From NCBI RefSeq assembly GCF_014196925.1, contig NZ_JACIEN010000001.1, positions 1,116,001 to 1,180,000 on the forward strand: DNA of 64,000 bases, written 5' to 3'. A program made the translations under genes and the position numbers. This document shows positions 1 to 64,000 of the stretch, in pieces; position 1 is the first letter of the stretch, and each line of letters begins with the position of its first letter. Source of the stretch: Chelatococcus caeni (GTDB lineage: Bacteria > Pseudomonadota > Alphaproteobacteria > Rhizobiales > Beijerinckiaceae). The notes beneath the pieces were generated by a model. That model did not search any database. It saw only the letters and a list, made by a program, of their open reading frames with translations, and had not been told where the DNA came from.

Positions 1-921
1 CGTGGCGTCCACGAGCGTCGCGTCGGTGAAGAGATAGGGGCCCGCCGTCACCGTGTCCTTCGGCTGCTTCTTGACGACGATGGTGTCGATCGCCTCGACG
101 GCGGAGCGGCCCATGCCCTCGAAGGGGATGGCGACGGTCGCCATCAGCATGCTCTCCGGATCGGCGATGCGGCGGTAGGTCTCGGGGCCGCCGTCGATGG
201 AGACGAGCACGATGTCGCCCTTCTTGAGGCCCTGGGCCTGCATCAGGTCGTCGATGATGTAGGCCTGTCCGTCGAAGGAGGCCCAGATGCCGTTGATCTG
301 GCCCTGGTTCTTGAGCAGCAGCGCCTGCATGCCGTTGCGCACGTCGTCGCGCCAGCTCTGCGTGCGCGCCATGCTGTGCTTGCCGATCTCCTTGACGGCC
401 GTGTTCTCGGACAGGACGACGTCGAGCACCTTGCCGCGGATGCGCGTGCCGACATTGCCCTCGAAGCGCTGGGTGAGGACGTTGCCGCGGTAGCCGAGCT
501 GGCCGAGCAGGTAGAGCGCCGCGTCGGCACCCACCTTGTATTCGTTCACCTGCACGTCCATCAGCGTGTGCGGGCTCGTGCCGGCCATGACGGTGATGAC
601 GGGCACGCCCGCCTTGCTGGCAGCTTCGAGCTGAGCGTCCGCCTCCACGGGCTTGCCCATGGCGATGACGATGGCGTCGACCTTCCGCGCGATCAGTGCA
701 TCGAGCTGCTCGGCATGTTTCGGCAGCGCGCCTTCGGAATTGAGCAGGGTGACGTTCCAGCCCTTCGCCTTGGCGGCCTCCGCCGCGGCGTTGGCGACGC
801 GCGCATGCGTCTCCGACGACATCTGGAAGGCGACGATGCCGAGCTCGAAAGCCATGGCGGCATTGGCGGACAGTGCCAGCAGCGCCCCGGCTGCGGCGGC
901 GATGAGAGACGTCTTCTTCAT
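1..921 (-). CDS. Periplasmic sugar-binding protein of an ABC importer (3' end cut by window edge)
   Basis: Reading the complement from the ATG at 921 gives an open frame of 307 codons that runs off the left edge, so the C-terminus is missing. The first ~24 residues (MKKTSLIAAAAGALLALSAN...AMA) are a classic Sec signal peptide. The mature part starts FELGIVAFQMSS and has the two-lobed RbsB/Peripla_BP_4 pattern: an early H-A-R-V-A-N-A-A helix, a DALIARKVDAIVIAMGKP segment near residue 75, and GDIVLVSIDGGPETYRRI near 245. It should capture a sugar or polyol in the periplasm and deliver it to the permease encoded 56 bp upstream. No ATPase is visible; it may lie beyond the left edge. The ligand cannot be told from sequence. 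Confidence 0.85.
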   Translation of the reverse strand, partial: MKKTSLIAAAAGALLALSANAAMAFELGIVAFQMSSETHARVANAAAEAAKAKGWNVTLLNSEGALPKHAEQLDALIARKVDAIVIAMGKPVEADAQLEAASKAGVPVITVMAGTSPHTLMDVQVNEYKVGADAALYLLGQLGYRGNVLTQRFEGNVGTRIRGKVLDVVLSENTAVKEIGKHSMARTQSWRDDVRNGMQALLLKNQGQINGIWASFDGQAYIIDDLMQAQGLKKGDIVLVSIDGGPETYRRIADPESMLMATVAIPFEGMGRSAVEAIDTIVVKKQPKDTVTAGPYLFTDATLVDAT

Positions 922-977
922 GGTTCCTCTCCCCAGCCCCGATCGATCCTCGATCAGTTGATCTTGGCGCAAACTCC

Positions 978-1919
978 CTACAGCTTAAACGCAGCTTTCT
1001 TCAGCGCCGTGGCAGACAGTGCAACGGAAACGATGATGATGAGCCCGAGCACGATGTCCTGCACGTAATAGGCGGCGCCCATCAGCACGAGCCCGTTGCC
1101 CAGCACCTTGAGGGTGAGCGCGGCCACGAGCGTGCCCGGCACGTTGGCTCGGCCCGGCTCGAACATGGTCATGCCGAGGAGCACCGCGGCGATGGCATAG
1201 AGGAAATAATCACCCGCCATGTTCGGCGCGGCCGAGGACAGGCTCGCCGTGAGGAGCACGGCGGTGACGCCGGCGAGAAGGCCCGAGAGGGCGAGGCCGA
1301 GGCGCTTCATGCGCCCGGTCGCGATGCCGGCGAGCCGGGCCGCCTCGTCCGCCTCGCCCGTCGCCGTCATGTGCACGCCCGTGCGGGTGCATTTGACGAG
1401 GAACAGCGCCCCGCCGACGACGAGGGCGAGCCAGATCACGAGGTGGGGGACGCCGAGCATGCTGCCGCGCGCGATGCCCGTGAACTCCGACGGCCAGCGC
1501 CCGACGAAGGCGACGCCCTGGGTGATCATGAAGGCGAAGCCCTTGGCGATCGCCGCGGTGCCGAGCGTGGCGATGAGCGAGGGCACCTTGAGCCGCGTGA
1601 CGGCGATACCGTTGAAGAGGCCGGCACCGAAGGCGACGAGAAGGCCGGCCGCGACGGCGAGGAGCGGGGACTGGCCCGCCTGGATCAGCGCCCCCGTCAC
1701 CACCGCGGCGAGGCTCGCCACCTCCGCCACCGACAGGTCGAGCTCCGACGTGATCAGCGCCAGCGTGAAGCCGATGGCGAGGATGGCGAGGAAGCTCGTC
1801 TCCTTGAGCACGTTGAGAAGGTTGGTCGGCGCCGCGAAATTCGGCGCAAAGGCGACGAAGAACAGCGCGAGGGCGAGCCCGGCGACAGCGGTGCCGTAGG
1901 TTTCGAGGAAGGAGCGCAT
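978..1919 (-). CDS. ABC sugar transporter permease (RbsC/BPD_transp_2 family)
   Basis: 313 residues, about the normal length for a ribose/xylose-type permease, with eight or more hydrophobic segments spread over the whole protein. The family signature around AILAIGFTLALITSELDLSV (residues ~45-65) is present; in this family the E-L-D-L-S stretch corresponds to the usual G-x-D-L-S region. It would form the inner-membrane channel for the binding protein encoded 56 bp downstream. The 198 bp before its start separate it from the kinase gene and contain two 22-bp tandem repeats, so it probably has its own regulated promoter. The substrate is unknown; the FGGY kinase next door suggests a pentose, polyol or similar sugar. 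Confidence 0.88.
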   Translation of the reverse strand: MRSFLETYGTAVAGLALALFFVAFAPNFAAPTNLLNVLKETSFLAILAIGFTLALITSELDLSVAEVASLAAVVTGALIQAGQSPLLAVAAGLLVAFGAGLFNGIAVTRLKVPSLIATLGTAAIAKGFAFMITQGVAFVGRWPSEFTGIARGSMLGVPHLVIWLALVVGGALFLVKCTRTGVHMTATGEADEAARLAGIATGRMKRLGLALSGLLAGVTAVLLTASLSSAAPNMAGDYFLYAIAAVLLGMTMFEPGRANVPGTLVAALTLKVLGNGLVLMGAAYYVQDIVLGLIIIVSVALSATALKKAAFKL

Positions 1920-2070
1920 CAGCGGTCGATCGCGCGGGCGATGCCGGCAAGGCGGCGGCGGGGAAGGGGCGCGAAGGCGGGAGACATTCTGCGGACGGCG
2001 GCTCGGCGGGCGCTGAGGCTGGCGGAGCGGGCATCGTTAGCAGACTGGGGATGCCCCGCAAGCAGAAAGG

Positions 2071-2114
2071 GCACGAATTGTGTGCGCCGCGCGCATGAAT
2101 TGTGTGGCCGGCCG
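2071..2114. promoter_or_regulatory. Two tandem 22-bp repeats, candidate operator for the sugar transporter
   Basis: GCACGAATTGTGTG (2071-2084) is followed exactly 22 bp later by GCATGAATTGTGTG (2093-2106). The ten-base core GAATTGTGTG is identical in both copies, and similarity continues weakly to about 2114. Two helical turns of spacing is what one expects for two repressor or activator dimers on one face of DNA. The site lies between the kinase stop and the permease start (156 bp before its ATG). Confidence 0.5.
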
Positions 2115-2117
2115 GCG

Positions 2118-3605
2118 TTACGTCGGCGTCTCGAGATGCGCGAGATCCGTCGTCAGCGGCGCCAGCATGGGGACGGCGCGCCGGAACTGCGCATGGAGCG
2201 CGTCATAGAACGGGCGCCGGTCGCCGCGCGGCAGGTGGCGGTGGGCGGGCCGGGCCATGCCCGCCTGTGCCGCGGAAAGATCGGGATAGGTGCCGGCGGC
2301 GACATGGGCGAGGGCGGCGGCGCCGACGAGGCCGGGCTCGCCCGCCGCGCCGACGACCACGGGCCGGTCGCAGACGTCCGCCTTCACCTGCGCCCACAGC
2401 CGGTTGGCCGCTGCGCCGCCGCCGAAGCGGATCTCGCTGCAGGTGATGCCGGCCGCAGCCTCCGCACGGGCCAGGACCTCGCGGTTGAGCAAAGCGATGC
2501 CCTCGATCAGCGCCCAGGCGAGGTCGCCCGCCCCGTGGCGGCGGTTGAGGCCGAGGAAGGCGCCGCGCATGGCCGGGTTCCAGTAGGGCGTTCGCTCGCC
2601 CTGCAGGAAGGGCAGGAAAAGCACCGGCGCCCGATCCCGCGGCAGGGCAAGCAGCGCCTCGAAGATGGCGGGGACGTCGGCGTCCTCGCCGCGCCAGCCG
2701 GCGAGCAGCTCCGCCAGCCAGCGCGCCGTGTCGGCGCCGTTCTGGCCGGGGCCGCCGATCTGGTTGAGGCCGTCGCCCCAGTCGATCGTCAGGAGCCCCT
2801 CGGCCGTCCGGTCCGCCGGGCTCATCAGGCCGAGCACCTCGGTGGTGCCGGAGATGTTGTAGGCAAAGCCCGGCCGCATGGCGCCGAGGCCGACGACCGC
2901 CGCCCACGTATCGTGCGAGCCGCAGACGACGGGCCGTCCCGCAAGCCGGGCGAGCGCCCCGCCCACATCCTCGCGGATGGTGCCGACCGTCGCACCCGGC
3001 GGCAGGAGCGGCGGCAGGACCGCATCGCTGATGCCGGCGCCCGCGAACAGGCTCGCCGCCTCTGCGCTTGCCGCACAGGCTGCCAGGCGCGCGGCGGAGA
3101 TGGCATCGCTCGCCACGACACCAGTGAGGCGGGCGTTGATGAAGTCCTTCGGATCGACCACCCGCGCCAGCCGGCCGTAGGCCGACGGCGCGTGGCGCTG
3201 CAGCCAGGCGAGGCGGGCGAGCGGGTGGAAGGCGTTGACGTGCGCGGTCTCGGGATGGGCGGCATCGAGGCGCGTGCGCAGCTCCTCCGCGATCTCGGCC
3301 GCGCGCGCATCCCGCCACGTGATGGCGGCGTGGACGGGCGCCCCGGCCGCATCGAGGAAGACCTGCGTGCGCGTGACGCCGCACACGGCGACGGCCGTCG
3401 CGCCGGCGAAGGCTTCCGGCGCCGCGCGCGCGAGCTGCTCGGCCGCCGTGGCGAAAAGGTCCCACCAGGCGTCGGGGGCAATGCCACCGTCCTCGTGCTC
3501 GCCGGGCGAGGCGAGGGTGACGTCGTGCCGGATGGCGCCGGCTTCGTCGACGAGGGCGAGGCGGAAATGCGAGCCGCCGATGTCGCAGGCGAGGACGAGC
3601 GGCAT
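2118..3605 (-). CDS. FGGY-family carbohydrate kinase (xylulokinase-like)
   Basis: 495 residues, the usual size of a xylulose/glycerol kinase. It would phosphorylate an imported sugar or polyol with ATP in the cytosol. The N-terminal ATPase fold begins LACDIGGSHFRLALVD (residues 5-20). The substrate region reads ITWRDARAAE (95-104), like the ILWNDGRA of XylB. The catalytic Asp is D232 in CGSHDTWAAVVG, followed by YNISGTTEVLG. A C-terminal glycine-rich nucleotide site reads IRFGGGAAANRLW. The GGS after D8 differs from the common GTS/GTT, so exact substrate assignment to xylulose is not safe. The start lies 6 bp after the frnE-like gene, implying an operon with it. Confidence 0.85.
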   Translation of the reverse strand: MPLVLACDIGGSHFRLALVDEAGAIRHDVTLASPGEHEDGGIAPDAWWDLFATAAEQLARAAPEAFAGATAVAVCGVTRTQVFLDAAGAPVHAAITWRDARAAEIAEELRTRLDAAHPETAHVNAFHPLARLAWLQRHAPSAYGRLARVVDPKDFINARLTGVVASDAISAARLAACAASAEAASLFAGAGISDAVLPPLLPPGATVGTIREDVGGALARLAGRPVVCGSHDTWAAVVGLGAMRPGFAYNISGTTEVLGLMSPADRTAEGLLTIDWGDGLNQIGGPGQNGADTARWLAELLAGWRGEDADVPAIFEALLALPRDRAPVLFLPFLQGERTPYWNPAMRGAFLGLNRRHGAGDLAWALIEGIALLNREVLARAEAAAGITCSEIRFGGGAAANRLWAQVKADVCDRPVVVGAAGEPGLVGAAALAHVAAGTYPDLSAAQAGMARPAHRHLPRGDRRPFYDALHAQFRRAVPMLAPLTTDLAHLETPT

Positions 3606-3611
3606 CGCGGC

Positions 3612-4259
3612 TCAGCCCGCGAGGGTCTTGTCGATGACCTCGACGAGCGTTTCCGGAGCCTGGGCGCCGGAGACCCCGTAGCGCCCGTCGAAGATGAAGA
3701 ACGGCACGCCGGAGATGCCCAGGCGCGCCGCGGTCGCGATCTCCTCCCGCACCGCGTCCTTGTCGTCCTCCGTCGCGAGCCTTGCCCGGACGTCCGCGGG
3801 ATCGAGGCCGCCGCTCGCCGCGGCCTCCGTGAGGACGGCGTGGTCGCCGATGTCACGGCCGGCGAGGAAATAGTCAGAGAACAGGCGTTCGACGACCGCG
3901 TCCTGGCGGCCGAGCGGCTGGGCCCAGCGGATCAGCCGGTGCGCATCGAGCGTGTTGGGCGAACGCTCGATCGCCTCGAAACGGAAGGCGATGCCCGTGT
4001 CCGCGGCGGCGGCGCGGACGTTGTCATGCAGGGCGGCGATGCGTTCATCGTCGCCGAACTTGCGCCTGAGGTACTCCTTCCGGTCGATGCCGCCGGAGGG
4101 GATGGTCGGGTCGAGCTGGAACGGGCGCCAGTTGACGGTCACCGCGACATCCGGGCGCTGCGCGAGCGCGGCAGCGAGCCGCCGCTTGCCGATGAAGCAC
4201 CACGGGCAGACCACGTCGGAGACGACGTCGATGACGAGGCTGGCGGAGGGCTCGGCCAT
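3612..4259 (-). CDS. DsbA-family oxidoreductase, FrnE-like
   Basis: 215 residues starting MAEPSASLVIDVVSDVVCPW. The start is set by a GAAAGGA ribosome site 7 bp upstream; the open frame extends further upstream but has no initiation signal there. The active site is C18-P-W-C21 in a thioredoxin-like fold, and the C-terminal cis-Pro loop is GISGVPFFIFDGRYGVSGAQ (~183-202), exactly as in FrnE/2-hydroxychromene isomerase-like proteins. No signal peptide is visible, so it should act in the cytoplasm as a disulfide isomerase or polyketide-type isomerase. It sits 11 bp after the ANL-like gene and 6 bp before the FGGY kinase, so the three are probably co-transcribed. Confidence 0.88.
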   Translation of the reverse strand: MAEPSASLVIDVVSDVVCPWCFIGKRRLAAALAQRPDVAVTVNWRPFQLDPTIPSGGIDRKEYLRRKFGDDERIAALHDNVRAAAADTGIAFRFEAIERSPNTLDAHRLIRWAQPLGRQDAVVERLFSDYFLAGRDIGDHAVLTEAAASGGLDPADVRARLATEDDKDAVREEIATAARLGISGVPFFIFDGRYGVSGAQAPETLVEVIDKTLAG

Positions 4260-4270
4260 GGCTTGTCCTT

Positions 4271-5566
4271 TCAGGCGGCCGGCGGCTCGGCTGCCTCGGA
4301 TATCGCGAGAATGCGGGCGTCGAGGCTGTCGACCCGGTAGGGCAGGCGCCGCCAGCCATCGGCGAGGGCCGCGCCGTCCGGCCTCTCGAACCGGCCGACA
4401 GGCGCGATTTCGGTTGCGCCACCGCGCACCTCCAGATGGCCGCCGACGCCGCGGCGGGTATCGAGCAGCGGCTGGCCGTTCATCATCGGGCCCGGCTGCG
4501 GGCCGAGCATGAGGGCCGGCTGGCCGTTGCCGCTGCGCACGGCGCATAGCAGCGCGAGCTCGCCGATGTCGAGCACGTCGACGATATGGGCTTCGCCGGC
4601 GGCATCGGACGGCTCGGCGCGGAACGGCACCTGGTGGACGAAGGCGACCCGCCGGCGCCGGTCGCGCAAGAGGCCGCTTGCGGCCAGCGGCTGCTCCAGC
4701 CAGGCGGGCGCGACGAGGAGCGCCTGCGGATCACCGACCAGCCGGTCCGCGAGCGGTCGGCTGTCGAACAGCGCCTGCATGGTCAGCGGCGCGCCGCTGA
4801 TGAGCGCGGCGGCGAGGCCGCAGGCGAGGCCGGCGAGATCGTCCGGCGCCAGCAGCGAGATGATCTGCTGGCCCGCACCCAGCTTTCCCGCCAGGACGAA
4901 GGGCAGGGCGCTCGCGACCAGCGAGGCCTCGCTGCGCAACAGGGGCGTGAGCCGGTCCGGACCGCTGAAGGTGATGACGCCGGGCGAAGCTGCGGCCGGG
5001 GCGGGCACCGGGTCCTCCGTCTCGGCCAGCACCTTGTCGAGCGCGACCACGCCGTCCGGCACCTTGTCGCCGAAGGCGGCGATGAAGCGCAGGCCGAAAT
5101 AGCGCGCCGCGATGTGCCGGGCCATGTCGGCCGGCCGCATGCCCGCAAGCCGGCCGATGGTGAGCAGCGCCTGGACGCCCGAGGCCTCGCAGGCTTGGGC
5201 GAGGGCCGGCGCGTCCCAGCCGAGCGGCAGCAGCGTCGGGCAGAAGCCGGCGCGCATGGTGGCGAGAATGGCGATGCAGGCCTCGGGGCCGGAGGGCATC
5301 AGGATGCCGACGGCGGCCTTGGGGTCGAGCCGCACATTGCCGAGCACGGCCGCAAGGCGCGCCGACATCCGGTCCGCCGCTGCAAGGCGCATCTCCTCGC
5401 CGAGGATGCTCGCAACCGGTTCCGAGGAGGGCAGGGAGGCGAATGCCGGCCGCTCCGGCGAGCGGCGGGCCGAGCCGGTGAGGAGGCGGGTCAGGCTGAG
5501 GCGCGCCCAGATCTCGTCGTCGAGGGCGGCCACTCGCTCCTGCGCTTCACTGCGTGTTGCCGTCAC
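4271..5566 (-). CDS. Degenerate acyl-CoA synthetase-like (ANL/AMP-binding fold) protein
   Basis: 431 residues from a GTG start (AAGG ribosome site just upstream). The middle looks like the N-terminal domain of an AMP-forming synthetase: an early LLTGSARRSPERPAF segment, then AVGILMPSGPEACIAILATM (the helix that normally reads PNxxE), and a LACGLAAALISGAPL segment. The phosphate loop that should read SSGTTGxPKG is replaced by GVITFSGPDRLTPLL, and the C-terminal adenylation lid with its catalytic lysine is not recognisable. It is also ~100 residues shorter than active enzymes. I infer a pseudo-enzyme or binding protein. First gene of the probable operon with frnE-like and FGGY genes. Confidence 0.6.
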   Translation of the reverse strand: MTATRSEAQERVAALDDEIWARLSLTRLLTGSARRSPERPAFASLPSSEPVASILGEEMRLAAADRMSARLAAVLGNVRLDPKAAVGILMPSGPEACIAILATMRAGFCPTLLPLGWDAPALAQACEASGVQALLTIGRLAGMRPADMARHIAARYFGLRFIAAFGDKVPDGVVALDKVLAETEDPVPAPAAASPGVITFSGPDRLTPLLRSEASLVASALPFVLAGKLGAGQQIISLLAPDDLAGLACGLAAALISGAPLTMQALFDSRPLADRLVGDPQALLVAPAWLEQPLAASGLLRDRRRRVAFVHQVPFRAEPSDAAGEAHIVDVLDIGELALLCAVRSGNGQPALMLGPQPGPMMNGQPLLDTRRGVGGHLEVRGGATEIAPVGRFERPDGAALADGWRRLPYRVDSLDARILAISEAAEPPAA

Positions 5567-5876
5567 TCAGCCTTGTTTCCCTTTTACGAATCGAGCGCTC
5601 CATCATGCGCATCTTGGCCGATTGTTGCCAACGAAAGGTCACCGGCCGGTGTCGTGTCTCGCTTTCAGGGCCGTAGAGCGCCTTCCAGCCCGCTGGCGCC
5701 CGGCGGCGGAACACGATAAAGGAGTGCGCGAGTCGTGTCATTCAATCGCCTCATTCGGCGCGGAATGCAGCGTCTCCTCGCGTGATGGTCGTTTCGCCGG
5801 CCGCAGCGGAGATCGTTCCGCCACCGAGCCAGTCCAACGGGCGCCGCGCCCGTCGAACCGTGAAAGAGGAATTCTA
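5567..5876. other. Divergent intergenic region, ANL-like gene / ialB
   Basis: 310 bp between the GTG of the ANL-like gene (minus) and the ATG of ialB (plus). It must hold both promoters. I see no convincing -35/-10 pair or strong palindrome. The last nine bases before ialB carry its ribosome site GAAAGAGGA (5862-5870). Confidence 0.5.
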
Positions 5877-6629
5877 ATGGGCCTCATGACGAACAACGCG
5901 GCGAAGCGCACGCCGCTCGCGATGGTTGCGGTCGTCGCAGCCGCAGCGACTGGCCTTCTGCCGGGTCTTGCCCATGCACAGCAGCAGCAGCCGGCGCCGC
6001 AGCAGCCCCAGCAACAACAACAACAGCAGCAGCAGCAGGGGCCGGCGATCGTGCAGGTCAAGCCGGAGCCGTCCCAGACGGACTGGACCAAGGTCTGCGG
6101 TCAGGACCAGGGCGCCAACAAGGAAGTCTGCTACACGACGCGTGACTTCGTGTCCGACCAGGGCCAGCCGGTCCTGGCCGTGGCGGTCTACGAGGTCAAG
6201 GGCGACCCGACGCGCATCGTGCGCTTCCTGATGCCGCTCGGCCTGCTCCTGCGCCCGGGCGTGCGCTTCACCGTCGATCAGAACCAGGCGACCCCCGGCC
6301 AGTACGCCATCTGCTTCCCGAACGGCTGCTTCGCCGAGGCGCAGGTGAAGGACGACTTCATCGGCCAGATGAAGAAGGGCAACACCCTCAACGTCAGCGT
6401 GCAGAACCAGATGGCGAACGAGGTGACCTTCGCCATCCCGCTCGCCGGCTTCACCAAGGCCTATGACGGCGCGCCGATCGACCCGAAGGTGCTCGAAGAG
6501 CAGCAGCGCAAGCTGCAGGAAGAGCTGCAGAAGCGCTCCGAGGAGCTGCGCAAGCGCCTCGAGCAGCAGCAGGGTGCCGCCGGCGCCAATGGCGCCGCCC
6601 CGGCCAACGGGCAGAAGCCGGCCCAGTAA
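5877..6629 (+). CDS. ialB: Invasion-associated locus B (IalB) family exported protein
   Basis: 250 residues. The start is fixed by GAAAGAGGA 6 bp upstream and by the signal peptide that follows (residues 1-~34, ...AAATGLLPGLAHA). After cleavage comes a glutamine/proline tract with ten consecutive Gln (~44-53) encoded by mixed CAA/CAG codons. Then comes the IalB domain with four cysteines in two clusters (KVCGQDQGANKEVCY and AICFPNGCFAEA), probably two disulfides in the periplasm. The C-terminus (~205-235) is a charged coiled coil, EEQQRKLQEELQKRSEEL. The family is named from Bartonella, but free-living Hyphomicrobiales carry it too, so invasion should not be assumed. A bidirectional terminator follows. 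Confidence 0.9.
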   Translation: MGLMTNNAAKRTPLAMVAVVAAAATGLLPGLAHAQQQQPAPQQPQQQQQQQQQQGPAIVQVKPEPSQTDWTKVCGQDQGANKEVCYTTRDFVSDQGQPVLAVAVYEVKGDPTRIVRFLMPLGLLLRPGVRFTVDQNQATPGQYAICFPNGCFAEAQVKDDFIGQMKKGNTLNVSVQNQMANEVTFAIPLAGFTKAYDGAPIDPKVLEEQQRKLQEELQKRSEELRKRLEQQQGAAGANGAAPANGQKPAQ

Positions 6630-6653
6630 GGGCTCGCTCGGATCGCACAAGAC

Positions 6654-6681
6654 AAAGGCGCCGGTCATCCCGGCGCCTTTT
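6654..6681. terminator. Bidirectional intrinsic terminator between ialB and hspQ
   Basis: Perfect 11-bp stem AAAGGCGCCGG / CCGGCGCCTTT with a 5-base loop. It has a T run on the plus side and an A run (T run on the minus strand) on the other. It can end ialB (stop 6629) and hspQ (stop 6726) transcripts. Confidence 0.85.
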
Positions 6682-6725
6682 CATTTGGCCTCTGGCTGGC
6701 CTCTTGAGGGCGGAAGCGCGTCGGC

Positions 6726-7055
6726 CTAGTTGTCGAAGCTGTACCGCACCCGGTAGTTGCCCTCGGCCGTGCGCTCGAAGATCTCGTCGACCTGCGGATG
6801 GCGTATCGGCTCCTGCGAGTGGTCGGGCTCGAGGTTCTGCTCCGAGACATAGGCGATGTATTCCGTCTCGTCGTTCTCGGCGAACAGGTGATAGAAGGGC
6901 TGGTCCTTGGCAGGACGCTGCCCCTCGGGAATGGCGAGCCACCATTCCTCGGTATTGTCGAAGGTCGGGTCGACATCGAAGACCACGCCCCGGAAGGGAT
7001 AGATCCGGTGCCGCACGACCTGGCCGATGCCGAACTTTGCTGAACGCGTCTTCAT
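6726..7055 (-). CDS. hspQ: Heat shock protein HspQ (YccV-like, hemimethylated-DNA-binding fold)
   Basis: 109 residues, normal for the family. It begins MKTRSAKFGIGQVVRHRIYP with the typical FRGVVFDVDPTF and PFYHLFAENDETEYIAYVSE blocks. In enterobacteria HspQ is a heat-induced protein that acts as a specificity-enhancing factor for Lon; a lon gene lies 25 kb away here. The open frame extends upstream, but the conserved family start is at 7055. Single gene, ending at the terminator shared with ialB. A candidate promoter lies 27 bp upstream. Confidence 0.92.
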   Translation of the reverse strand: MKTRSAKFGIGQVVRHRIYPFRGVVFDVDPTFDNTEEWWLAIPEGQRPAKDQPFYHLFAENDETEYIAYVSEQNLEPDHSQEPIRHPQVDEIFERTAEGNYRVRYSFDN

Positions 7056-7081
7056 GGTGCTTTCTGTCCCGTCTCCTAGGA

Positions 7082-7108
7082 CATATAGAGGGGGGCAGGC
7101 GCCGTCAA
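7082..7108 (-). promoter_or_regulatory. Candidate hspQ promoter
   Basis: On the minus strand TTGACG (7108-7103) and TATATG (7087-7082) are separated by 15 bases, just upstream of hspQ. The -35 and -10 elements are good for a housekeeping promoter but the spacing is short. No clear heat-shock (CTTGAA) element is seen. Confidence 0.4.
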
Positions 7109-7151
7109 CGCGGTGCAGCAATGGCTAACTTTCGGCAGCAATGCGGTTTTT

Positions 7152-8195
7152 TCACAAATTGTAGAGCGCACGCCGGTCGGGGTCCTTGTCGGCGACCGCA
7201 CGCGCGAGATCGACGATCACCTTGGCCTGCTTCCAGGTGGCGTCGTCCTGCATCTTGCCGTCGATCATCACGGCGCCGGTGCCGTCCGGCATCGCCGCGA
7301 GGATGCGCTGCGCGAAGGCGACTTCCTTCGCATCGGGGCTGAACACCCGCTTGGCGATGGCGATCTGCGACGGGTGCAGCGACCATGCCCCCGCGCAGCC
7401 GAGCAGGAAGGCGTTGCGGAACTGGCTCTCGCAGGCCGCCTCGTCTGAAAAGTCGCCGAAGGGGCCGTAGAAGGCCTTGAGCCCGTTGGCCTGGCAGGCA
7501 TCGACTATGCGGGCGATGGTGTAGTGCCAGGGGTCCTGCTGGGCGCTGGCCCGCTCGGCGCCTTCTTCCCCGCGGTCGGCGAGCACCCGGTAGTCCGGAT
7601 GGCCGCCGCCGACGCGCGTGGTCTTCATGCCGCGGGAGGCGGCAAGGTCCGCCGGGCCGAGGCTCATGCCGTGGAGGCGCGGGGAGGCGGCGGCGATGTC
7701 GTCGACGTTCTTGACGCCTTCCGCCGTCTCCAGGATGGCGTGGATCAGGATGGGCCGGCCGATGCCGTGCCGCGCCTCGAGCTGGGCGAGCAGCTGGTCG
7801 AGGTAGTGGATGTCCCACGGGCCTTCCACCTTCGGCAGCATCACGACGTCGAGCTTCTGCCCCACGGTCGCGACGATGGCCATGACGTCGTCGAGCATCC
7901 AGGGGCTGTTGAGGGCGTTAATGCGCACCCACAGGCCCGTCGTCCCGAAATCGCAGCGCTCGGCCAGTTCGATGAAGCCGGTGCGCGCGGCCTCCTTGGC
8001 ATCGGCGGGGATGGCATCCTCGAGGTTGCCGAGCAGCACGTCCACCTCGCCGACGATCTCGGGCACCTTGGCGCGCACCTTCTCGATGTGCGGCGGGATG
8101 AAATGGATCATCCGCTCGAGCCGCGTCGGCAGCTCCCGGAAGGGCTGCGGCGCGCCGAGCGCCAGCGGGCGATAGAAGTTGCGCGGCAGTTTCAT
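7152..8195 (-). CDS. HpcH/HpaI-CitE family lyase, malyl-CoA/methylmalyl-CoA lyase-like
   Basis: 347 residues from the ATG at 8195 (GGGTGGAGAC ribosome site). Expected reaction: reversible Mg-dependent Claisen cleavage of a malyl-CoA-type ester to acetyl- or propionyl-CoA plus glyoxylate. Visible family motifs: [10 protein letters not shown] (~50-59) with the acidic pair, [11 protein letters not shown] with the substrate Arg (~82-92), [10 protein letters not shown] with the metal Glu (~145-154), and [13 protein letters not shown] with the metal Asp. The C-terminal YGPFGDFSD and WSLHPSQI blocks are as in methylotroph malyl-CoA lyase. It is divergent from an AEC carrier and a CaiB-family gene, suggesting a small acid-CoA pathway. 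The exact substrate (malyl, methylmalyl, citramalyl) is open. Confidence 0.82.
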
Positions 8196-8241
8196 GTCGT
8201 CTCCACCCCTCGGATCGCCGGTTCCCGGCATTCATGCTGCA

Positions 8242-8263
8242 GTGCAATAGATACCAGTTGCAC
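8242..8263. promoter_or_regulatory. Inverted repeat GTGCAA-N10-TTGCAC, candidate operator
   Basis: Perfect 6-bp arms in the 253-bp divergent region between the malyl-CoA-lyase-like gene (start 8195, minus) and the AEC carrier (start 8449, plus). The 22-bp span suits a GntR- or TetR-type dimer. No regulator gene is adjacent. Confidence 0.4.
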
Positions 8264-8448
8264 CGCGTCGTCCATTGGCCGGAGGGCGAATGAACGAAGG
8301 TGGGCCGGTCGCTTCTCCCGCCCGACGCCGGCCAGCGCGGGGCTTCCCGTGCATGGGGCCCCTGCGCCTGCGGCGGTTGTGCTGCCGGCCCCGCACGTTA
8401 TGCCTTGAGCCTCGGGGCGGGCGCCACGCCGCCCGCCGGGAGCCCTCG

Positions 8449-9423
8449 ATGACGGACCTTGCCGCGCTGATCAGCCTCGTTGCGCCCTTCTTCGGGCTCA
8501 TCGCGCTCGGCTTCTATTGCGGCAAGCGGGTCCATATTCCCGAGGGCGGGCTCGCGTGGATGCAGTTCTTCCTCATCTACGTCGCGCTGCCGCCGCTGTT
8601 CTACCGGCTCATCGTCAACACGCCGATCGAGGAGCTCGCCAACTGGCCCTTCATCGCGGCGACGACCCTGTGCACCTTCAGCGCCTTTGCGATCTCGTTC
8701 TCGACGGGAATGGCGACGTCGCGCGGCGACATCTCGCAGGCGACCCTGCGCGGGCTCGCGGGCGCCTATTCCAACATCGGCTACATGGGGCCGCCGCTCG
8801 TGCTCGCCGCCCTCGGCAGCGGAGCGAGCGCTCCGGTGGCGCTGATCTTCGTCTTCGACAACATCCTGCTCTTCACGCTCGTGCCGTTCCTGATGACCAT
8901 CGGCGGCGCCGACAAGCGCAGCTTCGCCGAGACGACGCGGGCCGTGGTCTGGCGGGTGGTGACGCACCCGTTCAACCTCGCCACCGCCGCCGGCGTCGCG
9001 GCGAGCTATTTCAGGCTCACGCTGCCGGACTTCGCCGACAAGATGGTGACCTGGCTCGCCGGGGCGGCCGCGCCCTGCGCGCTCTTCATCCTCGGGGTGA
9101 CGGTGGCGCTCAGGCCGCTCGGGCGCCTGCCGCTCGAGGTGCCAGCCCACGTCGTCGTCAAGCTCATCATCCACCCGCTGCTGGTCTGGGTGGTTCTTTC
9201 GGCCTTCGGCGATTTCGATCCGGTCTGGGTCTATGCGGCGGTGCTGATGGCGGCGCTGCCGCCGGCCCTCAACATCTTCGTCCTGTCGACGCAGTACCGC
9301 ATCGGCCTGGAACGCGCCTCGGCGGCCATCCTCGTCGGCACCGTCACCTCCATGGTGACGCTGACGGGCTTTCTCTGGCTCATCAAGACGGGCAGGATGC
9401 CTCACGATCTGTTTCCGTCGTGA
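8449..9423 (+). CDS. AEC (auxin efflux carrier) family transporter
   Basis: 324 residues with about ten hydrophobic segments in two five-helix halves, the normal layout for AEC permeases such as MdcF. The N-terminal half has FFLIYVALPPLFYRLIVNTP and GLAGAYSNIGYMGPPLVLAA (family Asn-x-G-Y-M/P motif). The C-terminal half has AAPCALFILGVTVAL and AALPPALNIFVLS. The start at 8449 is chosen because the extended frame upstream has no hydrophobic segment; CGGGAG lies 6 bp before it. The gene ends 10 bp before the CaiB-family gene, so the two form an operon. Likely a carboxylate carrier in the inner membrane; direction and substrate are unknown. Confidence 0.85.
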   Translation: MTDLAALISLVAPFFGLIALGFYCGKRVHIPEGGLAWMQFFLIYVALPPLFYRLIVNTPIEELANWPFIAATTLCTFSAFAISFSTGMATSRGDISQATLRGLAGAYSNIGYMGPPLVLAALGSGASAPVALIFVFDNILLFTLVPFLMTIGGADKRSFAETTRAVVWRVVTHPFNLATAAGVAASYFRLTLPDFADKMVTWLAGAAAPCALFILGVTVALRPLGRLPLEVPAHVVVKLIIHPLLVWVVLSAFGDFDPVWVYAAVLMAALPPALNIFVLSTQYRIGLERASAAILVGTVTSMVTLTGFLWLIKTGRMPHDLFPS

Positions 9424-9433
9424 GGGGCAATAT

Positions 9434-10543
9434 ATGGCGCATCTGCCGCTCGAGGGCCTCGTCGTCCTCGATTTCTCGACCCTGCTGCCGGGGCCGCTGG
9501 CGACCCTGATGCTTGCCGAGGCCGGGGCCGAGGTGATCAAGGTGGAAAAGCCGCAGGGCGACGACATGCGGCACTTCCCGCCGCGGCTCGGCGAGACTTC
9601 GGCGCCCTTCGCCGTCCTCAACGCCGGCAAGCGCAGTATCGCCCTCGACCTGAAGGACCCTGACCAGCGGGCGGCGCTGCGCCCCCTCGTCGAGCGGGCG
9701 GATATCCTCGTCGAGCAGTTCCGCCCGGGCGTCATGGCGAAGCTCGGCCTCGGCTACGAGGCGCTGAAGGTCATCAACCCGCGCCTCGTCTATTGCTCCA
9801 TCACCGGCTTCGGGCAGGAGGGGCCGCGGGCGCAGGAGGCGGGCCACGACCTCAACTATGCCGCCGTGGCGGGGCTCCTGTCGCTCAGCCCCGGCACGAC
9901 GCGGAGCCCGACGGTGCCGCCGATGCTGGCGGCCGACATCGGCGGCGGCTCGCTGCCGGCGGTGCTCAACATCCTCCTTGCCCTGCGCCAGCGCGACCTC
10001 ACCGGCGAGGGCATGCATCTCGACATCGCCATGAGCGACGCCATGTTCACCTTCGCCTGGTACGGCCTCGCCCAGGGTCACGCCACCGGCCGCTTTCCGG
10101 GGGCGGGGGAGAATGTCCTCGCCGGCGGCTCGCCGCGCTACGGCCTCTATGCCACCCGCGACGGGCGCTTCCTCGCCGTGGGGGCCCTGGAACAGAAGTT
10201 CTGGGACACCTTCTGCGGCGCGCTCGACCTGCCGGAGGCCCTCCGGGACGACCGGCGCGATCCGGCGGCGACGCGTGCGGCGATCGCCGAGCGCATCGCC
10301 GCGCAGGACGCGGACGAGTGGCATCGGCGGCTTACCCCGCTCGACTGCTGCTGCACGGTCGTGGCGAGCCTCGACGAGGCGGTGCGCGACCCGCATTTCA
10401 CCGCTCGCGGCCTCATGGGAGCGACCGCGGCGACGCCCGACGGCAGCCGCATTCCGCTCGCCGCCGTGCCCATCGACCCGCAGCTGCGCCGCGCCCGCGG
10501 CGAGCCGCGCCCGGTGCCGGCGCTCGAGCCCGGGTCACAATAG
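9434..10543 (+). CDS. CaiB/BaiF family protein (CoA-transferase or alpha-methylacyl-CoA racemase)
   Basis: 369 residues, family III fold. The N-terminal LVVLDFSTLLPGPLATLMLA and EVIKVEKPQGDDMR blocks bind CoA. The catalytic segment is AGHDLNYAAVAGLLS with H138 and D139. The G-H-D-x-N-Y form resembles alpha-methylacyl-CoA racemase more than formyl-CoA transferase, and ~370 residues also fits the racemase side. With the AEC carrier 10 bp upstream and the divergent malyl-CoA-lyase-like gene, it may activate or epimerise the CoA ester handled by that lyase (inference). Its 3' end overlaps the convergent UbiH-type gene by 9 bp. Confidence 0.82.
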   Translation: MAHLPLEGLVVLDFSTLLPGPLATLMLAEAGAEVIKVEKPQGDDMRHFPPRLGETSAPFAVLNAGKRSIALDLKDPDQRAALRPLVERADILVEQFRPGVMAKLGLGYEALKVINPRLVYCSITGFGQEGPRAQEAGHDLNYAAVAGLLSLSPGTTRSPTVPPMLAADIGGGSLPAVLNILLALRQRDLTGEGMHLDIAMSDAMFTFAWYGLAQGHATGRFPGAGENVLAGGSPRYGLYATRDGRFLAVGALEQKFWDTFCGALDLPEALRDDRRDPAATRAAIAERIAAQDADEWHRRLTPLDCCCTVVASLDEAVRDPHFTARGLMGATAATPDGSRIPLAAVPIDPQLRRARGEPRPVPALEPGSQ

Positions 10544-11770
10544 CGGGTCGGCGGCCCCGGCGCGGGACATCAGCCGCGGCAGGCGGGCGTGCGGGGCGAG
10601 CCCCTCGCGCATGACGAAGCGGCGCAGCGGCCCGATGAGATCGAGCGCGATGAGGCCGGCCCCGCGCAGGAGGTCGGCCGGGAGGAAATGCGCGAGCAGC
10701 GTCCGGTTCAGCGCGTCGACGCCCGTCGTCCTGAGGCGCACGTCGAGCCGCCGGCCGCGTTCGTAGGCTCCGAGGGCTTCCGGGCTGCCGATGTCGAGGC
10801 CGCGCGTGCGCGCATCGACCACGGCATCGCGCAGATTGGCGACGTCCCGCATGCCGAGGTTGAGGCCCTGCGCGCCGATGGGCGGAAAGACGTGGGCCGC
10901 CTCGCCGGCGACGGCGATGCGATCGGCGGTGAAACGCGCGACCGAAAGGCCGCTCATCGGCACGCGCCCGCGCCCGCCCTCGACGCGCATGCGCCCGAGC
11001 ATGGACCGCGCCTGCCGCTCGACGGCGAGCGCGAAGCCTTCGTCGTCGCGCGCCGCGAGCGTCTCCGCCTGCTCGGGGCTGCACACCCACACGAGGCTGG
11101 AGCGCAGCCCCGGCAGCGGCACCAGCGTGAAGGGCCCCGAGCGGGTGTGGAACTCCGTCGAGGTGTCGCGGTGGTCGCGGCTGTGCGCGAGGATCGCGGT
11201 CAGCGCCGTCTGCGGATAGGACCATTCGCGGATGTCGATGCCCGCGTCGGCCCGCATGCGCGAGTTGCGTCCGTCGGCCGCCACGACGAGGGGCGCCCGG
11301 AGGATGCGGCCGTCGTCCAGGCTCACTTCGGCGAAGTCGGCACCGGCCGTGAAGGCGGTGGCGGACGCGGCCACGCGCGCGAGCCCACGGGTGTTGTCGG
11401 CGAGGGCGGCAAGGCCCGCGACCAGCGTCGCGTTCTCGATGTTGTAGCCGAAGGCGTCGAGGCCGATCTCGCCGGCGTTGAAGGTCACCGGCGGCGGGCG
11501 GAAGAGGTTGTCCGTCGCATCGACGAGGCGCATGTGCGCCATGGGGGCCGCCTGCATCTGCAGGCCGTGCCAGGCGCCGATGGCGTCGAGCAGGCGGATG
11601 GAGGCATCGAGCAGCGCCACCGTGCGTCCGTCGCGCGCCGTGCGCACCTCGCCGACGAGCGTGGTGCGGAGGCCTTCCTGCGCCAATGCGATGGCGAGGG
11701 CGAGGCCGGCCGGGCCGGGGCCGACGACGATGACATCGGCATCCGCCGCCGGGGCTTTCCGTTTCGCCAT
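10535..11770 (-). CDS. UbiH/UbiF/VisC-family FAD monooxygenase (ubiquinone hydroxylase type)
   Basis: 411 residues from ATG 11770, which has a perfect GGAGGAG ribosome site; the frame extends upstream without one. Flavin motifs in order: VIVVGPGPAGLALAIALAQE (GxGxxG, ~14-33), the DG motif VVAADGRNSRMRAD (~155-168), and the third FAD motif RIAVAGEAAHVFPPIGAQGL (~280-299). The last carries Glu where the textbook motif has Asp (GDAAH), a variant I believe is common in this order. It would hydroxylate the ubiquinone ring at the membrane with NAD(P)H and O2. Single gene, divergent from the terC-like gene, overlapping the CaiB gene by 9 bp at the 3' end. Confidence 0.88.
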   Translation of the reverse strand: MAKRKAPAADADVIVVGPGPAGLALAIALAQEGLRTTLVGEVRTARDGRTVALLDASIRLLDAIGAWHGLQMQAAPMAHMRLVDATDNLFRPPPVTFNAGEIGLDAFGYNIENATLVAGLAALADNTRGLARVAASATAFTAGADFAEVSLDDGRILRAPLVVAADGRNSRMRADAGIDIREWSYPQTALTAILAHSRDHRDTSTEFHTRSGPFTLVPLPGLRSSLVWVCSPEQAETLAARDDEGFALAVERQARSMLGRMRVEGGRGRVPMSGLSVARFTADRIAVAGEAAHVFPPIGAQGLNLGMRDVANLRDAVVDARTRGLDIGSPEALGAYERGRRLDVRLRTTGVDALNRTLLAHFLPADLLRGAGLIALDLIGPLRRFVMREGLAPHARLPRLMSRAGAADPLL

Positions 11771-11943
11771 CGCACTCCTCCAGCTCTGCTGCGCCTTGCG
11801 CCGCAACTCCGTCTCTGGGCTACCGCAAGGTGGGCGCTGATGCCAGAGGGCCGGCTGCCGCATGCCACTGCAGCAGGATTGTCGCGGCTTCCGGGCCATG
11901 CTTTCCTGCCCGGCAGTGCCTCATCCCGACGGAGCTCACACGC

Positions 11944-12684
11944 ATGTTCGAATGGGTGGCCAATCCCGCCGGCTGGGCCGCGCTCGTCACGCTCTCGGCC
12001 ATGGAGATCGTGCTCGGCATCGACAATGTCGTATTCATCTCCGTGCTGGTGTCGAAGCTGCCGCGCGACCAGGCGGAGCGGGCCCGCCGCATCGGCCTCC
12101 TGCTCGCGCTCGTCTTCCGCGTGGCCCTGCTCTTCGCGCTCACGGCCATCATGCGCCTGACGGAGCCGGTCTTCACCATCCTCGGCAACGGCTTCTCGTG
12201 GCGCGACATCATCCTCATCGCCGGTGGCGCCTTTCTCATCGCCAAGGCCACCCACGAGATCCATGCCGAGATGGAAGGCCCGGACGAAACCGAGCGGCGC
12301 GGCACGGCGCCCGGCGCCTTCACGGCGGCCGTGGCGCAGATCACGGTCATCGACCTCGTCTTCTCGGTCGATTCCATCGTCACGGCCATCGGCATGGCGC
12401 AGGACGTGTCGATCATGATCATCGCCGTCGTCATCGCCATGGCGGTGATGTATGCGGCCTCCGGCCCCGTCAGCCGCTTCATCGCCCATCATCCGACCAC
12501 GAAGATGCTGGCGCTGTCCTTCCTCATCCTCATCGGCGTGTCGCTGGTGGCCGAGGGCGGCGAGATCCATATCCCGCGCGGCTACATCTATTCGGCCATG
12601 GCCTTCGCCGCGGCGGTCGAGGCGATCAACGTCATGGCCGGCCGCAAGCGGCGCAAGCACGCCAGGGGGCGCGGGGAGGCCTGA
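11944..12684 (+). CDS. TerC family integral membrane protein
   Basis: 246 residues with about seven membrane segments. The two acidic, in-membrane repeats of the TerC/LysE fold are clear: EIVLGIDNVVFISVL (E21, D27, N28) and DLVFSVDSIVTAIGM (D137, D143). These are thought to carry a divalent metal. Between them is a cytoplasmic loop HEIHAEMEGPDETERRG. Family members are linked to tellurite resistance or manganese export to metalate exported enzymes; the sequence does not choose between them. Its stop codon directly abuts the stop of the convergent sulP gene with no base between. Confidence 0.88.
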   Translation: MFEWVANPAGWAALVTLSAMEIVLGIDNVVFISVLVSKLPRDQAERARRIGLLLALVFRVALLFALTAIMRLTEPVFTILGNGFSWRDIILIAGGAFLIAKATHEIHAEMEGPDETERRGTAPGAFTAAVAQITVIDLVFSVDSIVTAIGMAQDVSIMIIAVVIAMAVMYAASGPVSRFIAHHPTTKMLALSFLILIGVSLVAEGGEIHIPRGYIYSAMAFAAAVEAINVMAGRKRRKHARGRGEA

Positions 12685-14415
12685 TCAGAGCGTGGCGAGC
12701 GCCCGGCTCGCCGCGTCGCGCGCCGCCGCAACGCTGGCGGCATAGCGCACGAGCGGCACCTTCAGCCCCTCATGCGCCAGCACCCTCCTGACGGAGGAGC
12801 TGGCGCCGGCAATATAGAGCCGGGCCCCGCGCCGCGTCGTCTCCTGAGCGATCGACAGGAGCGCGCGGGCCGCCGTCGAATCGGCGAAGGGCACCTCCGA
12901 CAGGTCGAGCACCAGCGCCTTGGGACGGCTGCCGATGCGCTCGAGGATGGCGCCGACATTGCCGGCGGCGCCGAAGAAGAGCGGACCGGCGATGCCGTAG
13001 ACGACGATGTCCGGATCGGCGACGCGGCCGCTGTCGTAGACCTCCCTTGCGCCGGCCGGCGCATCCGCCTCGTCCTCCATGCCGAGCGAGGCGTGCCGCT
13101 CCACGGCGACGAGCTCGCCCATGCGGTGCATGAAGAGGAAGCTGCCGAGCACGACGCCGACGGCGATGCCCTCCGTCAGGTCGCGGAAGACGGTGAGGAG
13201 GAAGGTGGCGAGCAGCACCACGGCCTCGCCGCGCGACCGGGTGAGGATCGACGCGAAGGCGTGCCGCTCGGCCATGTTCCAGGCCACCACGGCGAGCACG
13301 GCCCCGAGCGCCGCCAGCGGCACATAGGCGGCGAGCGGTGCCGCCACCAGCATGAAGACGAGCAGGAAGAGCGCGTGCAGCATGCCGGAGACGGGCCCGA
13401 CAGCCCCGGCGCGCACGTTCGTCGCCGTGCGGGCGATGGTGCCCGTCGCGGTGAGGCCGCCGAAGAGCGGCGAGGCGATGTTGGCGATGCCCTGCGCCAC
13501 GAGCTCGCAGTTCGAGCGGTGGCGCCGCCCCGTCATGCCGTCGGCGACCACCGCCGACAGGAGCGATTCGATGCCGCCGAGCAGCGCGAGCGCCAGCGCA
13601 TCCGGCAGGACGGTGAGCACCTTGTCGAGCGACAGGGCCGGCATGCTCGGTGCCGGCAGGCCGCGCGGCACCTCGCCGAAGCGCGAGCCGATGGTCTCGA
13701 CCGGCAGGCCGAAGGCCCAGGAGGCGAGGGTGGCCGCAAGCACCACGATGAGGAAGGCCGGCAGCCGCGCATCGATGCGGCGCACGAGGATGATGAGGCC
13801 GATCGAGGCGACGGCGAGGGCGATGGTCGCCCCGCTCGCCGTCTCGCGCACCTGCCACAGCGCCTCGACCTTCGGCAGGAGGGCCGCAGGCTCGGGCCCG
13901 GCCAGCGTCAGGCCGAGGAGCTCCTTGAACTGGCTCGCCAGGATGATGACGGCGATGCCGGCGCTGAAGCCGACCGTCACCGGATGCGGGATGTACTTGA
14001 TGTAGGTCCCGAGCCGAAGAAAGCCGATGAGGACGAGCACGAGGCCGGCGATCATCGTGGCGAGCAGGAAGCCGTCATAGCCGTGGCGCTCGATGGTGGC
14101 GGCCACGAGCACGATGAAGGCGCCGGCAGGACCGCCGATCTGGAAACGGCTGCCGCCGAAGGCGGAGATGAGAAAGCCGCCGATGATGGCGGTGGCGAGG
14201 CCCTTGTCGGGGCTCACCCCGCAGGCGATGGCGATCGCCATCGACAGGGGCAGGGCGACGATGGCGACGGTCAGGCCCGCCAGCGCGTCGGCGCGCAGCT
14301 GCGGCAGGCCGTAGCCCTCGCGCAGCACGGTGACGAGCTTGGGCGTGAACAGGTCCCGCAGGCTGGGAGACGGCCTCGGAGACGGTCTCGATGACGTTTT
14401 TGCCTGCTGAAGCAT
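12685..14415 (-). CDS. SulP family anion transporter with STAS domain
   Basis: 576 residues. The membrane part (~35-425) has the SulP signatures GLTVAIVALPLSMAIAIACG and KYIPHPVTVGFSAGIAVIIL, then GGIESLLSAVVADGMTG. The C-terminal STAS domain (~470-570) reads DIVVYGIAGPLFFGA and ends in the strand-helix LVLDLSEVPFADSTAARAL with the anti-anti-sigma-type D-S-T. It is a sulfate, bicarbonate or dicarboxylate symporter or channel in the inner membrane; substrate not predictable. It shares a divergent promoter region containing two palindromes with the quinone oxidoreductase gene. Confidence 0.9.
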   Translation of the reverse strand: MLQQAKTSSRPSPRPSPSLRDLFTPKLVTVLREGYGLPQLRADALAGLTVAIVALPLSMAIAIACGVSPDKGLATAIIGGFLISAFGGSRFQIGGPAGAFIVLVAATIERHGYDGFLLATMIAGLVLVLIGFLRLGTYIKYIPHPVTVGFSAGIAVIILASQFKELLGLTLAGPEPAALLPKVEALWQVRETASGATIALAVASIGLIILVRRIDARLPAFLIVVLAATLASWAFGLPVETIGSRFGEVPRGLPAPSMPALSLDKVLTVLPDALALALLGGIESLLSAVVADGMTGRRHRSNCELVAQGIANIASPLFGGLTATGTIARTATNVRAGAVGPVSGMLHALFLLVFMLVAAPLAAYVPLAALGAVLAVVAWNMAERHAFASILTRSRGEAVVLLATFLLTVFRDLTEGIAVGVVLGSFLFMHRMGELVAVERHASLGMEDEADAPAGAREVYDSGRVADPDIVVYGIAGPLFFGAAGNVGAILERIGSRPKALVLDLSEVPFADSTAARALLSIAQETTRRGARLYIAGASSSVRRVLAHEGLKVPLVRYAASVAAARDAASRALATL

Positions 14416-14437
14416 GGGGTTTGGCCCTGACGCAAAT

Positions 14438-14454
14438 TACAAAATGTATTTGTA
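14438..14454. promoter_or_regulatory. Inverted repeat TACAAA-N5-TTTGTA in the sulP/qor promoter region
   Basis: Perfect 6-bp arms in an AT-rich segment 23 bp before the sulP start. It could be an operator overlapping the sulP promoter. Confidence 0.4.
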
Positions 14455-14487
14455 GTATATAAGCCGGGAGCCGCATTGCCTACGACG

Positions 14488-14512
14488 GCATTGCATATCT
14501 AACATGCAATGC
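14488..14512. promoter_or_regulatory. Perfect 9-bp inverted repeat before qor (candidate operator)
   Basis: GCATTGCAT (14488-14496), 7-base spacer, ATGCAATGC (14504-14512). The right arm ends 5 bases before the ribosome site of the qor gene, so a bound protein would block its initiation. A hairpin in the mRNA leader is an alternative reading. Confidence 0.6.
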
Positions 14513-14531
14513 AACACGAGGGATGGAAGCC

Positions 14532-15506
14532 GTGAAAGCAATCCGCATTCACCGCCACGGCGGGCCAGAGGTGCTCGCCTATGAGGACGTCGACATTGGC
14601 CAGCCGGGTCCCGGCGAGGTCCGCGTGCGCAACATGGCGATCGGCCTCAACTTTATCGACGTCTATTTCCGCACCGGCGCCTACAAGCCGCCGGGCCTGC
14701 CGTTCACGCCCGGCAACGAAGGGGCAGGCGAGGTGGTGGCGGTGGGCGAGGGCGTCGGCGATTTCGCTCCGGGCGACCGCGTCGCCTATGCCGCGACGCT
14801 CGGCTCCTACGCCGAGGAGCGGATCGTGCCGGCCCATTTCCTGGTGCACCTGCCCGGCGCCATCGACTTCGAGACGGGCGCGGCCATGATGCTGAAGGGC
14901 CTGACGGCGCAATATCTGCTGCGCCGCACCTTCCGGGTCGAGGCCGGCCACACCATCCTCGTCCATGCGGCGGCGGGTGGTGTCGGCCTCATCCTGACCC
15001 AGTGGGCGAAGCACCTCGGCGCGACGGTCATCGGCACCGCCGGCTCGCCGGACAAGGCCGAGCTCGCACGGCAGAACGGCTGCGACCACGTCATCGACTA
15101 CCGCAAGGAGGACTTCGTCGCGCGGGTGAAGGAGATCACGGGCGGCGAGGGCTGCCACGTCGTCTATGACGGCGTCGGCAAGGCGACCTTCCCGGGCTCG
15201 CTCGATTGCCTGCGCCGCTTCGGCTATTTCGTCAGCTTCGGCTCGGCCTCGGGGCCCATCGAGGCCTTCGACATCCTGCTCCTGGCGCAGAAGGGCTCGC
15301 TCTTCGCCACCCGGCCGACGCTGTTCACGCATCTGGCCACGCACGAGGACGTGGTCGAGATGAGCAACGATCTCTTCCATGTGGTCGAGAGCGGTGTCGT
15401 CAAGATCCCGATCCACACCCGCATGCCGCTCGCCGAGGCGGCCGAGGCGCACCGCCGCCTCGAGGCGCGGCAGACGACCGGGGCGACGGTGCTCCTGCCT
15501 GAGTAG
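14532..15506 (+). CDS. qor: Quinone oxidoreductase / zinc-free alcohol dehydrogenase-like (QOR family)
   Basis: 324 residues from GTG 14532. I prefer this to ATG 14523 because GAGGGA (14518-14523) sits 8 bp before the GTG, the family starts with M-K-A-I, and 324 is the standard length. It would reduce quinones by one electron with NADPH in the cytosol. Motifs: GLNFIDVYFRTGAYKPP (~36-52), LPFTPGNEGAGEVVAVG, and the nucleotide-binding ILVHAAAGGVGLILTQWAKH (AAGGVG, ~145). No zinc ligands, as expected for QOR. It is monocistronic or weakly linked to the BMP importer 58 bp downstream. The perfect palindrome before it suggests local repression. Confidence 0.88.
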   Translation: MKAIRIHRHGGPEVLAYEDVDIGQPGPGEVRVRNMAIGLNFIDVYFRTGAYKPPGLPFTPGNEGAGEVVAVGEGVGDFAPGDRVAYAATLGSYAEERIVPAHFLVHLPGAIDFETGAAMMLKGLTAQYLLRRTFRVEAGHTILVHAAAGGVGLILTQWAKHLGATVIGTAGSPDKAELARQNGCDHVIDYRKEDFVARVKEITGGEGCHVVYDGVGKATFPGSLDCLRRFGYFVSFGSASGPIEAFDILLLAQKGSLFATRPTLFTHLATHEDVVEMSNDLFHVVESGVVKIPIHTRMPLAEAAEAHRRLEARQTTGATVLLPE

Positions 15507-15564
15507 AGCTTCATTGGCACGGATCCTGCCTCCTCGGGCGGGGCGAGATACGGGGCAGGGCGGC

Positions 15565-17136
15565 GTGACGGAGTTGGGCGCAACAGCGGGCGCGGGGGCG
15601 GATGAGACGGGGCCGCCGCTCATCGCCATGCACGGCATCACCAAGGTCTTTGGCTCGCTCGTTGCCAACGACCACATCGACCTCGCCATCCGGGCGGGGG
15701 AAATCCATGCCCTGCTCGGCGAGAACGGCGCCGGCAAGTCGACGCTCGTCAAGATCCTCTACGGCCTGCTCGAGCCGACGGAGGGCGAGATCCGCTGGCG
15801 CGGCGAGCCGGTGCGCCTCGCCGGGCCGCAGGAGGCGCGCTCCCTCGGCATCGGCATGGTCTTCCAGCATTTCTCGCTGTTCGAGAACCTGACGGTGGCG
15901 GAGAACATCGCCGCCGCCATGCCGCCTGATCTGTCGCTCGCCGAGGTTGCCGCGAAGGCGCGGGACGTGTCGGGCCAGTACGGCCTGTCCGTCGACCTCG
16001 ACCGGCCGGTGTGGACGCTCTCGGCCGGCGAGCGCCAGCGCATCGAGATCATCCGCTGCCTGCTGCAGGACCCGCGGCTGATCGTGCTCGACGAGCCGAC
16101 CTCGGTGCTGACGCCGCAGGAGGCGGACCGGCTGTTCGTGACGCTGGAGCGCCTGGCGGCGAGCGGCTGCGCCATCCTCTACATCTCGCATCGCCTCGAG
16201 GAGGTGCGGCGGCTGTGCTCCTCGGCCACGATCCTGCGCGCCGGCCGCGTCGTCGCCACCATCGACCCGCGCGCCGTCAGCGCCCGCGAGATCGCCGGCC
16301 TGATGGTCGGCACCGCCCTGCACGACGTGGTCGCCGGGCGTGGTGCCGCCGAAGGGGCGCCGCGGCTCGTCGTACGCGGCCTCTCGCTCGCCTCAGAGAA
16401 GGCGCACGGCCAGGCGCTGCGAGACATCGAGCTTGCCGTGCGGGCGGGCGAGGTCCTCGGCATCGCCGGGGTTGCCGGCAACGGCCAGGGGGAGCTTTTC
16501 GCGGCCCTCTCCGGCGAGCGCCTCGCCCATGGACCAGACGTTGTCGCCATCGATGGCAAGCCCGTCGGGCATCTCGGCGTGACCGAGCGGCGGCGGCTGG
16601 GCGCCGCCTTCGTGCCGGAGGAGCGGCTCGGCCACGGTGCGGTGCCCGATCACCGCCTCGCGGAGAACACCCTGCTCTCGCGCCATGGCACCGGCGGCCT
16701 CGTCTCGCGCGGCTTCGTGCTCGCCGATGCGACGCGGGCGCTGGCGACGCGCATCATCGAGACTTTCGACGTGCGCAAGGAGGGCGCGGACCCGCGCGCC
16801 CGCACCCTTTCCGGCGGCAATCTGCAGAAATTCGTCGTCGGCCGCGAGATCCTGCGCGAGCCGGGCGTGCTCGTCGTCAACCAGCCCACCTGGGGCGTGG
16901 ATGCGGGCGCCGCCGCGCTCATCCGCCAGGCGCTGGTCGATCTCGCCCGCAGTGGCAGCGCCGTCCTCATCATCAGCCAGGATCTCGACGAATTGTTCGA
17001 GATGGCCGACCGCATCGCCGTCATCCACGCCGGCGAACTGAGCGCGCCGGAGGCGACAGGCGACCTCACCCGCGAGACGGTCGGCCTGCTCATGACGGGC
17101 GCCGCGGCACCGAAGGGGACCGTCCATGCGCATTGA
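15565..17136 (+). CDS. ABC transporter ATPase, BMP/nucleoside type (two fused nucleotide-binding domains)
   Basis: 523 residues from GTG 15565 (GGGGCAGGG upstream); an internal ATG at 15628 is the alternative. Domain 1: Walker A GENGAGKST, signature LSAGERQRIEI, Walker B LIVLDEPTSVLT. Domain 2: Walker A degenerate (GVAGNGQGE), signature TLSGGNLQKFVVGRE, Walker B VLVVNQPTWGVD with N-Q in place of D-E. One intact and one degenerate site is normal for YufO/NupO-type ATPases. It powers uptake by the two permeases that follow. It overlaps the first permease by 11 bp, so translation is coupled. Confidence 0.92.
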   Translation: MTELGATAGAGADETGPPLIAMHGITKVFGSLVANDHIDLAIRAGEIHALLGENGAGKSTLVKILYGLLEPTEGEIRWRGEPVRLAGPQEARSLGIGMVFQHFSLFENLTVAENIAAAMPPDLSLAEVAAKARDVSGQYGLSVDLDRPVWTLSAGERQRIEIIRCLLQDPRLIVLDEPTSVLTPQEADRLFVTLERLAASGCAILYISHRLEEVRRLCSSATILRAGRVVATIDPRAVSAREIAGLMVGTALHDVVAGRGAAEGAPRLVVRGLSLASEKAHGQALRDIELAVRAGEVLGIAGVAGNGQGELFAALSGERLAHGPDVVAIDGKPVGHLGVTERRRLGAAFVPEERLGHGAVPDHRLAENTLLSRHGTGGLVSRGFVLADATRALATRIIETFDVRKEGADPRARTLSGGNLQKFVVGREILREPGVLVVNQPTWGVDAGAAALIRQALVDLARSGSAVLIISQDLDELFEMADRIAVIHAGELSAPEATGDLTRETVGLLMTGAAAPKGTVHAH

Positions 17137-18220
17137 GCTGCAGCAGCGCCAGGCGCCCTCGGCCATCGCGCGGCTCCTGGCGCCCGTGCTGGCGCTGGCC
17201 GCCGCCTTCCTGCTCGGCGGCGTCGTCGTCGCGGCCATGGGCCGCTCGCCGCTCGCCGCGCTCGACGTTTATGTGCTGCAGCCCTTGTCCGACCCGTGGG
17301 CGCTGCAGGAGATGGTGGTGAAGGCGACGCCGCTGGTGCTCATCGCCGTCGGCCTGTCCTTCTGCTTCCGGGCCAACCTGTGGAACATCGGCGCCGAGGG
17401 CCAGTTCGTCGTCGGCGCCATCTGCGGCAGCACCGTCGCGCTCGCCACGCACGGCACGGAGGCGGGCGCCTGGGTGCTGCCGGCGATGCTGCTGCTCGGC
17501 ACGCTCGGCGGCATGGCCTGGGCGAGCGTGCCCGCCTTCCTGCGCGCGCGCTTCGGCGTCAGCGAGATCCTGACCAGCCTGATGCTCGTCTACGTGGCCG
17601 AGCTGATCCTCGACTATCTGGTGCGCGGGCCCTGGCGCGATCCCAAGGGCTTCAACTTCCCCCAGTCCGTCACCTTCGACGAGGCGGCGACGCTGCCCTT
17701 CCTCACCGACGGGGGGCGCCTGCATGTCGGCATCCTCATGGCGCTCGTCGCCGTCGTCGTCGCCTTTGTCGTGATGGGCCACACCATCTTCGGCTACCGC
17801 CTCAGGGTCACGGGCGAAGCGCCTCGCGCCGCACGCTTTTCCGGCTTCAGCGAGCCGCGCACGACCTTCATCGTCTTCGCCATTTCCGGCGGCCTCGCCG
17901 GGCTTGCCGGCATCGTCGAGGTCGCTGGCCAGATCGGCCAGCTGAAGCCGTCGATCTCGCCGGGCTACGGCTTCACGGCGATCATCGTCGCCTTCCTCGG
18001 GCGCCTCAACCCCTTCGGCATCCTGCTCGCCGGCCTCGTCATGGCCCTGACCTTCATCGGCGGCGAGGCGGCGCAGATCACGCTGCGCCTGCCGTTCGAC
18101 CTTACGCGCACCTTCCAGGGCATCCTGCTGTTCTGCGTCCTGGGTGCCGACGCGCTCGTCACCTATCGCGTGCGGCTCGTGCGCGGGGCGCCGGCACAGG
18201 CGGCCGGGAGGGCGGCATGA
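17126..18220 (+). CDS. BMP-type ABC transporter permease 1
   Basis: 364 residues, eight to ten membrane segments, BPD_transp_2 family (YufP/NupP type). The family blocks TPLVLIAVGLSFCFRANLWN (~70-89), IGAEGQFVVGAI, and FAISGGLAGLAGIVEVAGQI (~250-270) are intact. The larger of the two permeases, as usual. The start overlaps the ATPase end by 11 bp and the stop overlaps the next permease's start in an ATGA. Confidence 0.92.
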   Translation: MRIELQQRQAPSAIARLLAPVLALAAAFLLGGVVVAAMGRSPLAALDVYVLQPLSDPWALQEMVVKATPLVLIAVGLSFCFRANLWNIGAEGQFVVGAICGSTVALATHGTEAGAWVLPAMLLLGTLGGMAWASVPAFLRARFGVSEILTSLMLVYVAELILDYLVRGPWRDPKGFNFPQSVTFDEAATLPFLTDGGRLHVGILMALVAVVVAFVVMGHTIFGYRLRVTGEAPRAARFSGFSEPRTTFIVFAISGGLAGLAGIVEVAGQIGQLKPSISPGYGFTAIIVAFLGRLNPFGILLAGLVMALTFIGGEAAQITLRLPFDLTRTFQGILLFCVLGADALVTYRVRLVRGAPAQAAGRAA

Positions 18221-19134
18221 GCATCGTCGAGGCCATTCTCCTCACCATCGTCACGGCCTCGACGCCGCTCCTCATCGCGGCGCTCGGAGAGCTTGTCACC
18301 GAGCGGTCCGGCGTCCTCAACCTCGGCGTCGAGGGCATGATGGCGATGGGCGCGGCCTGCGGCTTCGCGGGCGCCATCCTGTTCGATTCGACCCTTCTCG
18401 GCGTCCTCTGCGGCATCCTCGCCGGTGGCCTGACGGCGGCGCTCTTCGCCTTCGCCGTGCTCGGCCTCGCCGCCAACCAGGTCGCCTCGGGCCTGGCGCT
18501 GACCATCTTCGGCCTCGGCCTGTCCGGGCTCATCGGTGCGCCCTTCATCGGTGCCCGGCGTGATCCCATCACGCATCTGCACATCCCGGGCCTCACGGAC
18601 CTGCCGCTCGTCGGGCGCCTGTTCTTCGGCCAGGACGCCTTCGTCTACGCCTCGCTCCTCTTGTGCCTCGGCGTCGGCTGGTTCCTGTTCCGCACCCGCA
18701 AGGGCCTTCTCCTGCGGGCGGTGGGCGAGAACCAGACCTCGGCCCATTCCCTCGGCCTGCCGGTGCTGCGGGTGCGCCTGCTCGCCATCCTCTTCGGCGG
18801 CGCCTGCGCCGGTCTCGCGGGGGCCTATCTTTCGCTCGTCTACACACGCTTCTGGTCGCCGGGCATGACCTCCGGGCGCGGCTGGATCGCGGTCGCGCTC
18901 GTCGTCTTCGCCGCCTGGCGGCCCGACTGGGCCTTGTTCGGCGCCTATCTCTTCGGGGCGGCGACGGTGCTGCAGCTCCATGCGCAGGCGGCGGCGATCG
19001 GCATCCCGTCCCAGGCGCTGTCGGCCCTGCCGTATCTTGCGACGATCGTCGCGCTCGTCGTCCTCTCGCTCGGCCGGCGGCGCGACACCGGCGCCCCGGG
19101 TTCGCTCGGCGCACCTTTCGTGCCGGACCGATAG
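18217..19134 (+). CDS. BMP-type ABC transporter permease 2
   Basis: 305 residues, YufQ/NupQ type. The start ATG 18217 overlaps the preceding stop by 4 bp (ATGA). The conserved N-terminal TASTPLLIAALGELVTERSG (~14-33) is followed by VLNLGVEGMMAMGA. The later block AVGENQTSAHSLGLPVLRVR is the transmitter loop that contacts the ATPase. It pairs with permease 1 to form the inner-membrane channel. A stem-loop follows in the 106-bp gap before the binding-protein gene. Confidence 0.92.
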   Translation: MSIVEAILLTIVTASTPLLIAALGELVTERSGVLNLGVEGMMAMGAACGFAGAILFDSTLLGVLCGILAGGLTAALFAFAVLGLAANQVASGLALTIFGLGLSGLIGAPFIGARRDPITHLHIPGLTDLPLVGRLFFGQDAFVYASLLLCLGVGWFLFRTRKGLLLRAVGENQTSAHSLGLPVLRVRLLAILFGGACAGLAGAYLSLVYTRFWSPGMTSGRGWIAVALVVFAAWRPDWALFGAYLFGAATVLQLHAQAAAIGIPSQALSALPYLATIVALVVLSLGRRRDTGAPGSLGAPFVPDR

Positions 19135-19170
19135 CTTGCTAAATTCGTCCGTCCCGCCATGCCGGAGAGG

Positions 19171-19193
19171 GGACGTCGCAGGGGGCGGCGTCC
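19171..19193 (+). promoter_or_regulatory. Stem-loop between permease 2 and binding-protein genes
   Basis: GGACGTCGC / GCGGCGTCC (one G-U pair) with a 5-base loop and no T run. Such hairpins often protect the 5' end of a processed, abundant binding-protein mRNA; that role is inference here. Confidence 0.4.
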
Positions 19194-19240
19194 TGCGGGG
19201 CGGACAAGGCCAGCCCCCATTCGAGTGACAGGGACCCACG

Positions 19241-20311
19241 ATGAAGCGTCTATTCACCCATCTTCTGGCGACGGCGGCACTGGCGCTCGTCGCCGGTTCC
19301 GCCAGCGCGCAGGACAAGCTCAAGGTCGGCTTCATCTATGTGGGGCCGGTCGGTGATCACGGCTGGAGCTACCAGCACGATGTCGGCCGCAAGGCCATCG
19401 AGGAAGCGCTCGGCGACAAGGTCGAGACGAGCTACGTCGAGAGCGTGCCGGAGGCCGATTCCGAGCGCGCCATCGAGCAGCTCGCCCGCACCGGCCACAA
19501 GCTCATCTTCACCACCTCCTTCGGCTTCATGGAGCCGACGCTGAAGGTGGCCAGGAAATATCCGGACGTGAAGTTCGAGCACGCCACCGGCATCAAGCGC
19601 GCCGACAACGTCTCCACCTATGCGGCGAAGTTCCACGAGGGCCGCTACGTCATCGGCCAGATCGCGGCCAAGATGTCGAAGACCGGCGTCATCGGCTATG
19701 TCGGCGCCTATCCGATCCCCGAGGTCGTCTCCGGCATCAATGCCTATTTCCTCGGCGCCCAGTCGGTGCGGCCGGACATCAAGATCAAGGTGGTCTGGGC
19801 CAATTCCTGGTACGACCCGGGCAAGGAGGCCGATGCCGCCAAGGCGCTGCTCGACCAGGGCGTCGACGTGATGGCCCAGCACACCGACAGCCCGGCGCCC
19901 CTGCAGGCGGCCGAGGCGCGCGGCCTCTTCGGCTTCGGCCAGGCGTCGGACATGATCCGCTTCGCGCCCAAGACGCAGCTGACCGCCATCGTCGACAACT
20001 GGAACGACTATTACGTCGCCCGCACCAAGGCCGTGCTCGACGGCACCTGGAAGTCCGAGGACACCTGGGGCGGCCTCGACAGCGGCATGGTGAAGATGGC
20101 GCCCTACACCAACATGCCGGACGACGTGAAGAAGATGGCCGAGGAGACGGAGGAGGCGATCCGCACCGGCAAGCTCAACCCCTTCAAGTGCCCCGTCCTC
20201 AAGCAGGACGGCAGCGAGGTGGAATGCCAGGGCGGTACGGCTTTGTCCGACGAGCAGGTGCTCGGCATGAACTTCTACGTCAAGGGTATCGAGGACAAGC
20301 TGCCCCAGTAA
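19241..20311 (+). CDS. BMP (basic membrane protein) family substrate-binding protein
   Basis: 356 residues with a signal peptide (MKRLFTHLLATAALALVAGSASA, cleaved before QDK). The mature protein has the BMP/Med fold: KVGFIYVGPVGDHGWSYQHD (~28-47), IFTTSFGFMEPTLKVAR, VIGYVGAYPIPEVVSGINAY (~148-167) and WANSWYDPGKEADAAKALLD. The family binds purine nucleosides (PnrA), riboflavin precursors or similar aromatic ligands; the conserved G-D-H-G-W-S-Y favours the nucleoside/purine group. It delivers ligand to the two permeases. It is the last gene of the four-gene operon and is followed by a strong hairpin. Confidence 0.9.
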   Translation: MKRLFTHLLATAALALVAGSASAQDKLKVGFIYVGPVGDHGWSYQHDVGRKAIEEALGDKVETSYVESVPEADSERAIEQLARTGHKLIFTTSFGFMEPTLKVARKYPDVKFEHATGIKRADNVSTYAAKFHEGRYVIGQIAAKMSKTGVIGYVGAYPIPEVVSGINAYFLGAQSVRPDIKIKVVWANSWYDPGKEADAAKALLDQGVDVMAQHTDSPAPLQAAEARGLFGFGQASDMIRFAPKTQLTAIVDNWNDYYVARTKAVLDGTWKSEDTWGGLDSGMVKMAPYTNMPDDVKKMAEETEEAIRTGKLNPFKCPVLKQDGSEVECQGGTALSDEQVLGMNFYVKGIEDKLPQ

Positions 20312-20334
20312 GCGGCGGCACCGTCTCCACGAGG

Positions 20335-20362
20335 AACGGCCGGCGCGGTTGCGCCGGCCGTT
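20335..20362. terminator. Strong hairpin after the BMP operon, likely terminator
   Basis: Perfect 12-bp GC stem AACGGCCGGCGC / GCGCCGGCCGTT with a 4-base loop. Only a weak T-rich tail (CGCGTTTGT) follows on the plus strand. It separates the BMP operon from the convergent phoX gene (stop 20382). Confidence 0.65.
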
Positions 20363-20381
20363 CGCGTTTGTAACGGAGGAA

Positions 20382-22370
20382 TCAGCCGGCGATCTTGCCG
20401 CCGCCCTGCTTCGTGATGGCGACGATCGACGGGCGCGGCGGCATGCCGTCCTCGAAATCCGGCCAGCGCGTCGCCGGATCGTCGAAGGTCGAGATGCGGC
20501 CGAAGGCCGACCAGTCCTTGCCGTCGTCGCCGGGGTGCTGCACGGCGACGAAGAAGGTGGTGAGGTCCGGCGTCGGCATGGGGCCGCAGAGCTCGGCGCC
20601 GGCCGGGCAGCGGAAGAACAGCTTGGAGGTGCCGCGCGCCGCGCCTTCCGTGTCGACGGCGAAGAGCCCGTCGGCGCGGCCGGTGCTCTTCTCCGACATG
20701 CCGTCGGTCGACACCCACAGGCGCCCCTCGCTGTCGATGGCGCAGTTGTCCGGCATGCCGAACCAGCCGTCCTTGCTCGTCGCCGAGGAGAAGGTGGCGC
20801 CGACGTCGGCGATCGACGGATCGCCGCATTTGACGAGGATTTCCCAGGTGAACTTGCGCGCCGCGTGGTCGCCGCCCTCCGGCAGCATCTCGATGATGTG
20901 GCCGAACTCGTTGTTGGCGCGCGGGTTGGCGGCGTCGACCTGCTCGGTCTTGCGGCTCGTGTTGTTGGTCAGGATCACGTAGACCTTGTCGGTCTGCGGG
21001 TTGGCCTCGACGTCCTCCGGCCGGTCCATCTTGGTGGCGCCGAGGAGGTCGGCGGCGCGGCGCGCCTCGATGACGACATCCGCCTGGCTGGCAAAGCCGT
21101 TCGCCGCCGTCAGCGGCCCTTCGCCGAAGACGAGCGGCAGCCATTCGCCGGTGCCGTCGGCGTCATAGCGGGCGACATGGAGCGTGCCCCTGTCGAGCAG
21201 GTCCATGTTGGCGGCGCGGTCGGCCGGATCGACCCGGCCTTCGGTGACGAACTTGTAGACGTAGTCGAAGCGCTCGTCGTCGCCCTGGTAGACGACGAAG
21301 CGTCCGTCCTTGTTGACGATGTTCGCCGCGCCCTCGTGCTTGAAGCGGCCCATGGCCGTGCGCTTCTTCGGCACCGAGGTGGGGTCGAGCGGGTCGATCT
21401 CCACCACCCAGCCGAAGCGGTTCGATTCGTTCGGCTCCTTGGCGAGGTCGAAGCGGTCGTAGTGCTGGCCCCAGTTGTAGGAATTGCCGGGCACGCCGTA
21501 GCGCTTCAGCGCCGCCTCCTCGGGGTGGCCGTCGGCCTTGCCCCAGAAGTAGCCGTTGAAGTTCTCCTCGCACGTCAGCCAGGTGCCCCAGGGCGTGATG
21601 CCGCCGGCGCAGTTGTTGAGCATGCCGCGCACCCTGCGCCCCTCGGCATCGTAGGAGGTCTTCATGCGCTCGGCGCCGGCGGCGGGGCCGGTGATCTCCA
21701 TCTCCGTCTCGGCGGTGATGCGGCGCGCATATTTCGAATCCGGCACCACCTGCCACTTGCCGTCCACCTTGCGGACCTCGATGACCGAGCCGCCGTGCGC
21801 CATCATCTCGATGTCGACGAGCGCCTTCGTCATGTCCTTGAAACGGACGTCCTTGGTGTGCTGGGGCGGGATGCCCGGGAACATCAGCTCCTCGTTGGTG
21901 TATTCGTGGTTCACGACGAGGAGGCCGTGCGCCGACGGGTCGGCGGCGTCGGGCAGGGGGATGTAGCCGAGGAAGTCGTTGTTGTAGCCGAACTGCCCGG
22001 CCTGCGCCTCGGCGCTCTGGCTCTTCGGATCGAACGCCGGCGCGCCGGGCAGCACGGGGTCGCCCCAGCGGATGAGGATGTCGGCGTCATAGCCCTCGGC
22101 GACATGGTGCCGCTCGTCGACACCCGCCGCCGGCTCCTTGAAGCGGAAGGCCGAGGCGTCGGTCTCGGCGCGCGCCTTTTCGGCCGTGGCGAGCGCCAGC
22201 GGCGAGACGGTGGCCGAAATGGCGGTGACGGCCAGCGCCCCGCGCATCAGGTCGCGGCGGCTGAAGCGCCGGGCGATGATCTCGCCCATGCTGGGATTGT
22301 CGCTCGTGTTGCGGCCGAGGTTCTCTGATTCCTCGTAAGCCTGGGAGCGGGTCAGCTCAGCGTCGGTCAT
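20382..22370 (-). CDS. phoX: PhoX-family alkaline phosphatase (DUF839), Tat-exported
   Basis: 662 residues. The N-terminus carries a twin-arginine signal: IARRFSRRDLMRGALAVTAI (~31-50), with cleavage after an A-x-A near residue 68. The PhoX body is recognisable from GLLVVNHEYTNEELMFPG, LNNCAGGITPWGTWLTCEEN, GWVVEIDPLDP and FGMPDNCAIDSEGRLWVSTDG. These blocks hold the acidic Fe/Ca ligands of the beta-propeller. It hydrolyses phosphomonoesters in the periplasm to supply phosphate. A Pho-box-like sequence 50 bp upstream suggests PhoB control. Single gene, convergent with the BMP operon. Confidence 0.9.
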   Translation of the reverse strand: MTDAELTRSQAYEESENLGRNTSDNPSMGEIIARRFSRRDLMRGALAVTAISATVSPLALATAEKARAETDASAFRFKEPAAGVDERHHVAEGYDADILIRWGDPVLPGAPAFDPKSQSAEAQAGQFGYNNDFLGYIPLPDAADPSAHGLLVVNHEYTNEELMFPGIPPQHTKDVRFKDMTKALVDIEMMAHGGSVIEVRKVDGKWQVVPDSKYARRITAETEMEITGPAAGAERMKTSYDAEGRRVRGMLNNCAGGITPWGTWLTCEENFNGYFWGKADGHPEEAALKRYGVPGNSYNWGQHYDRFDLAKEPNESNRFGWVVEIDPLDPTSVPKKRTAMGRFKHEGAANIVNKDGRFVVYQGDDERFDYVYKFVTEGRVDPADRAANMDLLDRGTLHVARYDADGTGEWLPLVFGEGPLTAANGFASQADVVIEARRAADLLGATKMDRPEDVEANPQTDKVYVILTNNTSRKTEQVDAANPRANNEFGHIIEMLPEGGDHAARKFTWEILVKCGDPSIADVGATFSSATSKDGWFGMPDNCAIDSEGRLWVSTDGMSEKSTGRADGLFAVDTEGAARGTSKLFFRCPAGAELCGPMPTPDLTTFFVAVQHPGDDGKDWSAFGRISTFDDPATRWPDFEDGMPPRPSIVAITKQGGGKIAG

Positions 22371-22419
22371 CCTGGGATCCCCCGATGGAAAATCAGCCGC
22401 TCACAGTTAGGGCCGGGGC

Positions 22420-22437
22420 ATGTCCGACGGATGACAC
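22420..22437 (-). promoter_or_regulatory. phoX: Pho-box-like PhoB site upstream of phoX
   Basis: On the minus strand GTGTCAT-CCGT-CGGACAT matches the two 7-mer, 4-base-spacer Pho box (CTGTCAT repeats) at 11 of 14 positions. A possible -10 (CTAACT) lies about 9 bases downstream, and the phoX ATG is 50 bp away. This matches phosphate-starvation control expected for PhoX. Confidence 0.6.
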
Positions 22438-22545
22438 TACGTCCCGCGATCCACTGTAACCGATGACGCCCGCAGACGACGTTTCTCCATCGGCCATGGC
22501 GCCTGCGAGACCGAGGCCACGGTGGAGAAGGACCCTGAAACGAAA

Positions 22546-22571
22546 CAGCCGGGGCCCGAAGACCCCGGCTG
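22546..22571 (-). terminator. Intrinsic terminator of the glnBA operon
   Basis: Perfect 9-bp stem CAGCCGGGG / CCCCGGCTG with an 8-base loop. On the minus strand it is followed by the T-rich TTTCGTTTC. It lies 44 bp past the glnA stop. Confidence 0.8.
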
Positions 22572-22614
22572 CCGTATTCCGGTGCGGGCGGCCGGAAGGG
22601 CCCCCCGCGCTGCA

Positions 22615-24024
22615 TCAGACCGAGTAGTACATGTCGAACTCGACCGGGTGCGGCGTGTGCTCGAAGCGGATGACGTCCTGCATCTTGAGTTCGATATAGG
22701 CGTCGATGAAGTCGTCGCTGAACACGCCGCCGGCCTTGAGGAAGGCGCGGTCCTTGTCGAGGGACTGCAGGGCCTCGCGCAGGCTGGCGCAGACGGTCGG
22801 GATCTTCTTCAGCTCGCGCGGCGGCAGGTCGTAGAGGTCCTTGTCCATCGCCGAGCCGGGGTCGATCTTGTTCAGGATGCCGTCGAGGCCGGCCATGAGC
22901 AGGGCCGCGAAGCCGAGGTAGGGGTTCGCCGTCGGGTCGGGGAAACGCACCTCGACGCGCTTGGCCTTCGGCGAGTTCGTCCACGGAATGCGGCAGGAGG
23001 CCGAGCGGTTGCGCGAGGAATAGGCGAGCAGCACCGGCGCCTCGAAGCCCGGGACCAGACGCTTGTAGGAGTTGGTCGACGGGTTGGTGAAGGCGTTGAT
23101 GGCCTTGGCGTGCTTGATGATGCCGCCGATGTACCACAGGCATTCCTGGCTGAGGTCGGCATATTTGTTGCCGGCGAACAGCGGCTTGCCGCCCTTCCAG
23201 ATCGACTGGTGCACGTGCATGCCCGAGCCGTTGTCGCCGTAGACCGGCTTCGGCATGAAGGTGGCCGACTTGCCGTAGCTCTGGGCGACGTTGTGGATGC
23301 AGTACTTGTAGACCTGCATCTGGTCGGCCATCAGCGTCAGCGTGTCGAACTTCATGCCGAGTTCGTGCTGGGCCGAGGCCACCTCATGGTGGTGCTTCTC
23401 GACCTTGACGCCCATGGCAGCCATGGCCGCGAGCATCTCGCCGCGCATGTCCTGGCCGGCATCGAGCGGCGGGACCGGGAAGTAGCCGCCCTTGGTCGGG
23501 ATGCGGTGGCCGAGGTTGCCGCCCTCGTAGTCCGTGTCGCCGTTGATCGGCAGCTCGGCCGCATCGAGCTTGAAGCCCGTGTTGTAGGGGGTGGCCATGA
23601 ACTTGACGTCGTCGAAGACGAAGAACTCGGCTTCGGGGCCGACGTAGATGGTGTCACCGAGGCCAGTCGACTGCAGGAAGGCCTCGGCCTTCTTGGCGAT
23701 GCCGCGCGGGTCGCGGTTGTAGGCCTCGCCCGTGGTCGGCTCGAGAACGTCGCAGACGATGGAGAGCGTCGCGGCCGAGAAGAACGGGTCGACGGTGGCG
23801 GTGGCCGGGTCCGGCATGAGCAGCATGTCGGATTCGTTGATGGCCTTCCAGCCGGCGATCGAAGAGCCGTCGAACATCGTGCCTTCGGCGAAGATTTCTT
23901 CGTCGATCATCGACACATCGAAGGTGACGTGCTGCCACTTGCCACGCGGATCGGTAAAGCGGAAGTCGACATACTTGATGTCTTCGTCCTTGATCAGCTT
24001 GAGCACGTCCTTAGCGCTCTTCAT
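22615..24024 (-). CDS. glnA: Glutamine synthetase type I
   Basis: 469 residues if started at ATG 24024 ([20 protein letters not shown]), the standard alphaproteobacterial GSI length. Three in-frame ATGs lie at 24033, 24027 and 24024; AGAGG touches the first, so only the latter two have usable spacing. Joins ammonia to glutamate with ATP in the cytosol as a dodecamer. Motifs: the beta-grasp [18 protein letters not shown] (~50-67), catalytic Glu in [29 protein letters not shown] (~206-222), [21 protein letters not shown], and the adenylylation site [11 protein letters not shown], so activity is probably tuned by GlnE. 58 bp after glnB. Confidence 0.97.
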
Positions 24025-24082
24025 CATTATCATCCTCTAGTGGAACTGGCCGTCAGCGGCCCGTGGGGTGGCGTAGGTTGGA

Positions 24083-24445
<363 letters not shown>

Positions 24446-24626
24446 TCAGTGCAAACAGCTCGTGTGGCTCTTACCATCAAAGCCGATCGGCCTGCCACGG
24501 GGAATTGGCCGTTCCCTGCCGCGCAATGTTGCAGCCGGACGACATTTGGAGGCTAAAAATTGTGCAGATGCTACTTTTTTCATCGACTCCCGCGAGGGGG
24601 CTGCCATCGCGGCGGCAGGATGCCCG

Positions 24627-26114
24627 ATGCTTGAGCTGTTGACCTGCGCCGAGATGGCTGCGGCGGATGGGCGCACCATCGCGGGTGGTACGCCGGGCAT
24701 CGTGCTGATGGAGCGGGCCGGGCAGGCCGTGGCCGAGCGGGTGCTCGCGCGGGCCGCAGGGCCGCGGCGCATCGCCGTCCTGTGCGGCCCCGGCAACAAT
24801 GGCGGCGACGGCTTCGTCGTCGCGCGCCTGCTCGCGGCGGCCGGCCATGACGTCGCCGTCCACGCCCTCGTGCCGCCGGACCGGCTGACGGGAGACGCCG
24901 CCGAGGCGGCCCGCGGCTGGGAAGGCGAGATCCTGCCGCTCGCAGGCTGGCGCGCCGACGGTGTCGACATCGTCGTCGACGCCATGTTCGGCGCCGGGCT
25001 CGCCCGCGACATCGCCGCACCGCTTGACGCGGTGATCGCGGCGGTGAATGCCGCCGGCGCCCATGTCGTCGCGGTCGACGTCCCCTCCGGCATCGACGGC
25101 GACACCGGCGCCGTGCGGGGCTGCGCCATCCAGGCGGACGAGACGGTGACCTTTGCCCGGCGCAAGCCCGGCCATCTGCTGATGCCGGGACGCGGACATT
25201 GCGGCCCTGTCCATGTTGCGGACATCGGCATCACCGATGCGACGGTGGCGGGGCTCGATGTGCGGACGGCCGCGAACGCTCCCGGCCTTTGGCGGGGTGA
25301 ACTGCCGCGCCCGGATGCGGCGGGCCATAAATACAAGCGCGGCCATCTCGTCGTCGCCTCCGGCGGGCCGGCGCGGACGGGGGCTGCGCGTCTCGCCGCG
25401 CGGGCCGGCCTGAGGGCCGGGGCGGGGCTCGTGACGGTCGCCTCGCCGCCGTCGGCCGTCGCCGTCAATGCGGCGCAACTGACCGCCGTCATGGTGCGCG
25501 CCGTCGACGGGGCGGAAGGGCTCGCCGACCTGCTGAGCGATGCGCGCTTCTCGGCGCTCGTTCTCGGGCCGGCGCTGGGCATCGGCGAGGAGACGCGCCG
25601 CATGGTCGAGGTGGCCGCCGCCGCGCGCCGGCACCTCGTGCTCGATGCGGATGCGCTGACGAGCTTTTCGAATAATCTCGCCGGTCTGTGGCAGGTGGTG
25701 ACCTCCGCCGCGCCGGCCGGCATCGTGCTGACCCCGCACGAGGGCGAGTTCGCCCGGCTCTTCGGCGAGGCCGAGGGCGTCGCGCAGGCGCGGTCCAAGC
25801 TGGAGCGGGCCCGTGCCGCCGCCGCCGCGAGCGGGGCCGTCGTCGTGCTCAAGGGCCCCGATACGGTGATCGCCGCGCCGGACGGACGCGCCGCCATCAA
25901 CGAGAACGCCCCGCCGTGGCTGGCGACGGCCGGGACGGGCGACGTGCTCGCCGGCATCATCGGCGGCCTCATGGCCCAGGAGATGCCGGCCTTCGCGGCC
26001 GCCTGCGCCGGCGTGTGGATGCACGGAGCTGCGGCCACCGCCTTCGGGCCGGGCCTCATCGCCGAGGACCTGCCGGAGATGCTGCCGCAGGTGTGGCGGA
26101 CGCTGCTGGATTAG
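24627..26114 (+). CDS. nnr: Bifunctional NAD(P)HX epimerase / ADP-dependent NAD(P)HX dehydratase
   Basis: 495 residues from ATG 24627 (GGCAGGA 5 bp upstream); the longer frame overlaps the divergent glnB promoter. N-terminal epimerase (YjeF_N, ~1-210): CAEMAAADGRTIAGGTPGIV, VLCGPGNNGGDGFVVARLL (~52-70) and VVAVDVPSGIDGDTGAV. C-terminal dehydratase (~225-490): YKRGHLVVASGG, GIVLTPHEGEFARLFG and the signature NENAPPWLATAGTGDVLAGI (~425-444). It repairs hydrated NADH/NADPH in the cytosol. A single gene in this position; the C-terminus is complete. Confidence 0.93.
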   Translation: MLELLTCAEMAAADGRTIAGGTPGIVLMERAGQAVAERVLARAAGPRRIAVLCGPGNNGGDGFVVARLLAAAGHDVAVHALVPPDRLTGDAAEAARGWEGEILPLAGWRADGVDIVVDAMFGAGLARDIAAPLDAVIAAVNAAGAHVVAVDVPSGIDGDTGAVRGCAIQADETVTFARRKPGHLLMPGRGHCGPVHVADIGITDATVAGLDVRTAANAPGLWRGELPRPDAAGHKYKRGHLVVASGGPARTGAARLAARAGLRAGAGLVTVASPPSAVAVNAAQLTAVMVRAVDGAEGLADLLSDARFSALVLGPALGIGEETRRMVEVAAAARRHLVLDADALTSFSNNLAGLWQVVTSAAPAGIVLTPHEGEFARLFGEAEGVAQARSKLERARAAAAASGAVVVLKGPDTVIAAPDGRAAINENAPPWLATAGTGDVLAGIIGGLMAQEMPAFAAACAGVWMHGAAATAFGPGLIAEDLPEMLPQVWRTLLD

Positions 26115-26157
26115 CCTTCGTTTTCAGCGGGAAGGGCCGGCTTTTTGAGTTGCCGCC

Positions 26158-27573
26158 TCACGTCACCTCATACCAGGTGGCGAGGCCGGCCGGCAGCCGG
26201 TCGAGGATGGCCGAGCCGATCAGCCAGCGGCCGGGATTGTCGGCGACGAAGGCGATCCGCACCGTGCGCCCGGGCGGCACGGCGAAGGTGTCGAGCCAGT
26301 AGGGCTCCCAGCCGTCGTCGAGCGGATGCAGCAGCCGCACATGATGCCCGTGGATGTGCAGGGCCTGCACGAAGGCGGTCTCGTTGGTGAAGGCCAGCAC
26401 GGCCGGCCTGCCGCGCGGCACGCGCAGCAGCGGCTCGCGCTGGTCGGTGAAGGCGGCGCCGTTGACCTGCCAGAGGCGCGTGACATCGGCATCGGTCGCG
26501 GGCCGGGCCGGGTCGAGGCCGCCGCTGATCACCGCCTCGGCGCGCAGGGCGGCGGCAAGGTCGATGGCGGCCGGCAGGTCCGGCGCCGGCAGCGCCGGCC
26601 GTGGCGCATCGGCATGCGGCGATGGGGCACGGGTCGCCGCGAAGGTGACGAGCGGCACCGCCGACGTGCCGAACAGGCCGCTGACGGCGGCGCCTTCGCC
26701 TGGCGTGACGACGACGTCGAGCCGGGCGCCGGGCAGCAGCGTCAGCGTCGCGCGGGCTGGGGCGAAGGGCTCCGTGGCGATGCTGTCGACGGCGATGACC
26801 TCCGCCTCCATGGCGTCGAAGCGCAGGGTGAAGATGCGCGCGTTCGCGGCATTGACGAGGCGCAGCCGCGCCCTGCCGCGCTGCGGCAGCGTCACCGCCT
26901 GCGGCGGCGTCACGCCGTTCACCGTCAGCCAGTTGCCGAGCCGGCCGGCAAAGCCTGCGTCCTCCGCCGTGCCGAAGCTCGCCCGCAGGGCGCCGCTCTC
27001 CTCGAGCGCCCAGTCCGACAGGACGACGGTCACGTCCTCGTCCACGGCGATCAGTTCCGTCTCAGGGACCACGAGCGTGCCGTAGAGCCCGCGGGCGGAC
27101 TGCTCGGCGGCATGGGCGAGGGTGGCCGGGCGCAGGAGAAATGTGCCCGGCCGGGCGGGCGTCAGGGTGAGGGTGCGCTCGGCGCCGGGCGGGACCGCAT
27201 CCCCTGCGAGCGGCGCTGCCCCGTCGAGCGCATTGTCGACCCTCAGGCCGAGGATATGCATCGAGACCGGCTGCGGCAGACCGTTGGTGAGGCGCAGCGC
27301 CAGGGGCTCGCCGAGGGGCGCGCGCAGCCGTGCCCCTGCGGCATCGCCGGTGAAGCTCCACAGGTCCGCGGCTCCCGCGGCGGAGGGGTTGAGCTCGACC
27401 GTCGCCGGCGCGGCGGCAAGGCGGGCGCCGCCTCCGGCAGCGGGCTGGGCGCAGGCCCTGCGCGCGGTGCCCGCGAGCAGCGCAAGGCCGCCGAGCCCCT
27501 TCACGAATGTGCGACGGGCCATGCCCACGGCAGGGGGGAGGGAGGAGATCGTCTTTTCGTCGAATTGCGCCAT
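26158..27573 (-). CDS. Multicopper-oxidase-fold protein with most copper ligands missing (SufI/FtsP-like)
   Basis: 471 residues from ATG 27573; ATG 27522 is the alternative and lies just before the Tat signal MARRTFVKGLGGLALLAGT. Three cupredoxin domains can be followed, but the ligand motifs are eroded. The first HWHG-type motif reads SMHILGLRVDN. The HSH motif reads LLRPATLAHAAE. Only the third resembles a ligand site (ALHIHGHHVRLL). The final HCHIxxH block is GRWLIGSAILDRLPAGLATW, with no Cys or His. Oxidase activity is therefore unlikely. E. coli FtsP (SufI) is a similar copper-free protein working at the septum; whether this one does is inference. Confidence 0.72.
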   Translation of the reverse strand: MAQFDEKTISSLPPAVGMARRTFVKGLGGLALLAGTARRACAQPAAGGGARLAAAPATVELNPSAAGAADLWSFTGDAAGARLRAPLGEPLALRLTNGLPQPVSMHILGLRVDNALDGAAPLAGDAVPPGAERTLTLTPARPGTFLLRPATLAHAAEQSARGLYGTLVVPETELIAVDEDVTVVLSDWALEESGALRASFGTAEDAGFAGRLGNWLTVNGVTPPQAVTLPQRGRARLRLVNAANARIFTLRFDAMEAEVIAVDSIATEPFAPARATLTLLPGARLDVVVTPGEGAAVSGLFGTSAVPLVTFAATRAPSPHADAPRPALPAPDLPAAIDLAAALRAEAVISGGLDPARPATDADVTRLWQVNGAAFTDQREPLLRVPRGRPAVLAFTNETAFVQALHIHGHHVRLLHPLDDGWEPYWLDTFAVPPGRTVRIAFVADNPGRWLIGSAILDRLPAGLATWYEVT

Positions 27574-27709
27574 GGAGACCGTCGCCGCGTCGGGAGGCTC
27601 AGATCTAGCGCGAAGCGGTGTCCGGAACGAGGGAGCGGCGGCACTTTTTCGCTCCCTTCGCGCGGCTCCGCCGGAGTGCAGGGCACAAAAGGCGGCGCGC
27701 GTCATTTTT

Positions 27710-27738
27710 TTGCTGCATCACGCTTCTGTCATGATATA
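27710..27738 (+). promoter_or_regulatory. Candidate tRNA-Leu promoter
   Basis: TTGCTG (27710-27715) and GATATA (27733-27738) with a 17-bp spacer, about 48 bp before the tRNA-Leu 5' end. Confidence 0.4.
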
Positions 27739-27785
27739 GAGCCCCGTCCCGGAAGGGGTCTTGCCCGCAAGGCGAGGCTCCGGTT

Positions 27786-27871
<86 letters not shown>

Positions 27872-27945
27872 TGCGCCTTGGTGAGGTTCGGCGCGGCCGA
27901 CCCTTGTGAATGATCATTCAGAGCGAACGGAATAGAGCTGTAAAG

Positions 27946-29349
27946 ATGCAGGCGACGCAAACCCTGTCCGAGGGGCTCAAACGCGAGTTCAAGGTGGTCG
28001 TGCCGGCCGCCGATCTGGAAACGAAGCTCACGGGCGAGCTGGCCGGACTGAAAGATCGTGTCCGCATCAACGGCTTCCGCCCGGGCAAGGTGCCGCTGAC
28101 GCACCTGCGCCGGCTCTATGGCCGTGCCGTGATGGCGGATGTGGTGCAGAGCGCCGTCAACGACGCCAACCGCCAGATCGTCGAGGAGCATTCGCTCAAG
28201 CTCGCCCAGGAGCCTCAGGTCACGTTCCCCGAGAACAAGGACGAGATCGAGGCCGTGATGGAGGCGAAGGCGGATCTTGCCTTCACCGTCGCGCTCGAGG
28301 TCCTGCCGCAGATCGAGATCAAGGACTTCTCCGGCATCGAGCTGACCAAGGAGGTCGCCGAGATCGGCGACGCCGAGGTCGACGAGGCGCTGGAGCGGAT
28401 GGCCAAGCAGAACCGCAGCTTCTCCTCGAAGGACGGCGCCGCGGAGACGGGCGACCGCCTGACGGTCGACTTCGTCGGCACCATCGACGGTGAGGCCTTC
28501 GAGGGCGGCACCGCCGAGGACATCAAGGTCGAGATCGGCTCGAACTCCTTCATCCCGGGCTTCGAGGAGCAGCTCGTCGGCGCCAAGGCCGGCGAAGACC
28601 GCACCGTCGACGTCTCCTTCCCCGAGAACTACCTGGCGCCGAACCTCGCCGGCAAGGCCGCGTCCTTCGCCGTGAAGGTCAAGGACGTCGAGGCTCCCGA
28701 CGCGCTCAAGATCGACGACGAGCTCGCCAAGGGCTTCGGCATGGAGTCGCTCGACAAGCTCAAGGACGCCGTGCGCGAGGCCATCGGGCGCGACTTCGCC
28801 GCCCAGTCCCGGCGCAAGCTGAAGCGCATCCTGCTCGACGCCCTCGACGAGCAGTACACCTTCGACCTGCCGCCGAGCCTCGTCGAGCAGGAATTCGCCG
28901 GCGTGTGGAACCAGGTCGAAGCCGAGATGAAGCAGTCCGGCAAGACCTTCGCCGACGAGGACACGACCGAGGAGGAGGCGCGCGCCGAATATCGCCGCAT
29001 CGCCGAGCGTCGCGTGCGACTCGGTCTGGTCCTTGCGGAAATCGGCGAGAAGGCCGATGTAAAGATCACGGACGACGAGGTGACCCAGGCTGTCATCGAG
29101 CGCGCCCGCCAGTTCCCCGGCCAGGAGAAGGCCGTGTGGGACTACTATCGCAAGAACCCGCAGGCGCTCGCCGAGATCCGCGCCCCGATCTTCGAGGAGA
29201 AGGTGGTCGACCACCTCCTCGGCCAGGTCAAGGTGACGGAGAAGGCGGTGTCGCGCGAGGCTCTGTTCTCGGACGACGAGGACGGCGAGGCTGGCGCGGA
29301 CGAGGGCAAGAAGGCCAAGAAGGCCTCCAAGTCCAAGAAAAAGGCGTAA
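27946..29349 (+). CDS. tig: Trigger factor, ribosome-associated chaperone and prolyl isomerase
   Basis: 467 residues from ATG 27946 ([19 protein letters not shown], the family start); an upstream in-frame ATG at 27910 would add 12 residues not seen in the family. Ribosome-binding signature: [17 protein letters not shown] (~44-60). FKBP domain (~160-245): [20 protein letters not shown] and [20 protein letters not shown]. The C-terminal arm domain ends in an acidic then Lys-rich tail ([20 protein letters not shown]). It folds nascent chains at the exit tunnel. Followed by clpP, clpX and lon, the usual block. Confidence 0.95.
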
Positions 29350-29357
29350 CAGGCTAT

Positions 29358-29391
29358 CCTGCGGGCGATTCGCTGCAGGATCGCCCGCAGG
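29358..29391. promoter_or_regulatory. Hairpin between tig and clpP
   Basis: Perfect 12-bp stem CCTGCGGGCGAT / ATCGCCCGCAGG with a 10-base loop and no T run. It may be a weak terminator or processing site separating tig from clpP. Confidence 0.5.
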
Positions 29392-29434
29392 GTCGGTTCA
29401 CGGCCGCGGGCATTCGGAACCGACGAGGAAGACG

Positions 29435-30058
29435 ATGAGGGATCCGTTAGAGGTCTATAACAACACGCTCGTGCCGATGGTGGTGGAGCAGTCCAACCGC
29501 GGCGAGCGTGCGTTCGATATCTATTCCCGCCTCCTGCGCGAGCGAATCATCTTCCTCACCGGCCCGGTGGAGGATTACTCGGCCTCGCTCATCGTGGCGC
29601 AGCTGCTGTTCCTCGAGGCGGAGAACCCGAAGAAGGAAATCTCCTTCTACATCAACTCCCCGGGCGGGGTGGTGACGTCGGGACTGTCCATCTACGACAC
29701 GATGCAGTTCATCCGTTGTCCCGTTTCGACCCTGTGCATCGGCCAGGCGGCCTCCATGGGCTCGCTCCTTCTCGCTGCGGGCGAGGCCGGACAGCGTTTC
29801 GCACTGCCGAATGCGCGCATCATGGTGCACCAGCCGTCGGGCGGCTTCCAGGGCCAGGCGACGGACATTCTCATCCACGCGCGCGAGATCGAGGCGCTGA
29901 AGCGCCGCCTCAACGAGATCTACGTGAAGCACACGGGCAAGGATCTCGTCTCCATCGAGCAGGCTCTGGAGCGCGATTTCTTCATGACCGCCGATGCGGC
30001 CCGCGACTTCGGCCTCATCGACCAGGTGCTGGCGACGCGCCCGGAGGTGGCGGCCTGA
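29435..30058 (+). CDS. clpP: ATP-dependent Clp protease proteolytic subunit
   Basis: 207 residues, normal length. Catalytic triad S107 (GQAASMGS), H132 (MVHQPSGG) and D181 ([11 protein letters not shown]). N-terminal propeptide [20 protein letters not shown] is likely trimmed. Forms the tetradecameric chamber fed by ClpX, encoded 236 bp downstream. The ribosome site GAGGAAG lies 4 bp before the ATG. Confidence 0.97.
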
Positions 30059-30294
30059 TCGAGGTTGTCCCCAAGGGCGGGGCGGGGGACGGGCGCCGGC
30101 TCCGGCGTGCCGTCCCATTTCTGTTGATCGGCATGCGGCACCATGTTTGCATGGTAGCCGTCATCGAATGAATCGGCGCGCTGGCGCCGGGCGAAGATCG
30201 CGGAATTACCCTTTCTTAGATCGACGCCTATATGAAGATGTGATGACGCTCGTACCGCGTGGTGCGGCACGGGCGGATCGAGCGGAGACGGACC

Positions 30295-31560
30295 ATGAGC
30301 AAGACCAGCGGTGGCGACGCCAAGAGCACGCTCTACTGCTCATTCTGCGGCAAGAGCCAGCACGAGGTCCGCAAGCTCATCGCTGGACCGACCGTGTTCA
30401 TCTGCGACGAGTGTGTGGAACTGTGCATGGACATCATCCGCGAGGAATCCAAGTCCTCGCTGGTGAAATCCCGCGACGGCGTGCCGACGCCGAAGGAGAT
30501 CAGCAAGGTCCTCGACGATTACGTGATCGGCCAGGACCATGCCAAGAAGGTGCTCTCCGTCGCGGTGCACAACCACTACAAGCGCCTCGCGCATGCGACG
30601 AAGCACAACGACGTCGAACTGGCGAAGTCGAACATCCTGCTCGTCGGGCCGACCGGCTCGGGCAAGACGCTGCTCGCCCAGACGCTGGCGCGCATCCTCG
30701 ACGTGCCGTTCACGATGGCGGATGCGACCACCCTGACGGAGGCCGGCTACGTCGGCGAGGATGTCGAGAACATCATTCTCAAGCTGCTTCAGGCCTCGGA
30801 CTACAACGTCGAGCGCGCCCAGCGCGGCATCGTCTACATCGACGAGATCGACAAGATCTCGCGCAAGTCCGACAATCCCTCGATCACCCGCGACGTGTCG
30901 GGCGAGGGCGTGCAGCAGGCGCTCCTGAAGATCATGGAGGGCACGGTGGCCTCGGTGCCGCCCCAGGGCGGGCGCAAGCATCCGCAGCAGGAGTTCCTGC
31001 AGGTCGACACCACCAACATCCTCTTCATCTGCGGCGGCGCCTTCGCCGGGCTCGAGCGTATCATCAGCGCCCGCGGCAAGGGCACCTCGATCGGCTTCGG
31101 CGCGACCGTGCAGGCCCCGGACGACCGGCGCACGGGCGAGATCTTCCGTGAGGTCGAGCCGGAGGATCTGCTGAAGTTCGGCCTCATCCCCGAGTTCGTC
31201 GGCCGCCTGCCGGTCATCGCGACGCTGGAGGATCTCGACGAGGCCGCCCTGACGACGATCCTCAAGGAGCCGAAGAACGCGCTGGTCAAGCAGTACCAGC
31301 GGCTCTTCGACATGGAGAACGTCGAGCTCACCTTCTCGGACGAGGCGCTCGGGCTCATCGCCCGCAAGGCGATCGAGCGCAAGACCGGCGCTCGCGGCCT
31401 GAGGTCCATCATGGAGGGCATCCTGCTCGACACCATGTATGACCTGCCCGGCCTCGAGGGCGTGGAGCAGATCGTCATCAGCCCGGAGGTGGTCGAGGGC
31501 AAGGCCAAGCCCTTGTTCATCTACGCGGATCGACAGGCGGAAACGAGCGCCAGCGCCTGA
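30295..31560 (+). CDS. clpX: Clp protease ATPase subunit ClpX
   Basis: 421 residues from ATG 30295 (GCGGAGACGG upstream). N-terminal zinc-binding domain: [11 protein letters not shown] and [10 protein letters not shown], four cysteines. AAA+ domain: Walker [13 protein letters not shown], pore-loop [10 protein letters not shown], Walker [10 protein letters not shown], and [15 protein letters not shown] for sensor 2. The IGF-type loop for ClpP docking is SIGFGATVQ. Unfolds substrates and feeds ClpP. The 236 bp between clpP and clpX probably contain a separate promoter; no clear element is seen. Confidence 0.97.
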
Positions 31561-31629
31561 CACGCGCTCGCTCGCCGGTTGCACGGAGCAGGGCCGATCA
31601 CCGTTTTGCGAGCAGGCCCTGCGTCCTTT

Positions 31630-31660
31630 CTTGAAACACACGGCACGGGACGCCACCTAA
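31630..31660 (+). promoter_or_regulatory. lon: Candidate heat-shock-type promoter of lon
   Basis: CTTGAAA (31630-31636) and a CACCTAA block (31654-31660) are separated by 17 bases, near the alphaproteobacterial sigma-32 form (CTTGAA, then CYTAT-like). A second CTTGAAA at 31687 has no partner. The 150 bp to the lon start is long but acceptable. Confidence 0.35.
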
Positions 31661-31808
31661 CGCCCAACACCCGGTGCCGGCATGCTCTTGAAAGAGGTGC
31701 CGGCAAGGTGTGTCGGGGCAGCCGCCGCGGCGGTGAGCGCGCCCGACAATCCGTCCGCTGTCGGCCCATCGGGGCGGGGGCGGGCGCAATGGAAAGGAAC
31801 TGAGGGCT

Positions 31809-34238
<2,430 letters not shown>

Positions 34239-34265
34239 ACGGGACCTCGACGACTGAAATGAAGG

Positions 34266-34292
34266 AGGCGGGACCAGCGGTCCCGCCTTTTT
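34266..34292 (+). terminator. Intrinsic terminator of lon
   Basis: Perfect 10-bp stem AGGCGGGACC / GGTCCCGCCT with a 3-base loop followed by TTTT, 28 bp after the lon stop. Confidence 0.92.
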
Positions 34293-34539
34293 CGTTGAGG
34301 AGCCGCGATTCGCTTGCAGGCCAAGGGAAACGCCGCATCGGACCTTCCGGGCCGAATTTGGGCACCTTCAGCGCCCGATAAGGATGCTTTTTTGTGGTTT
34401 TGCGGCCTGTAACCGTTGCATTTCTTGGGATTCTGCGGCATCGGGGTTGAGCGTGCCGCCGCTGTTGCGGGCGGGCGTGTCCGCGCCATGTGGCGCATTC
34501 GGTTCGCAGCTGTGACGGCGCGAATGTAAGGAGGACAAC

Positions 34540-34818
34540 ATGAACAAAGGTGAACTCGTCTCGGCCGTCGCCGAGAAGGCGGGCCTCACGAAGACCCAGG
34601 CCACCGAGGCGATCGACGCGGCGATTGACGCCATCACGGGCGCTCTGAAGAAGGGCGACGAAGTGAAGCTGGTCGGGTTCGGCACCTTTGCGGTCGCCGA
34701 TCGTGCGGCTGGCACGGCGCGCAATCCGCGTACGGGCGAGACGATCCCCGTGCCGGCGTCCAAGGCGCCCAAGTTCAAGGCCGGCGCTGCCCTCAAGGAC
34801 GCTGTCAACGGCAAGTGA
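34540..34818 (+). CDS. hup: DNA-binding protein HU
   Basis: 92 residues starting MNKGELVSAVAEKAGLTKTQ with an ideal AAGGAGGA ribosome site. The family block VGFGTFAVADRAAGTARNPR (~47-66) is the saddle and DNA-wrapping arm, ending GETIPVPASKAPKFKAGAAL. Bends and compacts the nucleoid. The 247 bp upstream follow the lon terminator, so it has its own promoter; I cannot place it. No terminator is evident before tRNA-Val 122 bp downstream. Confidence 0.97.
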   Translation: MNKGELVSAVAEKAGLTKTQATEAIDAAIDAITGALKKGDEVKLVGFGTFAVADRAAGTARNPRTGETIPVPASKAPKFKAGAALKDAVNGK

Positions 34819-34940
34819 TGTTGCGGGGCGAGCCGATCGCCCGAGGCTGCTCCGCCGTTCGCGATCGCGGATGGGTCCAGAGCCCTTGCGGCAGGCGCGG
34901 CTCGCCCCTAAACACTAAGGTTCCAGGACGCCGCAGTCAT

Positions 34941-35016
34941 GGGCGGTTAGCTCAGTCGGTAGAGCATCTCGTTTACACCGAGAGGGTCGGCGGTTCGAGC
35001 CCGTCACCGCCCACCA
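34941..35016 (+). tRNA. tRNA-Val (anticodon TAC)
   Basis: Acceptor GGGCGGT / ACCGCCC, discriminator A, encoded CCA. D arm GCTCAGTCGGTAGAGC; anticodon stem TCTCG/CGAGA with loop TTTACAC, anticodon TAC (34974-34976). T loop GGTTCGAGCC. Confidence 0.97.
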
Positions 35017-35119
35017 TTCAGGTCTCCGGACCCTTCGTCCCGTCCGTCCGCCGGAAGACCGTCCGTCCCGGATCGTGCCACGGGCCATCTGTGATTTCTC
35101 CAGTCGGTCGGGGCGTTGA

Positions 35120-35142
35120 ATATGGGGCACACCACCCCATAT
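35120..35142. other. Hairpin, 8-bp perfect stem
   Basis: ATATGGGG / CCCCATAT with a 7-base loop. No T run follows (CCCTTACG), so it is not a classical terminator for tRNA-Val 104 bp upstream. Confidence 0.5.
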
Positions 35143-35485
35143 CCCTTACGCGGTGTTTTGTGACCTCCGCGGCGAGCCCTGATCGCATCCACGCCCCCCA
35201 GGATTGCGGTCGGGGCTTCGCTATGTCTGCGCCCCGCGCGACGCGCCCCGGCCGGCTCGGCCGCTTCCTCCCTGTCCGTTCCTGATCCGCTTGCTGCCTC
35301 AGGTGACGATTCCGCTCACCGCGATTCGTCGGCCATGGCTGCCGGCGACACGGTGCTCCCCGTCCTGCATTTGGTTTGCAGGGGAGGGGCTGCACGGGCG
35401 CGAAAAACGATCAACGTCGCGCGTCGCCGGCGCCGTTCCGGCAGCGGCTGCGACGTCGGTGTGCGGGTGCGCCGGCCGTCCTGCC

Positions 35486-35520
35486 GTGATTCATGCCGGG
35501 AAAACTCCGGCGTGAATCAC
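35486..35520. other. Long hairpin, 14-bp stem, 7-base loop
   Basis: GTGATTCATGCCGG pairs with CCGGCGTGAATCAC through 13 Watson-Crick and one G-U pair around loop GAAAACT. No T run on either side. Possible structured RNA or dispersed palindromic repeat. Confidence 0.55.
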
Positions 35521-35632
35521 CTGATCGCGCCGCTTCCAGCGAAGAGCGGTTGCGGCGACGGCCGGCCTTATCGCTGTCCACAGGCGCGAGCGGCTGTTCC
35601 GAAGGGTTTTCATGAGGATGGGGCCAAGGCGC

Positions 35633-35661
35633 TTGACAGGGCGGGATGGGGGTCTTAATTC
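35633..35661 (+). promoter_or_regulatory. tRNA-Asp promoter
   Basis: Perfect -35 TTGACA (35633-35638), 17-bp spacer, -10 TAATTC (35656-35661). The expected start near 35668 is about 26 bp before the mature tRNA 5' end. Confidence 0.65.
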
Positions 35662-35693
35662 AGCGCCACCACAGCGAACGAAGCGTTCGCCGC

Positions 35694-35770
<77 letters not shown>

Positions 35771-36025
35771 CTTTCTTTCCCTGAAAATCAAAGCCTCGAG
35801 ATCCGGACGCCGAACCGCGTCATCCGTGAGATCGCGGCGGGCGGCACCTGGCACCAGCGTGCATGTTTTGTCCGTAGCCGGTGTCGACCGGTCGACGCCC
35901 GCGCCTGTCTGCCTGTCTGCGCGGCTCCCGCCGATCGCGGATGGCAGGAAGCCCAACCCCTCCCGTTTCCGCGCAGTTCACCGCCCGGCTTCCTCGCCGG
36001 GCGGTTGCCTCTTTCGTCGATGGCC

Positions 36026-36268
36026 TCAGGGCGTCGTGATGAGCTTGTAGCCGCGGCCGTTCATGCAGCTGTGCATCGTCTTGCCGGCATCGCTGCTCGC
36101 CAGGGCCCGCTGGCGGCATTCCGTCAGGACCCTGTTGGCGCGGCGTTCGTCCGAACTCCCGGGCTGGATGACGCGCCCGTCGCTGCGAACCCAGACTTGC
36201 CGCTGGGCAGCTGTCGTATTGCATGCGCCAAGTGCAATGACGCCGAGCAGGACGAAAAATCGAAGCAT
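36026..36268 (-). CDS. Small predicted lipoprotein, unknown function
   Basis: 80 residues. MLRFFVLLGVIALGAC is a lipoprotein signal with lipobox L-G-A-C16, so the mature ~65-residue protein would be anchored by its N-terminal Cys. The start has an AGGGAGG ribosome site 5 bp upstream. The mature part contains two more Cys (C51 in LTECRQRAL and C68 in MHSCMNGRGYKL), perhaps a disulfide. The ending RGYKLITTP resembles short outer-membrane lipoproteins of Hyphomicrobiales, but I cannot name a family. Divergent from the glycine-rich protein across an AT-rich promoter region. Confidence 0.75.
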   Translation of the reverse strand: MLRFFVLLGVIALGACNTTAAQRQVWVRSDGRVIQPGSSDERRANRVLTECRQRALASSDAGKTMHSCMNGRGYKLITTP

Positions 36269-36397
36269 GAAAACCTCCCTAGCTGTAATCGGACTCCGCT
36301 TCAGTCGCCGAAAAGCACTTGCGACCTTGGCAGGAGGTATTTCCTATCATGTTTTGATATGATAGCCTTGTCTACGTTTCCGATGACGTAAAGTTGG

Positions 36398-36420
36398 CAA
36401 TCGATTACTAAATTCGATTG
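36398..36420. promoter_or_regulatory. Inverted repeat in an AT-rich divergent promoter region
   Basis: CAATCGA (36398-36404), 9-base spacer, TCGATTG (36414-36420), a perfect 7-bp inverted repeat. It is followed by the very AT-rich ATAAAA...TTTTAT palindrome (36423-36446). The 235-bp region 36269-36503 is by far the most AT-rich in the window. It may bind a repressor or a MucR/Ros or H-NS-like silencer. Confidence 0.5.
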
Positions 36421-36503
36421 TCATAAAAATTTATAACAATTTTATATGTCGCGGAAGCGAGAGGGAAGACTGCGGCTTCGGCTGCGCAACATGGGGCGTT
36501 GAC

Positions 36504-37427
36504 ATGATGCATGCCAATTCGATGAAGCAGCGGCAGCTGCTGATCGCAGCGAGTATTGCTACCCTCATGGCTTTTGCTGTCCCGGCAAATGCACAAGACT
36601 TGGGAGGCTTGGGAGATGCTCTCGGTGGAGCGGTTGGCGGACTGGGTGACGCCGTCGGCGGCGTCGGCGACGCGCTCGGTGGCTCTCTCGGCGGTGCGGT
36701 GAGCGGCGTCGGTGATGCCGTCAGCGGCCTCGGCGATGCGCTGGGTGGCACCTCGGGCGGCACGTCCGGGGGCTCGCTCGGTGGTGCCGTCGGCGGTCTC
36801 GGCAATTCCGTCGGGGATGCGCTCGGCGGCGTCGGCGGGTCCCTGGGCGGCGTGGATGTCGGTCTCGGCGCCAGCGTCGGCAGCGTTGCCAGTGTCGGGG
36901 CTGGTGCGAGCCTCGATGACGGCGGCCTCAATGCCGGTATCGGGCTCGGGATTCTCGGGCTCACCACGGCGGGCGTCGGCGTTTCCGCCACGCCGGATGA
37001 CGGGATCAATGCCGGCATCGGCGTGAACGCGCTCGGCACCAATGGCCTCAATGCCGGTGCGGGGGCCAGCCTTGCTTCATCGAGTGGCGTCAATGCTGGC
37101 GTCGGCGTTGGCATCGGCGGCACCAGCGGCATCAACGTCGGGCTCAATATCGGCCTCGGCGGCGGAGGCCCCGGCGGGCCGGGCGGCCCCGGTGGTCCGG
37201 GTGGCCCTGGCGGCCCTGGCGGTCCGGGAGGTCCTGGTGGTCCCGGCGGACCCGGTGTGGGTGGGCCCGGTGTCGGCGGTCCCGCCGGCAGTGTCTCGGC
37301 AGCCATGTCCGGGATGAGCCAGCAGCAGGTCGCGGCGCTGAAGAAGCGCTGCTCCAGCATTCTCTCGTCCTATGCGGAGTTCGACGACGAACTCGTCAAC
37401 CTGTGCAAGGTGCTTCAGCGCATCTGA
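36504..37427 (+). CDS. Exported glycine-rich protein with collagen-like GGP tract, unknown function
   Basis: 307 residues (ATG 36504; ATG 36522 would drop six residues before the signal). Signal peptide ends ...MAFAVPANA before QDLGG. The order is: ~30-120, Gly/Ala/Leu repeats of the type GLGDALGG and GVGDAVGG; ~130-220, G-[LIV]-N-[AV]-G repeats (GLNAGIG, GINAGIG, GVNAGVG); ~222-255, ten consecutive GGP triplets; and a conserved-looking end QQQVAALKKRCSSILSSYAE plus a second Cys near the C-terminus. GGP codons vary, so the repeat is maintained at protein level. Likely a secreted or surface structural protein; no known family is recognised. Confidence 0.75.
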   Translation: MMHANSMKQRQLLIAASIATLMAFAVPANAQDLGGLGDALGGAVGGLGDAVGGVGDALGGSLGGAVSGVGDAVSGLGDALGGTSGGTSGGSLGGAVGGLGNSVGDALGGVGGSLGGVDVGLGASVGSVASVGAGASLDDGGLNAGIGLGILGLTTAGVGVSATPDDGINAGIGVNALGTNGLNAGAGASLASSSGVNAGVGVGIGGTSGINVGLNIGLGGGGPGGPGGPGGPGGPGGPGGPGGPGGPGGPGVGGPGVGGPAGSVSAAMSGMSQQQVAALKKRCSSILSSYAEFDDELVNLCKVLQRI

Positions 37428-37578
37428 CGCATGGCGAAGGAATGGCGAAGGACAGGCGCGGGCCGCTGGGCCCGCGCAACGGCCGGGGCCGGCTCCAGGG
37501 CCGGCTCCGGTGGATGACTTCTCCTGTCGGAATTCCGGGGCTTCGGGCATCCTGCCCGGCTGTTCCGTCCCTCTTGCC

Positions 37579-37606
37579 CCCGCCTCGCTTCCGAGGCGGG
37601 TTTTTT
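37579..37606 (+). terminator. Intrinsic terminator of the glycine-rich protein gene
   Basis: Perfect 9-bp stem CCCGCCTCG / CGAGGCGGG, loop CTTC, six Ts (37601-37606). It lies 152 bp after the stop codon. Confidence 0.92.
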
Positions 37607-37736
37607 GCGCGCCGCCTGCGACCGGCCTCGTCGCGACCGCCGCGTTCCTGACCCCGTGGCGCCACCTTTCCGGCCAATTGAAACAATTTTAGCGGCCTGT
37701 CGTTCGACGGGAGGGCTCAAGACATGGAGAAGACCC

Positions 37737-38528
37737 ATGCGAAAAGTTCTCCTGACCACCGTGGCCGCGCTCGCCCTGGGCCTCGGCCCGGTCTATGCGC
37801 AGGCGCAGCGGCCGCTGCCGGAAGGGGGCGGCGATACGGGTTCGCCCCAGTCCGGACCCGGCACCGGCGGATCGGGCGGCACCGTCGCGCCCGGCGGCTC
37901 CGGCGCCTCGGGGCCTGCGATGAAACGCCAGCCCGGCGCGGGCTCGGTCCAGCCTCCTTCCGCGGCCGGTGAGGGCGTGCGCGGCGAGGCACAGGAGCGG
38001 CGGCAGGGTGCCCCGCGAATGGAAGGGCAGCGTACACCGGGTGCCGGCGAGCAGCCGAGCCGGGCCGAGCGTCAGCAGCGCCCGGGTTCGGCGCAGGGCG
38101 GCGTGCAGATGGACGAGCAGGATCGGGCGCGGCAAGGCGCCGATATCAAGCAGCGCGACGACACGCGCGGCGCCGTCCGCGAGCGCGGGACGACGGATGC
38201 GCCTTCGGGCAGCGCCGGCACGCGCGGCAGCGACACCGACGTGGATACCACCGGTAGCGTCGGCACCAATGTCGAGATCAGTACCGAGCACCGGCGGACG
38301 ATCCGCGAAACCATCACCAGCGAGCGTGTCGAGCCCGTGCGGGACGTGAACTTCACGATCTCGGTCGGCCAGGCGATCCCGCGGACCGTGGAACTGCATC
38401 CCCTGCCGCCACGTGTGGTGGAGATCGTCCCGCAGTACCGCGAGTACGTCTATTTCGTGCTGGCGGATGGCCGGATCGTCATCGTCGATCCCCGGTCCTA
38501 TGAGATCGTCTACATCGTGACCGCCTGA
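37737..38528 (+). CDS. DUF1236-domain exported protein
   Basis: 263 residues from ATG 37737 (GGAGAA 6 bp upstream). Signal peptide [22 protein letters not shown] long disordered, Gly/Gln/Arg-rich linker (~25-160; [20 protein letters not shown]) follows. Then comes the C-terminal DUF1236 region (~205-263) with [20 protein letters not shown] and [20 protein letters not shown]. The domain is common and often duplicated in Hyphomicrobiales exported proteins, function unknown; probably periplasmic or cell-wall associated. Preceded by the terminator at 37579 and followed by a 26-bp palindrome. Confidence 0.85.
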
Positions 38529-38883
38529 CCCGGTGTGTCGATCGTGTACGACGCCCGCCCGGCATGCCGGGCGGGCGCCGTGCCGAAATGTCCCATCCGC
38601 ACGGGCGGTCAAGCGAGGATCAGGCGGATCGCAGGGGCGGCGGTTGCGTGAGCGTTGCGTCGCGGTGCCGAAAGCCGGGAACATGGCTGCTATGCGGCAC
38701 CGCAGCACTTGCGCCCGCGGAGCGCCTGCGATAAGCCTCGGCCGCAAATGCGAAACGGTCCAAGGTAGCGGATTGCAGGCGTTTTTCGCCGCTCCGCCTC
38801 GCTCGGGCCGGCTTCGTGCTGAGCGAGAAATCCGTCCAAGAGCCCGCCGTCCCGGCGACGGGCCACGATACCGCGGGTGCCGG
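38529..38883. other. 355-bp intergenic region before the nuo operon
   Basis: It contains a perfect 26-bp GC palindrome (38552-38577, halves CGCCCGCCCGGCA and TGCCGGGCGGGCG), probably a terminator without T run for the DUF1236 gene. The rest should hold the nuo promoter; I could not place a convincing one. Confidence 0.5.
38552..38577. terminator. Perfect 26-bp palindrome after the DUF1236 gene
   Basis: Two 13-base halves, CGCCCGCCCGGCA and TGCCGGGCGGGCG, with no spacer, 24 bp past the stop. Very stable hairpin but no T run, so termination is inferred. Confidence 0.5.
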
Positions 38884-39249
38884 ATGCAGAGCCTTCTTGC
38901 CGACTATCTGCCGCTCGTCATCTTCATCGGTGTGTCGCTGGTGATCGGGGTGGCGCTGCTTGTGTCGCCGTTCATCGTGGCATATTCGCGGCCTGACGCC
39001 GAGAAGCTGTCGGCCTACGAGTGCGGCTTCAACGCCTTCGACGACGCGCGCATGAAGTTCGATGTGCGATTCTACCTCGTCGCCATCCTCTTCATCATCT
39101 TCGACCTCGAGGTCGCCTTCCTCTTTCCGTGGGCCGTGGCCTTCGGCGACCTCGGCTGGTTCGGCTTCTGGTCCATGATGCTGTTCCTCGGCGTCCTGAC
39201 CGTCGGCTTTATCTACGAGTGGAGAAAGGGAGCCCTCGAATGGGATTGA
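38884..39249 (+). CDS. nuoA: NADH-quinone oxidoreductase subunit A
   Basis: 121 residues, three membrane helices: [40 protein letters not shown] and [19 protein letters not shown]. The conserved loop [20 protein letters not shown], with the Cys that is redox-sensitive in mitochondrial ND3, is intact. Part of the inner-membrane arm joining the peripheral arm. First nuo gene; it overlaps nuoB by 10 bp. Confidence 0.95.
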
Positions 39250-39824
39250 TCGGCGAAGCGAGCGGCCCGGCCGTCGCGCCGGCGGCCAGGGGCATCATCG
39301 ACCCGCGTACGGGCAAGCCCGTGGGCTCGGATGATTCCTTCTTCCTCGGCCTCAACGACGAGCTGGCGGACAAGGGTTTCCTCGTCACCTCGACGGACGA
39401 GCTCATCCAGTGGGCCCGCACCGGCTCGCTGATGTGGATGACCTTCGGCCTTGCCTGCTGCGCCGTGGAGATGATGCAGCTGTCGATGCCGCGCTACGAC
39501 GTCGAGCGCTTCGGCTTCGCTCCGCGCGCCAGCCCGCGCCAGTCGGACGTGATGATCGTCGCCGGCACGCTCACCAACAAGATGGCGCCCGCCCTGCGCA
39601 AGGTCTACGACCAGATGCCGGAGCCGCGCTACGTCATCTCGATGGGCTCGTGCGCCAACGGCGGCGGCTACTACCATTATTCCTATTCGGTCGTGCGCGG
39701 TTGCGACCGGGTGGTGCCGGTCGACATCTATGTCCCGGGCTGCCCGCCGACCGCCGAAGCGCTGCTCTACGGCGTCCTTCTTCTGCAGAAGAAGATCCGC
39801 CGCACCGGCACCATCGAGCGCTGA
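39240..39824 (+). CDS. nuoB: NADH-quinone oxidoreductase subunit B (PSST, cluster N2)
   Basis: 194 residues. The 4Fe-4S cluster N2 ligands are the tandem Cys in [12 protein letters not shown] plus [11 protein letters not shown] and [11 protein letters not shown]. It passes electrons to ubiquinone at the membrane interface. Starts inside the end of nuoA. Confidence 0.96.
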
Positions 39825-39836
39825 GGGGGGAAGGCG

Positions 39837-40439
39837 ATGAGCGTCAACCTGACCGAGCTCGGTGAACATATCCTCGCATCGCTGCCGGGTGCGGCGAAGG
39901 CGGCGGGCGTCGGCTTCGACGAACTGACGATCTACGCCGAGGCGGGTGAGATCGTCCGCGTGCTGACCTTCCTGCGCGACGACGCGCGCTGCCGCTTCGT
40001 CAACTTCACGGACCTGTGCGGCGTCGACTATCCGGTGCGCGAGAAACGCTTCGACGTCGTCTACCACCTCCTGTCGCCGCACCATAACACCCGCATCCGC
40101 GTGAAGGTGGAGGCCGACGAGGCGACGCCCGTGCCCTCCGCCATCGGCGTCTTCCCGGCCGCCAACTGGTTCGAGCGCGAGGCCTACGACCTCTACGGCA
40201 TCCTGTTCTCCGGCCATCCGGACCTGCGCCGCATCCTCACCGACTACGGCTTCGAGGGCCATCCGCTGCGCAAGGACTTTCCGCTCACCGGCTTCGTCGA
40301 GGTGCGCTACGACGACGAGGAGAAGCGGGTGGTCTACGAGCCGGTGCGGCTCAACCAGGAATTCCGCAACTTCGACTTTCTCTCGCCGTGGGAGGGCACC
40401 GACTACGTGCTGCCCGGCGACGAGAAGGCCAAGGGGTGA
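39837..40439 (+). CDS. nuoC: NADH-quinone oxidoreductase subunit C
   Basis: 200 residues, 30-kDa subunit of the peripheral arm, no cofactor. Signature [20 protein letters not shown] (~114-133), then [17 protein letters not shown]. Ribosome site GAGGGGGGAAGG. A separate gene here, not fused to nuoD as in enterics. Its stop is 9 bp before the first heptamer repeat of the inserted element. Confidence 0.95.
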
Positions 40440-40447
40440 CGGCAATG

Positions 40448-40470
40448 GTCAGTCGGCAGTCGGCAGTCGT
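40448..40470. repeat. Left heptamer array, (CAGTCGG)x3
   Basis: Three tandem copies of CAGTCGG (the last ends in T) at 40450-40470. It matches, in inverted orientation, the degenerate four-copy array at 40866-40893. Together they flank the four-helix-bundle gene. Confidence 0.75.
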
Positions 40471-40490
40471 GACCGGGGAGGGGCGGTGCG

Positions 40491-40862
40491 ATGGATATCC
40501 AGTCGTATCGCGATCTTCGCGTGTGGCGCGAGGCTATGGAACTCGCGGAAGGCTGCTATCGGCTGACCGGTGGTTTCCCCAAGGACGAACTCTTCGGGAT
40601 GACGGCTCAGATCAGACGGGCTGGCGTTTCGATTCCCGCGAATATCGCGGAAGGATATGGGCGGGGGAGTGCCGGCGCGTACGTGCACTTTCTCAAAGTC
40701 GCGCAGGGATCTCTGAAAGAGCTGGAGACGCATCTGCTCCTTGCCGAGAGAGTGGGTTTGGCGGAAGGCGCGGCGATTACAAGCCTGCTCGAAGCCTGCG
40801 ACTCCGTCGGGAAGATGTTGCGGTCGTTGATCCGAGCGATCGAACGAGGGCAGAACGCGTGA
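40491..40862 (+). CDS. Four-helix-bundle protein, S23/IVS family (TIGR02436-like), inserted in the nuo operon
   Basis: 123 residues, family length. Starts MDIQSYRDLRVWREAMELAE, with the core motif QIRRAGVSIPANIAEGYGRG (~42-61) and QGSLKELETHLLLAERVG (~72-89). Ribosome site GGGGAGGGG. The fold is a small helical bundle first met in proteins encoded within 23S rRNA intervening sequences and related to the Avd accessory protein of diversity-generating retroelements. Function unknown. It lies between nuoC and nuoD, uses visibly less GC-biased third codon positions than its neighbours, and is bracketed by inverted heptamer arrays. These are signs of later insertion. Confidence 0.9.
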   Translation: MDIQSYRDLRVWREAMELAEGCYRLTGGFPKDELFGMTAQIRRAGVSIPANIAEGYGRGSAGAYVHFLKVAQGSLKELETHLLLAERVGLAEGAAITSLLEACDSVGKMLRSLIRAIERGQNA

Positions 40863-40865
40863 CCT

Positions 40866-40893
40866 TCGACTGTCTACTGCCGATTGCCGACTG
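40866..40893. repeat. Right heptamer array, inverted and degenerate
   Basis: TCGACTG, TCTACTG, CCGATTG, CCGACTG in tandem. On the minus strand these read CAGTCGG, CAATCGG, CAGTAGA, CAGTCGA, i.e. the left array turned round. It begins 3 bp after the stop of the four-helix-bundle gene and ends 35 bp before nuoD. Confidence 0.75.
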
Positions 40894-40928
40894 CCCCGAC
40901 GCAAACGCCACATGCCAGGCGCAACGCC

Positions 40929-42119
40929 ATGACTGAGCATCAGATCCGCAATTTCTCGATCAACTTCGGCCCGCAGCATCCGGCGGCGCACGGCGTGCTG
41001 CGCCTCGTGCTCGAGCTCGACGGCGAGGTGGTGGAGCGCGTCGACCCGCATATCGGCCTCCTGCACCGGGGCACCGAGAAGCTGATCGAGGCCAAGACCT
41101 ACCTGCAGGCGGTGCCCTATTTCGACCGGCTCGACTATGTCGCGCCGATGAACCAGGAGCATGCCTACGCGCTCGCCGTCGAGAAGCTGCTCGGCATCAC
41201 GGTGCCGCGGCGCGGCCAGCTCATCCGCGTGCTCTATTCGGAGATCGGGCGTCTCCTCTCGCACCTTCTCAACGTGACCACGCAGGCCATGGACGTCGGC
41301 GCGCTCACGCCGCCGCTCTGGGGCTTCGAGGAGCGCGAGAAGCTGATGATCTTCTATGAGCGGGCCTCGGGCGCGCGCATGCACGCGGCCTATGTGCGCC
41401 CCGGCGGCGTGCACCAGGACCTGCCCAACAAGCTCATCGACGATATCTGGGACTTCTGCGATCCCTTCCTCAAGGTCTGCGACGACCTCGAAGGGCTGCT
41501 CACCGACAACCGCATCTTCAAGCAGCGCAACGTCGACATCGGCGTGGTCTCGCTCGACGAGTGCTGGGCCTGGGGCTTCTCCGGCGTCATGGTGCGCGGC
41601 TCGGGCGCGGCGTGGGACCTGCGCAAGGCGCAGCCCTACGAGTGCTACGAAGAGCTCGATTTCGACATCCCGGTCGGCAAGAACGGCGACTGCTACGACC
41701 GTTACTGCATCCGCATGGAAGAGATGCGGCAGTCCATCCGCATCATGAAGCAGTGCCTCGAGAAGCTGCGCTTGCCCGAAGGGCAGGGCCCGGTCTCGAC
41801 GAGCGACCACAAGGTCGTGCCGCCCAAGCGCGGCGAGATGAAGCGCTCGATGGAAGCGCTCATCCACCACTTCAAGCTCTATACGGAAGGCTACCACGTT
41901 CCCGCGGGCGACGTTTACGCCGCCGTCGAGGCGCCCAAGGGCGAATTCGGCGTCTATCTGGTGTCGGACGGCACCAACAAGCCGTATCGCTGCAAGATTA
42001 AGGCGCCGGGCTTCGCCCATCTGCAGGCCATGGATTTCATGTGTCGCGGCCACATGCTGGCCGACGTCTCGGCCGTGCTCGGCTCGCTCGACATCGTGTT
42101 CGGCGAGGTCGACCGCTGA
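40929..42119 (+). CDS. nuoD: NADH-quinone oxidoreductase subunit D
   Basis: 396 residues from ATG 40929 ([20 protein letters not shown]), standard alphaproteobacterial length. The 49-kDa subunit forms the quinone pocket with Nuo[21 protein letters not shown] (~14-33), HRGTEKLIE, and the C-terminal [20 protein letters not shown]. The ribosome site is weak (AGGCG), possibly because the inserted element changed the upstream context. The stop overlaps the next gene's ATG by one base. Confidence 0.95.
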
Positions 42120-43051
42120 TGGCTTCGGCGCCGGCCATAGAAGGGACGGGCCCCGTGGCCTACGCATCCGGCTGGACTCCGTCGGAGCGTACGCGCCGCA
42201 AGGTGCTCGAGCCGCTGCGCCGGCGCGTCCTGGGGCCGCTCTTCACCCGTCTCGGCTACGACCTTCTGCCGGCCGTGCCGGAATGGGAGCACCGGCCCCT
42301 GTCGCGCCGCGAGGTCGACCGCCTCGTGCGCGGTGCCGCCCACCATATCGCCGTCGATCTGGAAGCCGCAGGCATCGCGGTGCCGGAGGACATGGAAGGC
42401 CTGGTGCGCGCCTTCTATGAAGACATCTGCCAGTGCCCCGTCCGCCAGAAGCACGGGGGCAACGGCTTCAACGGCGCGCTCGAGCTCTTCGTCGCCGCGC
42501 GGGCGCTCGCTCCCGACGTCATCATCGAATCGGGCGTCTTCCGCGGCCTGACGACCTGGGTGCTGCGCAAGGCCTGCCCCGAGGCGCGGATCTTCTGCTT
42601 TGACGCGGTCTTCGCCAATCTGCAGCACCGCGACCCGGCGGCCACCTATCACGAGGCCGATTGGTCGGGCTACGACTTCGGCGGGCTCGACCTGTCGCGC
42701 GCGCTCGCCTTCTTCGACGATCACATCGACCAGGCGCGGCGCATCATCGAGGCGGGGGAGCGCGGCCTTCGCCACCTCGTCTTCGACGACAATACCGCCG
42801 CCCATTGCATCCACGCCCATGGCGGCCCGGCCTTTCCGACCGTCGACATGGTGCTCGCCGACGACCTCGCGACGGAGCCGGTGCGCTGGCTGCGCAACGG
42901 GCGCGAGTTCGTCTACGAGGCGGACGCCTCCGTCATCGAAGCCGTCCGCGAGCGGGTCGAGACGGTGCGCAATTTCGATGATCTCCATGGCGTTACCGGC
43001 TATTCGCCGGCGCGCCTGACCTATGTGAAGCTCAAGGACAGGCGGATCTGA
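42119..43051 (+). CDS. Rossmann-like protein, possible SAM-dependent methyltransferase, inside the nuo operon
   Basis: 310 residues; ATG 42119 overlaps the nuoD stop (TGATG) and its own stop overlaps the nuoE ATG in the same way, so translation is coupled on both sides. The N-terminal ~60 residues are basic ([20 protein letters not shown]). The core has a motif-I-like strand-loop-helix [17 protein letters not shown] (134-150), then ARIFCFD (156-162) and [13 protein letters not shown] (218-230). These resemble CmcI/TylF-type methyltransferases, but the usual glycine pattern is reduced to S-G-V-F-R-G. Not a known complex I subunit. GC and codon use match the operon. Function unknown; a role in subunit modification is speculation. 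Confidence 0.65.
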
Positions 43052-44181
43052 TGGCTGTTCGTCGTCTCGCCCCCAAGGAATTCCAGCCCGACAGCTTCGC
43101 CTTCTCGGCGGAGAATGCGATCTGGGCCGGGCAGCAGATCGCGAAATATCCCGAAGGCCGGCAGGCCTCGGCGGTGATCGCGCTGTTGTGGAAGGCGCAG
43201 GAGCAGGCCGGCGGCTGGCTGCCCGAACCGGCGATCCGTACCGTCGCCGACCTTCTCAAGATGCCCTACATCCGGGTGCTCGAGGTCGCGACCTTCTACA
43301 CCATGTTCAACCTGGAGCCCGTCGGCCGCCATCTCGTGCAGCTGTGCGGCACGACGCCCTGCATGCTGCGCGGCGCCGAGCAGCTCAAGGACGTCTTGAA
43401 GCGCAGGGTCGGCGACGAGAAGCACGTCAGTGCCGACGGCAAGTTCTCGTGGATGGAGGTCGAGTGCCTCGGCGCCTGCTGCAACGCGCCGATGGTGCAG
43501 ATCAACAACGACTACTACGAGGATCTGACGCCGGAGAGCCTCGAGAAGCTGCTCGACGATCTCGCCGCCGGCAAGCCGGTGAAGCCCGGCCCGCAGAACG
43601 GCCGGCGCGCCTCCGAGCCGGAGGGTGCCATCACCACCTTGAGCGATCCTTCGCTGTTCGACGGCTCCCAGATCGGCGCCTGGCGCCAGCGCTTCGAGGC
43701 CGAGGCGGCCGAGAAGGCGCGCGCCGAGGCGGAGGCTGCCGCCGCAGCGCCGGAGGCGGCGAAGACGCCCGAGCCCGCCAAGCCGAAGGAGACGCGCGCC
43801 GAGGAGAAGGCCGCCGACCGTCCCGAGGTACGCGTGGCCGAAGGCAAGGCGCCGATCGCGGCGGCCGCCAAGGCGGATGCGGCCGAGGGCGTGGCGGACG
43901 AGCACAAGCCCGTCCTCCTCACCAAGGCGCGCGACGACGGCCCGGACGACCTCAAGCTCATCCACGGTGTCGGGCCGAAGCTCGCGACCATGCTGAACGA
44001 GCTCGGCATCTACCACTTCGATCAGATCGCCGCCTGGAACGAGATGAATCTCGCCTGGGTCGACCAGCACCTCGGCGCCTTCCGCGGGCGCGCGGTGCGC
44101 GACAAGTGGATCGAGCAGGCCAGGAAGCTCGCCACGGGCTGGCGCCCGGCGAGCGACGTCGGCGAGAAGCCGGAGGAGTGA
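43051..44181 (+). CDS. nuoE: NADH-quinone oxidoreductase subunit E with long C-terminal extension
   Basis: 376 residues; typical NuoE is 160-220. The thioredoxin-like domain (~1-175) holds the 2Fe-2S N1a ligands C99 and C104 ([11 protein letters not shown]) and C139 and C143 (CLGACCNAP). Next is an Ala/Glu/Lys-rich, probably disordered linker (~225-290). It ends in a helix-hairpin-helix-like segment, [20 protein letters not shown] (~301-320), and a further helical tail. Such tails occur in Hyphomicrobiales NuoE, so this is probably lineage-typical. Start TGATG-coupled to the gene above. Confidence 0.93.
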
Positions 44182-44187
44182 GCGGCC

Positions 44188-45489
44188 ATGCTGTCTGACA
44201 AGGACCGCATTTTCACCAATCTCTACGGGCTTCACAGCCCTGGCCTCGAGGCCGCGAAGATGCGCGGCGCGTGGGACGGCACCAAGTTCCTGCTGCAGCA
44301 GGGGCGCGACTGGATCATCGAGGAGATGAAGAAGTCGGGCCTGCGCGGGCGCGGCGGCGCCGGCTTCCCCACCGGCCTCAAGTGGTCGTTCATGCCCAAG
44401 CAGTCCGACGGGCGCCCGCACTACCTCGTCGTCAACGCCGACGAGTCGGAGCCGGGCACCTGCAAGGACCGCGAGATCATGCGCCATGATCCGCACCTCC
44501 TGGTCGAGGGCTGCCTCATCGCCTCCTTCGCCATGGGTGCCAACGCGGCCTACATCTACATCCGCGGCGAGTACATCGCCGAGCGCGAGGCGCTGCAGCG
44601 GGCGGTGGACGAGGCCTACGAGGCGCGCCTCATCGGCAAGGACAACGTCCACGGCTATCCCTTCGACCTCTACGTGCACCACGGCGCCGGCGCCTATATC
44701 TGCGGCGAGGAGACGGCGCTGCTCGAGAGCCTCGAGGGCAAGAAGGGCATGCCGCGGCTGAAGCCGCCGTTCCCGGCCAACATGGGCCTCTACGGCTGCC
44801 CGACGACGGTGAACAACGTCGAGTCGATCGCCGTCGCCGGCACCATCCTGCGCCGCGGCGCCTCCTGGTTCGCGAGCCTCGGCCGGCCGAACAACGTCGG
44901 CACGAAGCTCTTCTGCGTCTCCGGCCACGTCAACAAGCCGTGCAACGTGGAAGAGGAGATGGGCATCACCTTCCGTGAGCTCATCGACCGGCATTGCGGC
45001 GGCATCCGCGGCGGCTGGGACAACCTGCTCGCCGTCATCCCCGGCGGCTCCTCGGTGCCCTGCGTGCCGGCCGAGCAGATCATCGACTGCCCGATGGACT
45101 TCGATTCCCTCAGGAACCTGAAGTCCGGCCTCGGCACCGCCGCGGTCATCGTCATGGACAGGTCCACCGACATCGTCCGGGCGATCGCGCGGCTCAGTTA
45201 TTTCTACAAGCACGAGAGCTGCGGCCAGTGCACGCCCTGCCGCGAGGGCACGGGCTGGATGTGGCGCGTGCTGACGCGCATGGCCGAGGGCCGGGCGCAG
45301 AAGCGCGAGATCGACATGCTCCTCGACGTGACCTACCAGGTCGAGGGCCACACGATCTGCGCGCTCGGCGATGCCGCGGCCTGGCCGGTGCAGGGCCTCA
45401 TCCGCCATTTCCGCCACGAGATCGAGAAGCGCATCGACGATTATGCGGCCAACCCGCATTCGGATGCGGTTCTGCAGGCAGCTGAGTGA
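44188..45489 (+). CDS. nuoF: NADH-quinone oxidoreductase subunit F (NADH/FMN site)
   Basis: 433 residues. FMN/NADH site: [20 protein letters not shown] (~51-70) and [17 protein letters not shown]. Second glycine motif: [20 protein letters not shown]. The N3 4Fe-4S ligands are in [15 protein letters not shown] plus a later Cys in HTICALGDA. It takes electrons from NADH in the cytoplasmic arm. 6 bp after nuoE. Confidence 0.97.
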
Positions 45490-45539
45490 TTGATCACGTC
45501 CGGGCGGCTCGCCGTCGGACGGGAAAGGACGAAGTAGCG

Positions 45540-47618
45540 ATGGCCAAGCTCATCGTCGACGGCAACGAGATCGAGGTGCCTGCGGAGTTCACCATCCTGC
45601 AGGCCTGCGAGGAGGCGGGCGCCGAAGTGCCGCGCTTCTGCTTCCATGAGCGGCTGTCGATCGCCGGCAACTGCCGCATGTGCCTTGTCGAGGTGAAGGG
45701 CTCGCCGAAGCCCGTCGCCTCCTGCGCCATGTCGGTGCGCGACCTGAGGCCCGGCCCCAACGGCGAGCCGCCGGTCGTCAACACCCGCACGCCGCTCGTC
45801 AAGAAGGCGCGCGAGGGCGTGATGGAGTTCCTGCTTATCAACCACCCGCTCGACTGCCCGATCTGCGACCAGGGCGGGGAATGCGACCTGCAGGACCAGG
45901 CCATGGCCTACGGCGTCGATTCCTCGCGCTTCGCCGAGAACAAGCGCGCCGTCGAGGACAAGTACATCGGCCCGCTGGTCAAGACCTCCATGAACCGGTG
46001 CATCCACTGCACCCGCTGCATCCGCTTCACCACCGAGGTCGCCGGCGTGCCGGACCTCGGCGCCATCGGCCGCGGCGAGGACATGGAGATCACGACCTAT
46101 CTCGAGCACGCCATGGGCTCGGAGCTGCAGGGCAACGTGATCGACCTGTGCCCGGTAGGCGCGCTGACCTCGAAGCCCTACGCCTTCAAGGCGCGGCCCT
46201 GGGAACTGTCGAAGACCGAATCCGTCGACGTGATGGATGCGATCGGCTCGGCCATCCGTGTCGATGCCCGCGGGCGCGAAGTCATGCGCTTCCTGCCGCG
46301 CGTCAACGAGTTCATCAACGAGGAATGGATCTCGGACAAGACGCGCTTCGTCTGGGACGGCCTCAGGACCCAGCGCCTCGACCGCCCCTATGTGCGGGAG
46401 AACGGACGGCTGCGTCCGGCGAGCTGGAACGAGGCCTTCGCCCTCATCGCCGAAAAGGTCAATGCGGCGAAGAGCGAGCGCATCGGCGCCATCGTCGGCG
46501 ACCTTGCCGCCGTCGAGGAGACCTACGCCCTCAAGCTCCTCATGGAGAAGCTCGGCGTTCCCAACATCGACTGCCGCCAGGACGGCGCGCGGCTCGACCC
46601 GGCGCTCGGGCGCGCGACCTATCTCTTCAACACGACCATTGCCGGCATCGAGGATGCCGATGCGGTGCTGCTCATCGGCACCAATCCGCGCAAGGAAGCG
46701 CCGGTGCTCAACGCCCGCATCCGCAAGCGCTGGCGCCTGCTGCGCACGCCCATCGGCGTGATCGGCGAGAATGTCGATCTGACCTACGAATATTCCTATC
46801 TCGGCGCCGGCGCGCAGACGCTGGCCGATCTCGCGGCCGGCAACGGCGCCTTCCTCGAGGTGCTGAGCAAGGCCGAGCGGCCGCTCATCATCGTGGGGCA
46901 GGGGGCCTTGGCGCGTGAGGACGGCATGGCCGTGCTCGCGGCGGCGGCGAAGCTCGCCAAGGCCGTCGGTGCCCTCGGCGAGGAGTGGAACGGCTTCTCG
47001 GTGCTGCACACCGCCGCGGCGCGGGCCGGCGCGCTCGACCTCGGCTTCGTGCCGAAGGCGGACGGCCTCGACGTTGCCGGGATGCTGGCGCCGGGCGCGC
47101 TCGACGTCCTCTTCCTTCTCGGTGCCGACGAGGTCGACGTGCCGGAAGGCGCCTTCGTCGTCTACCAGGGCACGCACGGCGACCGCGGCGCCCACAGGGC
47201 CGACGTCATCCTGCCGGGTGCGACCTACACCGAAAAGACCGGCATCTACGTCAACACCGAGGGGCGCCCGCAGCTCGCCAACCGGGCGGTGTTCCCGCCG
47301 GGTGACGCGCGGGAGGACTGGGCGATCCTGCGTGCTCTGTCCGATGTCCTCGGCAAGCGCCTGCCGTTCGATTCGCTTGCGGCGCTGCGCGAGCAGCTCT
47401 TCGCCGCGCATCCCCATCTCGCCGCCATCGGCGAGATTGCGCCGGCGGACGGCGCCGGCATCGAGGCGCTCGCCGGCAAGGGCGGCGCGCTCGCCGATGC
47501 GCCGCTTACCTCGCCGATCGTCGATTTCTACCTCACCAACCCCATCGCGCGCGCTTCCGCCGTCATGGCCGAGTGCTCGGCTCTGGCCGGCGGGGCGCTG
47601 AAGCAGGCAGCAGAGTAA
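45540..47618 (+). CDS. nuoG: NADH-quinone oxidoreductase subunit G
   Basis: 692 residues from ATG 45540 (GGAAAGGA upstream). N-terminal 2Fe-2[21 protein letters not shown] (~33-52). Next: [20 protein letters not shown], with one His and three Cys. Then [18 protein letters not shown] and [15 protein letters not shown]. The molybdopterin-like domain follows with no metal site. The extra N7 cluster motif of enteric NuoG is not seen, as usual in alphaproteobacteria. Confidence 0.96.
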
Positions 47619-47630
47619 GGACCACGCCCG

Positions 47631-48674
47631 ATGGAATGGCTGACCACGGTTGCGATCATTCTCGGCAAGAGCCTGCTCCTGCTGGTCGCGCTGCTCGTCT
47701 TCATCGCCTACATCCTCTATGCCGACCGCAAGGTCTGGGCGGCGGTGCAGCTGCGCCGCGGACCCAACGTGGTGGGGCCGTGGGGACTGCTGCAGTCCTT
47801 CGCCGACCTGCTGAAGTTCGTGCTGAAGGAGCCGGTGATCCCGGCGGGCGCCAACAAGGGGCTGTTCCTGCTCGCGCCGCTCGTCACCTGCGTGCTGGCG
47901 CTGGCCGCCTGGGCGGTCATCCCGGTGGCGGACGGCTGGGCGATCGCCGACATCAACGTCGGCATCCTCTACATCTTCGCCATCTCCTCGCTCGGCGTCT
48001 ACGGCGTCCTGATGGGCGGCTGGGCGTCGAACTCGAAGTATCCCTTCCTCGGCGCGCTGCGCTCCGCCGCGCAGATGGTGTCCTACGAGGTCTCGATCGG
48101 CTTCGTCATCATCACCGTCTTGCTCTGCGTCGGCTCGCTCAATCTCACGGAGATCGTGCGCGCGCAGGAGGTGAGGGGGCTCGCGACGATGCTCGGCGTG
48201 CCGTGGCTGACGGTGCTGAACTGGTACTGGCTGCCGCTGTTCCCGATGTTCGTCATCTTCTTCATCTCGGCGCTCGCCGAGACGAACCGCCCGCCCTTCG
48301 ACCTGCCCGAGGCGGAATCGGAACTGGTGGCCGGCTTCATGGTGGAATACGCCTCGACGCCGTACCTCCTGTTCATGCTCGGCGAATACGTGGCCATCAT
48401 GACCATGTGCTCGCTGACGACGATCCTCTTCCTCGGCGGCTGGACCGCGCCGGTGGCGCTGCCGCCGTTCACGTGGATCCCGGGCGTCGTGTGGTTCGTC
48501 GTCAAGGTCTGCTTCGTCTTCTTCATGTTCGCCATGGTGAAGGCGATGGTGCCGCGCTACCGCTACGACCAGCTGATGCGGCTGGGCTGGAAGGTGTTCC
48601 TGCCCCTGTCGCTCGCTGCCGTCATCATCGTCGCGGCCGTGCTGCAGGTCACGGGTTGGGTGCCGGCCTCGTGA
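47631..48674 (+). CDS. nuoH: NADH-quinone oxidoreductase subunit H
   Basis: 347 residues, eight or so membrane helices. Signatures: [20 protein letters not shown] (~25-44) and [20 protein letters not shown] (~212-231). It links the quinone site to the proton channel. 12 bp after nuoG. Confidence 0.96.
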
Positions 48675-48705
48675 GGCCGGCAAGAGAAAGGGACGGAGCC
48701 GGATC

Positions 48706-49194
48706 ATGAGGCTCGATCAGGCCGCAAAGGCGCTCTTCCTGAAGGAGTTCGTGTCGGCGTTCTTCCTGTCGATGCGCTATTTCTTCAAGCCGAAGGCGAC
48801 GCTCAACTATCCCTTCGAGAAGGGGATCCTGAGCCCGCGCTTCCGCGGCGAGCACGCGTTGCGCCGTTATCCCAACGGCGAGGAGCGCTGCATCGCCTGT
48901 AAGCTGTGCGAGGCCATCTGCCCGGCCCAGGCCATCACCATCGAGGCCGGGCCGCGCCGCAACGACGGCACGCGCCGCACGACGCGTTACGACATCGACA
49001 TGGTGAAGTGCATCTACTGCGGCTTCTGCCAGGAGGCCTGCCCGGTCGATGCCATCGTCGAGGGACCGAACTTCGAATTCGCGGTGGAGACCCGCGAGGA
49101 GCTCTACTACGACAAGGACAAGCTCCTCGACAACGGCGCCCGCTGGGAGCGCGAGATCGCCCGCAACATCGCGATGGACGCACCCTACAGGTGA
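48706..49194 (+). CDS. nuoI: NADH-quinone oxidoreductase subunit I
   Basis: 162 residues, two 4Fe-4S clusters (N6a, N6b): [15 protein letters not shown] (~62-76) and [15 protein letters not shown] (~101-115). An amphipathic N-terminal helix ([16 protein letters not shown]) lies on the membrane. Confidence 0.97.
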
Positions 49195-49287
49195 GGTCGC
49201 GGTGAGGTTGTTCGTGAGGGATTCGGTGTCTATAGACGCCATGCCCGGGGGCTTGGGGCCCGTGGGCGACAGGACGGGATACGGGGC

Positions 49288-49902
49288 ATGACGGTCGCAG
49301 CGGCCTTCTTCTATCTCTTTTCGTGCGTGTGCGTGGCGTCGGCCTTCATGGTCATCGCCTCGCGCAACCCCGTGCATTCGGTGCTCTTCCTGATCCTGGC
49401 CTTCGTCAACGCGGCGGGCCTGTTCATCCTGATGGGCGCCGAGTTCCTGGCGATGATCCTCGTCGTCGTCTATGTCGGCGCGGTCGCGGTGCTCTTCCTC
49501 TTCGTCGTCATGATGCTCGACGTCGACTTCGCGGAGCTGCGCCAGGGCTTCCTGCAATATCTGCCGGTCGGCGCCCTCATCGGCGTGATCTTCCTCATCG
49601 AGCTCGTGCTCGTCGTCGGCTCGATGGCGATCGATCCGGAGCTCGTGAAGACGCCGGTCGCGGCCATCCCTCCCGTCAGCGAGATGACGAACACCGCGGC
49701 GCTCGGCCAGGTGCTCTACACGCGCTACCTCTACTTCTTCCAGGCGTCGGGCCTCGTGCTGCTCGTCGCCATGATCGGCGCCATCGTGCTCACGCTGCGC
49801 CACAAGCCGGGCGTCAGGCGCCAGGACGTTGCCCAGCAGGTGGCGCGCACGCGCGACACCGCCATCGAAGTGCGGAAGGTGCCCTTCCGCGAGGGCGTGT
49901 GA
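49288..49902 (+). CDS. nuoJ: NADH-quinone oxidoreductase subunit J
   Basis: 204 residues, five membrane helices. Helix 3 carries the conserved [20 protein letters not shown] (~52-71). The C-terminal tail is basic and soluble. 93 bp after nuoI, the longest gap in the second half of the operon; nothing notable in it. Confidence 0.95.
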
Positions 49903-49922
49903 GTGAGGCCGGAGAGACAGAC

Positions 49923-50231
49923 ATGACCATCGGGCTCGCGCATTATCTCACCGTCGCCGCCGTGCTGTTCACCCTCGGCGTGCTCGGCATCTTCATCAAC
50001 CGCAAGAACGTCATCGTCATCCTGATGTCGGTCGAGCTCATCCTGCTCGCGGTCAACATCAATCTCGTCGCCTTCTCGACCTTCATGGGCGACATCGTCG
50101 GGCAGGTCTTCGCCCTGCTCGTGCTGACCGTGGCGGCCGCCGAGGCGGCCATCGGGCTTGCCATCCTCGTCGTCTACTTCCGCAACCGCGGCACCATCGC
50201 GGTTGAGGACATCAACATGATGAAGGGCTGA
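49923..50231 (+). CDS. nuoK: NADH-quinone oxidoreductase subunit K
   Basis: 102 residues, three helices with the two buried glutamates ([16 protein letters not shown] and [17 protein letters not shown]). MrpC homologue in the antiporter-like module. 20 bp after nuoJ. Confidence 0.96.
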
Positions 50232-50241
50232 GGCCGCGATC

Positions 50242-52308
50242 ATGTATCACGCGATCGTCTTCCTGCCGCTTGCCGGCTTCCTGATCGCTGGCCTCGCCGG
50301 CCGGTTCATCGGCGCGCGGGCAAGCGAGGTCGTCACGACCTCCGGCCTGTTCGTCTCCTGCCTCCTGTCGTGGATCGCCTTCTTCGACGTCGGCTTCGGC
50401 GACGGGGCGACGCGTGTTGCGGTGGCCAACTGGATGATCTCCGGCGACCTCGTGGTCGACTGGGCCTTCCGCATCGACACGCTCACGGCCGTGATGCTGA
50501 TCGTCGTGACAACGGTCTCCTCGCTCGTCCATCTCTATTCCATCGGCTATATGCACGAGGATCCGGCGAGGCCGCGCTTCTTCGCCTATCTCTCGCTGTT
50601 CACCTTCGCCATGCTGATGCTGGTGACGGCCGACAACCTGGTGCAGATGTTCTTCGGCTGGGAGGGCGTCGGCCTCGCGAGCTACCTGCTCATCGGCTTC
50701 TGGTACGAGAAGCCCTCGGCCAATGCCGCGGCCATCAAGGCCTTCGTCGTCAACCGCATCGGTGACTTCGGCTTCCTGCTCGGCATCTTCCTCGTCTTCG
50801 TGCTGTTCGGAGCGGTCACCTTCGACGGCATCTTCCCGCGCGTGGCGGAATTCAACGAGGCGACCTTCCGCTTCCTCGGCTACGAGTGGCACGCGCTGAC
50901 GCTGGCGAGCCTCCTGCTCTTCATGGGCGCCATGGGCAAGTCGGCGCAGTTCCTGCTGCACACCTGGCTGCCGGACGCGATGGAAGGCCCGACGCCGGTC
51001 TCCGCGCTCATCCATGCGGCGACGATGGTGACGGCCGGCGTGTTCATGGTCGCGCGCATGTCGCCGGTGTTCGAATATGCCCCGACGGCGCTGTCGGTCG
51101 TCACGGTGGTCGGCGGCATCACCGCCTTCTTCGCCGCGACCGTCGGCCTCGTGCAGAACGACATCAAGCGCGTCATCGCCTATTCGACCTGCTCGCAGCT
51201 CGGCTACATGTTCGTCGCCCTCGGCGTCGGCGCCTACGGGGCGGGCATCTTCCACCTCTTCACGCACGCCTTCTTCAAGGCGCTGCTGTTCCTCGGCGCC
51301 GGCTCGGTCATCCATGCGATGCACCATGAGCAGGACATGCGCCACATGGGTGGCCTCAGGAAGCACATCCCCTTCACCGCCGCCATGATGACGATCGGCA
51401 CGCTGGCGCTGACGGGCTTCCCCTTCACGGCGGGCTACTTCTCGAAGGATGCCATCATCGAGGCGGCCTACGCCTCGCACACGCCGGGCGCCAACTTCGC
51501 CTTCCTCGCCACGGTCATCGCGGCGCTGTTCACCTCCTTCTACTCCTGGCGCCTCTATTTCATGACCTTCGAGGGCCCGGCCAAGTGGGGCGCGCACGCC
51601 TCGACGCCGCCGCTGCACGAGGGCGTCGCCCATGCCGGCACGGCGGCCGAAGGCGGCCATGGCCACGATGTGGAGCCGCCGGCGGCCGCGCCGCACGCCC
51701 ATCACGGGCACGATGACCACGCGCACGGCCACGGCGACCACACGCCGCACGAGAGCCCGCTCACCATGCTCGTCCCGCTCGCCGTCCTGGCGACCGGCGC
51801 GCTCGTTGCCGGCTTCGCCTTCAAGGAAGTCTTCATCGGCCACGACTACGACCACTTCTGGAAGGGCGCGCTCTTCACCGGTGCCGACAACCACATCCTG
51901 CATGAGATGCACGAAGTGCCCGGCTGGGTCGTCGCCTCGCCCTTCGTGATGATGGTGCTGGGCTTCCTCATCGCGCTGTGGTTCTACGTCATCAACCCGC
52001 GCATGCCGGCCATCCTTGCGGGGCAGCAGCCGCTCCTCTACCGGTTCCTGCTCAACAAGTGGTACTTCGACGAGATCTACGACTTCCTGTTCGTGCGTCC
52101 GGCGATGTGGCTCGGCCGCTTCCTCTGGAAGAAGGGTGACGGCTGGCTCATCGACGGCTTCGGGCCGGACGGCGTCTCCGCCCGTGTCGTCGACGTCACC
52201 AACCGCGTCGTGCGCCTGCAGACCGGCTACGTCTACCACTACGCCTTCGCGATGCTCGTCGGTGTCGCGGCTCTCGTCACCTGGTACCTCATCGGGGGCA
52301 CGCACTGA
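50242..52308 (+). CDS. nuoL: NADH-quinone oxidoreductase subunit L, with a His-rich loop
   Basis: 688 residues, proton-pumping antiporter-like subunit. Core: [20 protein letters not shown] (~136-155; Glu140-type residue), [20 protein letters not shown] (~244-263) and the lateral helix at the C-terminus. Between helices ~13 and ~14 (~455-505) there is a hydrophilic insert with about sixteen His ([24 protein letters not shown]). It looks like a metal-binding tail and is not part of the pump core. The stop overlaps the nuoM start (TGATG). Confidence 0.96.
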
Positions 52309-53819
52309 TGTTCGGCCTCGGTCTCCTTTCCGGTCTCCTCATCCTGCCGCTCGTCGGTGCCGCCTTCATCCTCATGGTGCGCGGCAGCGAGGAGGCGGTG
52401 CGTTCCAACGCCCGCTCCGCGGCGCTGGTGACGACGCTCGCGACCTTCGTCCTCTCGCTCCTCGCCTGGGGACGGTTCGACACGGCGAGCGCCGCCTTCC
52501 AGCTCACCGAGGACCATGCCTGGCTGACGGAGGCCATCCGCTTCCGCCTCGGCGTCGACGGCTTCTCGATGCCGTTCGTCCTGCTGACGACCTTCCTGAT
52601 GCCCTTCTGCATCCTGGCGTCTTGGACCTCGATCGAGAAGCGCGTGAAGGAGTACATGGTCGCCTTCCTCGTGCTCGAGACGACGATGATCGGCGTCTTC
52701 GTGGCGCAGGACCTCGTCCTCTTCTACCTGTTCTTCGAGGCCGGCCTCATTCCGATGTTCCTCATCATCGGCATCTGGGGCGGCAAGCGGCGCATCTACG
52801 CCAGCTTCAAGTTCTTCCTCTACACGCTGCTCGGCTCGGTGCTGATGCTCATCGCCATCATGGCGATGTACTGGGACGCCGGCACGACGGACATCGCGGC
52901 GCTGCTCAAGCACCCCTTCGCCCCCGCGATGCAGACGTGGCTATGGCTCGCCTTCTTCGCCTCCTTCGCGGTGAAGATGCCCATGTGGCCGGTCCACACC
53001 TGGCTGCCGGACGCTCACGTCGAGGCACCGACGGCGGGGTCGGTCATCCTTGCCGGCATCCTCCTCAAGATGGGCGGCTACGGCTTCATCCGCTTCTCCA
53101 TCCCGATGTTCCCGGAGGCCTCGGCCGATTTCGCGCCGCTCGTCTTCGCCCTGTCCGTCATCGCGATCATCTACACCTCGCTGGTCGCGCTGATGCAGGA
53201 GGACATCAAGAAGCTCATCGCCTATTCGTCGGTCGCCCACATGGGCTTCGTGACCATGGGCATCTTCACGATGACCACCCAGGGCATCCAGGGCGCCATG
53301 TTCCAGATGGTCAGCCACGGCCTCGTCTCGGGCGCGCTCTTCCTCTGCGTCGGCGTGATCTACGACCGCATGCACACGCGCGAGATCGCGGCCTATGGCG
53401 GCCTCGTGCAGCGCATGCCGCGCTATGCGGTGGTGTTCATGGTCTTCACCATGGCCAATGTCGGCCTGCCGGGCACCTCGGGCTTCATCGGCGAGTTCCT
53501 GTCGCTCGCCGGCGCCTTCAAGGCCAATCCCTGGGTCGCGGTGCTCGCCACCTCGGGCGTCATCTTCTCGGCCGCCTATGCCCTGTGGCTCTACCGCCGC
53601 GTGGTCTTCGGCGTGATCGAGAAGGACAACCTGAAGACGATCACCGATCTCAACACCCGCGAGATGGTCGTTCTCGTGCCGCTGCTCGTGCTGGTCATCT
53701 GGTACGGCCTGCAGCCCGGCGCCATTCTCGATGTCTTCGCCGCTCCGACGGCGGAACTGCTCAAGTCCACCGAGGCCGCGCTGGCAACCGCCAAGTCCGT
53801 GGCCCTGACGCTTCACTGA
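52308..53819 (+). CDS. nuoM: NADH-quinone oxidoreductase subunit M
   Basis: 503 residues, about 14 helices. [20 protein letters not shown] (~119-138) and [20 protein letters not shown] (~236-255) carry the conserved pumping Glu and Lys region. Start shares one base with the nuoL stop; stop is 10 bp before nuoN. Confidence 0.96.
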
Positions 53820-53829
53820 GGTTCAGCCG

Positions 53830-55275
53830 ATGGCCGCCGTCCCGATGTTCGCGCTCGCTCCGGCCCTGCCGGAGATCGTCCTGGCTGCCGCCGCGCTCCT
53901 TCTCGTGCTCATCGGCGCGCTGAGGGGCGAGCGTGCTGCCGGCCTGATCGAGGCGCTCACGCTCGTCGCCATTCTCGCCGCCGGCTTCTTCGTGGTGACG
54001 CAGGGCGGCGAGCGGGTGGAGACCTTCGGCGGCTCCTTCGTCGTCGACGGCTTCGCGCGCTTCGCCAAGGTGCTGACGCTGGTCGGCTCGGCCGCGGCCT
54101 TGCTGATGTCGGGCGACTACCTGCGCCGGGCGGGCATCAACCGCTTCGAGTATCCCATCCTCATCCTGCTGGCGACGACCGGCATGATGATGATGATCTC
54201 GGCCAACGACCTCATCGCGCTCTATCTCGGCCTCGAGCTGCAGAGCCTCTCGCTCTACGTCGTCGCCGCCATCGACCGCGACAATGCCCGTTCGAGCGAG
54301 GCCGGCCTCAAGTATTTCGTGCTCGGCGCCCTGTCCTCGGGCATGCTGCTCTACGGCGCCTCGCTGATCTACGGCTTCACCGGCACGGTCTCCTTCACCG
54401 GCATCGCCCAGGCCCTGCAGGGCGAGGGGCACACCGGCGCGATCTTCGGCCTCGTCTTCATCGCCGCCGGCCTCGCCTTCAAGATCTCGGCGGTGCCCTT
54501 CCACATGTGGACGCCGGACGTCTACGAGGGCGCGCCTACGCCGGTCGCCGCCTTCTTTGCCGCCGCACCGAAGATGGCCGCGATGGCGCTCACCGTGCGC
54601 GTCTTCATCACGGCCTTCCCGGGCATCGTCGACGAATGGCGGCAGATCATCGTCTTCGTCGCCATCGCCTCCATGACGCTCGGCTCCTTCGCCGCCATCG
54701 GGCAGCGCAACATCAAGCGCCTCATGGCCTACTCGTCCATCGGCCACATGGGCTACGCGCTCGTCGGCCTCGCCGCCGGCACCGCGGAGGGCGTGCAGAG
54801 CGTGCTCGTCTACATGGCGATCTATCTCGTCATGACGCTCGGCACCTTCGCCTTCATCCTGTCCATGCGGCGGGAGGAGGGGCCCGTCGAGGGGATCTAC
54901 GATCTCGCCGGCCTTGCCCGCACGCAGCCCTATGCGGCCTACGGCCTGACGCTCCTGTTCTTCTCGCTCGCGGGCATCCCCCCGCTCGCCGGCTTCCTCG
55001 CCAAGTGGTACGTCTTCGCGGCCGCCGTCGAGGCGCAGCTCTATTCGCTCGCCGTCATCGGCGTGCTCGCCAGCGTCGTCGGCGCCTACTACTACATCCG
55101 CATCGTCAAGATCATGCACTTCGACGAGCCGGCCGGTGCCGCCTTCGTCCCCATGGCGGCGGGCCAGAAGGTGATCTTCGCGCTTGCCAGCATCCTCATC
55201 GTCGTCCTGATGCTGCCCGGCGCGCCGGGGCCGCTGAACGGCGCCGCGCTCGCCGCCGCCCGCTCGCTGTTCTGA
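53830..55275 (+). CDS. nuoN: NADH-quinone oxidoreductase subunit N
   Basis: 481 residues, about 14 helices. Blocks [20 protein letters not shown] (~120-139), [20 protein letters not shown] (~223-242) and [18 protein letters not shown]. Last nuo gene; no terminator follows and birA begins 19 bp later, so transcription probably continues. Confidence 0.96.
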
Positions 55276-55294
55276 CGGGGCCGGCGTCACGGAC

Positions 55295-56080
55295 GTGGAA
55301 CGCGGGATCATCTCGCAGGAGGCGCGCGAGGCCGGCTTCGATGCCGTGATGCTGGCGACGACCACCTCGACCAACGACGAGGCTCTCGAGCGGGCCTCGT
55401 CGCAAGGGGCGGATCGCCTCTGGGTCGTGGCGCGCGAGCAGACGAGCGGCCGCGGCCGCCATGGCCGGCAATGGGCCTCGCCACCCGGAAATCTCTACGC
55501 CAGCCTTGTCCTGAGCGAACCGTGCGATCCGCCGAAGGCGCCGCAGCTCGGCTTCGTCGCGGGCCTCGCCCTGCACGACGCGGTCGCGGGCGTCACCGGG
55601 CTCGCGGCGCCACGGCTGGTGCTCAAATGGCCGAACGACCTGCTGATGGATGGCGGCAAGCTGTCCGGCCTCATTCTCGAGGGGCACAGGCTCGGGCCGG
55701 ACAGGCATTTTGCCGTTATCATCGGCATGGGCCTCAACGTTGCCCACAAGCCGGCCGATACACCTTATCCGGCGCGCTGCCTCGCCGAGGCCGTCGGAAC
55801 GGTGGACGTGAGCGACGTTTTCCGCGCATTGTCGGCGAGTTTCGCCTATAGGCTGAGGCAGTGGGACCGGGGGCTCGGCTTCGCGCTGACGCGCGAATCC
55901 TGGCTCGCCCGCGCCGCCGGCATCGGCGGGCCGGCGCGGGTGCGCTTGCCGGGCGGCGAGCTCAGCGGCACCTTCGCCGGGCTCGACAGCGCCGGCCGGC
56001 TGCTGCTCGATACCCCGGACGGGCGGCGGACGATCGATGCGGGAGATCTTTATCTCGGTCTCGCCGACACGGCATCCTGA
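55295..56080 (+). CDS. birA: Biotin--[acetyl-CoA-carboxylase] ligase
   Basis: 261 residues from GTG 55295. Catalytic module only, no N-terminal DNA-binding domain, so it cannot be a repressor as in E. coli. Motifs: TTSTNDEALERA (~23-34), the biotinyl-AMP loop REQTSGRGRHGRQWASPPGN (~47-66), LKWPNDLLMDGGKLSGLILE (~109-128) and IGMGLNV. Loads biotin on carboxylases. Its place behind nuoN is common in Hyphomicrobiales. Confidence 0.92.
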   Translation: MERGIISQEAREAGFDAVMLATTTSTNDEALERASSQGADRLWVVAREQTSGRGRHGRQWASPPGNLYASLVLSEPCDPPKAPQLGFVAGLALHDAVAGVTGLAAPRLVLKWPNDLLMDGGKLSGLILEGHRLGPDRHFAVIIGMGLNVAHKPADTPYPARCLAEAVGTVDVSDVFRALSASFAYRLRQWDRGLGFALTRESWLARAAGIGGPARVRLPGGELSGTFAGLDSAGRLLLDTPDGRRTIDAGDLYLGLADTAS

Positions 56081-56109
56081 GGATGCGACTGAAGGAGGAT
56101 TGAGAGGGC

Positions 56110-57783
56110 ATGGCCTCACGCGATGACGACGGCCTCGTATTCGTAGCGCTCGGCGGTCTCGGCGAGATCGGCATGAACGCCGGCCTCTACGGCTTCGGGC
56201 CGGCGCGCCGGCGCAAATGGCTGCTCGTCGACTGCGGCATCGCCTTCGCGGGCGAGGACGTGCCGGGCGTCGATCTCATCTTCCCCGACATCCGCTTCCT
56301 CGAGGAGGAGCGGGACAACCTCGTCGGCATCGTCATCACCCACGCGCACGAGGACCATATCGGCGGCCTCGCCGAGCTGTGGCCGCGCCTTGGCGCGCCC
56401 GTGGTGTGCACGCCCTTCGCGGCGGGGCTCCTGGAGGTCCGCCGCCTCGGCGAGCCCGGCGCGCCCAAGATCCCGCTGACCGTGGTGGAGCAGGGCGGTC
56501 GCGTCACCCTCGGGCCCTTCGACATCGAATTCGTCGCCGTCGGCCATTCGATCCCGGAATCGAATGCGCTCGCCATCCGCACGCCGCTCGGCACCGTCGT
56601 CCACACCGGTGACTGGAAGCTCGACCCGCATCCCGGCGTCGGCCGGCCGACGGACGAGAAGCGGCTCACGGAAATCGGCGACGAGGGCGTGCTCGCGCTC
56701 ATCTGCGATTCGACCAACGTCCTGCGGGATGGCGTCAGTCCCAGCGAGGCGGACGTCGCCAAGACCCTGATCGAGGTCATCCGCGAGGCGCCGGAGCGCG
56801 TGGCCGTGACGACCTTCGCCTCCAATGTCGCGCGCCTGCGCGCCGTGGCCGAGGCGGCCGCGGCCTGCGACCGCGAGGTCGTCGTCTTCGGCCGGGCGAT
56901 GGACCGCGTCGTCGATGTCGCGACGGAGCGCGGCTATCTCGCCGGCCTGCCGCCGTTCCGCTCCGCCGAGACCTTCGGCTACCTGCCGCGCAACAAGGTG
57001 GTGGCGCTGCTCACGGGCAGCCAGGGCGAGCCGCGGGCGGCGCTCGCCCGCGTCGCGAACGACGAGCATCCCGACATCGCGCTCTCGGCCGGCGACCGCG
57101 TCGTCTTCTCCTCGCGCACCATTCCCGGCAACGAAAAGGCGGTCGGCCGCATCATCAACAATCTCGTCACGCGCGGCATCGATGTCGTCACCGACCGGGA
57201 CGCGCTCGTCCACGTCTCCGGCCACCCGCGCCGCGGCGAGCTCGCCGCCATGTATCGCTGGGTGCAGCCGAAGGCGCTCGTGCCGGCGCACGGCGAGGCC
57301 CTGCACCTCACGGAGCAGGCGAAATTCGCCCGCGCCGAGGGCATCCAGTCCGTCGTGCGGGCCATGAATGGCGAGATGGTTCTGCTCGCGCCCGGCAAGC
57401 CGGCCGTCGTGGACGACGTGCCCGTCGGCCGCCTCTACAAGGACGGGATGATCGTCGTCAGCGCCGGCGAGGCCACCATCGGCGAGCGGCGCAAGCTCGC
57501 CTTCGCCGGCGTCGTCTCCGTCGCCATCGCCCTCGACGCCAAGGGCGAGATCGTCGGCGAGGCGCAGGTGGAAGTCACCGGCCTGCCGCCGGCGACGCGC
57601 GAGGGCGAGCCGATGCTCGAGCTCGTCGCCGATGCGGTGGCGGACGTGCTCGACGGGCTGCCCAAGGCGCGCCGACGCGACCCCGATGCGGTGGCGAATG
57701 CCGTCGAGCGCGCGGTGCGGGCGGAAGTGCGCCATGCCTGGGGCAAAAAGCCAACGTGCCACGTGCACGTGATCGTCGTATGA
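56110..57783 (+). CDS. rnj: Ribonuclease J
   Basis: 557 residues, metallo-beta-lactamase/beta-CASP fold. Motif 2 THAHEDHIGGLAELW (~77-91) has Ala where many family members read T-H-G-H. Later motifs are VGHSIPESNALAI, HTGDWKLDPHPG (~161-172), ICDSTNVLRDG and VHVSGHPRRGELAAMYRWVQ with PAHGEALHL. 5'-3' exo- and endoribonuclease for mRNA and rRNA processing. 29 bp after birA. Confidence 0.94.
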   Translation: MASRDDDGLVFVALGGLGEIGMNAGLYGFGPARRRKWLLVDCGIAFAGEDVPGVDLIFPDIRFLEEERDNLVGIVITHAHEDHIGGLAELWPRLGAPVVCTPFAAGLLEVRRLGEPGAPKIPLTVVEQGGRVTLGPFDIEFVAVGHSIPESNALAIRTPLGTVVHTGDWKLDPHPGVGRPTDEKRLTEIGDEGVLALICDSTNVLRDGVSPSEADVAKTLIEVIREAPERVAVTTFASNVARLRAVAEAAAACDREVVVFGRAMDRVVDVATERGYLAGLPPFRSAETFGYLPRNKVVALLTGSQGEPRAALARVANDEHPDIALSAGDRVVFSSRTIPGNEKAVGRIINNLVTRGIDVVTDRDALVHVSGHPRRGELAAMYRWVQPKALVPAHGEALHLTEQAKFARAEGIQSVVRAMNGEMVLLAPGKPAVVDDVPVGRLYKDGMIVVSAGEATIGERRKLAFAGVVSVAIALDAKGEIVGEAQVEVTGLPPATREGEPMLELVADAVADVLDGLPKARRRDPDAVANAVERAVRAEVRHAWGKKPTCHVHVIVV

Positions 57784-57813
57784 GGTGAGGGTTCCGTCAG
57801 CCGGGAGAGCCTC

Positions 57814-58218
57814 ATGATCGGCCGCCTCAACCACGTCGCCATCGCCGTCCGCGATCTCGAAAGCGCCTGCGCCGTCTACAGGGACACCCTCGGAGCACGC
57901 CTGTCGCCGGCGGTGCCGCAACCCGAGCATGGTGTCACCACGGTCTTCATCGAGCTGCCGAACACCAAGATCGAGCTGCTCGCGCCCCTGGGCGCCGATT
58001 CGCCGATCGCCCGCTTCCTGGAGCGCAATGCCGACGGCGGCATCCACCACATCTGCTACGAGGTGGACGACATCCTCGCCGCGCGCGACCGGCTGGTGGA
58101 GAAGGGCGCGCGCGTGCTCGGCAGCGGCGAGCCGAAGATCGGCGCGCACGGCAAGCCGGTGCTCTTTCTCCACCCCAAGGACTTTTGCGGCACGCTCGTC
58201 GAGCTGGAGCAGGCCTGA
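57814..58218 (+). CDS. mce: Methylmalonyl-CoA epimerase
   Basis: 134 residues, one VOC (glyoxalase-like) module. Metal ligands in LNHVAIAVRDLES (~4-16), TVFIELPNTKIELLAPLG (~47-64, Glu), GIHHICYEVDD (~80-90) and the terminal CGTLVELEQ. Interconverts D- and L-methylmalonyl-CoA in propionate metabolism; fits a strain with propionyl-CoA chemistry such as the malyl-CoA-lyase-like gene at 7.2 kb. Confidence 0.93.
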   Translation: MIGRLNHVAIAVRDLESACAVYRDTLGARLSPAVPQPEHGVTTVFIELPNTKIELLAPLGADSPIARFLERNADGGIHHICYEVDDILAARDRLVEKGARVLGSGEPKIGAHGKPVLFLHPKDFCGTLVELEQA

Positions 58219-58269
58219 CCTGCTGTCTCCAAGCCCTAAGAAAAAGACCGAGCGAAGCGAGTAGACCCG

Positions 58270-58500
58270 ATGACCATCGCGACCTGGCTGGCCCTCTATT
58301 TCATCATCTGGTGGACGGTTCTCTTCGCCGTCCTGCCCTTCGGCGTGCGCAGCCAGGTCGAATCGGGCGAGGTGACGAGCGGCACGGAGCCAGGCGCGCC
58401 GGCGCGGCCGCAGCTCCTGAGGAAGGTGCTGGCGACGACCGTCGTGTCAGCCATCGTCCTCGCGCTCGTGAAGGTCGCGCTGGCGCTCATCGAATTGTGA
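58270..58500 (+). CDS. DUF1467 small membrane protein
   Basis: 76 residues with two membrane helices (TWLALYFIIWWTVLFAVLPF and VLATTVVSAIVLALVKVALA). The W-W-T-V-x-F-A-V-L-P-F-G-V-R-S motif is the DUF1467 signature. Function unknown. Typically found between mce and proS in Hyphomicrobiales, as here. Confidence 0.9.
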   Translation: MTIATWLALYFIIWWTVLFAVLPFGVRSQVESGEVTSGTEPGAPARPQLLRKVLATTVVSAIVLALVKVALALIEL

Positions 58501-58928
58501 CCGGGGGACGGGGGAAGCGCGGTTGGTTGCGCGTGAAACCGTAGATTCCAACAAAAAAGCAAGGCTGACGCCTTGCTGTTGGAGTTTCTTCTCGAACCCG
58601 TAACGCCTGTTCATTCGGAACAATGGGGTGCTCTCGCACCTCTCGACGCCGCTTGGGCTTCCTCCCGAGACCTGGACCGCAGTTCCTGCTCTGTGAATAG
58701 TGGCAGGGACTTTCGATCGGGTAACAATGCATAGTCGATCGTTCACCACTTGTCACCCATTTGTGCAGGGGCTGCCCGCATTTTTTGCATGGTGTTGTCA
58801 CACATGAGTCGGAAGGCGGTGGGACGGTCGGCGAATCGCAAAGCCAGCCTTGTCTTTTGCCGTGCGGCGGTGTTGTCTCAGCAAACGACTCGCTTCCCCT
58901 TCCACACAAGCCCGGTTGCCGGTTTCTC
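58501..58928. other. 428-bp region between DUF1467 and proS; possible minus-strand RNA
   Basis: No convincing plus-strand gene. On the minus strand a clear terminator (58553-58577) implies a transcript ending there. The ~180 bp before it (58580-58760) contain several small hairpins (GGTGC-GAGA-GCACC; TGTTC...GAACA; CCTGC...GCAGG) and are less GC-rich than the neighbours. A 147-codon minus-strand frame has a Cys-x2-Cys start ([12 protein letters not shown]), but it runs through the terminator. Confidence 0.4.
58553..58577 (-). terminator. Minus-strand intrinsic terminator
   Basis: Perfect 8-bp stem AGCAAGGC / GCCTTGCT with a 4-base loop; on the minus strand it is followed by six Ts. On the plus strand there is no T run after it, so it serves a minus-strand transcript although all annotated genes around are on the plus strand. 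Confidence 0.8.
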
Positions 58929-60251
58929 ATGCGTCTCAGCCGCTATTTCCTGCCCACGCTCCGCGAAGATCCCAAAGAGGCGGAGATCGTTTCCCATCGC
59001 CTGATGCTGCGGGCGGGGCTCATCCGGCAGCAATCGGCGGGGATCTATTCCTGGCTGCCGATCGGCCTCAAGGTCCTGAACAAGATTTCGGCAATCGTGC
59101 GCGAGGAGCAGAACCGCTCCGGCGCGGTCGAACTCTTGATGCCGACCATCCAGTCGGCCGACCTGTGGCGTGAATCGAGCCGCTACGACGCCTACGGCAA
59201 GGAGATGCTGCGCATCACCGACCGGCACGAGCGCGAGATGCTCTACGGGCCGACGAACGAGGAGATGATCACGGACATCTTCCGGTCCTACGTGCGCTCC
59301 TACAAGGACCTGCCGCTCAACCTCTACCACATCCAGTGGAAGTTCCGGGACGAGATCAGGCCGCGCTTCGGCACCATGCGCTCGCGCGAGTTCCTGATGA
59401 AGGATGCCTATTCCTTCGACATCGACCAGGCCGGCGCGCGCCATTCCTACAACAGGATGTTCGTGGCCTATCTGCGCACCTTTGCCCGCCTCGGCCTCAA
59501 GGCCATCCCGATGCAGGCGGATACGGGCCCCATCGGCGGTGACCTCAGCCACGAGTTCATCATCCTGGCCTCGACGGGCGAGAGCGAGGTGTTCTGCCAC
59601 CGCGACTTCCTCGATTTCCCGATCCCGACCGCGGATACGGATTTCGACGACATCGCCGGCCTGCAGACGATCGTCGACAAGTGGACGTCGCTCTATGCCG
59701 CGACCTCCGAGAAGCACGACGAGGCCGCCTTCGCCGCCATTCCGAATGACCGGAAGGTGTCGGCGCGCGGCATCGAGGTCGGCCACATCTTCTATTTCGG
59801 CACGAAATATTCCCTGCCGATGAAGGCGACGGTCACGGGGCCGGACGGCCAGGAGCATCCCGTGCACATGGGCTCCTACGGCATCGGCCCGTCGCGCCTC
59901 GTCGCCGCCATCATCGAGGCGAGCCACGACGAGGCCGGCATCGTCTGGCCGGATCCGATCGCACCCTTCGACGTCTCGCTCATCAACATCAAGGTGGGCG
60001 ACACGGCGACGGACGAGGCCTGCGCGCATCTCTACCGGGCGCTCGCCCTGCGCGGCCTCGACGTGCTCTACGACGACCGGGACGAGCGTCCCGGCGCCAA
60101 GTTCGCCACGGCCGACCTCGTCGGCATGCCGTGGCAGATCCTCGTCGGCCCCAAGGGCCTTGCCGACGGCAAGGTGGAGGTGAAGCGCCGCGCCACGGGT
60201 GAGCGCGAGCTTCTGTCGATCGAGGATGCCGTGACGCGGATCGCGGGCTGA
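58929..60251 (+). CDS. proS: Prolyl-tRNA synthetase, short (alphaproteobacterial) type
   Basis: 440 residues from ATG 58929 ([20 protein letters not shown]). Class II motifs: [18 protein letters not shown] (motif 1, ~59-76), [20 protein letters not shown] (motif 2, ~137-156) and [20 protein letters not shown] (motif 3). No insertion editing domain (INS), typical of alphaproteobacteria, where a separate YbaK-type editor is used. C-terminal anticodon domain intact. 25 bp before lolC. Confidence 0.96.
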
Positions 60252-60276
60252 CGGCGAGGCAGGGGCGGGGAGCGGC

Positions 60277-61557
60277 ATGAGCGGACGCGCGGCCGAGAGC
60301 GGTTCGACGAGACCCTTTGCGCTCTTCGAGTGGCTGCTCGCGGCCCGCTATCTGCGGGCGCGCCGGCGCGAAGGCTTCATCTCCGTTATTGCCGGCTTCT
60401 CCTTCCTCGGCATCATGCTCGGGGTCGCGACGCTGATCGTCGTGATGTCGGTGATGAACGGCTTTCGCAAGGAGCTGCTCGACAAGATCGTCGGCGTGAA
60501 CGGCCACATGTTCATCCAGCCGATCGATTCCCCGCTGACCGATTTCGACGCCGTGTCGAAGCGGCTCGCCGACCTCTCGGGGGTGAAGCTCGTCGTGCCG
60601 ATGGTGGAGGGCCAGGCGCTCGTCTCCTCCACAGCGGCCTCCGGCGGCGCCCTGGTGCGCGGGGTGCGCGAGGCCGACATCGCCAGCATTCCCTTCATCG
60701 CCGATACCATCCGGCAGGGCACGCTGCGCGATTTCGACGAGAAGGGCGGCGTCGCCATCGGCCGGCGCATGGCCGAATATCTCGGCCTTCGCGTCGGCGA
60801 TTCGCTCACCATCGTCTCGCCGCGCGGCGCCGCGACGGCCTTCGGCACCGCGCCGCGCATCAAGGCCTACCCCATCGTCGCGGTGTTCGAGATCGGCATG
60901 TCCGAGTTCGACAACACCTTCGTCTACATGCCGCTCGGGGAGGCGCAGGCCTATTTCAACCGGGATGGCGACGTCAGCGTCATCGAGGTCTTCCTTCACA
61001 ATGCCGATGACGTCGGCGCCATGCGCCCGCGCATCGAGGAAGCCGCCGGCCGGCCGATCATGATCACCGACTGGCGCCAGCGGAACCGCACCTTCTTCGG
61101 CGCGCTCGAGGTCGAGCGCAACGTGATGTTCCTCATCCTCACGCTGATCGTTCTGGTGGCGGCTCTCAACATCGTCTCGGGCCTCATCATGCTGGTGAAG
61201 GACAAGAGCGAGGACATCGCCATCCTGCGCACGATGGGGGCGACGCGCGGCTCCGTGATGCGGGTGTTCCTCATCACCGGCGCCTCCATCGGCATCGTGG
61301 GCACGCTCGCCGGCTTCCTGCTCGGCCTGACGCTCGCGTGGAACGTGGAGGCGATCCGCAGCTTCCTGTCGCAGCTGACGAGCTCCAACCTCTTCCCGGC
61401 CGAGCTCTACTTCCTCAGCCGCTTGCCGGCCGAGATCGACCCGGGCGAGGTGACGACCGTGGTGCTCATGGCGATCGTCCTGTCGCTCGTGGCAACGCTC
61501 TACCCGAGTTGGCGGGCGGCGCGCCTCGACCCCGTCGAAGCCCTGCGCTACGGGTGA
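60277..61557 (+). CDS. lolC: Lipoprotein-releasing system permease LolC/LolE
   Basis: 426 residues, four membrane helices: one N-terminal (ISVIAGFSFLGIMLGVATLI) and three C-terminal, with a large periplasmic domain between (~60-285). Signature RSFLSQLTSSNLFPAELYFL and the C-terminal YPSWRAARLDPVEALRYG. Alphaproteobacteria use one LolC/E protein as a homodimer with LolD. Extracts lipoproteins from the inner membrane. 6 bp before lolD. Confidence 0.95.
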   Translation: MSGRAAESGSTRPFALFEWLLAARYLRARRREGFISVIAGFSFLGIMLGVATLIVVMSVMNGFRKELLDKIVGVNGHMFIQPIDSPLTDFDAVSKRLADLSGVKLVVPMVEGQALVSSTAASGGALVRGVREADIASIPFIADTIRQGTLRDFDEKGGVAIGRRMAEYLGLRVGDSLTIVSPRGAATAFGTAPRIKAYPIVAVFEIGMSEFDNTFVYMPLGEAQAYFNRDGDVSVIEVFLHNADDVGAMRPRIEEAAGRPIMITDWRQRNRTFFGALEVERNVMFLILTLIVLVAALNIVSGLIMLVKDKSEDIAILRTMGATRGSVMRVFLITGASIGIVGTLAGFLLGLTLAWNVEAIRSFLSQLTSSNLFPAELYFLSRLPAEIDPGEVTTVVLMAIVLSLVATLYPSWRAARLDPVEALRYG

Positions 61558-61563
61558 GACGGC

Positions 61564-62256
61564 ATGACGACGCCCCAGACGCCGGCCCTGTTCCTCTCCA
61601 AGATCGAGCGCCGCTACCCGCAGGGCGAGACGATGCTCGACATCCTGCGCGGTGCGGACCTCGCCGTCTGGCCGGGCGAGATCGTCGCGCTCGTCGCACC
61701 GTCGGGCACCGGCAAGTCGACGCTGCTGCACATCGCCGGCCTCCTGGAGCATCCCGACAGCGGCGAGGTCTATGTCGGCGGCGAGCCGACGACCGGGCTC
61801 GACGATGCGGGGCGCACGCGCCTGAGGCGTCTCGACATCGGTTTCGTCTACCAGTTCCACCACCTCCTGCCGGAGTTCTCGGCGCTTGAGAATGTCGCCC
61901 TGCCGCAGCTCATCCGTGGCCTGGCGCGCAGGGAGGCCGAGGCCCGCGCCGCCGAGGTGCTGAGCTTCCTCGGCCTCGGCGAGCGCCTCGTCCACCGGCC
62001 GGCCGAGCTCTCCGGCGGCGAGCAGCAGCGCGTCGCCATCGCCCGCGCCGTCGCCAACGCACCGCGGGTGCTCCTCGCCGACGAGCCGACCGGCAACCTC
62101 GACCCGAAGACGTCGGACTACGTCTTCTCGATGCTGGTCGCGCTGGTGCGCGCCTCGCGCCTCGCGGCCGTGATCGCGACACACAACCTCGACCTTGCCG
62201 CGCGGATGGACCGGCGCGTCACCATCCGCGACGGCCTCGTGGTCAGCCTCGACTGA
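61564..62256 (+). CDS. lolD: Lipoprotein-releasing system ATPase LolD
   Basis: 230 residues. Walker [13 protein letters not shown] (~41-52), Q-loop [20 protein letters not shown] (~89-108), signature [15 protein letters not shown] (~142-156), Walker [13 protein letters not shown]. Drives LolC. The small lipoprotein at 36.2 kb would be one of its clients. Confidence 0.95.
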
Positions 62257-62406
62257 ACCGCGAGGCGCAGGCCGCGATGCGCCGGCACCAGCACCGGCGA
62301 ACCACCCGATCCCCCAGGACATCTCCACATTGCCTCACCGGCCGTCAGGCGCTCCTATGTCGGCAGGGGGACGCTCGGTCGCCCGCCATTCGACAGGAGG
62401 CACGCG

Positions 62407-63435
62407 ATGCCAGCAGCCACGGTTTGGTCACCCGCCGATGTGCGGCCCGTCGCGGCCGACCGGCTGAAGATCTTCGCACTCGTCGGCTCGCAGGATCTCG
62501 GTCAGGCGGTTGCGCGGCTCATCGGGCAGGAGCCGGCCCGGCACGAGGAGCGGGATTTCGAGGATGGCGAGCACAAGGCGCGGCCGCTGGAGCCCGTTTC
62601 CGGCGCCGATGTCTACGTGATCCACTCGCTGCACGGCGGCCCCGAGCAAAGCGCCAACGACAAGCTGTGCCGGCTGCTCTTCTTCATCGGCGCGCTCAAG
62701 GATGCGGGGGCGGCGCGCGTCACGGCCGTCACGCCCTATCTCTGCTACGGGCGCAAGGAGCGGCGCACCAAGGCGCTCGATCCAGTGATCACCCGCTACA
62801 TCGCAGCCCTCTTCGAGGCCGTGGGGACGGATGCGGTCGTGGCGCTCGACGTGCACAGCGAAACCGCCTTCGAGAATGCCTTCCGTCGGCCGGCGGTGGC
62901 GCTCACGGCGGCGCCGCTGCTCGTCGGACACCTTGCCGCGAGCCTCGGGGACGAGCCGCTGTGCGTCGTCTCGCCGGATCTCGGCGGCGGCAAGCGGGCC
63001 GACCTGTTCCGCGACGTGCTGGAGGCGATGACGGGCCGGGTGGCCGGCAAGGCCTTCGCGGAGAAGCGGCGCAGCGGCGGCGTCGTCTCGGGCGATCTCT
63101 TCGTCGGCGACGTCGCGGGCGCCACCTGCATCATCGTCGACGATCTCGTCAGCACGGGCGGCACTCTGGCGCGTGCGGCGAAGGCGGCCCGGGCGGGCGG
63201 CGCGCGGAGCGTCATCGCCTGCGTGACGCACGGCCTCTTCATGCCCGGCGCCGAAACGGCCCTCGCGGATCCCGCCATCGACCGCATCGTGGCGAGCGAC
63301 AGCGTGCCGCCGTTCCGCCTGCCGGATGGGCCGGTGCGTGACAAGCTCGACATCGTGCCGATCGCGCCGCTCGTCGCCGAGACGATCGCGCGGATGCATA
63401 CGGGCCGGACGCTCAGCGACCTGTTCGTCTACTGA
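62407..63435 (+). CDS. Ribose-phosphate pyrophosphokinase-like protein (divergent PRPP synthetase)
   Basis: 342 residues with an ideal AGGAGG ribosome site. Fold follows PRPP synthetase: RDFEDGEHKARPLEP (~48-62, cf. FxDGE), the ATP loop PYLCYGRKERRTKALDPVI (~117-135, cf. PYFGYARQDRK), ALDVHSETAF, SPDLGGGKRADLF, and the PRPP loop CIIVDDLVSTGGTL (~241-254), the fully conserved part. The catalytic and flexible loops differ from canonical PrsA (Cys for Gly, Lys-Glu for Gln-Asp). I infer a paralogue with a related pyrophosphokinase or transferase role, not the housekeeping enzyme. It overlaps the convergent gene at its 3' end by 23 bp. Confidence 0.8.
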   Translation: MPAATVWSPADVRPVAADRLKIFALVGSQDLGQAVARLIGQEPARHEERDFEDGEHKARPLEPVSGADVYVIHSLHGGPEQSANDKLCRLLFFIGALKDAGAARVTAVTPYLCYGRKERRTKALDPVITRYIAALFEAVGTDAVVALDVHSETAFENAFRRPAVALTAAPLLVGHLAASLGDEPLCVVSPDLGGGKRADLFRDVLEAMTGRVAGKAFAEKRRSGGVVSGDLFVGDVAGATCIIVDDLVSTGGTLARAAKAARAGGARSVIACVTHGLFMPGAETALADPAIDRIVASDSVPPFRLPDGPVRDKLDIVPIAPLVAETIARMHTGRTLSDLFVY

Positions 63436-64000
63436 GGATGCGCTCAAGCCGTCCTGCATCGGCAAGGGCAAGATCGATGTAGGTGCGCGCGAGGCGTGGC
63501 CATTTCTCCGGCGTGCGGGGATCGGCATCGAGAAGGTGGGCGATGGCGAGGCGCGCCCGCAGCAGGGCCCGGTGGCTGCGGTAGAACAGAAAGAGGCCGC
63601 TGCCGCTGCGGTCGCCGAGCGGCCGCGCGAGGCGCCGGTGCAGCGCTTCTCCCGCCCAGCGCACGCCGAGCCGCTCGCATTCGAGATGGAGGAAGGCTAT
63701 CTCGTCGAGCGGGTCGAGCGCGCGCAGCTGCGCTGAGAACTCGAGGCAGTCGATGACGACGACGGGATCGCTCAGCCAGATGTGCTCAGGTCTGAGGTCT
63801 CCATGCGCCTCGACGATGCGGTGCGCGCGCCGGCCGATGATGTCCGGCCGCCGGGCAAGGAAGGCGCGCTGCGCGCGGCAGATGCGCGCGATCGCGCCTT
63901 CCGGCAGGTGAAAGCGCGGATCGCGCAGGAGCTGCTCGTTCTCGAGCAGGGCTCGCCGCCAGCGCGCCAGATGCACGGCGGGAGCGACGGGAAGGCGGCG
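63413..64000 (-). CDS. Aminoglycoside phosphotransferase-like kinase (5' end cut by window edge)
   Basis: The frame runs from the stop at 63413 to the right edge, about 195 codons, with no start in the window (a GTG at 63976 is internal). It has the catalytic VEAHGDLRPEHIWL with the Asp of the H-G-D motif, and VVVIDCLEFSAQLRALDPLD with the metal-binding D-C-L-E-F. These match the C-terminal kinase-like half of COG2187 proteins (often fused to a P-loop ATPase half, which would lie beyond the edge). Substrate unknown. Antibiotic resistance should not be assumed. Confidence 0.75.
   Translation of the reverse strand, partial: RRLPVAPAVHLARWRRALLENEQLLRDPRFHLPEGAIARICRAQRAFLARRPDIIGRRAHRIVEAHGDLRPEHIWLSDPVVVIDCLEFSAQLRALDPLDEIAFLHLECERLGVRWAGEALHRRLARPLGDRSGSGLFLFYRSHRALLRARLAIAHLLDADPRTPEKWPRLARTYIDLALADAGRLERILSRRTGR

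What the first reader, a model, noticed from the sequence alone, without database searches (positions are those of the whole stretch)
40448..40893. Four-helix-bundle gene bracketed by inverted heptamer arrays, inserted between nuoC and nuoD
A 123-residue S23/IVS-family gene with less GC-biased codons splits the complex I operon. On its left are three tandem CAGTCGG heptamers; on its right are four degenerate copies in opposite orientation. The ~445-bp unit fits cleanly between nuoC and nuoD (without it the gap would be about 45 bp). No transposase is present, so it may be a non-autonomous mobile cassette whose ends are 7-bp-period arrays, with a small helical protein as its only cargo. How it moves and what the protein does are unknown to me.
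Basis: partly seen in the sequence, partly recalled or inferred. Interest (0 to 1): 0.78.

Follow-up and report, generated by a model that had tools for sequence, protein, structure and literature searches.

The report
Repeat-bounded S23 element inside complex-I operon
A small gene of unknown function sits in the respiratory complex I operon between two mirrored runs of a 7-letter repeat, and the same arrangement recurs around its relatives in many bacterial groups, linking two old puzzles (S23 proteins and bacterial heptamer repeats) into one kind of element.

Summary
An S23-family gene (PF05635, 122 bits) lies between nuoC and nuoD, with CAGTCGG-type units before it and four inverted units after it (arm match: 0 of 2,000 shuffles). 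The three sampled congeners have an empty junction of about 20 bp.

It is not a local curiosity. Of 138 S23 loci from many phyla, 119 have a 7-bp-period array on at least one side; lags 4-6 and 9-12 give 0-1. Left and right units agree within a locus and differ between loci. Unit letters follow the S23 protein (partial Mantel r 0.33, 0/999), not the host. In the order, genomes with S23 carry dispersed arrays (median 29 hits) and genomes without rarely do (median 0). 63 loci sit between nuoC and nuoD, all co-directional, the array usually starting at the nuoC stop codon. In one genome the same architecture lies inside 23S rRNA, as an intervening sequence (IVS).

Best reading: an IVS-type element in an mRNA operon. 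Its stem is probably cut by RNase III, and its S23 ring probably recognises its own heptamer. How it moves is unknown: no resident reverse transcriptase or Y1 transposase was found, near-identical copies nearly always share flanks, and no target duplication was seen. I found no paper linking S23 with dispersed heptamers.

The parts
39837..40439 (+). nuoC; its stop codon (40437-40439) marks the left border of the unit
   Evidence: ORF; tblastn against relatives
40443..40470 (+). left heptamer array: CAATGGT-CAGTCGG-CAGTCGG-CAGTCGT
   Evidence: sequence; lag-7 test and shuffles; the repeat finder
40475..40483 (+). Shine-Dalgarno-like GGGGAGGGG, 7 nt before the S23 ATG (read by eye)
   Evidence: sequence
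40491..40862 (+). S23 / 23S_rRNA_IVP four-helix-bundle gene, 123 aa
   Evidence: PF05635 122 bits; AlphaFold pLDDT 96.5; Foldseek to 2gsc rmsd 0.7-0.9
40867..40894 (-). right heptamer array, four inverted degenerate units (read on - : GCAGTCG-GCAATCG-GCAGTAG-ACAGTCG)
   Evidence: sequence
40929..42119 (+). nuoD, starts 34 bp after the right array
   Evidence: ORF; tblastn

Best explanation
The 452-bp unit (40443-40894) is an IVS-type S23 element sitting in a protein-coding operon instead of in 23S rRNA. SHOWN: it is a discrete unit of inverted 7-bp arrays plus one gene; the same architecture surrounds most sampled S23 genes across phyla, including S23 genes inside 23S rRNA; unit letters are shared by the two arms and follow the S23 protein, not the host; the nuoC-nuoD junction carries such units in many Alphaproteobacteria, always co-directional with nuo and usually starting at the nuoC stop codon; S23 is under purifying selection in the pairs tested. 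INFERRED: the unit is transcribed by read-through from nuo; its arms pair into a dsRNA stem that RNase III cuts, so nuoC and nuoD are released as separate messages and the insertion is tolerated, as a fragmented 23S rRNA is; the S23 pentameric ring binds the heptamer units of its own element (protein-specific dialect) and acts in trans on the S23-less array hairpins scattered in the same genome. The element moves rarely, as a unit, by a route not identified here.
For: Period 7: 119 of 138 loci on at least one side (92 left, 97 right) against 0-1 for lags 4-6 and 9-12 and 10 for lag 8; 4 of 214 control windows. Left and right units identical in 54 of 81 loci, mean Hamming 0.40 within against 2.24 between loci. 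Units follow S23, not host: partial Mantel 0.33, 0/999; host 0.008, 418/999; 53 loci. Dispersed arrays in the order: 36 S23+ genomes median 29 hits, 40 S23- median 0, p 4e-11. Adjacent arrays within 600 bp: 24 convergent (five of them S23 units), 1 divergent. nuoC-S23-nuoD: 63 loci, none seen in the opposite orientation; left array starts at median -2 from the nuoC stop, within 5 bp in 56 of 61. Two members of one genus (NuoC/D distance 0.033) hold S23s 45% different with different heptamers at that junction. S23 tree: 9 changes between nuo and other sites, at least 4 forced by well-supported branches. On one measure the window's S23 is 59-65% identical to eight from Cyanobacteria, Acidobacteria and Planctomycetales and 54-59% to six from its own family and order (the former were picked as best hits; the closest of all, Bosea at 70%, is an alphaproteobacterium). 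Same architecture inside 23S rRNA in G615. Coxiella IVS: heptamers GACAGAT before the S23p ORF, varying in number between strains, RNase III excision in vitro (PMC4990558, passages). dN/dS 0.05-0.20 in 15 of 15 chosen close pairs. Fold close to XCC0516 and to Avd.
Against: No step of the mechanism has been tested. Of 66 S23 pairs at 80% or more DNA identity, 63 match on both flanks; the other three are all among L067, L072, L088 and look like one rearranged locus: no recent jump seen. No clean empty site for the small hairpins; four of five G000 hairpins are shared with G001, which lacks S23. The array counts include the S23 unit's own arms, count overlapping units separately and do not correct for relatedness; three S23+ genomes have no hit and three S23- genomes have five or more; of four S23+ genomes of another class, left out of that comparison, two have no hit, and in the six S23 loci of that genus no locus has arrays on both sides at the threshold. 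The dialect of dispersed arrays is not always that of the resident S23: by eye G097 and G364 disagree, G190 and G263 are mixed. 19 of 138 loci show no 7-bp array at the threshold, five of them because they have 8-bp units. With end units trimmed, arms show no position-by-position mirroring (13 loci, z 0.19 +/- 0.28), so selection for pairing itself is not shown. In Coxiella the protein seems not to be made (PMC4990558, abstract).
Confidence: 0.55

Rival explanations
1. Host regulatory module: S23 is an RNA-binding regulator; the heptamer arrays after stop codons are its 3'-UTR binding sites, and the arrays around its own gene autoregulate it. No mobility beyond ordinary gene transfer.
For: Purifying selection. 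Arrays in the window's genome follow stop codons on the G-rich strand: 17 of 29 against 278 of 2,000 random positions; similar placement is reported for Xanthomonas and Nostoc arrays (PMC4692102, passages). Four of five small hairpins are kept at the same places between G000 and G001. Dispersed arrays go with S23 presence.
Against: S23 is absent from 52 of 59 sampled relatives, all three congeners among them; different S23s occupy the same junction in one genus; G001 keeps arrays without S23. An important regulator would hardly be so patchy.
Confidence: 0.2
2. Retro-mobilised element: S23 is an Avd-like partner that brings the unit's RNA to a reverse transcriptase supplied in trans; the arrays arise by repeated copying or slippage during cDNA synthesis.
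For: S23 and Avd share a fold (TM by query 0.74-0.78 and rmsd 1.6-2.1 for the seven best Avd chains, Foldseek probability 1.00 but E 0.02-0.13). The unit is co-directional with nuo wherever it was seen there. Arrays change by whole 7-bp steps in two hairpins.
Against: The window's genome has no PF00078 match at E 0.001; RT presence 16 of 36 S23+ against 13 of 40 S23- genomes, p 0.35. One RT does lie about 240 bp after a PF05635-like frame in G029, but that frame scores below the family cut-off and looks like the Avd of a retroelement, not like an S23 unit. I did not scan the neighbours of all S23 units for RTs.
Confidence: 0.1
3. Ancient vertical gene at nuoC-nuoD lost many times, with flanking arrays that are neutral slippage products.
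For: Close relatives share S23 with the same flanks and divergence that rises with host distance at short range; Mantel S23 against NuoC/D 0.33, 0/999.
Against: S23 distance is flat (about 0.42) over NuoC/D distances from 0.15 to 0.4; at least 4 site changes are forced on the tree; other phyla are about as close as own relatives; arrays flank S23 at unrelated sites and inside rRNA; arms share letters and letters follow S23.
Confidence: 0.1
4. Transposition by a resident HUH (Y1) transposase, as for REPINs and RAYTs.
For: Dispersed hairpins in convergent pairs look REPIN-like.
Against: No PF01797 match in the window's genome; 7 of 36 S23+ against 3 of 40 S23- genomes, p 0.18.
Confidence: 0.04
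5. Chance repeats beside an ordinary small gene.
For: None beyond the shortness of the arrays.
Against: 0 of 2,000 shuffles and the cross-phylum survey.
Confidence: 0.01

Closest known systems
23S rRNA intervening sequences (IVS) with S23p ORF (Coxiella, Leptospira)
   Same: Size (428-444 nt in Coxiella against 452 bp here), one S23 ORF, terminal inverted repeats; Coxiella has tandem heptamers GACAGAT upstream of the ORF that vary in number (PMC4990558, passages); G615 has such arrays inside 23S rRNA.
   Different: Lies between two protein genes; both arms are heptamer arrays; a Shine-Dalgarno-like site is present and relatives show purifying selection, whereas Coxiella S23p is reported as not made and decaying.
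S23 / 23S_rRNA_IVP family PF05635, XCC0516 (PDB 2GSC)
   Same: Sequence and fold.
   Different: The array context of the family is what is new here.
Dispersed G-rich heptamer arrays of Xanthomonas and Nostoc (GGGAATC, GGGGA(T/C)T; PMC4692102)
   Same: 7-bp G-rich units, close to stop codons on the coding strand, convergent inverted pairs in Xanthomonas (few in Nostoc); the Xanthomonas unit fits ARTNGBV (AATCGGG, my reading).
   Different: Terms 's23' and 'helix bundle' occur 0 times in that paper, and it reports that the repeats were generally not found with mobile elements. I did not examine a named Xanthomonas genome.
Avd of diversity-generating retroelements (PDB 4DWL)
   Same: Four-helix-bundle fold.
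   Different: 12-14% identity to the Avd chains listed; no reverse transcriptase in the genome; template and variable repeats were not looked for.
REPIN/RAYT and MITEs
   Same: Small dispersed hairpins alongside a larger gene-bearing form.
   Different: No Y1 transposase in the genome, no target duplication seen, ends are tandem 7-bp arrays.

Membership tests
S23 / PF05635 protein family | match above the curated cut-off | tested here: met
   122.2 bits against 33.8
S23 / PF05635 protein family | four-helix bundle like XCC0516 | tested here: met
   model pLDDT 96.5, 2gsc rmsd 0.7-0.9
S23 / PF05635 protein family | homopentamer | not tested
   pentamer reported for XCC0516 (PMC4990558 passage); no multimer prediction was run
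IVS element | located inside an rRNA gene | tested here: not met
   between nuoC and nuoD; hence filed as a variant, not a member
IVS element | terminal inverted repeats closing the unit | tested here: met
IVS element | RNase III excision without ligation | not testable with these tools
   no RNA data held
IVS element | sporadic presence among relatives | tested here: met
   the window's genome and 7 of 59 relatives; 43 of 397 genomes of the order and 62 of 398 of the phylum, own genome counted in both
DGR (Avd) system | reverse transcriptase in the genome | tested here: not met
   no PF00078 match in G000 at E 0.001
REPIN/RAYT | Y1 transposase | tested here: not met
   no PF01797 match in G000 at E 0.001
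Insertion sequence or MITE | target site duplication | tested here: inconclusive
   filled against empty nuo junction shows no clear duplication by eye, but flanks have diverged
Insertion sequence or MITE | near-identical copies at different sites | tested here: not met
   63 of 66 pairs at 80% or more share both flanks; the other three are among L067/L072/L088
G-rich heptamer SSR (Xanthomonas/Nostoc type) | tandem G-rich 7-bp units, dispersed, near stop codons, convergent pairs | tested here: met
   compared with PMC4692102 passages

The most novel reading that the evidence does not exclude
S23 proteins are the trans-acting factor of a bacteria-wide family of minimal mobile elements whose ends are arrays of protein-specific 7-bp (in one clade 8-bp) units. 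23S rRNA intervening sequences, the nuoC-nuoD units and the dispersed heptamer hairpins of many genomes would all be forms of it, and it would use a mobility chemistry not yet described.
Probability: 0.33. Interest if true: 0.9.

Novelty: new variant of a known kind. Interest (0 to 1): 0.74.

Why it matters
S23 proteins are described as having no known function (PMC4990558, passage), and the origin of bacterial heptamer arrays is, as far as I know, unexplained. The survey ties them: period 7, arm-to-arm agreement, dialect following the protein, and dispersed arrays mainly in S23-bearing genomes of this order. That gives a direct test of function (does each S23 bind its own heptamer?) and a candidate source for the arrays. 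It also shows that IVS-type units can live in a complex I operon, where RNA cutting might change the balance of its messages.

Tried and rejected
Clean empty sites for the small hairpins: five G000 hairpins compared with G001 and G003; four shared with G001, G003 too diverged. Near-identical S23 genes at different sites: L067/L072 looked promising, but L088 shares the upstream side with one and the downstream side with the other, so they look like one rearranged locus. The two plasmid copies in Calothrix brevissima lie in a longer shared block (integrase, S23, hypothetical genes), judged from gene coordinates only, so they do not define the unit. Reverse transcriptase or Y1 transposase as resident helper: no association. 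Position-by-position mirroring of the arms: apparent in a first test (109 loci, mean z 0.49 +/- 0.09), but this could come from degenerate end units; with ends trimmed nothing remained in 13 testable loci. Phage records: no S23 match at E 1e-5. Considered and rejected: chance, and simple vertical inheritance. Not used: viral-contig scans.

Limits: loci are the best 80 of at least 554 relatives found with a profile built from seven nuo-located S23s, so the share of nuo loci (63 of 107) is biased upward. The 138 loci include the window's own and are not thinned for relatedness. One right-hand count is a run of N, and still holds duplicates. Rows dropped: L146, L154, L159, L152 (identical to other loci), L011 and L009 (one frameshifted copy); L008 and L010 gave no S23 match to my panel; one search also dropped L193, L197, L209, L211 as same place or near-identical, and any locus with flanks under 100 bases or N. 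In one search array positions were typed from the listings, with isolated hits of G000 left out.

Full report
WHAT IS THERE. Between nuoC (stop 40439) and nuoD (ATG 40929) lies a 123-aa gene of PF05635. Four 7-bp units precede it (40443-40470; two perfect CAGTCGG) and four inverted degenerate units follow it (40867-40894). The arms match better than in any of 2,000 shuffles and close the unit when folded as RNA. Third-position GC is 0.69 against 0.91-0.92 in the neighbours. The window's genome has this one S23 gene but many further CAGTCGG arrays: 76 matches to two tandem units with up to one mismatch (overlapping matches counted), 44 of them exact, against 22 for the reversed control pattern.

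PRESENCE AND ABSENCE. Three congeners (NuoC 96, 93 and 82% identical) lack the gene and have an empty junction, 20-22 by the alignment measure. Besides the window's genome, S23 occurs in 7 of 59 relatives; with the own genome counted, in 43 of 397 genomes of the order and 62 of 398 of the phylum. In six of the seven relatives (G011, G029, G031, G045, G051, G058; not G046) it lies at the same nuoC-nuoD junction, with varied heptamer letters. Other genomes carry other small genes there, so the junction is permissive.

SURVEY. A genome-contig scan gave the 80 best S23 loci, named, from Alphaproteobacteria, Cyanobacteria, Planctomycetes, Chloroflexi, Acidobacteria and others; 24 more came from the order and further ones from the phylum. 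After removal of duplicates, 138 loci were scored: period 7 on at least one side in 119 (92 left, 97 right), period 8 in 10, lags 4-6 and 9-12 in 0-1. Within a locus the arm-arm score reaches 14 in 103 of 138, between loci in 66 of 552. Where both arms have arrays (85 of 108), 81 fit a loose consensus ARTNGBV at six or more of seven positions on both arms (a third of single random heptamers do so in their best rotation), and left and right units are identical in 54 of these 81. Loci from other classes of the phylum often have 7-bp arrays of other letters, and six loci of one genus (L203-L208) are weak or one-sided.

DIALECT. On 53 nuo-located loci, heptamer distance follows S23 protein distance (rank r 0.33, 0 of 999 permutations, unchanged when host NuoC/D distance is removed) and not host distance (0.008, 418 of 999). 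One S23 clade has 8-bp units of different letters but the same length: L096, L099, L123, L151 and, more weakly, L160 form it on the tree together with 7-bp loci nested beside them; L214, L217, L218, L219 also have 8-bp units and were not on the tree. At least some of these share flanking sequence by eye, so this may be one old change.

DISPERSED ARRAYS. A pattern of three ARTNGBV units was counted in 80 genomes; the 76 of the order were compared. The 36 with S23 have a median of 29 hits (33 with any, 26 with five or more), the 40 without have a median of 0 (nine with any; three with five or more: G001, G030, G054); p 4e-11; reversed-pattern controls total 39 and 13. Hits overlap within an array and include the S23 unit's own arms. 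The four S23+ genomes of another class that I left out have 0, 13, 0 and 5 hits. Neighbouring arrays within 600 bp are convergent in 24 cases, five of them S23 units, and divergent in one (hits of G000, G014, G031 in part, G263, G294, G297, G412). By eye, the main dispersed unit is that of the resident S23 in eight genomes (G000, G031, G051, G232, G294, G307, G408, G412), mixed in G190 and G263, and different in G097 and G364. In the window's genome 17 of 29 arrays in the 20 fetched regions lie beside the stop of a frame of 100 or more codons on the G-rich strand, against 278 of 2,000 random positions. Small hairpins are shared with G001 in four of five cases, with arms differing by 7 bp in two of them (L172, L183). 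So these are not recent.

THE NUO JUNCTION. 63 loci, the window's included and identical duplicates removed, have nuoC-S23-nuoD, all in the same direction; no locus with nuo hits had the other orientation. The left array starts at a median of -2 bp from the nuoC stop, within 5 bp in 56 of 61; the right array ends a median of 16 bp before nuoD. Two loci are odd: in L143 another stretch lies between nuoC and the unit, and in L139 the S23 frame runs on into nuoD. S23 distances level off at about 0.42 whatever the NuoC/D distance from 0.15 up. G311 and G058, same genus and 3.3% apart in NuoC/D, hold S23s 45% apart with different units. On a tree of 107 S23s the label nuo/other needs 9 changes, at least 4 by starred branches (the tree has few columns and an unsettled bootstrap). 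In one alignment the window's S23 is 59-65% identical to eight from Cyanobacteria, Acidobacteria and Planctomycetales and 54-59% to six from its own family and order; the former are best hits of a scan, and the closest of all is Bosea (70%). Together these speak for transfer and repeated occupation of one junction, not for simple descent.

THE LINK TO IVS. In G615 two S23 copies lie inside 23S rRNA genes (Rfam LSU match for L210 spanning the insert; L211 is identical to it over 3,919 bp), with 7-bp-period inverted arms (lag-7 score 13 and 16 of 21). The Coxiella IVS has heptamers GACAGAT before its S23p ORF in varying number, and RNase III cuts it out in vitro (PMC4990558, abstract and passages). 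So the window's unit resembles an IVS placed in an mRNA.

PROTEIN. The model (pLDDT 96.5) matches XCC0516 at 0.7-0.9 angstrom and Avd at TM 0.74-0.78 with E-values of 0.02-0.13. dN/dS is 0.05-0.20 in 15 of 15 chosen close pairs, so the protein is kept working in these lineages, unlike the decay reported for Coxiella. Outside nuo, the nearest upstream frame is co-directional in 52 and opposite in 18 of 78 loci, downstream 58 and 10 (crude frame finder). Neighbours include gmd/fcl-type genes in L188 and rfbB/rmlD-type genes in L198.

MECHANISM. Most likely the unit rides on nuo transcription, its arms form a stem cut by RNase III, and S23 recognises its own heptamer in RNA or DNA. None of these steps was tested. 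How it moves is open: no reverse transcriptase or Y1 transposase match in the genome and no association across 76 genomes; no recent jump found.

LITERATURE. Searches in the held open-access library (two returned nothing) listed no paper that I could see linking S23 with dispersed heptamer arrays or with nuoC-nuoD; the Coxiella paper notes heptamers within one IVS. PMC4692102 (passages) describes Xanthomonas and Nostoc heptamer arrays in detail with no mention of S23. PMC4679880 (passages) describes TAACTGA arrays without S23. PMC10053308 (passages) notes the PF05635-Avd homology. Subscription papers were not searchable.

CHECK. 

Noticed in passing
window 42041-43051: A 336-codon open frame overlapping the end of nuoD and ending at the start of the next long + strand frame (43051) looks like another extra gene in the operon; not identified.
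   Followed up: no
L165, L167, L168, L169, L170, L173, L174, L175, L176, L179, L180, L181 (window's genome): CAGTCGG arrays adjoin or enclose a second dispersed repeat with sequence like GTTTCCCGGGCGCATGCAGCG; arrays and this repeat may form composite units (read by eye).
   Followed up: partly
L036, L037, L041, L042, L048: Other small genes occupy the nuoC-nuoD gap in S23-free relatives; four look like glutathione-dependent formaldehyde-activating-type proteins by a motif recalled, not searched.
   Followed up: no
L096, L099, L123, L151, L160, L214, L217, L218, L219: S23 loci with 8-bp instead of 7-bp units; the first five lie together on the S23 tree.
   Followed up: partly
G615: L209, L210, L211, L212: Four S23 genes in one genome, two of them inside 23S rRNA.
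   Followed up: partly
L010 (G029:C59:305716-305967): A weak PF05635 match (23.6 bits, below cut-off) lies about 240 bp before an RVT_1 match on the same strand; probably an Avd-RT pair of a retroelement.
   Followed up: no
L188, L198: S23 units between sugar-nucleotide genes (gmd and fcl type; rfbB and rmlD type), perhaps another recurrent site.
   Followed up: partly
L243, L244 (Calothrix brevissima NIES-22 plasmids): The same block of integrase, S23 and hypothetical genes on two plasmids of one strain.
   Followed up: partly
L009/L011 (G031:C3): A second, frameshifted S23 copy outside nuo with GCGTAGG-type arrays on both sides.
   Followed up: no
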